From the NCBI GenBank assembly GCA_021735445.1, contig JAIPHA010000010.1, positions 1 to 44,788 of the forward strand: DNA of 44,788 nucleotides, written 5' to 3'. The stretch is from Candidatus Omnitrophota bacterium (lineage in GTDB: Bacteria > Omnitrophota > Gorgyraeia > Duberdicusellales > 4484-171). The notes under the pieces were generated by a model, which did not search any database, was not told the origin of the DNA, and saw nothing but the letters and a program-made list of their open reading frames with translations. The position numbers were made by a program, and so were the translations under genes. Shown here in pieces: positions 1 through 44,788 of the stretch (the stretch's first letter is position 1; each line of letters starts with the position of its first letter).

Positions 1-386
1 CGCTTTCGCCTGCGTTGCCAGAGGCCTTCTTTTATCAGCCAATTTCTGAGAGTTTCATCGCTTAAGGTTATCTTTTCATTTTCAAAGAACATCTCGCTTG
101 CTAAAGTTGGGCCAAAATCTCTATACTTATCTTTGTAAACACCTATTACTTTAGTGCGTATTTTATTTGGTATCCTTCTTTTAGAAGGCTGGCCTCTTAG
201 ACGATGAATTACACCCTTATCGCCTTCCTTTTTGATTCTTTTTATTATTCGTTTTATTTGCCGATAGCTTAGGTTCAGTTTATCTGCTGCTTCTACTTGT
301 TTTAGCTTCTTATCAAGTACCTTTTGAACTATATGTAATCGCCTTAGCTCTTCCTGCCTCATTGTAATAATGCCTCCTTCTGCCAT
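1..386 (-). CDS. Transposase N-terminal part (ISNCY-like, HTH), truncated by window edge
   Basis: Manual reverse-strand translation from ATG at 386: MAEGGIITMRQEELRRLHIVQKVLDKKLKQVEAADKLNLSYRQIKRIIKRIKKEGDKGVIHRLRGQPSKRRIP...DFGPTLASEMFFENEKITLSDETLRNWLIKEGLWQRRRK; typical ISNCY-type N-terminus. Absent from ORF track because it runs off the window. Confidence 0.85.
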   Translation of the reverse strand, partial: MAEGGIITMRQEELRRLHIVQKVLDKKLKQVEAADKLNLSYRQIKRIIKRIKKEGDKGVIHRLRGQPSKRRIPNKIRTKVIGVYKDKYRDFGPTLASEMFFENEKITLSDETLRNWLIKEGLWQRRRK

Positions 387-427
387 AACAACCTCCTTTT
401 GAAAAGATCATTATAGCAATTTCAAAA

Positions 428-470
428 GGGGACATTCTTACTTTGGTATAAAGGGACATTATCACTTTGG
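428..470. repeat. IS terminal direct repeats (two GGGACATTxTxACTTTGG copies)
   Basis: gggacattcttactttgg (429-446) and gggacattatcactttgg (453-470), 24-nt period, just upstream of the transposase start; likely transposon end. Confidence 0.6.
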
Positions 471-493
471 GGTTACATTTTTTCAAAAAATAG

Positions 494-522
494 TTGACAT
501 TATTTTTTTTCTGTGTTATCTT
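494..522 (+). promoter_or_regulatory. Sigma70-type promoter for glnA (TTGACA-N17-TATCTT)
   Basis: TTGACA 494-499, 17-nt spacer, TATCTT 517-522. Confidence 0.7.
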
Positions 523-526
523 CTAT

Positions 527-556
527 TTAACAGTGATGTTAATAGGCAAAGTTGCC
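527..556 (+). promoter_or_regulatory. ANTAR-type two-hairpin antiterminator in glnA leader
   Basis: HP1 TTAAC-AGTGAT-GTTAA (527-542) and HP2 GGC-AAAGTT-GCC (545-556); both hexaloops have A1 and G4. Confidence 0.75.
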
Positions 557-608
557 CTTGGTAGATGTGCTAATTAAATAGCTCGCTTGCTGAGGGTTTT
601 TTTTATTT
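554..608 (+). terminator. Intrinsic terminator/attenuator in glnA leader, overlapping HP2
   Basis: GCCCTTGG...CTGAGGG followed by TTTTTTTTATTTT; 5' arm shares GCC with HP2 3' arm. Confidence 0.7.
567..587 (+). repeat. 21-nt inverted repeat arm A (glnA terminator apex)
   Basis: gtgctaattaaatagctcgct, exact reverse complement of 2874-2894. Confidence 0.9.
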
Positions 609-768
609 TAAGCACGCCGTGGGTGCCCACCAAACAAAGCAGTAACTTACCAAAGCCGGTTTTTATCTAAATCTAAAGGAATTTTTAGTTCCAGGCTTGA
701 TTTAATGGAAAAGGTTGCTACAATAAAGAGTAGCAAAATTTTAAAAATCTTAAGAAAAGGAGAGTAAA

Positions 769-2103
769 ATGAACAGAAAAGATTTTACCAAAAAAGATGT
801 TTTAAAAGCTGTTAAAGAAAATGATGTAAAGTTTATAAGGCTTTGGTTTGCCGATATCAATGGCCAAATGAAAGGTTTTGCTATAACCAAAGAAGAGCTT
901 GAAAATGCTCTAGAAGATGGGATGGGTTTTGATGGTTCTTCTATCCAGGGCTTTGCTCGGATTGATGAATCAGATATGGTAGCTATGCCTGATCCGTCCA
1001 CTTTTAGAATCTTACCTTATCGGCCGAAAGAAAAAGCTGTAGCTGGGATGCTTTGTGATATCTTAAAGCCGGATAGGACCCCTTACGAAGGAGATAGCCG
1101 TTATATATTAAAGAAAATGCTAAAAAAAGCAAAGGCTAAAGATTATGATTTCTATATTGGGCCTGAGCTTGAATTTTTTATTTTCCGCAACGAAAAAGGA
1201 ACAGAAATTTTAGATGAAGGTGGATACTTTGATATCACCACCTTAGATGCGGGCAATGAAGTAAGGCGCGAGATTATTCTTACCTTAGAGCAGATGGGCA
1301 TTCAAGTTGAATACTCTCATCATGAGGTGGCTCCTTCTCAGCATGAGATTGACCTTCGTTATCAAGAAGCGCTTTCGATGGCAGATACAATGATGCTTTA
1401 CCGGATGGTAGTGAAAGAAGTAGCTCAAAAACACGGGTTTTATGCCACTTTTATGCCAAAGCCTATCTTTGGCCAAAATGGAAGCGGAATGCATGTTCAT
1501 CAGTCACTTTTTAAAGGTGATAAAAATGCTTTTTTTAACCCCAATGATAAGTATCACTTATCAGAAGAAGCAAAAGCATATATCGCAGGGACCTTAAAAC
1601 ATGCTCAAGAGATAACTTTTGTTTGTAATCAATGGGTAAACTCTTATAAAAGGCTTGTTCCCGGGTATGAAGCGCCAGTTTATCTTTGCTGGGCTAGAAG
1701 AAACAGAAGCGCTTTGGTAAGGGTGCCAATGTATAAACCGGGTAAAGAAAAAGCAACTAGAATGGAGTTTCGTTCTCCTGATCCTGCTTGTAATCCATAC
1801 CTTGCTTCTGCTTGTATGTTGGCTGCAGGCCTGAGAGGGATAGAAGAAAATTATCAAACAGTTGAGCCTTTGGAAAGAGACGTCTATCGCTTAACACGGG
1901 AAGAGATGAAAGAAATGGGGATAAAGTGTTTACCGGGAAGTTTGATTGAAGCTATCGAGATTGCAGAAAAAAGTGATCTGTTACGAGAAACTTTAGGAGA
2001 ACATATTTACAATAATCTTCTTTACGGAAAAAGAGTTGAGTGGGATGAATATCGGATGCAAGTTCACGGATATGAGCTAGACACCTATTTACCTACTCTT
2101 TGA
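769..2103 (+). CDS. glnA: Type I glutamine synthetase (GSI-alpha-like)
   Basis: 444 aa; FDGSSIQGFARIDESDM, GPELEFF, NGSGMHVHQSL, RMEFRSPDPACNPYLASA motifs; RBS aaggagag. Confidence 0.98.
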   Translation: MNRKDFTKKDVLKAVKENDVKFIRLWFADINGQMKGFAITKEELENALEDGMGFDGSSIQGFARIDESDMVAMPDPSTFRILPYRPKEKAVAGMLCDILKPDRTPYEGDSRYILKKMLKKAKAKDYDFYIGPELEFFIFRNEKGTEILDEGGYFDITTLDAGNEVRREIILTLEQMGIQVEYSHHEVAPSQHEIDLRYQEALSMADTMMLYRMVVKEVAQKHGFYATFMPKPIFGQNGSGMHVHQSLFKGDKNAFFNPNDKYHLSEEAKAYIAGTLKHAQEITFVCNQWVNSYKRLVPGYEAPVYLCWARRNRSALVRVPMYKPGKEKATRMEFRSPDPACNPYLASACMLAAGLRGIEENYQTVEPLERDVYRLTREEMKEMGIKCLPGSLIEAIEIAEKSDLLRETLGEHIYNNLLYGKRVEWDEYRMQVHGYELDTYLPTL

Positions 2104-2114
2104 GGGGATAAGAG

Positions 2115-2816
2115 ATGCCAAAATCATCATATAAACAATATATTAACACTTTAAGCGAAATCAGCAAAGCTATTACTAGTGATTTGTATCTAGAAGATGT
2201 GCTGAAGCTGATAGTTACCTTAACTGCGAATATGATGAAGGCAAAGATTTGTGCGCTCTGGCTTCTTGATGACAAAAAGAAAGAATTAAGAATCAGGGCT
2301 ACACAGGCTATGAGTGATGCATATCTTAAAGAAAGAAGTATTAAATATGGTGAAGGCATTGTTGGGTTGGTAGCTAAGGAGAAAAAACCTTTAGTTATCC
2401 TCAATGTGTTAGAAGATGCTCGCTACAAAGAAAAAGAGTTAGCTAAAAAAGAAAAATTAGTTTCAATGATTAGTGTACCAATGATGGTAAAAAAGAAATT
2501 AATTGGTGTAATTAATTGTTATACAACTTCAGAGTATAAATTTATGAAATCTGACGTTGAGTTAATGAGTACTGTAGCGAATCAGGCTGCAGTAGCTATC
2601 GAAAATACAGAACTTATGGTCAAAACAAAAATTGTTCAAGAAGAGCTGGAAACGAGAAAAAAGGTTGAAAAAGCAAAAGGAATTTTGATGAGCAATCAAA
2701 ATTTAGATGAGAATCAAGCTTACAAGATAATCAGAAGCTCTAGTATGGATAAACGCGTACCAATGAAGGATATTGCGGAAGCAATAATTTTAGCCAACGA
2801 GATCGGCAGAAAGTAA
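2115..2816 (+). CDS. GAF domain plus C-terminal ANTAR RNA-binding antitermination regulator
   Basis: N-terminal GAF (ISKAITSDLYLEDVLKLIVTLTANMM...VGLVAKEKKPLVI...NQAAVAIENTEL); C-terminal ANTAR (LETRKKVEKAKGILMSNQNLDENQAYKIIRSSSMDKRVPMKDIAEAIIL). Confidence 0.93.
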   Translation: MPKSSYKQYINTLSEISKAITSDLYLEDVLKLIVTLTANMMKAKICALWLLDDKKKELRIRATQAMSDAYLKERSIKYGEGIVGLVAKEKKPLVILNVLEDARYKEKELAKKEKLVSMISVPMMVKKKLIGVINCYTTSEYKFMKSDVELMSTVANQAAVAIENTELMVKTKIVQEELETRKKVEKAKGILMSNQNLDENQAYKIIRSSSMDKRVPMKDIAEAIILANEIGRK

Positions 2817-2833
2817 ACAGCAGCGAGTGCTGC

Positions 2834-2866
2834 TAAAAACAAAGTAGTTATTAAGGCAAAGAAGCC
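2834..2866 (+). promoter_or_regulatory. ANTAR-type two-hairpin antiterminator downstream of the ANTAR gene
   Basis: HP1 TAA(a)AAC-AAAGTA-GTT(a)TTA (2834-2853) and HP2 GGC-AAAGAA-GCC (2855-2866); hexaloops with A1 and G4. Confidence 0.75.
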
Positions 2867-2913
2867 CTTGATCAGCGAGCTATTTAATTAGCACGTATGT
2901 CAAGGGCTTTTTT
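2863..2913 (+). terminator. Intrinsic terminator/attenuator 1 of the porin-amt-amt-glnB block
   Basis: AGCCCTTG (2863-2870) / CAAGGGCT (2901-2908) plus T-tract; 5' arm overlaps HP2. Confidence 0.85.
2874..2894 (+). repeat. 21-nt inverted repeat arm B (amt-leader terminator apex)
   Basis: agcgagctatttaattagcac, exact reverse complement of 567-587. Confidence 0.9.
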
Positions 2914-2924
2914 ATTTAGATGAT

Positions 2925-2936
2925 GGCAAAGAAGCC
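2925..2936 (+). promoter_or_regulatory. Second GGC-AAAGAA-GCC hairpin preceding tandem terminator 2
   Basis: Identical 12-mer to 2855-2866, again overlapping the 5' arm of a terminator; no clear HP1 found. Confidence 0.55.
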
Positions 2937-2979
2937 TTTCTTGAAGAGACAAAGTATGTCTTTGAGGAAGGCTTTTTTT
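2933..2979 (+). terminator. Intrinsic terminator/attenuator 2 (tandem)
   Basis: AGCCTTTCTT.../GAGGAAGGCT with inner AGAGACA/TGTCTTT pairing and T7 tract. Confidence 0.85.
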
Positions 2980-3039
2980 ATATCTACAAGGATGCAGATA
3001 TAAAAAAAATTAATTAAATTGAGAAAAAAAGGAGGAATC

Positions 3040-3831
3040 ATGAAAAAATCATTTTTTTGTTTAATAGGATTGATGCTTGCAGCTATGATCTTTTCCGGTA
3101 ATTGTTTTGCTTTAGAAATAGGCAATCAAAAAGTAGAGATAACAGCAAGCCAAACATATGTGAGCCGTTATATTTGGCGCGGTCAGGATTTATACGGCAA
3201 CAATGATGGGGCATATCAGCCGAGCCTTGACATCAGTTTACCAAAGCTTATTTACGATACAGATTTAGCATTTAATGTTTGGGGATCTTTTCCTCTCAGC
3301 GCTGGCCATCAAGATGGAGAAGAGCTGGATTACACTATCACGCTTTCTAAAGAAATCTATAAAGATCTGAATCTTTCCCTTGGTTATACTTACTTTGATT
3401 TTCCTAATGCTTCAAGTGACTCCGATGTCCAAGAACCCTGGATTTCACTTAGCTTAGCTAAAATTCCGGGACTGGGGATAGATATATCCTTTGATTTGTT
3501 TGCTGGTTATGATTTCAAAGCTGCATCGGGTGGCCCGGATGAAGGCTGGTATTATTCTTGGGGTTTAGGAACAGAAATTCCTTTACCTCATCTGGTTCTA
3601 TTCCAAGAAGGGCAAACCTTAAGCTTGGCTGTAGTTAATTGGGGTAACGACGGTGTAGCAGATTTAGAACCTAATTCTCTCTATGCAACTGAACTTTCTC
3701 TTTCAACATCTTATGCTTTTGGAAAATTTAGCATATCACCGAGTTTTAATTACACTATTAATCACGAAGAGAAAATTAACAACGGCGATGAAGAGGTCTG
3801 GGGCGGTGTTGAAGTTAGCTATGCCTTTTAA
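3040..3831 (+). CDS. Outer-membrane porin-like protein (TorF-family-like) with signal peptide
   Basis: ORF track starts at TTG 3019, but ATG 3040 follows ggagg; signal MKKSFFCLIGLMLAAMIFSGNCFA, beta-rich with C-terminal YAF. Family name by recognition. Confidence 0.75.
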   Translation: MKKSFFCLIGLMLAAMIFSGNCFALEIGNQKVEITASQTYVSRYIWRGQDLYGNNDGAYQPSLDISLPKLIYDTDLAFNVWGSFPLSAGHQDGEELDYTITLSKEIYKDLNLSLGYTYFDFPNASSDSDVQEPWISLSLAKIPGLGIDISFDLFAGYDFKAASGGPDEGWYYSWGLGTEIPLPHLVLFQEGQTLSLAVVNWGNDGVADLEPNSLYATELSLSTSYAFGKFSISPSFNYTINHEEKINNGDEEVWGGVEVSYAF

Positions 3832-3845
3832 CCAGGAGGTTAATT

Positions 3846-5183
3846 ATGTTTAAAAAATTAGTTTTAATTTTTAGTGGAATAACAATTTTTACAGCGATAA
3901 CTCCTTTTGTTTTTGCAGAAGATCCAACTGCTGCCAGCAATGCTTTTGCGATTGACACTATTTGGACTTTATTAGCAGCATTTTTGGTATTTTTTATGCA
4001 AGCAGGGTTTGCTATGGTTGAGACGGGATTTACCCGGGCCAAAAATGCTTCAAACATTATTATGAAAAATCTTATGGATTTTTCAATAGGCTCGCTTGTT
4101 TATTGGGCAGTAGGATTTGCTATTATGTTTGGCGCTACCGCATCTGGATTATTCGGAACAACTGGATTTTTCTTAAGTTCAGCTAGCCCTTTGAACTCTG
4201 AAGGGTTATGGGGGTTTGCTTATTGGATTTTTCAAGCGGTTTTTGCAGCTACTGCGGCAACGATTGTTTCTGGCTCAATGGCTGAAAGAACTAAATTCAG
4301 CTCCTACCTTATTTACAGTGTGTTTATTACAGCAGTAATTTATCCTGTTGCAGGCCATTGGATTTGGGGAGGTGGCTGGTTGGCTGCAAAAGGAATGATA
4401 GATTTTGCCGGCTCAACTGTGGTCCATTCAGTTGGTGGCTGGGCGGCTTTGGTTGGAGCATTATTGTTAGGGCCAAGGATTGGCAAATATAAAAAAGATG
4501 GTAGCTCCAATGCAATACCAGGTCACAATATACCCTTAGCGTCTTTAGGGGTTTTTATTTTGTGGTTTGGTTGGTTTGGATTTAATGCTGGGAGCACTAC
4601 TTCTGGGACTGATTTAAGCATAGCTGCTATTGTTGTTACCACAAATTTAGCTGCTGCAGCAGGAGCCTTTCTGGCTATGATTACTACCTGGCTTAGGTTT
4701 GGTAAACCAGACACTAGTATGGCTTTAAACGGTGCTTTAGCAGGATTGGTTGCGATTACTGCTGGTTGCGCCAATGTTTCGCCTTTAAGTGCAGTAATAA
4801 TTGGTGCTTTGGGGGGAATTTTAGTGGTTTTTAGCGTTGAATTCATCGATAAGGTCCTTCATATTGATGACCCTGTTGGTGCAGTTTCAGTTCACGGGGT
4901 TTGCGGAGCATGGGGAACTCTTGCAGTAGGATTGTTTGCTCAGGAAGCTTACGGTGGGGTTAACGGGCTTTTTTTCGGCGGTGGAATCAGTCAATTTATT
5001 ACTCAGCTTATAGGCGTTGCTTCAGTTTTTGCCTGGGTTGCAATTACTGCTTTGATTTTGTTTGGATTAATTAAGTTAACTGTTGGCTTACGTGTCAGCA
5101 GGGAAGAAGAGCTAAAAGGTCTTGATATCGGTGAACACGGTATGGAATCTTACGCCGGTTTTCAGATATTTACCACAGAATAG
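3846..5183 (+). CDS. amt: Ammonium transporter (Amt family)
   Basis: 445 aa, DTIWTLLAAFLVFFMQAGFAMVETGFTRAKNA, DFAGSTVVHSVGG, FNAGS motifs. Confidence 0.97.
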   Translation: MFKKLVLIFSGITIFTAITPFVFAEDPTAASNAFAIDTIWTLLAAFLVFFMQAGFAMVETGFTRAKNASNIIMKNLMDFSIGSLVYWAVGFAIMFGATASGLFGTTGFFLSSASPLNSEGLWGFAYWIFQAVFAATAATIVSGSMAERTKFSSYLIYSVFITAVIYPVAGHWIWGGGWLAAKGMIDFAGSTVVHSVGGWAALVGALLLGPRIGKYKKDGSSNAIPGHNIPLASLGVFILWFGWFGFNAGSTTSGTDLSIAAIVVTTNLAAAAGAFLAMITTWLRFGKPDTSMALNGALAGLVAITAGCANVSPLSAVIIGALGGILVVFSVEFIDKVLHIDDPVGAVSVHGVCGAWGTLAVGLFAQEAYGGVNGLFFGGGISQFITQLIGVASVFAWVAITALILFGLIKLTVGLRVSREEELKGLDIGEHGMESYAGFQIFTTE

Positions 5184-5227
5184 TTATTAGATAAAAAAGT
5201 CAAAGAAAAGCTAAACAGGAGGTGAAA

Positions 5228-6577
5228 GTGCGAACAAAAAGTTTGGGCAAGATAAGTTTTATACTATTACTACTAGGTCTAGCTAGCATTATTGTTCCAG
5301 AAACTTGCTTTGCTGAGGAAGGTGCAGATTATGCTAGTAGAGTAGGTGTTGATGCTTTATGGGTTATGATAGCAGCTTTTATGGTGTTTATAATGCAAGC
5401 TGGTTTTGGAATGCTTGAGGCAGGGTTAATCAGAACCAAAAATACCTGTAATGTCCTGATGAACAACTTTCTGGATTTTTGTATGGCTTGTATGGGGTTT
5501 TTCATCTTTGGTTATGCCATAATGTTTGGAAGCGGCAATGGTTTTATGGGGTTACAAGGATGGTTTCTTGTGGGTGCAGATGCCCATGTAGGGGATTTAC
5601 CTCTTTATGCCAACTGGCTTTTCCATGCAGTATTTTGCGGCGCAGCAGCAACTATTGTTGCCGGTGGTGTAGCCGAAAGAATGAAATTTAAAACATATTT
5701 AATATACTCTTTTATAATCTCTGCTAGTGTTTATCCTTTTATCGGCCACTGGGTTTGGGGCGGCGGATGGTTAGCTAATTTGAATTTTGCTGATTTTGCC
5801 GGCTCAACAGTAGTCCATGCAGTAGGAGGAACAGCAGCTTTAGCTGGCACCATGGTTCTCGGCCCCAGGATCGGTAAGTACAATAAAGATGGTTCTGCTA
5901 ATGCTATTGAAGGGCATTCTATGAGCCTTGCTTCTTTGGGAACTTTGATTTTATGGTTTGCTTGGTTTGGTTTTAATGCAGGTTCTACTTTAAGCGTAGG
6001 CGATGGAAGTTTAATTGCTCAAGTAGCAGTTAATACAACCATAGCAGCTGCAGCTGGAGCATTAGCTGGCATGTTTTATGCTTGGCGTAAATGTGGAAAA
6101 CCAGACTTAACCATGACGATGAATGGTGCTTTGGCAGGTTTGGTCGCAATAACTGCACCATGTGCCTATGTTTATCCAGGGGAAGCTATTGTTATAGGAG
6201 CTTTAGGAGGAATTTTAGTCGTTATTGCAACTCTATTTTTAGATAAAATTAGAATTGATGATCCGGTAGGAGCTGTTCCTGTTCATCTTTTTAACGGAAT
6301 ATGGGGGACTTTAGCTGTAGGTATATTCGGCCATAAGGCATTAGGCCTCGCCAACAATGGCCTTATCCATGGCGGAGGATTTGCACAACTAAAGATTCAG
6401 GCTTTGGGGGTATTTACAGTTATTGCCTTTGTATTTGTTGTTATGTATATGGTGTTTAAGGCTATCGATAAGCTAGTAGGGTTGAGAGTCAGCAGAGAGG
6501 AAGAATTAAAAGGTTTAGACATTACCCAACATGGCATGGAATCTTATGCAGGGTTTCAAGTCTTTACTACAGAATAA
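5228..6577 (+). CDS. amt: Ammonium transporter (Amt family), second paralogue
   Basis: DALWVMIAAFMVFIMQAGFGMLEAGLIRTKN, DFAGSTVVHAVGG; GTG at 5228 is well spaced from aggagg 5217-5222 (ORF track starts at 5222). Confidence 0.96.
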   Translation: MRTKSLGKISFILLLLGLASIIVPETCFAEEGADYASRVGVDALWVMIAAFMVFIMQAGFGMLEAGLIRTKNTCNVLMNNFLDFCMACMGFFIFGYAIMFGSGNGFMGLQGWFLVGADAHVGDLPLYANWLFHAVFCGAAATIVAGGVAERMKFKTYLIYSFIISASVYPFIGHWVWGGGWLANLNFADFAGSTVVHAVGGTAALAGTMVLGPRIGKYNKDGSANAIEGHSMSLASLGTLILWFAWFGFNAGSTLSVGDGSLIAQVAVNTTIAAAAGALAGMFYAWRKCGKPDLTMTMNGALAGLVAITAPCAYVYPGEAIVIGALGGILVVIATLFLDKIRIDDPVGAVPVHLFNGIWGTLAVGIFGHKALGLANNGLIHGGGFAQLKIQALGVFTVIAFVFVVMYMVFKAIDKLVGLRVSREEELKGLDITQHGMESYAGFQVFTTE

Positions 6578-6616
6578 TTATAATAGAGATGATAGAAAAC
6601 TAAATAGGAGGTAAAA

Positions 6617-6958
6617 ATGCGTTTAATAATTGCGATGATCCAGCCTCATAAGTTACCGGATGTAAAAAAAGAATTGTTTAATTCAAAAGTTCACAAGATG
6701 ACTGTTACTAACGCTTTAGGTTGTGGCCAACAGAAGGGTTTTACAGAGACTTATCGCGGCATAATCCATGAAGTGAACCTTCTTAAAAAGATACGTATTG
6801 AGATAGCGGTGAATGAAGATTTTGTTGAACCTACTATTGAGGCCATAATCAAAGGAGCCCGCTCTGGCAATATTGGTGATGGTAAAATTTTTGTAGTTGA
6901 TTTATGCGAGTCGATACGGATTAGAACTGGACAAAGAGGCAGTGAAGCTATTGGGTAA
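6617..6958 (+). CDS. glnB: Nitrogen regulatory protein PII
   Basis: 113 aa; [35 protein letters not shown] aggagg. Confidence 0.95.
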
Positions 6959-6960
6959 AG

Positions 6961-7665
6961 ATGATTTTAGTTATTAAACAGGTAAATTTAGAGGGCCTTG
7001 GCGTATTTAGCTTTTTTTTGCGAGAAAAGAATATTAAGTTAAATATTGTTAGCATGGAAAACAAGCAGGTGCTACCCTCTTTAGAAAAATGCAAGGGGAT
7101 AATTGCACTTGGCGGCCCGATGAATGTTTATCAAGAAAAAAAATACCCTTTTTTAAAAGAGGAAGAAAATTATTTAAAGCAAGCGCTGCAAAGGCAAATC
7201 CCTATTTTAGGGATTTGCCTGGGGGCGCAGCTTTTGGCTAAGGTTTCTGGAGCTAAAGTAACAAAGGCCAAAAAAGAAGAGATTGGTTGGTATGAGGTTA
7301 ATTTAGAAGAAAAAGCTAAAAGGGATCCTTTGTTTGCGGGGTTAGATAAAGAGTTAATAGTTTTCCAGTGGCATCAGGATACCTTTGATTTACCCAAAAG
7401 GTCTGTTCTTTTGGCAACGAGCAAAGGCTGTAAGAATCAAGTATTCCGGGTTGGTAAAAATAGCTGGGGTCTTCAATTTCATCCGGAGATGAACAAAAAA
7501 CAAATCATTAACTGGATTAAAAATTATGATTCCAATTTAGATAAGGATAAAATCGTTGACCAGTATTTTCGCTATCAAGATAAATACTTTGATCAAAGCA
7601 AAAAGATTTGTGGCAATTTTATGGAATTAATAAAAAGCAGAAATCAACAAAAAATTAAATCATGA
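6961..7665 (+). CDS. Orphan class I glutamine amidotransferase (GATase) domain protein
   Basis: GALGGPMNVY-like region, catalytic ILGICLGAQLLA and LQFHPEM. Confidence 0.88.
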   Translation: MILVIKQVNLEGLGVFSFFLREKNIKLNIVSMENKQVLPSLEKCKGIIALGGPMNVYQEKKYPFLKEEENYLKQALQRQIPILGICLGAQLLAKVSGAKVTKAKKEEIGWYEVNLEEKAKRDPLFAGLDKELIVFQWHQDTFDLPKRSVLLATSKGCKNQVFRVGKNSWGLQFHPEMNKKQIINWIKNYDSNLDKDKIVDQYFRYQDKYFDQSKKICGNFMELIKSRNQQKIKS

Positions 7666-8042
7666 TCAACATTGTAATTACGGAAAATTATCAGGAAATA
7701 ATTACAAAGATTGAAAAAGTTATTGCAGAATCAGGCTATTCTCTAGTTGATGAACCTCAAAGCGGCGGGGCTTTAAAAATCATTCAAAAATCAAACGATG
7801 ATCAGGATGATTTAGTAAATAAAAAGTTGTCTTTTTTAAGGGTGATTAGCAACAAGAAAAAAAATAATGGAATTTATAAAGATTTTTGCGCGAAATTAGA
7901 AAAAAAAGTTATTGAATCAGCTTTAGCAGAAACCGATGGCAACAAATTAAAAGCAGCAAAAATTTTAGGTATAAATCGCAATACTTTGTCCAATAAGATA
8001 AAGGTATTTAAGATAAAAATAAACCAATTTAAAATAGTTTAG
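7662..8042 (+). CDS. Small protein with C-terminal Fis/NtrC-type HTH
   Basis: C-terminus LEKKVIESALAETDGNKLKAAKILGINRNTLSNKIKVFKI is a Fis-type HTH; no AAA+ or receiver domain; overlaps previous gene by 4 nt. Confidence 0.85.
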   Translation: MINIVITENYQEIITKIEKVIAESGYSLVDEPQSGGALKIIQKSNDDQDDLVNKKLSFLRVISNKKKNNGIYKDFCAKLEKKVIESALAETDGNKLKAAKILGINRNTLSNKIKVFKIKINQFKIV

Positions 8043-8046
8043 TGCC

Positions 8047-8075
8047 TTGACAGGAAAAATCTTATGTGGTATCTT
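8047..8075 (+). promoter_or_regulatory. Sigma70-type promoter for gltB (TTGACA-N17-TATCTT)
   Basis: TTGACA 8047-8052, 17-nt spacer, TATCTT 8070-8075; identical hexamers and spacing to the glnA promoter. Confidence 0.75.
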
Positions 8076-8080
8076 CAGAT

Positions 8081-8116
8081 GAACAAAGAAGTTCTTATTT
8101 TTAGACAGGGAAGTCT
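8081..8116 (+). promoter_or_regulatory. ANTAR-type two-hairpin antiterminator in gltB leader
   Basis: HP1 GAAC-AAAGAA-GTTC (8081-8094), HP2 AGAC-AGGGAA-GTCT (8103-8116); both hexaloops A1, G4. Confidence 0.8.
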
Positions 8117-8144
8117 TCTAAAAGGTGTTAGGAGGCTTTTTTTT
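8112..8144 (+). terminator. Intrinsic terminator/attenuator in gltB leader
   Basis: AGTCTTCTAA-AAGGTG-TTAGGAGGCT, 10 bp with wobbles, then T-tract; 5' arm overlaps HP2 3' arm. Confidence 0.88.
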
Positions 8145-8157
8145 GTATTAAAGCTAG

Positions 8158-8182
8158 GCGCCCAAAAAAGGGCGCTTTTTTT
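8158..8182 (+). terminator. Second, GC-rich intrinsic terminator upstream of gltB
   Basis: GCGCCC-AAAAAA-GGGCGC then TTTTTTT. Confidence 0.85.
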
Positions 8183-8215
8183 ATCTAAAAAATAAAAAAG
8201 TGATAAAATAAGTGT

Positions 8216-11200
8216 ATGAATAATCATAATTTTCCCCCAAAACAAGGCCTGTATGATCCGATTTACGAAAAAGATGCTTGTGGGGTGGGGTTTGTCTGTA
8301 ATATAAAAGGAAACAAAAATCACTCGATTTTAAAAGATGGATTAGTGGTGCTAAAAAAACTTTCTCATCGCGGTGCGGTTGGGGCTGATCCAGATACTGG
8401 CGATGGGGCAGGAATATTAATACAAATTCCGGATAAATTTTTAAGAAATTCTTTATCGAAGCAAAAGATTAACCTCCCTCAAGAAGGCGACTATGGGGTG
8501 GGTTTAATTTTTCTTCCCAGAAACAAAAAAGGGCAAAAAACTTGTAAAGATATTTTTAAAAAGATAATTGCAGAAGAAGGCCAAACGCTCGTTGCTTGGC
8601 GCAGAGTACCGGTAGATAATTCTGTAATTGGAAAAGATGCCCGAGAAAGCGAGCCTTCTATTTGGCATTTATTTATTGGCAAAAAAGATAAAGAGCTTAG
8701 CCAAATAGATTTTGAGAGGAAGCTTTATCTGATTCGCAGGCGTATTGAAAATAAGATTTTTAAGCAGAACCTGATGCAAAAATCTTATTTTTACATCAGT
8801 AACTTGTCTAGCCGTACTCTGGCTTACAAAGGCTTATTAATGCCGGAGCAAGTAGAAGACTTTTTTCTAGACTTAAAAGACAAATCCTTAAAAACTGCTT
8901 TAGCTTTGGTCCATTCGCGTTATAGTACAAATACTTTTCCTTCCTGGGATTTAGCTCAGCCTTTTAGATTTTTAGCTCATAATGGAGAAATCAACACTTT
9001 AAGGGGAAATGTTAATTGGATGAAGGCACGCGAGAGCCAATTAGCATCTGAAGTATTTGGAAATGAGATTGATAAGATAAAACCAATCCTTACTGAAGGT
9101 GCGAGTGACTCGGCAATTATTGATAATGCTTTTGAACTTTTATCTTTATCGGGAAGATCATTAGCTCATTCAATGATGATGCTTATTCCCAGTGCTTGGG
9201 AAAATGATATATTTATGGATAGTAAGTTAAGAGATTTTTATCGTTATCATGCTTGCTTTTGTGAACCTTGGGATGGCCCGGCGGCCATTGCATTTACCGA
9301 TGGCTTAAATATCGGCGCTGTTTTAGACAGGAATGGTTTGCGTCCAGCCCGCTATATTGTAACAAAAACAAATAAAGTGATCATGGCTTCTGAGGTGGGG
9401 GTTCTCGGCATAAAAGCTAAAGATATTCTTTATTCTGGCAGGCTTCAACCCGGTAAAATTTTCTTTATTGATACTAAAAAGAAAAAAATTATCCAAGATC
9501 AAGCTATAAAAGAAGAAATATCTGGTCAAGCCCCTTACGGTAGATGGGTGAAAAATAATTTAGTTAATCTTTCTGATTTAGAATCAACTCGGGCCATAAA
9601 AAGAGAAAACAATCTATTGCCTTTACTTGCCTGTTTTGGCTATAGCAGAGAGGATTTACGGGAAATATTAAAACCAATGGCTGAAGACGCTAAAGAGCCT
9701 ACTGGGTCCATGGGCAATGATACTCCTTTAGCTCTGTTTTCAAAACAGCCGCAATTATTGTTTAATTATTTTAAACAATTGTTTGCCCAGGTCACCAATC
9801 CCGCAATTGACCCGATTCGGGAAGAAATTGTGATGAGCTTAGATTCCTACCTTGGTTCACAACAAAACCTTTTAACTGAAACAGCAAAGCATTGTCATAA
9901 ATTGTATCTGCAAAGGCCAATTTTATCCAACTATGATTTATTAAAAATTGAAAGCTTAGCCAAAAAAGATTTTAAGATAAAAAAGATTTCTTTGCTTTTT
10001 GAGATAGATAAAAAAAATAATTTTAAAAAAAGTTTGAATCAAATTATTAAGGAAGCCGAATCTGCGGTAAAAAACGGATATGATTTTATTGTATTAACTG
10101 ACCGCGGGGTTAACCGAAAAAAAGCTGCATTGCCGTCTTTGCTCGCTATTGGAGCGGTTCATCATCATCTTGTCAAAAATTCCTTAAGAACTCAAGTAGG
10201 ATTGATTGCTGAGAGTGCCGAAGTTCGCCAGACACATCATTTTTCTTTATTGTTTGGTTATGGAGCTGACTGCATAAATCCCTATCTTGCCTACCAAGCT
10301 ATTGAGAATTTAGTTGACCAAGGGCAAATAAATCTATCTAAAGATCAGGCTAGGAAAAATTATCGGCGAGCTGTTGAAAAGGGAGTTAAAAAGATTCTTT
10401 CAAAAATGGGAATATCTACTTTATCTAGCTATCGAGGCGCGCAAATTTTTGAAAGCCTAGGACTGTCTGAGGAAATTATAAATAAGTGTTTTTGTGGAAC
10501 AACTTCAAGAATTGGCGGTTTAAGCTTTGATCAATTAGCGCAAGAAACTATCTTGCGTCACCTCAAGGGTTATCCCGAGAGGAATCCGATCCAGATATTG
10601 CCTTCAGGAGGTGTTTATGCTTATCGCCGCGATGGTCAGCATCATTTGTGGCGCCCGGAAAGCATAGCTGCCTTACAAGACGCAGCCAGAAATAATGATT
10701 ATCAGCGTTATCAAAAATTTGCTAAGATTATAAATGATCAAAGCCCTAACTTAACTACCTTAAGAGCCGGATTAAAATTTAAAAAAAGAAAAGCAATTAA
10801 CTTAAATCAGGTTGAATCATTACAATCAATTCTACAGCGTTTTGCAACTGGAGCAATGAGTTTTGGTTCTATTTCAAAAGGGGCTCATCAAACTTTAGCG
10901 ATTGCTATGAATAGAATTGGCGGTAAGTCAAATACTGGTGAAGGAGGCGAGGATCCCCAACGTTTTATTCAGTTACCCTCGGGGGATTCTTTACGCAGCG
11001 CAATAAAACAAGTTGCTTCCGGCCGCTTTGGGGTAACTGCAAATTATTTGGCCAATGCTGATGAAATACAGATAAAAATAGCCCAAGGAGCAAAGCCGGG
11101 GGAAGGGGGCCAGCTCCCCGGACATAAGGTAAGTGCGGTAATCGCTAAAACCCGCTATACTACACCTGGAGTAACTTTGATTTCACCACCACCGCATCAT

Positions 11201-12739
11201 GATATATATTCTATTGAAGATTTAGCCCAACTCATATTTGATTTAAAAAATGCAAATCCTCAAGCTCGAATTAGCGTAAAGCTTGTTTCAGAAATAGGCG
11301 TAGGTACAATTGCCGCTGGTGTTGCTAAGGGGCACGCAGATATGATCTTAATTTCTGGTGGAGATGGGGGTACAGGAGCATCTCCGAAGAGTTCGATTTA
11401 TCATGCTGGCCTTCCCTGGGAGCTAGGTTTGTCAGAAACCCATCAAACTTTGGTTTTAAATAATTTACGCAATAGAGTGCGCCTACAAACAGATGGCCAG
11501 ATGCGGACCGGTAGAGATGTTATTATGGCTGCAATTTTAGGGGCCGAAGAGTTTGGTTTTTGCACGGCTGCTTTGATTGTATCAGGTTGTGTAATGCTTA
11601 GGCACTGTCATCTTAATAATTGTGCTTTAGGGATAGCGACCCAAGATGAAATTTTGGAAAAACGTTTTCAGGGCAATCCAGACCATCTAGTAAACTATTT
11701 TCATTTTATTGCAAAAGAAGCAAGAGAGATAATGGCAAAACTAGGAGTAAAAAAGATTGATCAGCTGATAGGCAGGACGGATTTAGTGGAACCTAATCGA
11801 GATATTATTCCTAAAAAAGCCAAAAATATAGATTATTCGAAAATATTATATAAACCAAAAGTTTCTAAAAAAATAGGAGTTTATTGTCAGAAGAAACAAA
11901 ACCACAAAGTTGATTTAGTACTAGATAAGAAATTAATTAAGCTTTCTAAACAAAGTTTAAGAAGCCGCAAGATTACAAGTATAAATATAAAAATTAGTAA
12001 TACCGATCGTACCACAGGCGGAATGTTGAGCAATGAGGTAGTAAAAAGGTTTGGAGAAAGCGCTCTAGCTCAAGATACAATTAATATTAATTTTAAAGGA
12101 GTGGCGGGGCAGAGCTTTGGCGCTTGGTTGGCAAAAGGGATCACTTTTAGATTAGATGGTTTAGCAAATGATTATGTGGGTAAAGGTATATCTGGAGGAA
12201 AAATTATTATTCGTCCTGACCCTTTTGCAGATTATCTACCAAATGAAAACATTATAATCGGGAATACATCATTCTATGGTGCGATTTCTGGACAGGCTTT
12301 TATAAATGGCATAGCTGGAGAAAGGTTTTGCATTCGTAATTCAGGCCTAGAAACTGTTGTAGAAGGGGTTGGAGATCATGGTTGCGAGTATATGACTGGG
12401 GGAATAGTAGTTGTAATTGGCCAAACCGGAAGAAATTTTGCAGCCGGAATGAGTGGGGGAGTAGCTTATATTTATGAAAGGCAAGAAACTTTTGAAAAAA
12501 AATGCAATCTGGGGATGGTTGATATTGAGAAAGTAAGCCAAGAGGATAAAAGTACTGTTGATAATTTATTAATGCTTCATAAAAAATATACGGGCAGTGC
12601 TATAGCTTCTCGGATTTTAGATAATTTCGAAAACGAATTTTCCAACTTTATAAAAGTTGTCCCTATTGAGTATAAGAAAGTATTAGATCAAAAAAGAATA
12701 GAGGAAAAACTCGGAGTTAGCGAAAGCTCAGACGGCTAA
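8216..12739 (+). CDS. gltB: Glutamate synthase large subunit
   Basis: 1507 aa; N-terminal class II GATase Cys (DACGVGFVC), FMN/3Fe-4S domain (GEGGEDPQRF, GCVMLRHCHLNNCALGIATQ), C-terminal GXGXG domain. Confidence 0.98.
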   Translation: MNNHNFPPKQGLYDPIYEKDACGVGFVCNIKGNKNHSILKDGLVVLKKLSHRGAVGADPDTGDGAGILIQIPDKFLRNSLSKQKINLPQEGDYGVGLIFLPRNKKGQKTCKDIFKKIIAEEGQTLVAWRRVPVDNSVIGKDARESEPSIWHLFIGKKDKELSQIDFERKLYLIRRRIENKIFKQNLMQKSYFYISNLSSRTLAYKGLLMPEQVEDFFLDLKDKSLKTALALVHSRYSTNTFPSWDLAQPFRFLAHNGEINTLRGNVNWMKARESQLASEVFGNEIDKIKPILTEGASDSAIIDNAFELLSLSGRSLAHSMMMLIPSAWENDIFMDSKLRDFYRYHACFCEPWDGPAAIAFTDGLNIGAVLDRNGLRPARYIVTKTNKVIMASEVGVLGIKAKDILYSGRLQPGKIFFIDTKKKKIIQDQAIKEEISGQAPYGRWVKNNLVNLSDLESTRAIKRENNLLPLLACFGYSREDLREILKPMAEDAKEPTGSMGNDTPLALFSKQPQLLFNYFKQLFAQVTNPAIDPIREEIVMSLDSYLGSQQNLLTETAKHCHKLYLQRPILSNYDLLKIESLAKKDFKIKKISLLFEIDKKNNFKKSLNQIIKEAESAVKNGYDFIVLTDRGVNRKKAALPSLLAIGAVHHHLVKNSLRTQVGLIAESAEVRQTHHFSLLFGYGADCINPYLAYQAIENLVDQGQINLSKDQARKNYRRAVEKGVKKILSKMGISTLSSYRGAQIFESLGLSEEIINKCFCGTTSRIGGLSFDQLAQETILRHLKGYPERNPIQILPSGGVYAYRRDGQHHLWRPESIAALQDAARNNDYQRYQKFAKIINDQSPNLTTLRAGLKFKKRKAINLNQVESLQSILQRFATGAMSFGSISKGAHQTLAIAMNRIGGKSNTGEGGEDPQRFIQLPSGDSLRSAIKQVASGRFGVTANYLANADEIQIKIAQGAKPGEGGQLPGHKVSAVIAKTRYTTPGVTLISPPPHHDIYSIEDLAQLIFDLKNANPQARISVKLVSEIGVGTIAAGVAKGHADMILISGGDGGTGASPKSSIYHAGLPWELGLSETHQTLVLNNLRNRVRLQTDGQMRTGRDVIMAAILGAEEFGFCTAALIVSGCVMLRHCHLNNCALGIATQDEILEKRFQGNPDHLVNYFHFIAKEAREIMAKLGVKKIDQLIGRTDLVEPNRDIIPKKAKNIDYSKILYKPKVSKKIGVYCQKKQNHKVDLVLDKKLIKLSKQSLRSRKITSINIKISNTDRTTGGMLSNEVVKRFGESALAQDTININFKGVAGQSFGAWLAKGITFRLDGLANDYVGKGISGGKIIIRPDPFADYLPNENIIIGNTSFYGAISGQAFINGIAGERFCIRNSGLETVVEGVGDHGCEYMTGGIVVVIGQTGRNFAAGMSGGVAYIYERQETFEKKCNLGMVDIEKVSQEDKSTVDNLLMLHKKYTGSAIASRILDNFENEFSNFIKVVPIEYKKVLDQKRIEEKLGVSESSDG

Positions 12740-12744
12740 CCCCC

Positions 12745-12765
12745 ATTCCACCTCGTAGGTGGAAT
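12745..12765. repeat. Stem-loop repeat copy 1 ATTCCACCT-CGT-AGGTGGAAT
   Basis: Perfect 9-bp stem; core CCACCTCGTAGGTGG repeated at 12799. Confidence 0.85.
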
Positions 12766-12798
12766 GAAAAAGTTCAATAAAATCAGTGCATAATTATG

Positions 12799-12815
12799 TC
12801 CACCTCGTAGGTGGA
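12799..12815. repeat. Stem-loop repeat copy 2 TCCACCT-CGT-AGGTGGA
   Basis: Identical core to copy 1, perfect 7-bp stem. Confidence 0.85.
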
Positions 12816-12856
12816 AAATATGGGGTTTGTGGAAATTGGGGGGAAGTGGGGTTAAT

Positions 12857-14302
12857 ATGAAGAAAGATAGAAAAGCTTTTTTAAAGACGCAAAGAAAAAA
12901 TATTCCCTATCGTCCTGTTTGTGAAAGGGTCGCTGATTTCAAAGAAGTGGCTATTTTGCCCTCAAACCAACATTCAAAAGAGCAAGCCTATCGCTGTATG
13001 GAGTGTGGAACTCCTTTTTGTCATTGGGCTTGCCCTCTTGGTAACTATATTCCCGAATGGAATGATGCACTTGCTTTGGGCCGTTGGGAAGATGCTTCGG
13101 GTTATCTTTTTGCTACCAACAATTTTCCGGAAATAACTGGTCGATTGTGCCCGGCTCTTTGTGAGCATTCTTGTGTTTTGGGAATTAATGATGATCCAGT
13201 TGCAATTAAGGAGAATGAACTAGCGATTGCGGAAAAAGGATTGAGAGAGAAATATTTAAAATCAAGAATTCCAAAAAAAAGAACCGGTAAAAAAATAGCT
13301 ATTATTGGCTCAGGCCCAGCTGGCCTAGCAGCCGCAGATCAATTAAATCAAGCTGGTCACAATATAACGGTTTTTGAAAAGGATGATGCTGCCGGCGGGC
13401 TTTTGCGTTATGGAATACCTGATTTTAAATTAGAAAAATTAATTATTGAAAGAAGAGTAGAGATGATGAAAAAAGAAGGGATAGAGTTTGTTTTTAATAA
13501 ATGTATTGAGAAAACAACCGAAATCAGAAAGCTTAAAAAACAGTTTGATGCAATAGTTTTAGCAATCGGTTCAAGTGTGCCCAGAGATCTTAAATTGCCC
13601 GGAAGAAATTTAAAAGGTATTCATTTTGCCATGGACTATCTTATCTGCGCTAATAAAAAAGTTAACAAGAAGGATGTCGGCAGCAATCAAGAAATCAACG
13701 CTAAAGGGAAAAAAGTATTAGTTATCGGAGGCGGAGACACTGGAGCCGATTGTGTAGGGGTAGCTAATCGTCAAGGAGCTAGTTGTGTAACTCAAATTGA
13801 GTTATTGCCGAAACCGCCTAAATGTAGGGCTGAATCTGATCCGTGGCCAAAATACCCGTTACTTTTAAAGACTTCTACTTCCCACCAAGAAGGCGGTCAG
13901 CGTCTTTGGTCCATTTTGACTAAGGAGTTTAAAGGCAGAGGCGGGAAAGTAGATAAGATTTTATGTAAAAAGATTGAAATTAATTCAGACAAAAAAGGAT
14001 GTTCTTTGATCAAAGAGATACCTAATTCTGAATTTGAAATTGAAGCTGATCTAATAATTATTGCCGTCGGCTTCCTTCATCCTAAGTTTTCGGGTCTAAT
14101 TGAAGGCCTAGGTTTAAAACTTGACGATAGAAGCAATATTGAAACTGATTCTAGTTATATGACTTCGGAAAAAGCTGTTTTTTCAGCTGGAGATTGCCGC
14201 CGCGGCCAGTCTTTAATTGTTTGGGCTATAGCGGAAGGCCGCCGTGCCGCCTATTGTATAGATTCTTACCTAATGGGTAAAAGTTGCCTGCCTAGAATGT
14301 AA
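12857..14302 (+). CDS. gltD: Glutamate synthase small subunit
   Basis: [31 protein letters not shown], Cys clusters, Rossmann [13 protein letters not shown] and GGGDTGADC; internal ATG 12857 preferred over ORF-track GTG/TTG start 12827. Confidence 0.96.
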
Positions 14303-14356
14303 CCGTTAATGGCGAAATATTGATTTTTTTTTAATAAATGGTAGTATGATGAAGCA

Positions 14357-14740
14357 ATGACTCTAAACAGGGATGCTTTTAATAAACTTGCTTTTTATCT
14401 TATCTTTGCTGCTTTTACAGGTTGTGCCAGCCAATCGGTTGTATTGGTGGCAGAAGAAGGAAAATATAAAGATTATACCTATACAGTCCCTTTCGAGGTT
14501 CCAGCTGAAGGCAAAAAAGAGGTTCTTGTTGATTTAGGGGTTATTTATGAAGGAATGCCTGCAGGGGATTTACAATTGTATGGTTTTGGAGAAAAAGATC
14601 TTATTAAATCATATAAAAGCAATGGCAGGCGATATTTGGTTTTTCCAAAAAAGAATAAGCCAGCAAAAGTAATAATATTTGTTTTACAAGAAAACAGGAT
14701 AATAGATTGGTTCCAGGAGGATTTGGGAATCGTAAAATAA
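14357..14740 (+). CDS. Hypothetical lipoprotein
   Basis: N-terminal hydrophobic segment with lipobox-like FTGC. Confidence 0.6.
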   Translation: MTLNRDAFNKLAFYLIFAAFTGCASQSVVLVAEEGKYKDYTYTVPFEVPAEGKKEVLVDLGVIYEGMPAGDLQLYGFGEKDLIKSYKSNGRRYLVFPKKNKPAKVIIFVLQENRIIDWFQEDLGIVK

Positions 14741-14742
14741 TT

Positions 14743-15522
14743 TTACGATTCTAGGCTTTGGCCGGTTTGTTTTTCTGCAGCAGATATTTTTCTTTCTTTT
14801 TCCACAGCTTCATTATGTTCAAAGTCGCCTTTTTTACCTTTATCGCGAGATGAGAGTTCCTTGCTGGTTTCGCCGCGGCCATAACAAATTAAAAGGTCTC
14901 CTTCATTGATTGTGGTATGAGCCTGAGGAGCCCCGATAAACTTTTCTTTCCCATTAACTAATCTATTTACAGCCAATATTAATATTCCTTCCATGTGTAA
15001 ATTTAGCTGGTGTAATTGTTTGCCAACCATCCAGTTATTTTTATTTACTTTTATTCTGCTTACAGTATAACCTTTCCTTAAGCCTAAAATTTCTTGATAA
15101 TCGAACAAGGATAGGGAAGTATAGCGAGCCAGAGCTTTTTTAATAACTTTTTTCATCCAGGAGTAGATAAGTTTTGACCTGCTTAATAGATAGATTATTA
15201 TTAATCCAAGGAATAAAACTATAATTCTAATTATAATAGTTTTAGAGGATTCGCCTAAAAAAGTTAAGATAAAGGTTGCGATGGTTGAGGTTATTCCGGC
15301 GCTGCCTAAAAGCATCAAAAGGCGGGCGATTTTCCTTCGTACTGGATGGGATACGATAGTTTCTGATTCATCGGTGGTAAAGCCTACTCCGGAAAATACC
15401 GATTGGGCCTGGAAGGTTGCGACTTCCGGTGAAAGCCCGGTGAGCTCGAAAGCTATGGAGCCAATTCGAATCACGGTAATTGAAAGAATTATAATTGCAA
15501 ATAAACCAAATAAAGCTAACAT
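14743..15522 (-). CDS. Membrane protein with TrkA-C-like (RCK_C) domain
   Basis: Three N-terminal TM segments, then YTVSRIKVNKNNWMVGKQLHQLNLHMEGILILAVNR...TTINEGDLLICYG. Confidence 0.75.
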   Translation of the reverse strand: MLALFGLFAIIILSITVIRIGSIAFELTGLSPEVATFQAQSVFSGVGFTTDESETIVSHPVRRKIARLLMLLGSAGITSTIATFILTFLGESSKTIIIRIIVLFLGLIIIYLLSRSKLIYSWMKKVIKKALARYTSLSLFDYQEILGLRKGYTVSRIKVNKNNWMVGKQLHQLNLHMEGILILAVNRLVNGKEKFIGAPQAHTTINEGDLLICYGRGETSKELSSRDKGKKGDFEHNEAVEKERKISAAEKQTGQSLES

Positions 15523-15687
15523 TTTATCTTTCCTCCAGTGCCTTCTATTATACTGATATTTTAAAATAGTTCAATTTTTTAAATGGTTTTTGTTAAATAG
15601 TGTATACAAATGAAAACGTTTTTAGCTAATCAATAAAACTCCTTTTTTAACCGGTTATTTTATGGTATCTTTAAATAGGAGGCGCTT

Positions 15688-16032
15688 ATGAAACGAGAAC
15701 GAAGAAAATCTTTCCGGCTAAAAGATAGGTTAGCAGTTGTCCGCTGTTCGCTTAAATATCTTCTTGAATCTAATTGCTTAACTCAGGATATTTCCCAAAA
15801 CGGAATATGTATTTTCGCAAAACAAAAAATGGCAATTGGGGATATTGTAAAATTGGGAATTTATGTACCCGAAGAGAAAGTACCCATAATTGCTGAGGCG
15901 CAAGTATTGAGAAGAAATGAAACCGGCAACCCCCAGCTTCCTTATCTAATTGCTTTAGAATTTAGCAAAATTGACCAAGAGGCCCGTCAACGCATCCTTA
16001 AGCATATTAGGTTTTTTCTTCTTAAGAATTAA
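15688..16032 (+). CDS. PilZ domain protein
   Basis: RRKSFRLKDRLAVVRC...TQDISQNGICIFAKQKMAIGDIVKLGIYVP. Confidence 0.8.
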   Translation: MKRERRKSFRLKDRLAVVRCSLKYLLESNCLTQDISQNGICIFAKQKMAIGDIVKLGIYVPEEKVPIIAEAQVLRRNETGNPQLPYLIALEFSKIDQEARQRILKHIRFFLLKN

Positions 16033-16155
16033 TCTTTATAGCCTGGCCCTAACTTCAATTTTTTCTAATTAAACCAATATACAAAATAACTATTTTTGTT
16101 ATAATTTTAGTTAAAGAGTTATTATTTTATTTAGTTGTTTTGCTTGTAAAATAAG

Positions 16156-16734
16156 ATGAATACAAATGGTTTAGAAGAAATTAATTCGGAAATAAGGGCC
16201 TGCCGGAAGTGCCCCCTGGGTGATTCAGCCACCAACCACGTACCGGGGGAAGGCAATCCAAAAGCAGATTTATTATTTGTGGGCGAAGCCCCCGGCAAGA
16301 ATGAAGACTTACAAGGAAAACCTTTTTGTGGCAAGGCGGGGCGGATTCTTGATCAATTATTAAAAATATCCGGCTATAAAAGAGAAGATATCTATATTGC
16401 AAATATATTAAAATGCCGGCCTCCCCGCAATCGAAACCCCAAGCCAGCGGAAATAAAAACCTGTACTCCTTACCTCGTTCGACAGTTAAAAGTTATTCAG
16501 CCTAAGATTATCTGTTGTTTGGGTAATTTTTCTTCTATTTTTATTATGAATAAATTTAATCTATCAGGGAAAGTTCATCCTATAGGCAAAATTCATGGAA
16601 AAATTTTTATGCCACCCGGGATAAAAGCGTTAAAGATAGTGCCGCTTTACCACCCAGCCAGCGCTACTTATAACCCAAATATGATTAATATTTTAAAAAA
16701 AGATTTTCGAATGTTAAAAAATATACCTGTTTAA
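16156..16734 (+). CDS. Uracil-DNA glycosylase, family 4/5-like
   Basis: CRKCPLGDSATNHVPGEGNPKADLLFVGEAPGKNEDLQGKPFCGKAGRILDQLL; YHPASATYNP. Confidence 0.92.
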   Translation: MNTNGLEEINSEIRACRKCPLGDSATNHVPGEGNPKADLLFVGEAPGKNEDLQGKPFCGKAGRILDQLLKISGYKREDIYIANILKCRPPRNRNPKPAEIKTCTPYLVRQLKVIQPKIICCLGNFSSIFIMNKFNLSGKVHPIGKIHGKIFMPPGIKALKIVPLYHPASATYNPNMINILKKDFRMLKNIPV

Positions 16735-16741
16735 AAAAATG

Positions 16742-17038
16742 TTATTTGGATATTCTTTTTTTGAAATCCGCAAACCATTGCTTAAAATTATCGTGTTGGC
16801 CGTGGATTTGGTGGTTAATTTTTAACAATCTATCAGAAGGGATACCAAAAAAATTATTTCTAAACTCACTCAAAGTAGATTCCCCCATGACAACATAACG
16901 AAAGAAATTAATTGAAAGAACCAATATGATTATGCCAATAACTGCGGTTGAAATAAGGATAACTTTTTTTATTAAAGTTTTTAGCAATTTAAAAACATTA
17001 TTTAGTTTAATTTTTCGTTGCTCTTGGCTGTAGTTCAT
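16742..17038 (-). CDS. Hypothetical single-TM protein
   Basis: 98 aa with central TM segment. Confidence 0.4.
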   Translation of the reverse strand: MNYSQEQRKIKLNNVFKLLKTLIKKVILISTAVIGIIILVLSINFFRYVVMGESTLSEFRNNFFGIPSDRLLKINHQIHGQHDNFKQWFADFKKRISK

Positions 17039-17122
17039 AATAAAATATATTATATCACGGTTTTATCCATTCAAAAATGTTTATTGTTATAGAGTGGTAA
17101 GGCTAATAAGGAGGTTTCAGGA

Positions 17123-17272
17123 ATGCTGAAGAAGATAGTGATAACTGCTTTAATTGTTTGGGGGGTTACTGTTTTTTATCAAAATTTTCTTAAGTCAATT
17201 TTAGTTCCGTTTTTTAATAAAAATAAAGGACAAGTTGATTTATTTCAGAAGTCAACTTCATTAGAAAAGTAA
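17123..17272 (+). CDS. Small (49 aa) single-TM hypothetical protein
   Basis: MLKKIVITALIVWGVTVFYQNFLKSILVPFFNKNKGQVDLFQKSTSLEK with upstream aaggagg; not in ORF track (too short). Confidence 0.5.
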   Translation: MLKKIVITALIVWGVTVFYQNFLKSILVPFFNKNKGQVDLFQKSTSLEK

Positions 17273-17296
17273 ACAATTGAACCAAATATTTTAATT

Positions 17297-17707
17297 ATGC
17301 CTGCAATAAGCAAAACAAAACAAGAAAATTTAAAGAAAAAGATGGAAAGGTTAGGGCTAAAGGAAGCTGATTTATCTGAAAAATTTATTAGGGGAGGAGG
17401 TAAGGGAGGACAGAAAATAAATAAAACCGCTTCCTGCGTTTACTTAAAACATCTGCCCTCAGGAGTTGAAGTCAAATGCCAAAGGAGCCGGTCTCGTCAA
17501 GAAAATCGGTTCTTTGCCAGAAGAATTTTAATTGCAAAGATTGAAGAAATCAAACTTAAAAAAAGATCAGAAAAAAATAAAAAAATCGATAAAATCCGCA
17601 AGCAAAAAAGAAGGCGTTCAAAACGGGCTAAAGAAAAAATGCTAGAGTTTAAAAAGAAAAGATCAGAAAAGAAAAAGTTTCGTTCCAAAAAAGAACGTCC
17701 AGACTAA
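17297..17707 (+). CDS. Peptide chain release factor-like protein (GGQ domain only, ArfB-like)
   Basis: RGGGKGGQKINKTASCVYLKHLPSGVEVKCQRSRSRQENR and a very basic C-terminus; no codon-recognition domain. Confidence 0.85.
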   Translation: MPAISKTKQENLKKKMERLGLKEADLSEKFIRGGGKGGQKINKTASCVYLKHLPSGVEVKCQRSRSRQENRFFARRILIAKIEEIKLKKRSEKNKKIDKIRKQKRRRSKRAKEKMLEFKKKRSEKKKFRSKKERPD

Positions 17708-17911
17708 TAAAGGGGACGTTTCCCTCGTTTACAAGGCCTTGCTTATCAATGACTTATCACATATAGCTTTTTGGTAGAAAAAAGTTAGCGATTAGAAGAA
17801 TCTGACAATTAATAAATATATGCAATATAGGATAATATTTTTGAAAAAGTAAAAAGTGATTGTATAATCAAGATATTGGCTAAATAATTGCATTTTCAAT
17901 GGGAGGTTGGT

Positions 17912-18406
17912 ATGGATTTTTGGGAAGTCGTAAGAAAAAGGGTTAGTGTCAGAGAGTATAGTGATCAAGAAATTGAACAAGAGAAGCTAAAAAATATCAT
18001 TGATGCAGCTCATCTTGCTCCTACAGCTAGGGGCGAGGAGCCTTGGGAGTTCATTTTAGTTACCGAAAAAAAATCTTTAGAGGAATTAGCAAATATTACC
18101 GATCATGGCAAGTTTTTAAAAGGCGCTGCTGCCGGGATTGTAGTTGTAGCTAAAGATACAAAATATTATCTAGAAGATGGTTGTGCAGCGACCGAAAACA
18201 TTTTGCTTGCGGCCGCCGCTTTAGGTGTTGGTTCTTGCTGGATCGCCGGAGACAAAAAACCTTACGGGGCCAATATTTGTAAATATTTAGGTGTGCCTGA
18301 TGGTTACAAGTTGGTTAGTGTAATTTCATTAGGGTATCCTAAAATAGAGCCTAAGCCGCATCAAAAACGAAAGGTCGAAGATCTTTTGCATTGGGAAAAT
18401 TTTTAA
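17912..18406 (+). CDS. Nitroreductase family protein
   Basis: MDFWEVVRKRVSVREYSDQEIEQEKLKNIIDAAHLAPTARGEEPWEFILV; ATG 17912 follows gggaggt. Confidence 0.88.
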   Translation: MDFWEVVRKRVSVREYSDQEIEQEKLKNIIDAAHLAPTARGEEPWEFILVTEKKSLEELANITDHGKFLKGAAAGIVVVAKDTKYYLEDGCAATENILLAAAALGVGSCWIAGDKKPYGANICKYLGVPDGYKLVSVISLGYPKIEPKPHQKRKVEDLLHWENF

Positions 18407-18422
18407 CTATGGAGGGTTAGCC

Positions 18423-18725
18423 ATGATTAAACATGTTGTGCTATGGAAAGTTAAAGATTCTTATCAAAATAAAAATAAAAAAGAATTAATCCAAAATTTT
18501 AAAGCGATGCTTGAAAAGCTGAAATCAATCATACCGGAGATTAAAAATATTGAAGTTGGGGTGAACCTAAGCTCAAGCCCTTCTGCGTCAGATATCATGC
18601 TTTATTCTGAATTTGAAACCAAAGAAGGATTAGACCTATACCGCAACCATCCGGAACATCAAAAAGTTGCTGAATATGCAAAAAAGATCATCAAAGAAGG
18701 TTCGGTCGTTGATTATCAAGTGTAG
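18423..18725 (+). CDS. Dabb (stress-responsive A/B barrel) family protein
   Basis: MIKHVVLWKVKDSYQNKN...FETKEGLDLYRNHPEHQKVAEYAKKI. Confidence 0.85.
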   Translation: MIKHVVLWKVKDSYQNKNKKELIQNFKAMLEKLKSIIPEIKNIEVGVNLSSSPSASDIMLYSEFETKEGLDLYRNHPEHQKVAEYAKKIIKEGSVVDYQV

Positions 18726-18751
18726 AGCATTCCTAGAGACGGGAGGTAAAG

Positions 18752-19387
18752 GTGTTTAAAGACAGAAAAGATGCAGGGGAAAAATTAGCTCAAGCTTTAG
18801 AAAAATATAAAATCGAAAACCCCTTGGTTCTTGCTATTCCCAGAGGAGGCATAGAGATTGGGTGTCAGATAGCAAAAATTCTTGGATTGGAATTTTCGAT
18901 AGTAGTTGTCCGTAAATTGCCATTGCCTCAAAATCCAGAGGCTGGTTTTGGGGCGTTAGCTGAAGATGGTAGCGAATTTGTGTTACCTTATGCTGTTGAC
19001 TGGCTCAACCGGCAGCAAAGAGAGGAGATTAAGAAAGAGCAGAATGAAGAAATCCAGCGTAGAATTAAGGCCTTACGAAAAGGCGAACCTCTTGTTCCCC
19101 TCAAAAATAAGACAGTTATTTTAGTTGATGATGGTATTGCTATGGGTTCAACCATGAGAGCTGCAATTAAGCTTTGTCAGAATAAAGGAGTAGGTGAATT
19201 GATTGTTGCTTCTCCGGTTGCTGGTCCGTCGGTTGCGGATCAGATAAATAGGCAAGTAGATAAAACAGTAATTTTAGAAATACCTAAATTTTTTAGAGCT
19301 GTAGCTCAAAGTTACCAAAATTGGCATGATGTTTCAGACCAAGAAGTGATTGAAAGTTTGAACCAGTTGAAAGGTAATTTTAATTAA
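18752..19387 (+). CDS. Phosphoribosyltransferase family protein
   Basis: VLAIPRGGIEIGCQIAK and VILVDDGIAMGSTMRAAI PRPP-binding motif. Confidence 0.88.
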   Translation: MFKDRKDAGEKLAQALEKYKIENPLVLAIPRGGIEIGCQIAKILGLEFSIVVVRKLPLPQNPEAGFGALAEDGSEFVLPYAVDWLNRQQREEIKKEQNEEIQRRIKALRKGEPLVPLKNKTVILVDDGIAMGSTMRAAIKLCQNKGVGELIVASPVAGPSVADQINRQVDKTVILEIPKFFRAVAQSYQNWHDVSDQEVIESLNQLKGNFN

Positions 19388-19422
19388 TTTATTAATTAAA
19401 GGGATAAACACAAGGAGGACTA

Positions 19423-19815
19423 ATGACAACTTTATTTACTAAGATTATAAAAGGCAAAATACCTGCACACAAGATATTAGAAAATGATCAGTTTTTAGCT
19501 TTTTTGGATATTCGGCCAATCAAACCCGGGCATACGCTGGTTATTCCCAAACGGGAAGTTGACTATGTTTTTGATTTAGATGATAAAATCCTTTCCAATA
19601 TTTTAATTTTTTCAAAAAGAGTGGCTAAGATGATTGAAAAAGCGGTTGAATGCAAAAGAGTGGGGATTATGGTGGCCGGCTTAGAGGTGCCCCATGCCCA
19701 TATTCATTTAATTCCGATGACTGCCCTAGGAGATCTAAATTTTGCTAATGCTAAAGAAGTAAAAGACGATGCATTAAAACAAATGTCAGAAAAAATTTCT
19801 AGACAAGGAGAATAA
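19423..19815 (+). CDS. HIT family protein
   Basis: FTKIIKGKIPAHKILEND...PHAHIHLIPM. Confidence 0.93.
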   Translation: MTTLFTKIIKGKIPAHKILENDQFLAFLDIRPIKPGHTLVIPKREVDYVFDLDDKILSNILIFSKRVAKMIEKAVECKRVGIMVAGLEVPHAHIHLIPMTALGDLNFANAKEVKDDALKQMSEKISRQGE

Positions 19816-19818
19816 AAC

Positions 19819-20178
19819 ATGACCGGCAAAATCAAAAATAACAAGTATTGCCGAGGTTGTCCGGCAATATGCTGTACGAATTTATCAATGGGGATAGGAA
19901 AGCCTGCTAATCCGAAAGAAGTAGAGGATTTAAAATGGCAGCTTCAATTTGATACCGTAAAGGTATATATTAGTAAAAACCGGTGGTACCAGTTGGTGGA
20001 GGGCCGTTGTATCTATTTATCCGAAGATAATTTTTGTACCATTTATGATCATCGCCCCAAAAAGTGCCGTGACCATAATCCGCCCAATTGTGAACGTTTT
20101 GGAAAATATTACGATGTAATGTTAGAAAATCCAAAAGATTTAGAAAAGTATTTCGCTAAGAAAAAAAGAAAAAAATAA
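19819..20178 (+). CDS. YkgJ-like Cys-cluster (metal-chelating) protein
   Basis: CRGCPAICC...RCIYLSEDNFCTIYDHRPKKCRDHNPPNC. Confidence 0.75.
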   Translation: MTGKIKNNKYCRGCPAICCTNLSMGIGKPANPKEVEDLKWQLQFDTVKVYISKNRWYQLVEGRCIYLSEDNFCTIYDHRPKKCRDHNPPNCERFGKYYDVMLENPKDLEKYFAKKKRKK

Positions 20179-20188
20179 ATAGATAAAT

Positions 20189-21193
20189 ATGAATTTGTTT
20201 ATTCTCTTATTTATCATTTTGGTAATTTCAAATCTGGCGGTATTTTTCGGAAAGAAAATAAAAATACCGTCAGTTGTAACTTTAATTTTTGTAGGTGTTG
20301 TTTTTGGTTTACCTTGGCTGGAAAAAAATATTATTGGGGGAGCCAAACAATTAATATTTGATATTGGAGATATCGGGCTGCTTGCTCTAATGTTTTTAGC
20401 CGGCCTAGAAAGTTCCTGGCATCTTCTTTGTGAGGAGAAAAAAGATGCGGCTTTAATCGCATTTTCCTCAGCGATAATTCCCATCTTTATAGGTTTTTCT
20501 CTCTTTTATCTGATAGGATTTTCAGCCAAAGTTTCTTTTATTGTTGGAGTATGTATGAGCATCACCGCCGAGGCAACTAAAGCAAAAGTCCTATTAGAAC
20601 TAAAAAAACTCAAAACAAAAATGGGAGCAGCTTTGATGGGGTCTGGTATAATTGATGATGCCTTTGGCCTTTCTCTTTTTGTGTTGTTAACTTATTTTGT
20701 AAAGGCAGGAGGAGATAAAGAAAAGCTTTTAGTGGCAGGATCGATAATGATTTTTTTTGTGGGGATGATCTTTAAAAAAGCATTAGGCAGGTATCATGAT
20801 ATTTTGTCAATTATCGAAAATAGCCTGAACTGGTTGTTGGTGCCTTTTTTCTTTATTTCTATTGGCCTTCATTTTCATTTCCAGTCTTTAGTTTTAAATC
20901 CCATTCTTTTGTTTGCTATATTAGGGATTGCAATTTTAGGTAAATTGGTTGGCCCTTTTCTGGTAAAGCCTTTGACAAGTTTTAACCGAAAGCAAACATT
21001 CTTGATAGGATGGGCCATGAATTCAAGAGGAGCTTTAGAGCTTGCTATAGCTTTGATTGCTTATAGAACCGCATTAATTTCTGTTGAACTGTATTCATCG
21101 TTAATAGTGATGGCTTTTGTTACTACCTTAATGTTTCCGTTTATAATTATTCCGATTATCCGAAAAGATCCGCAAATTATGGAAGAGGATTGA
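20189..21193 (+). CDS. Cation:proton antiporter (Kef/CPA2-type membrane domain)
   Basis: SVVTLIFVGVVFG, ISAEAT-like MSITAEATKAKVLLEL, SRGALELAIALIAY. Confidence 0.85.
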   Translation: MNLFILLFIILVISNLAVFFGKKIKIPSVVTLIFVGVVFGLPWLEKNIIGGAKQLIFDIGDIGLLALMFLAGLESSWHLLCEEKKDAALIAFSSAIIPIFIGFSLFYLIGFSAKVSFIVGVCMSITAEATKAKVLLELKKLKTKMGAALMGSGIIDDAFGLSLFVLLTYFVKAGGDKEKLLVAGSIMIFFVGMIFKKALGRYHDILSIIENSLNWLLVPFFFISIGLHFHFQSLVLNPILLFAILGIAILGKLVGPFLVKPLTSFNRKQTFLIGWAMNSRGALELAIALIAYRTALISVELYSSLIVMAFVTTLMFPFIIIPIIRKDPQIMEED

Positions 21194-21197
21194 TTAT

Positions 21198-21608
21198 TTA
21201 ATTTTGGCCGGACTGGTCTTGTAAGCTGCTAAATATTTTTTTAGAAACGAATTTTGCTAAATTATAGTTAAGAGAAGATATTTGAACTTCAGTTTTATTT
21301 ACATCCAACCAGTTAAAAAATATGGCTACTTCGGTAGAATGGTTGGCTGAAGGAAAAACTTCACTGTAGCCAAATGAAACTATAAAGCTTTTTCTTGACG
21401 AACCCCGGTAAAGATTGGCTCCTAATTCTTTGATAATCTCTTCTGTTTGGTGATAACATTTGATTATGTCTTTTTTAAAATTTTGGCTGTAAATTTTACC
21501 TTTAGTTTTAAAGGGCTTAACCCCGATTCCCGCTAAGCGCGCAGTTTCATAGGGGAAACAACCTAAAAAAGAAGAAAGTACGAAAATAAAAAAAATTATA
21601 TATTTCAT
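21198..21608 (-). CDS. Hypothetical lipoprotein
   Basis: MKYIIFFIFVLSSFLGCF lipobox-like signal. Confidence 0.55.
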   Translation of the reverse strand: MKYIIFFIFVLSSFLGCFPYETARLAGIGVKPFKTKGKIYSQNFKKDIIKCYHQTEEIIKELGANLYRGSSRKSFIVSFGYSEVFPSANHSTEVAIFFNWLDVNKTEVQISSLNYNLAKFVSKKIFSSLQDQSGQN

Positions 21609-21652
21609 TTTATTTTTCCTTATTTATCTATATAATATCTTAATTAATAAGG

Positions 21653-22360
21653 TTGTCAACGTTTAAGCTCATGCAAAGGTTTAATTATACTCTTTTAAGA
21701 AAACCATACCGTAAAACCATTAGTCTTGAAGTAACTTCAAGAAATAAAGTGGTGGTTAAAGCTTCTAAGGCTTATTCAGTTGAAAAGATTAATCAGTTTA
21801 TTGTTCGAAAATCTAAATGGATTCAAAAGCAGCTTGATTTTAATAAAAAAATAAGAAAACCCCCTCTAATTAGAAAGTATATGTCTGGGGAGAAGTATCT
21901 TTTTTTAGGTGGTTATTACAATCTTTTGCTTATCGAAGGAAAACCTAAAATATCTATAGATGAGCAAAAATTAAAGTTTTTTGCTTCAGAAAAATATTTG
22001 TTGCGGAAAAAATATATAAAAAACAAATTAGAGGATTGGTACAAAAAACAAGCTTATAAAAAGATACTTGAAAGAGTCTGTTTCTATGAGAAAGTTTTAG
22101 GGGTGTTTATCTCTGATCTTTCAATTAAATCTTTTAACAGAAGCTGGGGAAATTGTTCAAGCAAAAAACAAGTTAGTTTTAGCCCCTATTTAGTGATGGC
22201 GCCAATTACGGTCATTGATTATGTAGTGGTTCATGAATTAACACATATCATTATCCCCAATCATTCAGCTAAATTTTGGAATTTTTTAGGAAATTTCATC
22301 CCTGACTATAAGCAACGGAAGAGGTGGCTAATTGCTCATGAAAATCAACTTTGCATTTAA
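21653..22360 (+). CDS. YgjP/DUF45-type M48-like metallopeptidase
   Basis: SWGNCSSKKQVSFSPYLVMAPITVIDYVVVHELTHIIIPNHSAKFW. Confidence 0.9.
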   Translation: MSTFKLMQRFNYTLLRKPYRKTISLEVTSRNKVVVKASKAYSVEKINQFIVRKSKWIQKQLDFNKKIRKPPLIRKYMSGEKYLFLGGYYNLLLIEGKPKISIDEQKLKFFASEKYLLRKKYIKNKLEDWYKKQAYKKILERVCFYEKVLGVFISDLSIKSFNRSWGNCSSKKQVSFSPYLVMAPITVIDYVVVHELTHIIIPNHSAKFWNFLGNFIPDYKQRKRWLIAHENQLCI

Positions 22361-22490
22361 GATTGTGAATGGATGCGATCAGCAAAATTACTAATTTGTA
22401 CGAATTTACGAAGTAGTATAGATATTTATTTGTATATCCGTAAAAGATTCGTACATTCGATGATGATACGGATTAAACAAGGAGATAACA

Positions 22491-23054
22491 ATGGATGAGA
22501 TTTATGTAAGCACCGATATCGAAACTGACGGGCCGGTTCCCGGTATTTATTCTATGCTAAGCTTTGGTTCGGCAGCTTTTAAGAAAAACAAAGAGATCAT
22601 CTCTACTTTTAGTGTAAATTTAGAATGTTTACCTGGGGCAAAGCAAGACCCTGATACTATGGAGTGGTGGAAAACAGAGGAGAAAGCATGGGAAGCTTGC
22701 CGAAAAAACTTAGAGGCTCCGAAAAAAGCGATGCTAAAATACCTTGGATGGTTAGAAGAACTACCTGGAAAACCGGTATTTCTTGCTTACCCGGCTTCTT
22801 TTGATTTCAATTTTATTAATTGGTATTTTATAAAATTTATTGGGAAAAATCCTTTTTCTTATTTAGCTTTAGATATCAAAAGTTATGCTATGGCGGTATT
22901 GAAAAAACCTTTTTATAAAGTTACAAAAAACGCAATGCCGAAAAAGTGGTTTGATGAAAATAAACGATCTCATGTTGCCTTAGATGATGCCATAGAACAA
23001 GGTTTATTATTTTGTAACATAATGAATGAAAACAACCAAAGTAATAAAAGTTGA
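22491..23054 (+). CDS. 3'-5' exoribonuclease (DEDD-type)
   Basis: [30 protein letters not shown]...[12 protein letters not shown]. Confidence 0.85.
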
Positions 23055-23590
23055 TGCTTGCAAAAAGAAAAAATATTTTGATAGCCGGTATTATCGCCTT
23101 TTTTCTTTTGGTTGATTCAGGAGTTTTAGCTTATGATTCAGCAGGTTTGTACCAAAAGGTAAAAGAGAATGCCACCCAAGGAGACATCTACCGTTCCTTT
23201 ATGTACTTACGCCAGATATTACGTGAATATCCAGATTCTAAATTTGCTAAATCTGCTTTGTTTTCATTGGGAGAGTTTTATTTTTTAACTACTAATTACC
23301 AGCAAGCGGTGCATACATTACAAAAATTTATTAATAAATATCCTGATTCTAAGTTAAATATTTTTGTTTTATCTTTTTTGTATGAAATTAGCAAAGAAAA
23401 CAAGAGTTTATCTAATGCGCAAGAAATACGAAATAAAATAATAACCTTCTATCAACATAGTTTTTTATTTAGAGAATCTAAAACATATAGCTATACATCC
23501 GCTTTGCTCAAAAACTATAAAGTCCAATATTTTATTGATACAATAAAATTTTTTATTGATGAAAAACCTTCTTTTGAAATTAAATTTTAA
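23054..23590 (+). CDS. TPR-like secreted protein (tol-pal YbgF/BamD-like repeats)
   Basis: Signal-like N-terminus; YPDSKFAKSALFSLGEFYFLTTNYQQAVHTLQKFINKYPDSK. Confidence 0.65.
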   Translation: MLAKRKNILIAGIIAFFLLVDSGVLAYDSAGLYQKVKENATQGDIYRSFMYLRQILREYPDSKFAKSALFSLGEFYFLTTNYQQAVHTLQKFINKYPDSKLNIFVLSFLYEISKENKSLSNAQEIRNKIITFYQHSFLFRESKTYSYTSALLKNYKVQYFIDTIKFFIDEKPSFEIKF

Positions 23591-25487
23591 ATTTATCAGC
23601 CTATTTTTGGCAATAATCCTGATTGGATTGATTATCCTTAGCGGAATTGGAACTTATTTTATTTCAAATTCAAAAAATACCATTGAAAACCGTATTTCCT
23701 CGTCTCTAAACGGCAAAGTAAAAATTGGCCAAATACTTTTTATTGTTCCTAATATAATTTTAGCGAGAAATGTTGTTTGCTGGCAAAAGAAGGCAGAAGG
23801 TACCGCACCAATTGTTTTTTTGAATTGGTTGCGTTTTGATTTTTCCCTAGGAAAAATGTTAGTTAAAAAAGAAATAGTACCGTTAAAAATCGGTTTTTAT
23901 AAGTTAAAAATCAATTATCAAAAATGTGTAGAGTTTTTTAAACAAAATCGAGAAAAGATAATGGCCGCAATAATCGCCCTCCCTCCGGCGAAAGATGTAA
24001 TTATTGATTTTTTAAATACCTCTTTTTTAATTTCAGAAAGTTCCAAAATAAAAAATTATTTAATCGTAAACAGCCATATAAAATTAACTCAAGACGAGTT
24101 GTTGTCTAAGGGGTCATTGCAATTAAGGAATGTTAAAAATAGCAGTAAAGTTTTTAGAGAAAATAAAATTGTTAACCCAGTAAGGTATAGGCTCGAAGGT
24201 AATTTTGACAACAATTTTTTTATAATTGAAAAGTTTGATATTTTATGGAAAAAGTTTTTTGCTAGGTTTTGGGGGAAAGTAAATGATTCATTGATAAAAG
24301 TAGATGCTTACACAGAATACCACAAAGATTTTCAAGGAAATGTCTCCTTATTGGCAAATATCAGTTTTCCGAGTTTGTTAATAAAAAAAATGATTTTTTA
24401 TTCAAAAAATGCGACTTTAGAAACAAAAGGCAATTTGGTATTGCTTAAACCGATTTTTGTAAACACAAAAACCGAAGTAATTTTCCCCGATCATTTTTTA
24501 AAATCATCTAAAAGCATAAAAAGAATAACAAATTTTTTTAAAGGGAACATTTTAGATGGACGATATAAAGGAAAGATTTTCACAAATTTATTCTCACCAG
24601 ATACGGATAAACCTTTTTTACAAATAGAATTTATAAGTGATAAACTATCACTTTCAGACTATAGTAAAAAAAATGTTTTATTTTTTAATAAAATAACATT
24701 GAAACGGAAAAAAGTAAAAAAGGATTATAATTTAACATTAAAGAATGTGAAGTTTAAATTCCAAAAAAATAAAAATAAAATAAATATCATAGATTATTCT
24801 GCAAATTTATATCAGGGAAAAATAAAAGGTAAAACACGCTATAATTTGGAAAAATTCCCTTTTGTTTTTAGTTCTGTTGCGGCTATTAATAATCTGGATG
24901 TAAAATCTTTAGGGGTTGCTTTACCATTTTTTAGCGGAGTAGCCGGCGGTTTAGAAGCAGATATTAATTTTGATAATGATCCAGATTTTGAAATTAAAGC
25001 AGATGCTAAAATAAAAAGGGGGTTGTTGAACGATTTTGATTTCTTATTATGGATTTCAGATTTTTTTGGGATTGAATCCTTAAAGAGAGTTAATTTTGAT
25101 TTATTGTCTGCAAAAATTACCTTTAATAAACAAGGGTTTTTCGTTGATAAAATTAATTTAGATTCTCAAAAAATAAAATTAAAAGGATATTATCATAGAC
25201 GAATTAGTGATTTAGTATCGAGTAAATTGTCCTTAAGTATTTCGGAAAAAATGCTTGCAGAGTCAAGGTTAAGGTCTTTGATTAATATTTTAGGAAAAGA
25301 TGTAAATTATTTGACTTTTGATTTCCAATTATCGGGATTATCCGATAGAGCAAATTTTCAATGGCTAGATTCTGCATTTAAAAAACGTTTGCGTAGGCGG
25401 ATACCTAACTTCATAGAAAGAGGTATTGAGCGGAAAGTAGAAGAAACTATCAAGACAATGTCAACAAAAGAAAAGGAGGAGAAATGA
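23559..25487 (+). CDS. AsmA-like/periplasmic intermembrane protein
   Basis: 643 aa, N-terminal TM then AsmA-type beta-rich repeats (GGLEADINFDNDPDFEIKADAKIKRG...). Confidence 0.6.
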   Translation: MKNLLLKLNFKFISLFLAIILIGLIILSGIGTYFISNSKNTIENRISSSLNGKVKIGQILFIVPNIILARNVVCWQKKAEGTAPIVFLNWLRFDFSLGKMLVKKEIVPLKIGFYKLKINYQKCVEFFKQNREKIMAAIIALPPAKDVIIDFLNTSFLISESSKIKNYLIVNSHIKLTQDELLSKGSLQLRNVKNSSKVFRENKIVNPVRYRLEGNFDNNFFIIEKFDILWKKFFARFWGKVNDSLIKVDAYTEYHKDFQGNVSLLANISFPSLLIKKMIFYSKNATLETKGNLVLLKPIFVNTKTEVIFPDHFLKSSKSIKRITNFFKGNILDGRYKGKIFTNLFSPDTDKPFLQIEFISDKLSLSDYSKKNVLFFNKITLKRKKVKKDYNLTLKNVKFKFQKNKNKINIIDYSANLYQGKIKGKTRYNLEKFPFVFSSVAAINNLDVKSLGVALPFFSGVAGGLEADINFDNDPDFEIKADAKIKRGLLNDFDFLLWISDFFGIESLKRVNFDLLSAKITFNKQGFFVDKINLDSQKIKLKGYYHRRISDLVSSKLSLSISEKMLAESRLRSLINILGKDVNYLTFDFQLSGLSDRANFQWLDSAFKKRLRRRIPNFIERGIERKVEETIKTMSTKEKEEK

Positions 25488-25846
25488 AAAAATGTAAGGT
25501 TGGTGGTGGAGTTTTGAATGGACTGGTGGGGAAAATTAAAAAAATATTTTTTAATCAGTCCCTCTCAGGTAAAGGCCAAGATGCATCTAACAAGCGCGTT
25601 GATAATGCAGAATCTAATAAACTTGAAAAAAAAATAAGCGAATCAACCACCAGGGAAGAAGAAAAGTATCAATGCCCAATTTGTAAAAGAATGATCCTTG
25701 AGTCGCATGCAATAGAACATATTAAAACCGAAGAATACTTGATGGGGCTTATCTCTAAGGACCATCCCAAATGGAGCAAAAAAGATCCTGTTTGCCAAGA
25801 ATGCATAGATTATTATCGTAAACTGGTAGAAGATGCTGAGATATGA
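25484..25846 (+). CDS. Hypothetical protein with C-terminal CxxC...CxxC zinc-ribbon-like segment
   Basis: YQCPICKRMILESHAIEHI...DPVCQECIDYY. Confidence 0.5.
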   Translation: MKKCKVGGGVLNGLVGKIKKIFFNQSLSGKGQDASNKRVDNAESNKLEKKISESTTREEEKYQCPICKRMILESHAIEHIKTEEYLMGLISKDHPKWSKKDPVCQECIDYYRKLVEDAEI

Positions 25847-25889
25847 TTTTTTAGCCTTAGCTGCCAAGATTTACCGGAACAATATATGC

Positions 25890-25917
25890 TTGACAGAAAA
25901 AGCACTTATGTTATAAA
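25890..25917 (+). promoter_or_regulatory. Promoter candidate for carA
   Basis: TTGACA 25890-25895, N16, TATAAA 25912-25917. Confidence 0.55.
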
Positions 25918-25990
25918 AGAATGATTTGTCTTACAGATGTTATCCCTTTCTCATAAATTGTTAAAGAATTAGCTTGAATCCAGCTAAAAA

Positions 25991-27103
25991 ATGAGTATAC
26001 CAGACGATTATATAAAGGCTAGAGTTGCATTGGAAGACGGTGTTGTATTTAAAGGTTTTTCATTTACCGGCGCTGGAGAATCTGAAGGAGAGGTAGTCTT
26101 TAACACCAGCCTTACTGGTTATCAAGAAATTCTTACCGACCCCTCTTACCATGGCCAAATTGTTACGATGACTTGTCCCTTAATCGGAAATTACGGGATA
26201 AATGAAGAAGACAAAGAATCATTAAATCCTAAGGTTGCCGGATTTATCGTAAAAGAATCCAGTCGAATCCCCAGTAACTGGCGCAGCAGTAAAGATTTAG
26301 CTTCTTATCTGGCAGAAAATAATAAATTAGGCCTTGAAGGAGTTGACACTCGCGCGATTACCCGCCACATCAGAATACAAGGAGCGATGAAAGCGGTTAT
26401 TTCAACGTCGGATAAAAGTGATTCAGAACTTATACAACAAGCTAAAGAATCAAAAGGCATTATTGGCCGTGATTTAGTTAAAGATGTAAGCACCAAGCAA
26501 TCTTATTTTTGGAATGATTCCGGCAAATATAAAATAGTGGTCTTAGATTGCGGAGTTAAATTTAATATTTTAAGAAAATTAGAAGAATTAAATTGCAAGG
26601 TTTTTGTGATGCCAGCTCAATCTGGCTCAGAGCAAATCTTAAAGCAGAATCCAGACGGGGTTTTGATTTCAAACGGGCCGGGTGACCCGGAAGCTGTGCC
26701 TTATCTGACAGAGAATGTAAAAGGCCTTCTTGGTAAGGTTCCCTTATTTGGGATTTGTTTAGGAAATCAAATATTAGGGTTGGCTCAAGGAGCAAAAACT
26801 TATAAATTAAAGTTTGGCCATCATGGCGGCAATCATCCCGTGAAAGATCTCCGGGATGGTAAAATTTCAATTACTGTGCAAAATCATGGTTTTTGTGTTG
26901 ACTTAGATACTTTAGATAAAGAGAGCATTGAAATAACTCATCTGAATCTAAACGATAATACCGTAGAAGGGATTCGACATAAAAAAATACCTTTGTTTTC
27001 AGTGCAATTTCATCCAGAATCTGCTCCCGGGCCTCACGACGGGCAATATTTATTTTTTGATTTTATAAAAATGATAGAAGAGTTTAAAACTACCAAAGCG
27101 TAA
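25991..27103 (+). CDS. carA: Carbamoyl phosphate synthase small subunit
   Basis: FNTSLTGYQEILTDPSYHGQIVTMTCPLIGNYG; GICLGNQILG; VQFHPESAPGPHD. Confidence 0.98.
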   Translation: MSIPDDYIKARVALEDGVVFKGFSFTGAGESEGEVVFNTSLTGYQEILTDPSYHGQIVTMTCPLIGNYGINEEDKESLNPKVAGFIVKESSRIPSNWRSSKDLASYLAENNKLGLEGVDTRAITRHIRIQGAMKAVISTSDKSDSELIQQAKESKGIIGRDLVKDVSTKQSYFWNDSGKYKIVVLDCGVKFNILRKLEELNCKVFVMPAQSGSEQILKQNPDGVLISNGPGDPEAVPYLTENVKGLLGKVPLFGICLGNQILGLAQGAKTYKLKFGHHGGNHPVKDLRDGKISITVQNHGFCVDLDTLDKESIEITHLNLNDNTVEGIRHKKIPLFSVQFHPESAPGPHDGQYLFFDFIKMIEEFKTTKA

Positions 27104-27108
27104 AACAC

Positions 27109-27148
27109 AAAACGTAAAACGTAAAACGTAGAACGTAGAACGTAGAAC
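27109..27148. repeat. 7-bp tandem repeat between carA and carB
   Basis: (aaaacgt)x3 (agaacgt)x2 agaac, about 5.7 units. Confidence 0.9.
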
Positions 27149-27154
27149 AAAACA

Positions 27155-30100
27155 ATGCCTAAACGCACAGATATTAAAAAAATATTAATAATTGGTTCAG
27201 GGCCAATAATTATTAGCCAAGCTTGTGAGTTTGATTACTCAGGCGCTCAAGCTTGTAAGGCTTTACGGGAAGAAGGCTACCGGGTCGTTTTGCTTAATTC
27301 TAACCCTGCAACCATTATGACCGATCCGCAGCTAGCAGATGCGACTTATGTGGAGCCAATAAGCGCGGATGTGGTAGAAAAAATTATTATAAAGGAAAGC
27401 CCAGATGCGATTCTGCCTACCTTAGGCGGACAAACCGGCCTAAACACTGCAATGGAAGTAGTCGAGCGGGGAATATTAGAAAAATACAATGTAAAGCTGA
27501 TTGGAGCTGAATACGAGGTTATAAAAAAGGCAGAAGATAGAAAGTATTTCAAGAAAGCAATAGAAAAAATCGGCCTAGATCTTCCTAAAAGTGGCTTGGC
27601 TTACAATATGGAAGAAGCAAAAAAAGTTCTTTCAGAGATTGGGCTACCATTGATAATACGACCCAGTTTTACTTTAGGCGGGACCGGGGGCAGCATCGCC
27701 AATACTGAGGAAGAATTTATAGAGATGGCCAGAGTGGGGCTTCACAACAGTATGATTGATGAAGTATTGATTGAAGAATCCATTGTGGGTTGGAAAGAGT
27801 ATGAACTCGAAGTTATGAGAGATAATAAAGATAATGTCGTGATCGTATGCTCAATTGAAAATATTGATCCAATGGGGGTTCATACCGGAGACTCAATCAC
27901 TGTGGCTCCAGCCCAAACTTTGGCTGATTATGAATATCAAAAAATGCGTGATGCATCATTGGCGATAATTAGAGAAATTGGGGTAGAAACTGGGGGGTCA
28001 AATATTCAATTCGCAGTTTGTCCCAAAACCGGAAGGATGATCGTCGTTGAGATGAACCCCAGGGTTTCCCGCAGTTCAGCCCTTGCCTCTAAAGCTACTG
28101 GCTTTCCAATTGCTAAATTTGCTGCTAAATTAGCGGTTGGTTTTAGTTTAGATGAAATTAGAAATGATATTACCCGGGAAACCCCTGCATCTTTTGAGCC
28201 GTCTATCGATTATTGCGTGGTAAAAATTCCCCGTTTTACTTTTGAAAAATTTCCTGAAGCAAAAGATATATTAGGAATTTCTATGAAGTCGGTTGGTGAA
28301 ACTATGGCCATTGGCCGTACCTTCAAGGAGGCTTTGCAGAAAGGATTACGCGGGCTAGAAATTGGCCATTCCGGATTAGATAATAAATTAGATTATCAAA
28401 ATATACCTGACCAGAAAATAAACTTAAGGTTAAAAGAGCCTAATGCTTCCCGTATTTTTTACATAAAATACGCTCTTCAGAAAGGATATTCTGTAGATAG
28501 AATTAATAAACTTACCGGAATAGATCCGTGGTTTATCGACAATATAAGCCAGATTGTTGAGTTAGAAATTAAAATAAAGAAGGCAGGTATTGACCTTGAT
28601 AAAGGTCTGTTGTTGCGGGCAAAACAGTTTGGCTTTTCTGACTTTCAACTCGCTGAACTTACTGGCGTTAACGAGATGGTTTTAAGAAACAAACGAAAAG
28701 AAGAAAAAGTTGAGGCGGTGTTTAAGTTAGTAGATACTTGCGCTGCTGAATTCGAAGCTTACACACCTTATTATTATTCAACCTATGAGCAAGAAGATGA
28801 AACCAGGATATCTAAAAAGAAGAAAATAATGATTTTAGGCGGGGGCCCCAATAGAATTGGCCAGGGGATTGAATTTGATTATTGTTGCTGCCATGCCTCT
28901 TTTGCTTTAAAAGAAGAAGGTTATGAGACGATTATGGTAAATTCAAACCCTGAAACTGTTTCAACTGACTATGATACCTCTGATAAGCTTTATTTTGAGC
29001 CACTCACCTTAGAAGATGTGATGAATATAGTTGATAAAGAGAAACCGGATGGAGTTATAGTTCAGTTTGGCGGGCAAACCCCTCTTAATCTAGCTAGAAA
29101 ATTGGAGAAATCAGGAGCGCCAATAATCGGGACTTCCGTGGCCTCTATCGAGCGAGCAGAAAATAGAGATGAATTTTCTCAATTAGTGAAAAAGCTTCAG
29201 ATAAACCAGCCTGCTTGCGGGTCAGCCAGATCAGAAAAAGAAGCAATTATAATTGCAGAACAAATAGGTTTTCCAATATTAGTTAGGCCTTCTTATGTGC
29301 TGGGGGGGCGCGCAATGAAGATAGTCTATGACCATAATTCATTAAAGGAATTTATGGAAGAAGCCATAGATGTATCCCCGGAGCATCCGATATTAATTGA
29401 TAAATTTTTAGAGGATGCAGTTGAGGTTGATGTGGATGCTGTCTCTGATGGCAACAACACAATTATCGGCGGGATTATGGAGCACGTTGAAGAAGCTGGG
29501 GTGCATTCTGGTGACTCAGCTTGCGTTATTCCTCCTTATAATTTAGACGAACGGCTGATAAATAAGATTAGAGAAGACACTTATGCAATTTCAAAAGAAT
29601 TAGGCGTAAAAGGATTAATTAATATTCAATTTGCAATAAAAAATAATAAAATTTTTGTTTTAGAGGTTAATCCCCGGGCCTCCCGGACTACCCCCTTTGT
29701 TAGTAAGGCAACAGGTGTGCCTTTAGCAAAAATAGCAGCTAAAGTCATGACTGGTATTACTTTGCAGGAAGCAGGATTCACTAAAGAGGAATCTATAGGC
29801 CACATAGCGGTTAAAGAATCAGTATTGCCGTTTTCTCGTTTTTCTGGAGTGGATATTATTTTAAGTCCGGAAATGAAATCAACTGGAGAAGTCATGGGCA
29901 TTGATAACAGCTTTGGAAAAGCTTTTTATAAATCGCAATTAGCTGCCGGGCAATTGCTGCCAAAAGAAGGCTTAATCTTTATAAGCCTAAGAGATACCGA
30001 TAAGAAATCGATGGTTCCTATCGCAAAACAATTATCTGAAATTGGTTTTAAGATTATAGCCACAGAAGGAACCAGGGAAGCCTTTTTGTCAGAAGATATA

Positions 30101-30358
30101 CCAGTTGATTTAATCGGAAAAATTTCCGAAGGGGATCAACAAATCTTAAATTATATAAAAAGCAATAAGATAAAACTAATTATAAATACACCGTCGGGTA
30201 AGATTGGCCAATCGGATATGCGGCCAATCAGGAGCATGGCTGTGATGCAAGGCATCCCCTGTATAACTACTATTCCCGGAGCTAAAGCCTTGCTGGAAGG
30301 CATGAAGGCAATTAATTCAGAAAAATTGGAAGTTAAGCCCTTGCAAGATTATTATTAA
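27155..30358 (+). CDS. carB: Carbamoyl phosphate synthase large subunit
   Basis: 1067 aa; duplicated ATP-grasp modules, [25 protein letters not shown] and [17 protein letters not shown]. Confidence 0.99.
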
Positions 30359-30366
30359 TAAATGAT

Positions 30367-31755
30367 ATGTGTGGAATATTTGCCGTAAGCAATCACCCAG
30401 AAGCTTCCCGATTAACTTATCTTGGCCTATACGCTCTTCAACATAGAGGGGAAGAGAGCGCTGGTATTATAAGCTTCGATGGGAAAAAAACTAATTACCA
30501 AAAAAAGATGGGGCAAGTGGGGGAGGCTTTTGGAGAAGAATCTTTGGGCTCTTTAAAGGGGAATTATGCCCTGGGCCATGTTCGCTATTCAACTACCGGA
30601 TCATCTTCTTTAATGAACATTCAGCCTTTTTTTGTCCGGCATAAAAAAGGCCATATTAGTATCGCTCATAATGGCAATTTGACCAATACTTTTGATTTAC
30701 ACGATAAGATGGAAGATGAAGGTTCAATCTTTCAAACTAGTGCTGATTCTGAAATTATTACTCATTTGATTGCAAAATCTTCAGCAAAAGATATAAAAGG
30801 AAAAGTTCAGTGGGCCCTTTCCCGGTTACAAGGTGCATACTCATTGGCGATTATGATTGACGGTATGATTGTTGGGGCAAGAGACCCTTTTGGTTTTCGC
30901 CCGCTCTGTTTAGGCAAGCTTAATAAAAGTTACGTTTTGGCGAGTGAAACTTGCGCCCTTGATTTAATCCATGCAAAATATGTAAGAGATATTGAGCCGG
31001 GTGAGATTTTATTTATAAAAGATGGAAAATTAGAATCAGTTAGATTAGAAAAAAAAAGAAAAACAGCGTTTTGTATTTTTGAACATATTTATTTCTCCCG
31101 CCCCGATAGCAATATTTTCGAAAAAAATGTCTATCTTATCCGGAAACGCTTAGGCCATCAATTAGCCAAAGAATATAAGCCTAATTGTGATTTTGCGATG
31201 CCAATTCCGGATTCAGGAAGTTATGCTGCCTTAGGTTATGCCGATGCCGCAAATATATCTTATGAAACCGGTATGATTCGAAACCATTACGTGGGAAGGA
31301 CATTCATCCAGCCTTCTCAGTTTATAAGAGATTTTCGGGTGCGGGTAAAACTTAACCCGGTCAAAGATCTTTTAGCTGGGAAAAAAGTTTTAATTATCGA
31401 AGATTCAATTGTAAGGGGCACGACTTCAAGAGCTAGGATAAAAACTTTACGCGAAGCAGGGGCGAAAGAAGTGCATATGGGGGTGAGCTGCCCTCCGATA
31501 AAATTCCCCTGTTTCTATGGGATTGATTTTCCCACTCAAGAGGAATTAATTGCATCTAAAAAAGAAGTAGATGAGATTAAAGATTTTATGGGGTTGGATA
31601 GCTTGCACTACCTTAGCTTGAAAGGGATGCTTAAGGCCATGCATCTACCTTCCGATAAATTTTGCGCTGCTTGTTTTAATGGTAAATATCCAGTTGATGT
31701 CCCAAAATTTTTTGATAAAAATATGCTTGAGGGGGCCAGGAAATGCCGAAAATAA
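30367..31755 (+). CDS. purF: Amidophosphoribosyltransferase
   Basis: [10 protein letters not shown]...[46 protein letters not shown]. Confidence 0.97.
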
Positions 31756-33260
31756 TTGGTTTCGATAACGATAAATACCTCAATCAACAAACCCAGGCTA
31801 TCTTAGAAAGGGTTAAGCAGTTCGATAATAAATTATATCTTGAATTTGGAGGAAAACTTCTTTTTGATTATCATGCTCACCGGGTTCTTCCCGGCTTTGA
31901 TCCAAACGTAAAGATGCGCCTTCTCCAAAAGCTTAAAGACAAGGCAGAAATAATTCTTTGTATTTACGCCGGGGATATCGAAAGAAAAAAAATGCGGGCT
32001 GATTTTGGCATTACCTACGATGCCGATGCTCTCAAAGTTATTGATGAATTAGCTCAATGGGGGCTTAAACTGAGAGCTGTTGTTATTACTAGATTTGACG
32101 GCCAGCCGGCGGCAAAAATATTTAAAAATAAATTAGAACGAAGAAAAATTAAAGTTTATACGCATCAATTCACAAAAGGTTATCCTACTGATATCGATAG
32201 GATAGTTAGCAAAGAGGGCTATGGCGCAAATCCTTACATTAAAACAAAAAAATCATTGGTGGTTGTAATCGGGCCGGGCCCGGGCAGCGGGAAGCTAGCG
32301 ACCTGCTTATCACAACTTTATCATGAACACAAGAAGGGAATAAAGGCAGGTTATGCAAAGTTTGAAACATTTCCTATCTGGAATCTACCGCTTAAACATC
32401 CTGTGAATGTCGCTTATGAGGCGGCTACTGCTGACATAAAGGATTATAACATGATTGACCCTTTTCACCTGGAAAGTTATCAACAAACAGCCGTCAACTA
32501 TAACCGGGATACTGAGATTTTTCCGGTTTTAAAAAGGATTTTAAAAAAAATCACTAAAAAAGCCGATATCTATAAATCACCTACTGATATGGGGGTCAAT
32601 AGAGCCGGTTTTGGGATAGTCGATGACGAGATAGTTAAAGCTGCTGCAGCTCAAGAAATTATAAGAAGATACTTTCGCTATAGTTGCGAATATGCTCTCG
32701 GGCTTGCCGATAAGGAGACAGTTGAGCGGAGCCGTTTGCTTATGGAGGAGTTAAATATTAAAATTGAGCAAAGAAAGGTGGTTAAAGCTGCAAGAAAAGC
32801 CAGCCAAGAGGCGACAAAAAAGAGAAAAGAGCAATCCGAATGTTTTTCTGCTGCAGCTATCGAGTTAGATGATTCTAAACTGATTACAGGAAAGAGCTCT
32901 TCTTTGATGCATGCGCCATCAAGCCTTGTTTTAAATGCGGTAAAGGTTTTATCCGGCATCCCGGATAAGATTCACCTTCTTTCGCCAAATACAATTAAAT
33001 CGATTAAACGGCTTAAAAAAAGTATATCTAAGGCAAAAACAGCGAGCTTAGACTTAGAAGAAACTTTAATCGCTTTAAGCATCAGCGCTTCAACTAACCC
33101 CACTGCTGCTTTAGCCCTGGAAAATCTAAAAAAAATAAAAGATAAAGAAGTCCACCTTACCCATATTCCTTCATCCGGAGATGAGGCCGGATTACGAAGG
33201 CTAGGCGTAAACTTAACCAGTGATCCTAATTTCTCAAGCAGCAGTTTGTTTTTTGAATAA
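31743..33260 (+). CDS. DUF1846 family protein
   Basis: [82 protein letters not shown]. Confidence 0.92.
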
Positions 33261-33311
33261 GATTGTTAAATATAAATAGAGGTAAAAATCGGCCCAAAAA
33301 AAAATATTTTC

Positions 33312-33339
33312 TTGACCAGGCTACTATTTTTGCTATACT
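33312..33339 (+). promoter_or_regulatory. Promoter candidate for pyrG
   Basis: TTGACC 33312-33317, N16, TATACT 33334-33339. Confidence 0.6.
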
Positions 33340-33358
33340 AATTGCAGATATTAAATAT

Positions 33359-33372
33359 GGACAAAGGCGTCC
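33359..33372 (+). promoter_or_regulatory. ANTAR-HP2-like hairpin in pyrG leader
   Basis: GGAC-AAAGGC-GTCC with A1/G4 hexaloop overlapping the terminator 5' arm; no convincing HP1. Confidence 0.4.
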
Positions 33373-33408
33373 TTTCTTTTTTTTAAGAAAGGGCGCCTTT
33401 TCTTTTTT
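33363..33408 (+). terminator. Leader terminator/attenuator upstream of pyrG
   Basis: AAAGGCGTCCTTTCTT / AAGAAAGGGCGCCTTT (16 bp, one wobble) followed by T-rich tract, between promoter and ATG. Confidence 0.88.
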
Positions 33409-33417
33409 ACAAGTTAA

Positions 33418-35022
<1,605 letters not shown>

Positions 35023-35138
35023 GTACCCTTTTTTTCTTAAAAAAGCTAAGCCTCATTGACATATTCAGTTAAGAGTTTAAAATATTTTAATCAGGAAGTA
35101 ACTTAATTAGCCATTTGTCAATTAAGAGAGGAGGCGAT

Positions 35139-35609
35139 ATGGAGAGAGTGCATCTTACTCAAGAGGGTTATGAGAGGTTGTCTAATCAGTTAGACCATCT
35201 CAAGCAAAAAAAAAGGAAGGAGATTTCTGAAACTATCGAGCATGCCCGCTCATTAGGAGACCTGAAAGAGAACGCCGAGTACCATGCAGCAAAAGAGGCC
35301 ATGGCAGAAAATGAACGCAAGGTTCGGGAGTTGGAAGACAAACTAAGCCGGGCTGAAATTATCGATACAAAAAATATAGACACCGGCAAAGCATATCTGG
35401 GCGCAAAGGTTAAGCTAAAAGATTTGGGCTCCGGTGAAGAGGTTTTCTATAAACTTGTGGGCCAAGACGAAGCCGATCCCATTGAAGACCTTATTTCGAT
35501 TAGTTCTCCGGTAGGCAAGTCGCTGCTGGGGCGCAAAAAAGGAGACACCGTCGAAGTAGAAGCTCCTGTTGGCGTCTTAAAGTATGAGATAGTTGAAATA
35601 TTATGGTAG
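35139..35609 (+). CDS. greA: Transcription elongation factor GreA
   Basis: LTQEGYERLSNQLDHLKQKKRKEISETIEHARSLGDLKENAEYHAAKE; ATG 35139 follows gaggag. Confidence 0.97.
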   Translation: MERVHLTQEGYERLSNQLDHLKQKKRKEISETIEHARSLGDLKENAEYHAAKEAMAENERKVRELEDKLSRAEIIDTKNIDTGKAYLGAKVKLKDLGSGEEVFYKLVGQDEADPIEDLISISSPVGKSLLGRKKGDTVEVEAPVGVLKYEIVEILW

Positions 35610-36823
35610 AAGCTAAAAAAGTCGAGCTTGTCTGTGGGGCCGGGGGTTGGCCTTCTTTAAGAGCGGCTATTGAGGCTGGTTCTGACAGCGTGTATTTTGG
35701 TTTAAAAAAGTTTAACATGCGCGCCAATGCGTCTAATTTCGACATCTTAGAGCTAAAAAAAGTAGTAAATTTTTGCCATCAACACAATAACAAAGCATAC
35801 CTTACCTTGAATTCGCTTATTTATGATAATGAGGTTTTTGAGCTAAAACAATTATTAAAAGAGGCGAAAGAAGCAAAAATAGATGCGGTAATCCTTTGGG
35901 ATATGGCCGCTTTTCAGATAGCTAATCAGCTTGGTTTGAGAGTTCATTTATCTACCCAAGCCAGCGTAGCTAATTTTTCCAGTTTAAAAAAATATGCCAA
36001 AGACGGGGCTAGAAGAATAGTTTTAGCGCGTGAATGCAGGCTCTGGCAGATTAACAAAATAGCTAACAAGATAAAAAAAGAAAAAATCAATTGTCAACTG
36101 GAAGCTTTTGTCCATGGGGCGATGTGTGTGTCTATCTCGGGCCGCTGCTTGCTTTCGGAGCTTTCTTTCTTAAAACCTGCCAATCGCGGCCAATGCCTTC
36201 AGGTATGCAGGCGGGAGTTTAAGATAATTGATAAACAGGATGATCATGAATATGTTTTAGGTTCTGACTATATTTTAAGCCCGAAAGATTTAGCCGCTTT
36301 GGATTTTATTGACCAACTTATCCGGTCAGGTTTAGATGCTTTTAAAGTTGAAGGGAGAAAGCGGTCTCCTGAATATATATATTTAGTGGTATCGGCTTAT
36401 CGAAAAGCAATTGATGCTTTTTATCAGAATAAATTAGATAAGAAATATAAAGATGATTTAATCAAAGAGCTTGAAAAGGCCTATAACCGGGGTTTTTCAA
36501 GCGGATTTTATTTTGGTAAGCCAAAGAAATGGAGAAGCAAAGAATTAGAAAATAAATATCAAAAAAGATATCTAGGCAAGGTTAAGAAATTTTACAAAAA
36601 GATTAAGGTAGCTGAAATAGAAATTACCAATGGAACGTTGAGCGGGGAAGAAACTTTATTGTTCATTGGCGAAAATACCGGGGCAAAATTCGCTAAAGCT
36701 GACCAAATTCAGATAAATCATCAGTTTGTTGATAAAGTACCTGCAGGTAAAAAATGCGGCGTAAAGTTGGATTTTACCGTTAAACCTAAAGATAAAATAT
36801 TCATTTGGTCCAAGAAGGAATAA
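35603..36823 (+). CDS. U32 family peptidase
   Basis: ELVCGAGGWPSLRAAIEAGSDSVYFGLKKFNMRANASNF; EAFVHGAMCVSISGRCLLS; FKVEGRKRSPEYI. Confidence 0.93.
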   Translation: MVEAKKVELVCGAGGWPSLRAAIEAGSDSVYFGLKKFNMRANASNFDILELKKVVNFCHQHNNKAYLTLNSLIYDNEVFELKQLLKEAKEAKIDAVILWDMAAFQIANQLGLRVHLSTQASVANFSSLKKYAKDGARRIVLARECRLWQINKIANKIKKEKINCQLEAFVHGAMCVSISGRCLLSELSFLKPANRGQCLQVCRREFKIIDKQDDHEYVLGSDYILSPKDLAALDFIDQLIRSGLDAFKVEGRKRSPEYIYLVVSAYRKAIDAFYQNKLDKKYKDDLIKELEKAYNRGFSSGFYFGKPKKWRSKELENKYQKRYLGKVKKFYKKIKVAEIEITNGTLSGEETLLFIGENTGAKFAKADQIQINHQFVDKVPAGKKCGVKLDFTVKPKDKIFIWSKKE

Positions 36824-36824
36824 A

Positions 36825-37853
36825 ATGACAAGAGCCAAAAATATCGATATCGCTAAGATGAGCGAGCCGGAATTGCTGGATTTAAGAGTTTGTGATTTAC
36901 CGTTACAGATAAAAGGAAGTTGGCTTCAAAAACGTATCGAACAGTTGCATCATGAATTAGAGGCAAAAGGAATTAAGTTTAAACCTGTGTGTTATTTAGC
37001 CGATGAATGGCTGGCTCCGGATAAAGAGCCGGTAATTGGAATTCCTTTTTTTTTAGCGCATCCCCGTTTGATAAAATTAGAAAAAAAAATGATGCTTGAA
37101 GCTGAAGGTGATAGCCGCTCTTGGTGCATGAAGCTGCTTCGCCATGAAAGCGGGCATGTAATAAACTATGCGTATAAGTTGTATCGCCGCAACAGCTGGC
37201 GAAAGATTTTTGGAAAATTTGGCCAAGAATATCCTGATACTTACCGTTTTCGCCCTTACAGCAGGAGTTTTGTCAGGCATCTTGAAAACTACTACGCTCA
37301 GTACCATCCTGATGAAGATTTTGCAGAAACTTTTGCGGTCTGGATAACTCCTGGCTTAAACTGGAGAAAAAAATATAAAGGCTGGAAAGCGCTGGATAAG
37401 CTGTTTTATCTTGATAAGCTAATGAATCAAATTAAAGATAGAGAACCTTTGGTCAAAAGAGCGAATAAGCATTGGCAATATTCAAATATGCGGATTCGCT
37501 TGAAAAATTTTTATAAAAAGAAAAAGCGTTATTATGCTGAAGATTTTCCTGATTTCCATGATCCTAACTTAAAGAAGATTTTTGTGGCAAAAAATCAGCC
37601 AGAAGAGGAAGGCAAATTGCAGCCGGCAGAAAAATTTATAAAAACTTACAAAAAAGATATTCTGGGTTCAGTTGCAATCTGGACAGGTGAGAAAAAGTAT
37701 ATCATCTCCGATCTTATTAATGCTATAATCAATAGGGTTAAAGAGCTTGATTTAGCGGTTTCAGAATCAGAGGATAAGGCTTTAGCGGATCTTTCAATAT
37801 ATGTAACTACTCTGGTGATGAACTATTTGCATACTGGCCGATACCGTAAATAA
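36825..37853 (+). CDS. Putative zinc-binding metallopeptidase (Peptidase_Mx/PF15887-like)
   Basis: LLRHESGHVINYAYKLYRR and HPDEDFAETFAVW. Confidence 0.75.
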   Translation: MTRAKNIDIAKMSEPELLDLRVCDLPLQIKGSWLQKRIEQLHHELEAKGIKFKPVCYLADEWLAPDKEPVIGIPFFLAHPRLIKLEKKMMLEAEGDSRSWCMKLLRHESGHVINYAYKLYRRNSWRKIFGKFGQEYPDTYRFRPYSRSFVRHLENYYAQYHPDEDFAETFAVWITPGLNWRKKYKGWKALDKLFYLDKLMNQIKDREPLVKRANKHWQYSNMRIRLKNFYKKKKRYYAEDFPDFHDPNLKKIFVAKNQPEEEGKLQPAEKFIKTYKKDILGSVAIWTGEKKYIISDLINAIINRVKELDLAVSESEDKALADLSIYVTTLVMNYLHTGRYRK

Positions 37854-37864
37854 GATTAAAATAT

Positions 37865-38866
37865 ATGAAAAAAGTCCTTCTGCTTTTCGATTCTCCTTAT
37901 TTAGTTAAACGGGGTTATGATTTTAGAAAAGAGTTTTCTGATTTTGATTGGGATGCCGAAAGAGAGGTTTACAAAGCTTTGCTTGCTTGCGGGTACCAGG
38001 TAAAAATGTTGGGGCTTTATAATGATATTAGCTTTTTATTGGAAGAAATAGCTGAATTTAAGCCAGATGTTATTTTTAATTTAGTCGAAGTCTTTAATCA
38101 AAAATCCCATCTTGATAAAAATGTTGCCTCTGTTTTAGAAATGTTGCAAATTCCTTATACCGGAGCCTCACCCAGAAGCTTGTTAGTTTGTTGTGACAAA
38201 GGATTAACTAAGACTATCTTAAATTTTCATAAAATCAAGGTGCCTCAATTTCATACATTTTATCGAAGAAGGAAGGTCTGGCTTCCTAAACGGATGAATT
38301 CACCTTTAATCGTAAAACCCTTAAGCGATGAAGCTTCGCGCGGCCTTTCTCAAGCCTCACTTGTTGAAGATGAAAAAGGGTTGGTAGAAAGGGTTAAGTT
38401 TATCCATGAAAGTATTGGCGATGATGCTATAATTGAAGAATATATTGAAGGTAGAGAATTTTATGTAAGCGTAATCGGCACATACCGTTTAAAGGTTTTA
38501 CCTTTGCGGGAATTAACATTTGGTAAACTTCCTGAAGATGAGCCAAAGATTGCAACCTATCGAGCTAAATGGGATTATGATTACCGGAAGCGTTGGCAAT
38601 TAAAAAATATATTTGCCAATGATCTTGCCTCTGATTTAAGAAAAAAAATTGAAAAGGTTTGCAAACGGGCTTATCGGGTTTTAAATATGAAAAGTTATGC
38701 CCGTTTTGATATTAGGGTTACCGAAGAGGAAAAAATTTATATTTTAGAGGCCAATGCTAATCCTTCTTTAGATCCTGATGATGAATTAGCGGAGTCGGCT
38801 AAAAAGGGCGGAATTAAATATAAAGATTTAATCGAAAAAATAGTTAAATTTTCAACAAAACGTTAG
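37865..38866 (+). CDS. ATP-grasp ligase (D-Ala-D-Ala ligase-like)
   Basis: LQIPYTGASPRSLLVCCDKGLTKTIL; PLIVKPLSDEASRG; YILEANANPSLDPDDELAESAKKGGIKY. Confidence 0.88.
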   Translation: MKKVLLLFDSPYLVKRGYDFRKEFSDFDWDAEREVYKALLACGYQVKMLGLYNDISFLLEEIAEFKPDVIFNLVEVFNQKSHLDKNVASVLEMLQIPYTGASPRSLLVCCDKGLTKTILNFHKIKVPQFHTFYRRRKVWLPKRMNSPLIVKPLSDEASRGLSQASLVEDEKGLVERVKFIHESIGDDAIIEEYIEGREFYVSVIGTYRLKVLPLRELTFGKLPEDEPKIATYRAKWDYDYRKRWQLKNIFANDLASDLRKKIEKVCKRAYRVLNMKSYARFDIRVTEEEKIYILEANANPSLDPDDELAESAKKGGIKYKDLIEKIVKFSTKR

Positions 38867-38875
38867 GAGGTTTTT

Positions 38876-39130
38876 ATGTCGGGTGAATTAACTATCGATA
38901 ATTTCAAAAACATAGGCGGATCAGCGGTTCTTGTAATCGGTAAAGTGGAATCAGGAAATGTTACCGAAGGAGATATAGGAAAAACCTATAAAGGGAAAAA
39001 GTGCGCGGTGGTAAAAATAGAAAAAAACGGTAATCGTATTCCCCGGGCTAAAGAAGATGAAGATGTCAGTTTATGGATTAAATATATTGCACCTGCCGAT
39101 ATATCTATCGGCGAGTCTTCATTTTTTTGA
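38876..39130 (+). CDS. Small stand-alone EF-Tu-domain-II-like beta-barrel protein
   Basis: 84 aa; VLVIGKVESGNVTEGDIGKTYKGKKCAVVKIEKNGNRIPRAKEDEDVSLWI resembles the second domain of translational GTPases; RBS gttaggagg. Confidence 0.6.
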   Translation: MSGELTIDNFKNIGGSAVLVIGKVESGNVTEGDIGKTYKGKKCAVVKIEKNGNRIPRAKEDEDVSLWIKYIAPADISIGESSFF

Positions 39131-39131
39131 G

Positions 39132-40595
39132 ATGAAAAAAGAAGGTATTTTTTTAGTAATTTTTCTCTTTTTGTTTAATTTTAATCTTTTTGCCGAATCG
39201 GTTAAAAAGGCCGATTTGGCCGGGCGGTGGGATCCTGGCCAGCCAAAGCAATTAGCTTCATTAATCCGGGGGTACCTTGACCGGGCAGACACCCCTTCGC
39301 TTAAAGGTGAAGTTGTGGGCATTATTTCTCCCCATGCCGGCATGCAATATTCGGGAAAAATAGCTGCGGCCGGGTTTAAAGCTTTAGCCGGTAAAGAAAT
39401 AGATAAAGTTATAGTCGTCGGTTTTTCCCACCGGCAAAACTATAACAAAATAGCAGTTTTTGATAAAAATGCCTACCAGACGCCTTTAGGCACGCTTTTG
39501 AGCGCAAAAAAGTTATCGGATAAAATCACAGCTTATAATCCAAAGATAGAGTATAGTTTAGAGCCGTTTTATAAGGAAAATTCAATAGAAATGATAATTC
39601 CTTTTATCCAGGTAGCTTTCGATAATCCCAGGATTGTTTTAGCCGCAATCGGAAGCCAGAGCTGGAGCAATGCTAAAATTTTAGGAGAAGCCTTGGCCGG
39701 AGCTTTAGCCGGAGAAGAAAAATTTCTTATAGTTGCCAGCACAGATTTAAGCCATTATTTACCGGTAGAACAAGCAGAAAAAACCGATAAAGGAACTGCG
39801 CGTTTAATCAAAGAATTTAAGCCGAAGAAGTTATACCAAAGCTGCATTAATCAAAATAGAATGTGCGGGGCAGCTGCCGTAGCGGCGGTTATGATTGCCT
39901 CAAAAAAATTAGGGGCGGATAAATCAGAAATTTTAGCTTATTCTCATTCTGGGCAAGCAAGGGGAAAAGGCAGAAAAGTGGTAGGCTACCTAAGCGCTGC
40001 TTTTATAAATAATAAAGGCAATAAGAAAAAGGAGAGTGCCAAGATGGAAGGATTTTTAAACCATACCCAAAAAAAAGAATTGATTAATATCGCCCGAAAA
40101 ACCTTAAATCAATACATAAAAGAAGGCGAAACCTATCAGCCTGAAGTTGATGACCTTGAGCTTAAAAAAGATATGGGGGCATTCGTTACTTTGCGTAAAA
40201 ACGGCAATTTGCGCGGCTGCATCGGCAATATTATCGCCAAGAGCCCGCTTTATATCGGGGTAAGGGACATGGCTATTGCCGCATCCACTCAAGATCCGCG
40301 TTTTCCGCCGGTAGAGGAGTCCGAACTTGATGAGGTCAACTTAGAAATTTCAGTTCTATCACCTTTAGAAAAAATAGATAATTCCGATAAAGTTATTTTA
40401 GGCAAACACGGCGTGTTGGTTAGAAAAGGGTTAAGGTCCGGAGTTTTTTTGCCTCAAGTTGCGGATGAAACCGGCTGGGACAAAGAAGAGTTTATGAACA
40501 ACCTTTGCGCCCATAAGGCCGGCCTTGAGCCAACTTGTTGGAAAACAGGAGATTGCGATATTTTTATATTTAGCGCAGAGGTGTTTGAAGAATAA
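39132..40595 (+). CDS. AmmeMemoRadiSam system B+A fusion (Memo-like plus AMMECR1 domain) with N-terminal signal
   Basis: Start ATG 39132: MKKEGIFLVIFLFLFNFNLFAES; Memo: GIISPHAGMQYSG; AMMECR1: GAFVTLRKNGNLRGCIG, QDPRFPPVEESELDEVNLEISVLSPLE. Confidence 0.92.
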   Translation: MKKEGIFLVIFLFLFNFNLFAESVKKADLAGRWDPGQPKQLASLIRGYLDRADTPSLKGEVVGIISPHAGMQYSGKIAAAGFKALAGKEIDKVIVVGFSHRQNYNKIAVFDKNAYQTPLGTLLSAKKLSDKITAYNPKIEYSLEPFYKENSIEMIIPFIQVAFDNPRIVLAAIGSQSWSNAKILGEALAGALAGEEKFLIVASTDLSHYLPVEQAEKTDKGTARLIKEFKPKKLYQSCINQNRMCGAAAVAAVMIASKKLGADKSEILAYSHSGQARGKGRKVVGYLSAAFINNKGNKKKESAKMEGFLNHTQKKELINIARKTLNQYIKEGETYQPEVDDLELKKDMGAFVTLRKNGNLRGCIGNIIAKSPLYIGVRDMAIAASTQDPRFPPVEESELDEVNLEISVLSPLEKIDNSDKVILGKHGVLVRKGLRSGVFLPQVADETGWDKEEFMNNLCAHKAGLEPTCWKTGDCDIFIFSAEVFEE

Positions 40596-41220
40596 TCAAT
40601 AATCCTAGAGATATCAAAATTAGGCCGCAAATTATTCTTATGATTTTTTCCCCTTTTTTACTTTTTGAAAAAAATTGGGAAAGCTTTGCCGAAAATGCAA
40701 TGATAAGTATAAGTGGCGATATTGCTGTGCCTAAACCAAAGGCAAGCGCAAAAGCGCCGGCGTCAATTAAGTTGGATGAAATGATTGCAATGTAATTTAG
40801 GATTCCAATCAGCGGCAGACAAGGCGCAAATCCAACTAAAAATCCGATGATACCTACATTTCTGATATTTCCTTTATGAAGGCGGCGGCAAAACCAATTA
40901 GGATTGTCCTTTTTGTAAAAAAGAGTAGTTATTCCAATTAAGATAATAAAAATAGCTAAAAGATTGTAAATAAGCGATGAATATCTTTTCAGTAGATAGT
41001 CAGAAAATAAATTTACCACTTTTGTCCAAATTAAAGCTAAAATAATGTAACTTATAATTTTACTAGTCGAAAAAATCAGGTAGGAGATTAAAGATTTTTG
41101 AAATCCCTTTTTAAAAACGGCAGAATAGCTGGCAAGCAGCGGAGCGCAGAAAGCTAAACATGGCCCTGAACCTAAAACAATCCCGCTAATAAATAGATAG
41201 TAGAGGTTATGAGCCATCAA
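40570..41220 (-). CDS. SafE/CcdA-like sulfite exporter/cytochrome c biogenesis membrane protein
   Basis: Multi-TM; GSGPCLAFCAPLLASY and VGFAPCLPLIGILNYIA. Confidence 0.8.
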   Translation of the reverse strand: MMAHNLYYLFISGIVLGSGPCLAFCAPLLASYSAVFKKGFQKSLISYLIFSTSKIISYIILALIWTKVVNLFSDYLLKRYSSLIYNLLAIFIILIGITTLFYKKDNPNWFCRRLHKGNIRNVGIIGFLVGFAPCLPLIGILNYIAIISSNLIDAGAFALAFGLGTAISPLILIIAFSAKLSQFFSKSKKGEKIIRIICGLILISLGLLIILQTPLR

Positions 41221-41246
41221 TTTATTATAAGCGAAACGTAACTATA

Positions 41247-43361
41247 TTGTCTATGGCAATTTTTATAGTTTTAGGCATAACAGCTTCTCTTTATCAGCTA
41301 ATACTGCTGCGGGAATTTACTTTTTCTATCGCAAAAAATGAACTTTCTTTGGTGGTAGCGATAGGTGTATGGATTATTTTTTGTTCTTTAGGCAGTTTAG
41401 CCGGCCGGAAAAAAAGATTCCTAGAGATAAGTTATTTGCCTTTTTCTTATTCGCTGATTTTTTCTTTAATTGTTGCTTCAATTCATTTAGTAAAAAAAAC
41501 AGCCGGGTTAAGCTATTATGAGATAGCCAGCTTTGGATTTATCGCGGCTTCTGCGCTTTTCTTTTTTGGTGCTATCGGATTTTTAGTAGGCTACTCTTTT
41601 TGTTTGTTTTGCCGCAATTACCTTAACCGCAATAAATATTCTTCTTCTGCTTTTGCTAATTTTTTTGGCTACGAAGCCCTGGGTTTTTTTATTGGGGGTA
41701 TTGTTTTTACCTTTTTTTTGGCAACTTACCGGAATCCATTTATTTTTTCGGCCTTACCGCTTGCTTTTTATCTATTTATTTCTGATAAGTTAAGAAAAAA
41801 AATAATTTTTGCTTTTTTTATAATAATTTTAACTTTTTTTTCGGCACAAAGTTTTAAAAAAATAATTGAGTCAGAGTTTAAGGGGGCTAAAATTATATTT
41901 TATAAGGGGACCCCCTATGGGCCGGTTATCGGGGTTCAAAAAAATAAAGTCAGTTCTTTTTATCTAAATGGTTCTCTGGCCGGTTCATCCGAAGATTTGT
42001 TTTGGGATGAAAAATTTATTCATACCACTCTATCTGCGTTAAAGGAACCAAAAGATGTATTATTTATCGGTTCTGCTTTTTCCAATCAGCTGCCGGAAAT
42101 CTTAAAGCATAAGGTCGAAAACCTGCATTACCTAAGTTTAAATAAGACCGTTGTTTCTTTCGCAAAAAAGAGAGTCGGCCGGGCCGAGAGAGAAAAAATA
42201 AAATTTATAGTTGCTGATCCTAGAAAATACCTCAAAACCAATCTAAAAAAGTATGATTGCATAATCCTTAATAAGCCTCCGCCGGCCTCCTTTTCTTTAA
42301 ATCGTTTTTTTACTTATGAATTTTTTAAATTAGCGGCGGCAAGGCTTAAAACCGGCGGAGTTTTTTCTTTTTTTATTCCTTCCAAGCGGGATATTTTAAG
42401 CCCTCATATCTTAAAATTTAATTCCTGCATCTTAAATACCTTAGACCGGGTTTTTGACAATAAGATATTGCTGCCGTCGGATTCGATGCTTGTTATTGCT
42501 TCTCACCGAAAAATTTCTTCCCGGTTTATTTTTGATAATTTTTCTCAAAACAAGATTGGTACAGATTATTTGACTATTTACCATTTAAAAGATTATTTGG
42601 CAAAAAACCGGCGTAATTATTTTAGGGAAAAAATTGACCCGGCGATTGGGATAAATAAAGACTACTATCCTTTAGGTTTTTTTTATTACCTTTCTTTAGA
42701 ACAGGCAAAATTTTATCCACATTTTTTTCCAGAAGTTAAACCGGCCAAAACTTATATAGTCTTCATCTTTATCTTATTCGGGTTATCTCTGATTTTGTTG
42801 AGCTTAAAGAACAAGAAAACAAACTATTTTATTTCAGCTTTTGTAACCGGCTTTAGTTCAATCACCCTCACTGCTTTTGTTTTTATTCTTTTTCAGGTTA
42901 GCTGCGGCGCTTTGTTTGAGATGGCAGGCATTCTAACTGGTTTATTTATGCTCGGGCTGGCGGGAGGGGCTTTTTTTGTGAATATGGCTTTAGTTAAAAT
43001 TGGCCTAAAAAGATCAGGCCTTAGTTTTTATTTTGGCTTTTGGGTATTATTTAGTTTAATTTTGTGGGCGGGAGGTAATTTATTTACTCAACCTTATCAA
43101 ATGATCTTGTTTTTATATTTTTATTCTTTAGTTTCCGGGGCCTTAACCGGAGCAATTTACCCTCTGGTTTCTTTTTACCTTGCCGGGGATTATCGAATAA
43201 AACAAACCATCCCGGTTTCGTTATATGCCGCAGATTTAGGCGGTTCATTTTTGGGAACTTTAACCGTATCGGTTTTCTTTATTCCTTTTTTAGGGGTTTG
43301 GGCCGGGTTAAGCCTGATAGTTTATCTTTTGGCTTTATTTTTTATTAGAAATTTTTATTGA
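41247..43361 (+). CDS. Integral membrane spermidine-synthase-like protein
   Basis: TM - soluble methyltransferase-like (KDVLFIGSAFSNQLPEILKHKVENLHYLSLNKTVVSFAKKRV...KYDCIILNKPPPASFSLNRFFTYEFFKLAAARLKTGGVFSFFIPS) - TM. Confidence 0.75.
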   Translation: MSMAIFIVLGITASLYQLILLREFTFSIAKNELSLVVAIGVWIIFCSLGSLAGRKKRFLEISYLPFSYSLIFSLIVASIHLVKKTAGLSYYEIASFGFIAASALFFFGAIGFLVGYSFCLFCRNYLNRNKYSSSAFANFFGYEALGFFIGGIVFTFFLATYRNPFIFSALPLAFYLFISDKLRKKIIFAFFIIILTFFSAQSFKKIIESEFKGAKIIFYKGTPYGPVIGVQKNKVSSFYLNGSLAGSSEDLFWDEKFIHTTLSALKEPKDVLFIGSAFSNQLPEILKHKVENLHYLSLNKTVVSFAKKRVGRAEREKIKFIVADPRKYLKTNLKKYDCIILNKPPPASFSLNRFFTYEFFKLAAARLKTGGVFSFFIPSKRDILSPHILKFNSCILNTLDRVFDNKILLPSDSMLVIASHRKISSRFIFDNFSQNKIGTDYLTIYHLKDYLAKNRRNYFREKIDPAIGINKDYYPLGFFYYLSLEQAKFYPHFFPEVKPAKTYIVFIFILFGLSLILLSLKNKKTNYFISAFVTGFSSITLTAFVFILFQVSCGALFEMAGILTGLFMLGLAGGAFFVNMALVKIGLKRSGLSFYFGFWVLFSLILWAGGNLFTQPYQMILFLYFYSLVSGALTGAIYPLVSFYLAGDYRIKQTIPVSLYAADLGGSFLGTLTVSVFFIPFLGVWAGLSLIVYLLALFFIRNFY

Positions 43362-44449
43362 TTCCAAATACCGGGAATCTTTTTGCCACAGTATGGGCAT
43401 CTTCCCTCTTCTATCTTGTTATCTAAAACATGGTATCCAACGCGTTTGATTAAAAGTTTTTCGCAGTTAGGGCAATAAGTATTTTCTCCAATTTGCTCGG
43501 GGACGTTTCCGATATAGATAAAATGCAAGCCCTCTTCTTTAGCGATTTTTTCTGCGCGTTTTAGGCTGGATAAAGGGGTAGGGGAAAGATTAGTTAATTT
43601 ATACATTGGGTAAAAACGGGAAAAATGGATAGGGGTTTCTGCGCCTAAATTTTTAACAACCCAGCGGCAAAGTTTACGCAAGTCTTCTTTACTGTCATTT
43701 GCTCCGGGAATGAGCAGGTTGGTGATTTCCACCCAAACACCTTCTTGGTCCAGAATTTTTAAACTATTTAATACTGTCTCTAAACTTCCTTGAGTATAGG
43801 AACTGTAGAAATCCTGGCTGAAAGCCTTCAGGTCAATATTTGCAGCTGTTAGGTGTTTTGCCAGCTTCCGTAAAGGCTTTTCTCTGATTTGCCCGGCCGA
43901 GTGCATAACGGATTCGATTTTCTGTTTGCTCGCTTCTTTTGCGATATCAATCATGTATTCGTAGAAGATGGTAGGTTCTGTATAGGTAAAAGCAATAGTG
44001 GGGCAATTTTTGTCTTTGGCTGCTTTTATTATTGCTTGAGGTAAACGGTAGCTTACATCAACCATTTCGGCATCAAGCTGGGATATCTCCCAATTTTGGC
44101 AAAATTTACAACGTAAGTTACAGCCGGCGGTTGCTAAGGAAAATGATTTTGTTCCCGGGTAAACATGATAGAGCGGTTTTTTTTCGATTGGATCGGCATG
44201 AAGGGCAACCGGCTTGCCATAGGTGAGCGAATAAAGTTTTCCGCCTATGTTTTTTCTTCCCCGGCAGAATCCTTTTTGCCCGGGAGAAAGAATGCATTTT
44301 CTCGGGCAAAGCCGGCATTGGACTTTATTGCTTTTTAAGCTTTGCCAGAATAAGGCTTCTTTTTTAGGGGCAGAATTTTCCGGAAAACAAATATTTATCC
44401 CTGCAACCAGATAAAAAATTAGAAATAGGACTAACTTTTTTTTAGTCAT
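43355..44449 (-). CDS. AmmeMemoRadiSam system radical SAM enzyme, with N-terminal hydrophobic segment
   Basis: VQCRLCPRKCILSPGQKGFCRGR; TAGCNLRCKFCQNWEISQ; FTYTEPTIFYEYMIDIA; N-terminus MTKKKLVLFLIFYLVAGINICFPENS. Confidence 0.93.
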   Translation of the reverse strand: MTKKKLVLFLIFYLVAGINICFPENSAPKKEALFWQSLKSNKVQCRLCPRKCILSPGQKGFCRGRKNIGGKLYSLTYGKPVALHADPIEKKPLYHVYPGTKSFSLATAGCNLRCKFCQNWEISQLDAEMVDVSYRLPQAIIKAAKDKNCPTIAFTYTEPTIFYEYMIDIAKEASKQKIESVMHSAGQIREKPLRKLAKHLTAANIDLKAFSQDFYSSYTQGSLETVLNSLKILDQEGVWVEITNLLIPGANDSKEDLRKLCRWVVKNLGAETPIHFSRFYPMYKLTNLSPTPLSSLKRAEKIAKEEGLHFIYIGNVPEQIGENTYCPNCEKLLIKRVGYHVLDNKIEEGRCPYCGKKIPGIWNQ

Positions 44450-44573
44450 TGCTAATAATATTATAACAATACGATGAAAAAAATCTAGCCGTTTCCCACC
44501 CCGGAGGTGGCAATAGCGGATGGATCTTTTACTTGGGACGCCCTATGAAAATTGCCCGGTAATTATTATGGGC

Positions 44574-44602
44574 TTGACAAATTTTATTCAATATTATATA
44601 CT
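44574..44602 (+). promoter_or_regulatory. Sigma70-type promoter for MarR-like gene
   Basis: TTGACA 44574-44579, N17, TATACT 44597-44602. Confidence 0.75.
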
Positions 44603-44608
44603 TTAGAC

Positions 44609-44634
44609 AGTTAATAGTTAAGGTTATTAACTAT
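44609..44634 (+). promoter_or_regulatory. Palindromic operator candidate (MarR-type)
   Basis: agttaatagttaaggttattaactat contains ATAGTTA/TAACTAT and GTTAAT/ATTAAC inverted repeats directly after the -10. Confidence 0.5.
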
Positions 44635-44646
44635 ATGGAGGTGGTA

Positions 44647-44788
44647 ATGGCCGATAAATCAATTTCTCAATTTTCTAAAGAGTTGACAGACACGATTTCT
44701 TATATCCAGCGCCTAGCGCACAATATGCTTAAAGAAAAATCAGATGCATTCATTAAAGGAAAAATTACTTTACCGCAATATTTAGTCC
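44647..44788 (+). CDS. MarR-like transcriptional regulator (N-terminal fragment, truncated by window edge)
   Basis: MADKSISQFSKELTDTISYIQRLAHNMLKEKSDAFIKGKITLPQYLV...; RBS ggaggt. Confidence 0.6.
   Translation, partial: MADKSISQFSKELTDTISYIQRLAHNMLKEKSDAFIKGKITLPQYLV

Follow-up and report, generated by a model that had tools for sequence, protein, structure and literature searches.

A candidate ANTAR-type transcription attenuator in the glnA leader of an uncultured Omnitrophota bacterium

The leader of the glutamine synthetase gene glnA in a Candidatus Omnitrophota genome very probably functions as an ANTAR-type transcription attenuator, in an arrangement that would place nitrogen genes under the control of one GAF-ANTAR protein while a promoter closer to glnA would maintain basal expression. 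This reading is built on the observed sequence elements, on the specificity and recurrence of the motif that they form, and on the conservation of both the promoter geometry and the residues expected to contact RNA. The window, by which we mean the entire 44.8 kb stretch of DNA that was analysed, derives from a genome of 1.17 Mb (84% complete) in which we found one ANTAR gene, namely the one after glnA.

Only 11 nt separate the glnA stop codon from the start of the GAF-ANTAR gene, which is followed by a porin-like gene, two ammonium transporter genes (amt) and the gene for PII. The cluster then continues with a class-I amidotransferase gene, a Fis-type regulator gene, gltB and a gltD-like ORF (12827-14302) that is gltD as judged from its translation. 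Among named sequences, those closest to the ANTAR protein come from Candidatus Omnitrophota genomes.

Architecture of the glnA leader

The dual-hairpin mechanism of the antiterminator EutV, including its requirement for A1 and G4 in the hexaloops, is known from experiments (PMC8934654 and PMC3369931). The glnA region contains the following features.

494-522, + strand: distal glnA promoter TTGACA-N17-TATCTT (-35 TTGACA at 494-499, spacer of 17, -10 TATCTT at 517-522), predicted start A529
529-540, + strand: P1 hexaloop hairpin AAC-AGTGAT-GTT with A1 and G4; the DNA stem extends to 527-542
545-556, + strand: P2 hexaloop hairpin GGC-AAAGTT-GCC with A1 and G4
554-604, + strand: intrinsic terminator that uses the 3' arm of P2 as its own 5' arm and closes with T8 (597-604)
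697-724, + strand: predicted glnA-proximal promoter TTGATT(TAA)...TACAAT, downstream of the attenuator terminator
769-2103, + strand: glnA, glutamine synthetase (Pfam PF00120/PF03951)
2115-2816, + strand: GAF-ANTAR antiterminator protein gene (Pfam GAF and ANTAR)

A first-pass annotation of this DNA had described a promoter, two hairpins (P1 and P2 here), a terminator with its T8 run and an ANTAR gene 11 nt after glnA, and each of these is present exactly where it had been placed. In the DNA, the P1 stem is formed by TTAAC (527-531) and GTTAA (538-542) around the loop AGTGAT (532-537), and P2 is formed by GGC (545-547) and GCC (554-556) around AAAGTT (548-553). P2 and the terminator are mutually exclusive, since bases 554-556 are common to both. 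RNAfold predicts P1 plus the terminator for nucleotides 527-606 (-22.8 kcal/mol, z -2.6).

The distal -10 element is preceded by TGTGT (a TG before the -10), and its end lies 6 nt from the AAC core of P1. If transcription starts at A529 as expected, then the RNA would lack nucleotides 527 and 528, and with them the two outermost P1 pairs, and the transcribed stem is probably AAC/GTT, with three pairs like those of relatives. The P1 stem has 3-5 pairs and the P2 stem has 3, and the linker between them measures 4 nt from the three-pair core or 2 nt from the five-pair stem; linkers in relatives span 3-10 nt, and the working range of the Enterococcus faecalis eut linker is 5-12 nt, with 3 and 14 nt impaired. 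With just three A-U-rich pairs, P1 is not predicted to hold together by itself, and at the related site at 2838 (see below) P1 stays open in the RNAfold prediction. The ANTAR protein would therefore need to provide the stability that such a weak P1 lacks.

Comparison with G004, a genome of the same genus, reveals that all 29 nt of the distal promoter are identical and that the letters of P1 and P2 are the same, whereas the surrounding leader differs. The P1-P2 linker shows one difference, conservation does not extend to the outermost P1 pair, and four pairs of the terminator stem differ, three of which still pair when the alignment is read by eye. Elsewhere in the leader, the segment at 633-661 (ACAAAGCAGT-aactt-ACCAAAGCCGGT plus T5) resembles a further dual hexaloop and is largely kept in G004. 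We dropped it as a second glnA candidate because folding gave no overlapping terminator.

Specificity, recurrence and the regulator

A scan of both window strands for the full architecture, defined as two A1/G4 hexaloops, a short linker and a terminator overlapping P2, returned three sites, compared to a mean of 0.15 in 20 shuffles. All three reside on the + strand upstream of nitrogen-assimilation genes: before glnA (532), amt/PII (2841) and gltB (8085). A promoter alone or a terminator alone is no commoner than in shuffles, and thus it is the combination that stands out. The same scan of 80 loci around related ANTAR genes yielded 20 gene-strand sites, compared to 1 on the opposite strand and 0.2 in shuffles. 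Furthermore, when loop letters 1 and 4 were left free in these loci, such that C-G closing pairs and hexaloops were assumed and the ANTAR letters were not, A1/G4 was present in both loops at 17 of 29 terminator-linked dual hexaloops and at 0 of 4 on the opposite strand, and every other same-letter combination gave zero.

A stricter pattern, in which the stems are AAC/GTT and GRC/GYC, has three matches genome-wide, all of them the window sites (reversed control, 0), 14 matches in 38 family genomes (reversed control, 0) and 19 matches in 98 genomes (control, 5). The P1/P2 sites were chosen for pairing, and a MAFFT alignment of them misplaced the P1 3' arm. The general pattern ACANNGNNGT...CANNGNNG was set aside as unspecific in the genome (7 matches versus 10 in the reversed control), and an Rfam search of the window at the gathering score gave no match. 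Among the 76 genomes with ANTAR, 14 have the stricter pattern, as do 2 of the 22 without ANTAR; this is no strong tracking, in a comparison that has little power because most of the genomes carry ANTAR. No attenuator precedes most of the glnA genes examined in the family.

Genes downstream of the 19 stricter-pattern sites include glnA (four sites), gltB (three), a type III glutamine synthetase gene (one) and porin/amt (one). At seven other sites the ORF downstream is related to one that matches sigma-70 region 2, and five of these sites directly follow an ANTAR gene; one more follows an ANTAR gene and precedes an unclassified ORF. The sites in loci L084 and L098 appear to be chance occurrences or to have another use. 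We observed the sigma-70 region 2 ORF (one member tested) directly 3' of the attenuator in L086 (1681-2232), and ORFs of this type occupy the same position in L087, L088, L089, L090, L093 and L096; the window has none at that place. The L098 dual hexaloop (1501-1537), whose second loop AAGGAG is a Shine-Dalgarno sequence, lies immediately before a carB-like ORF and could be translational or a chance occurrence.

The 19 sites were picked without regard to promoters, and 15 of them have a promoter ending 5-8 nt before P1 (mostly 5 or 6), an arrangement found at 0.7-1% of background positions. Given the usual start spacing, transcription would begin at the first A of AAC (A529 at glnA), so that P1 would be located at the 5' end of the RNA. 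This supports the proposal of the first-pass annotation that P1 occupies this extreme position, and the feature recurs across these sites.

The ANTAR domain of the regulator can be aligned with EutV (6wsh/6ww6) along 54 residues (6wsh, E 1e-9). Nine of the 11 EutV residues that contact RNA are identical (R142, K143, K147, K149, E160, Y164, R168, M172 and R175), among them Met172, which is essential, and the three that hold G4, and two are changed (N173 to D and R177 to P); the contacts are those listed in PMC8934654, allowing for a two-residue offset between chain and paper numbering. Taken together, the specificity of the motif, its recurrence at nitrogen genes, its conservation in G004 and these contact residues strongly support the attenuator reading that had been advanced earlier.

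Further attenuators and terminators in the window

The additional sites uncovered at amt and gltB, a lone-hexaloop terminator and the glnA-proximal promoter at 697-724 all go beyond the first-pass annotation.

2838-2912, + strand: second candidate dual-hexaloop attenuator, AAC-AAAGTA-GTT, GGC-AAAGAA-GCC and terminator
2925-2980, + strand: tandem terminator with a lone A1/G4 hexaloop, GGC-AAAGAA-GCC (z -5.1)
8047-8075, + strand: predicted gltB promoter TTGACA-N17-TATCTT, matching the distal glnA promoter in -35, spacer length and -10
8081-8143, + strand: candidate gltB attenuator, GAAC-AAAGAA-GTTC, AGAC-AGGGAA-GTCT and overlapping terminator

The attenuator at 2838-2912 precedes the porin-like, amt, amt and PII genes, and the fold of 2814-2916 has a z of -6.3. 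It has no obvious promoter of its own at the usual distance before P1; polymerases probably arrive there by reading through from the ANTAR gene, or from an unrecognised promoter. The terminator at 2925-2980 is without a P1, and there is no room for one. Lone-hexaloop units also come after the first terminator in several relatives, and P1-less hexaloop-terminators right after a T-run carry A1/G4 in 15 of 25 cases on the gene strand and in 0 of 3 on the opposite strand. Such tandem terminators may serve as a second, stricter checkpoint. We also noted that the terminators at 554-603 and 2858-2907 are 78% complementary over 50 nt and that their inner parts are mutually inverse, as though by template switching or recombination.

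At gltB, P1 starts 6 nt past the promoter, as it does at glnA. This leader includes a second terminator (8157-8182, GGCGCCC-AAAAAA-GGGCGC plus T7) without an A1/G4 loop, which weighs against our preferred explanation in that an antiterminated gltB transcript would still encounter it. After this terminator, TGATAAAAT lies 6 nt before the gltB ATG, and the region (8157-8215) has no Shine-Dalgarno sequence; a separate promoter and a leaderless gltB mRNA are possible. In the leader of pyrG, which codes for CTP synthase (33312-33405), TTGACC-N16-TATACT is followed by a lone A1/G4 hexaloop, GGAC-AAAGGC-GTCC, that overlaps a strong terminator (z -6.7) and has no P1. This leader is possibly a fourth ANTAR target.

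Proposed control and relation to known systems

The ANTAR model predicts start sites, termination, protein binding, a signal and a direction of control. RNA initiated near A529 would carry P1 at its extreme 5' end, and when active regulator is absent the terminator at 554-604 would form and transcription would stop near 600. An active GAF-ANTAR protein would bind the hexaloops of P1 and P2 and keep P2 closed, and because P2 includes the terminator 5' arm, RNA polymerase would continue into glnA and the ANTAR gene. The gene content and the precedent of NitR (discussed below) suggest that nitrogen limitation is the signal. By means of the sites before amt/PII and gltBD, the same protein would control ammonium uptake together with the GS/GOGAT enzymes.

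The first-pass annotation had also envisioned a positive feedback loop, wherein relief of the attenuator raises the level of the regulator. This is plausible and yet incomplete, because the promoter at 697-724 is located downstream of the terminator and transcription of glnA and the ANTAR gene from it would pass no attenuator. The element TTGATTTAA...TAaaAT occurs with 0-1 mismatches in six genera (L101, L102, L105, L106, L108 and L119) and with 2 mismatches in two more loci; for background, 2 of 525 overlapping windows reach 1 mismatch, probably including the site itself. If this promoter independently supplies basal GlnA and ANTAR protein, the loop would be partial, acting as a boost rather than as an all-or-none switch.

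One could also take the glnA element for a plain terminator flanked 5' by an A-rich stretch, serving an upstream transcript or insulating glnA, with its hexaloops present by chance. A-tracts are common 5' of terminators, and promoter-like and terminator-like sites taken singly are equally common in shuffled sequence. This explanation nevertheless seems highly improbable to us given the excess of terminator-overlapping dual A1/G4 hexaloops relative to shuffles (3 versus 0.15), their strand and letter specificity, and the fixed distance between the promoter and P1. We consider it just as improbable that ANTAR binding represses expression in the manner of those actinobacterial ANTAR RNAs that conceal the ribosome-binding site. 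Translational repression has been described for mycobacterial ANTAR RNAs (PMC8164766), and the relative at L098 has its P2 over a Shine-Dalgarno sequence beside a start codon; the window motif, however, is separated from the glnA start codon by ~210 nt and has one arm in common with a terminator.

A different weighting, which is compatible with the ANTAR attenuator model, is that the attenuator is functional but minor and that the proximal promoter accounts for most glnA and ANTAR synthesis, to which the attenuated promoter merely adds. Retention of this promoter in at least six genera, including the attenuator-less L105, L106 and L119, gives this view some appeal. We nonetheless find it rather unlikely, as G004 retains the distal promoter in full and this promoter has the -35 closer to consensus. 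Returning to the attenuator itself, we tentatively entertain a broader proposal in which Omnitrophota use promoter-fused ANTAR attenuation, with P1 at +1, along with single-A1/G4-hexaloop tandem terminators that are acted on after readthrough. Past the first attenuator, the lone hexaloop would be the target of regulator that the transcript already carries, and these tandem units would then put the single-hexaloop binding model to a natural test.

These findings would add Omnitrophota, an uncultured phylum, to the bacteria in which ammonium assimilation is under ANTAR control; for this phylum we found no report of ANTAR nitrogen control in open-access papers. They would also pair a GAF-ANTAR protein with specific RNA targets; according to Ramesh et al. 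2012 (PMC3369931), none of the ANTAR proteins with a GAF sensor had been characterised. The fixed promoter-to-P1 spacing and the lone-hexaloop terminators are relevant to the question of whether antitermination requires two hexaloops or only one.

The closest experimental counterpart is EutV acting on eutP in Enterococcus faecalis, which likewise involves two A1/G4 hexaloops, a short linker and a P2 over the terminator (PMC8934654; PMC3369931), and with which our regulator shares nine RNA-contact residues. In contrast to EutV, which has a phosphorylated REC domain and serves ethanolamine utilization, the protein here has a GAF sensor and is associated with nitrogen assimilation; P1 would lie at about +1, while the P1 loop of eutP begins at +29. 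NitR of Clostridium saccharobutylicum, an ANTAR-family protein from another phylum, is described in PMC6316151 (its refs 44 and 45) as inducing GS/GOGAT genes by antitermination on nitrogen limitation, and the likeness concerns the regulator and its targets over the GS/GOGAT cycle only. ANTAR sites have also been predicted before genes for glutamine and glutamate synthase, PII and ammonium transporters (Ramesh et al., PMC3369931), and the regulons of Desulfotomaculum acetoxidans and others resemble ours in having several sites over such genes; the passages of that paper considered here treat neither Omnitrophota nor promoter-to-P1 spacing. In light of this published nitrogen control and of NitR, the glnA attenuator would represent a further example of a known switch type, with variations in layout.
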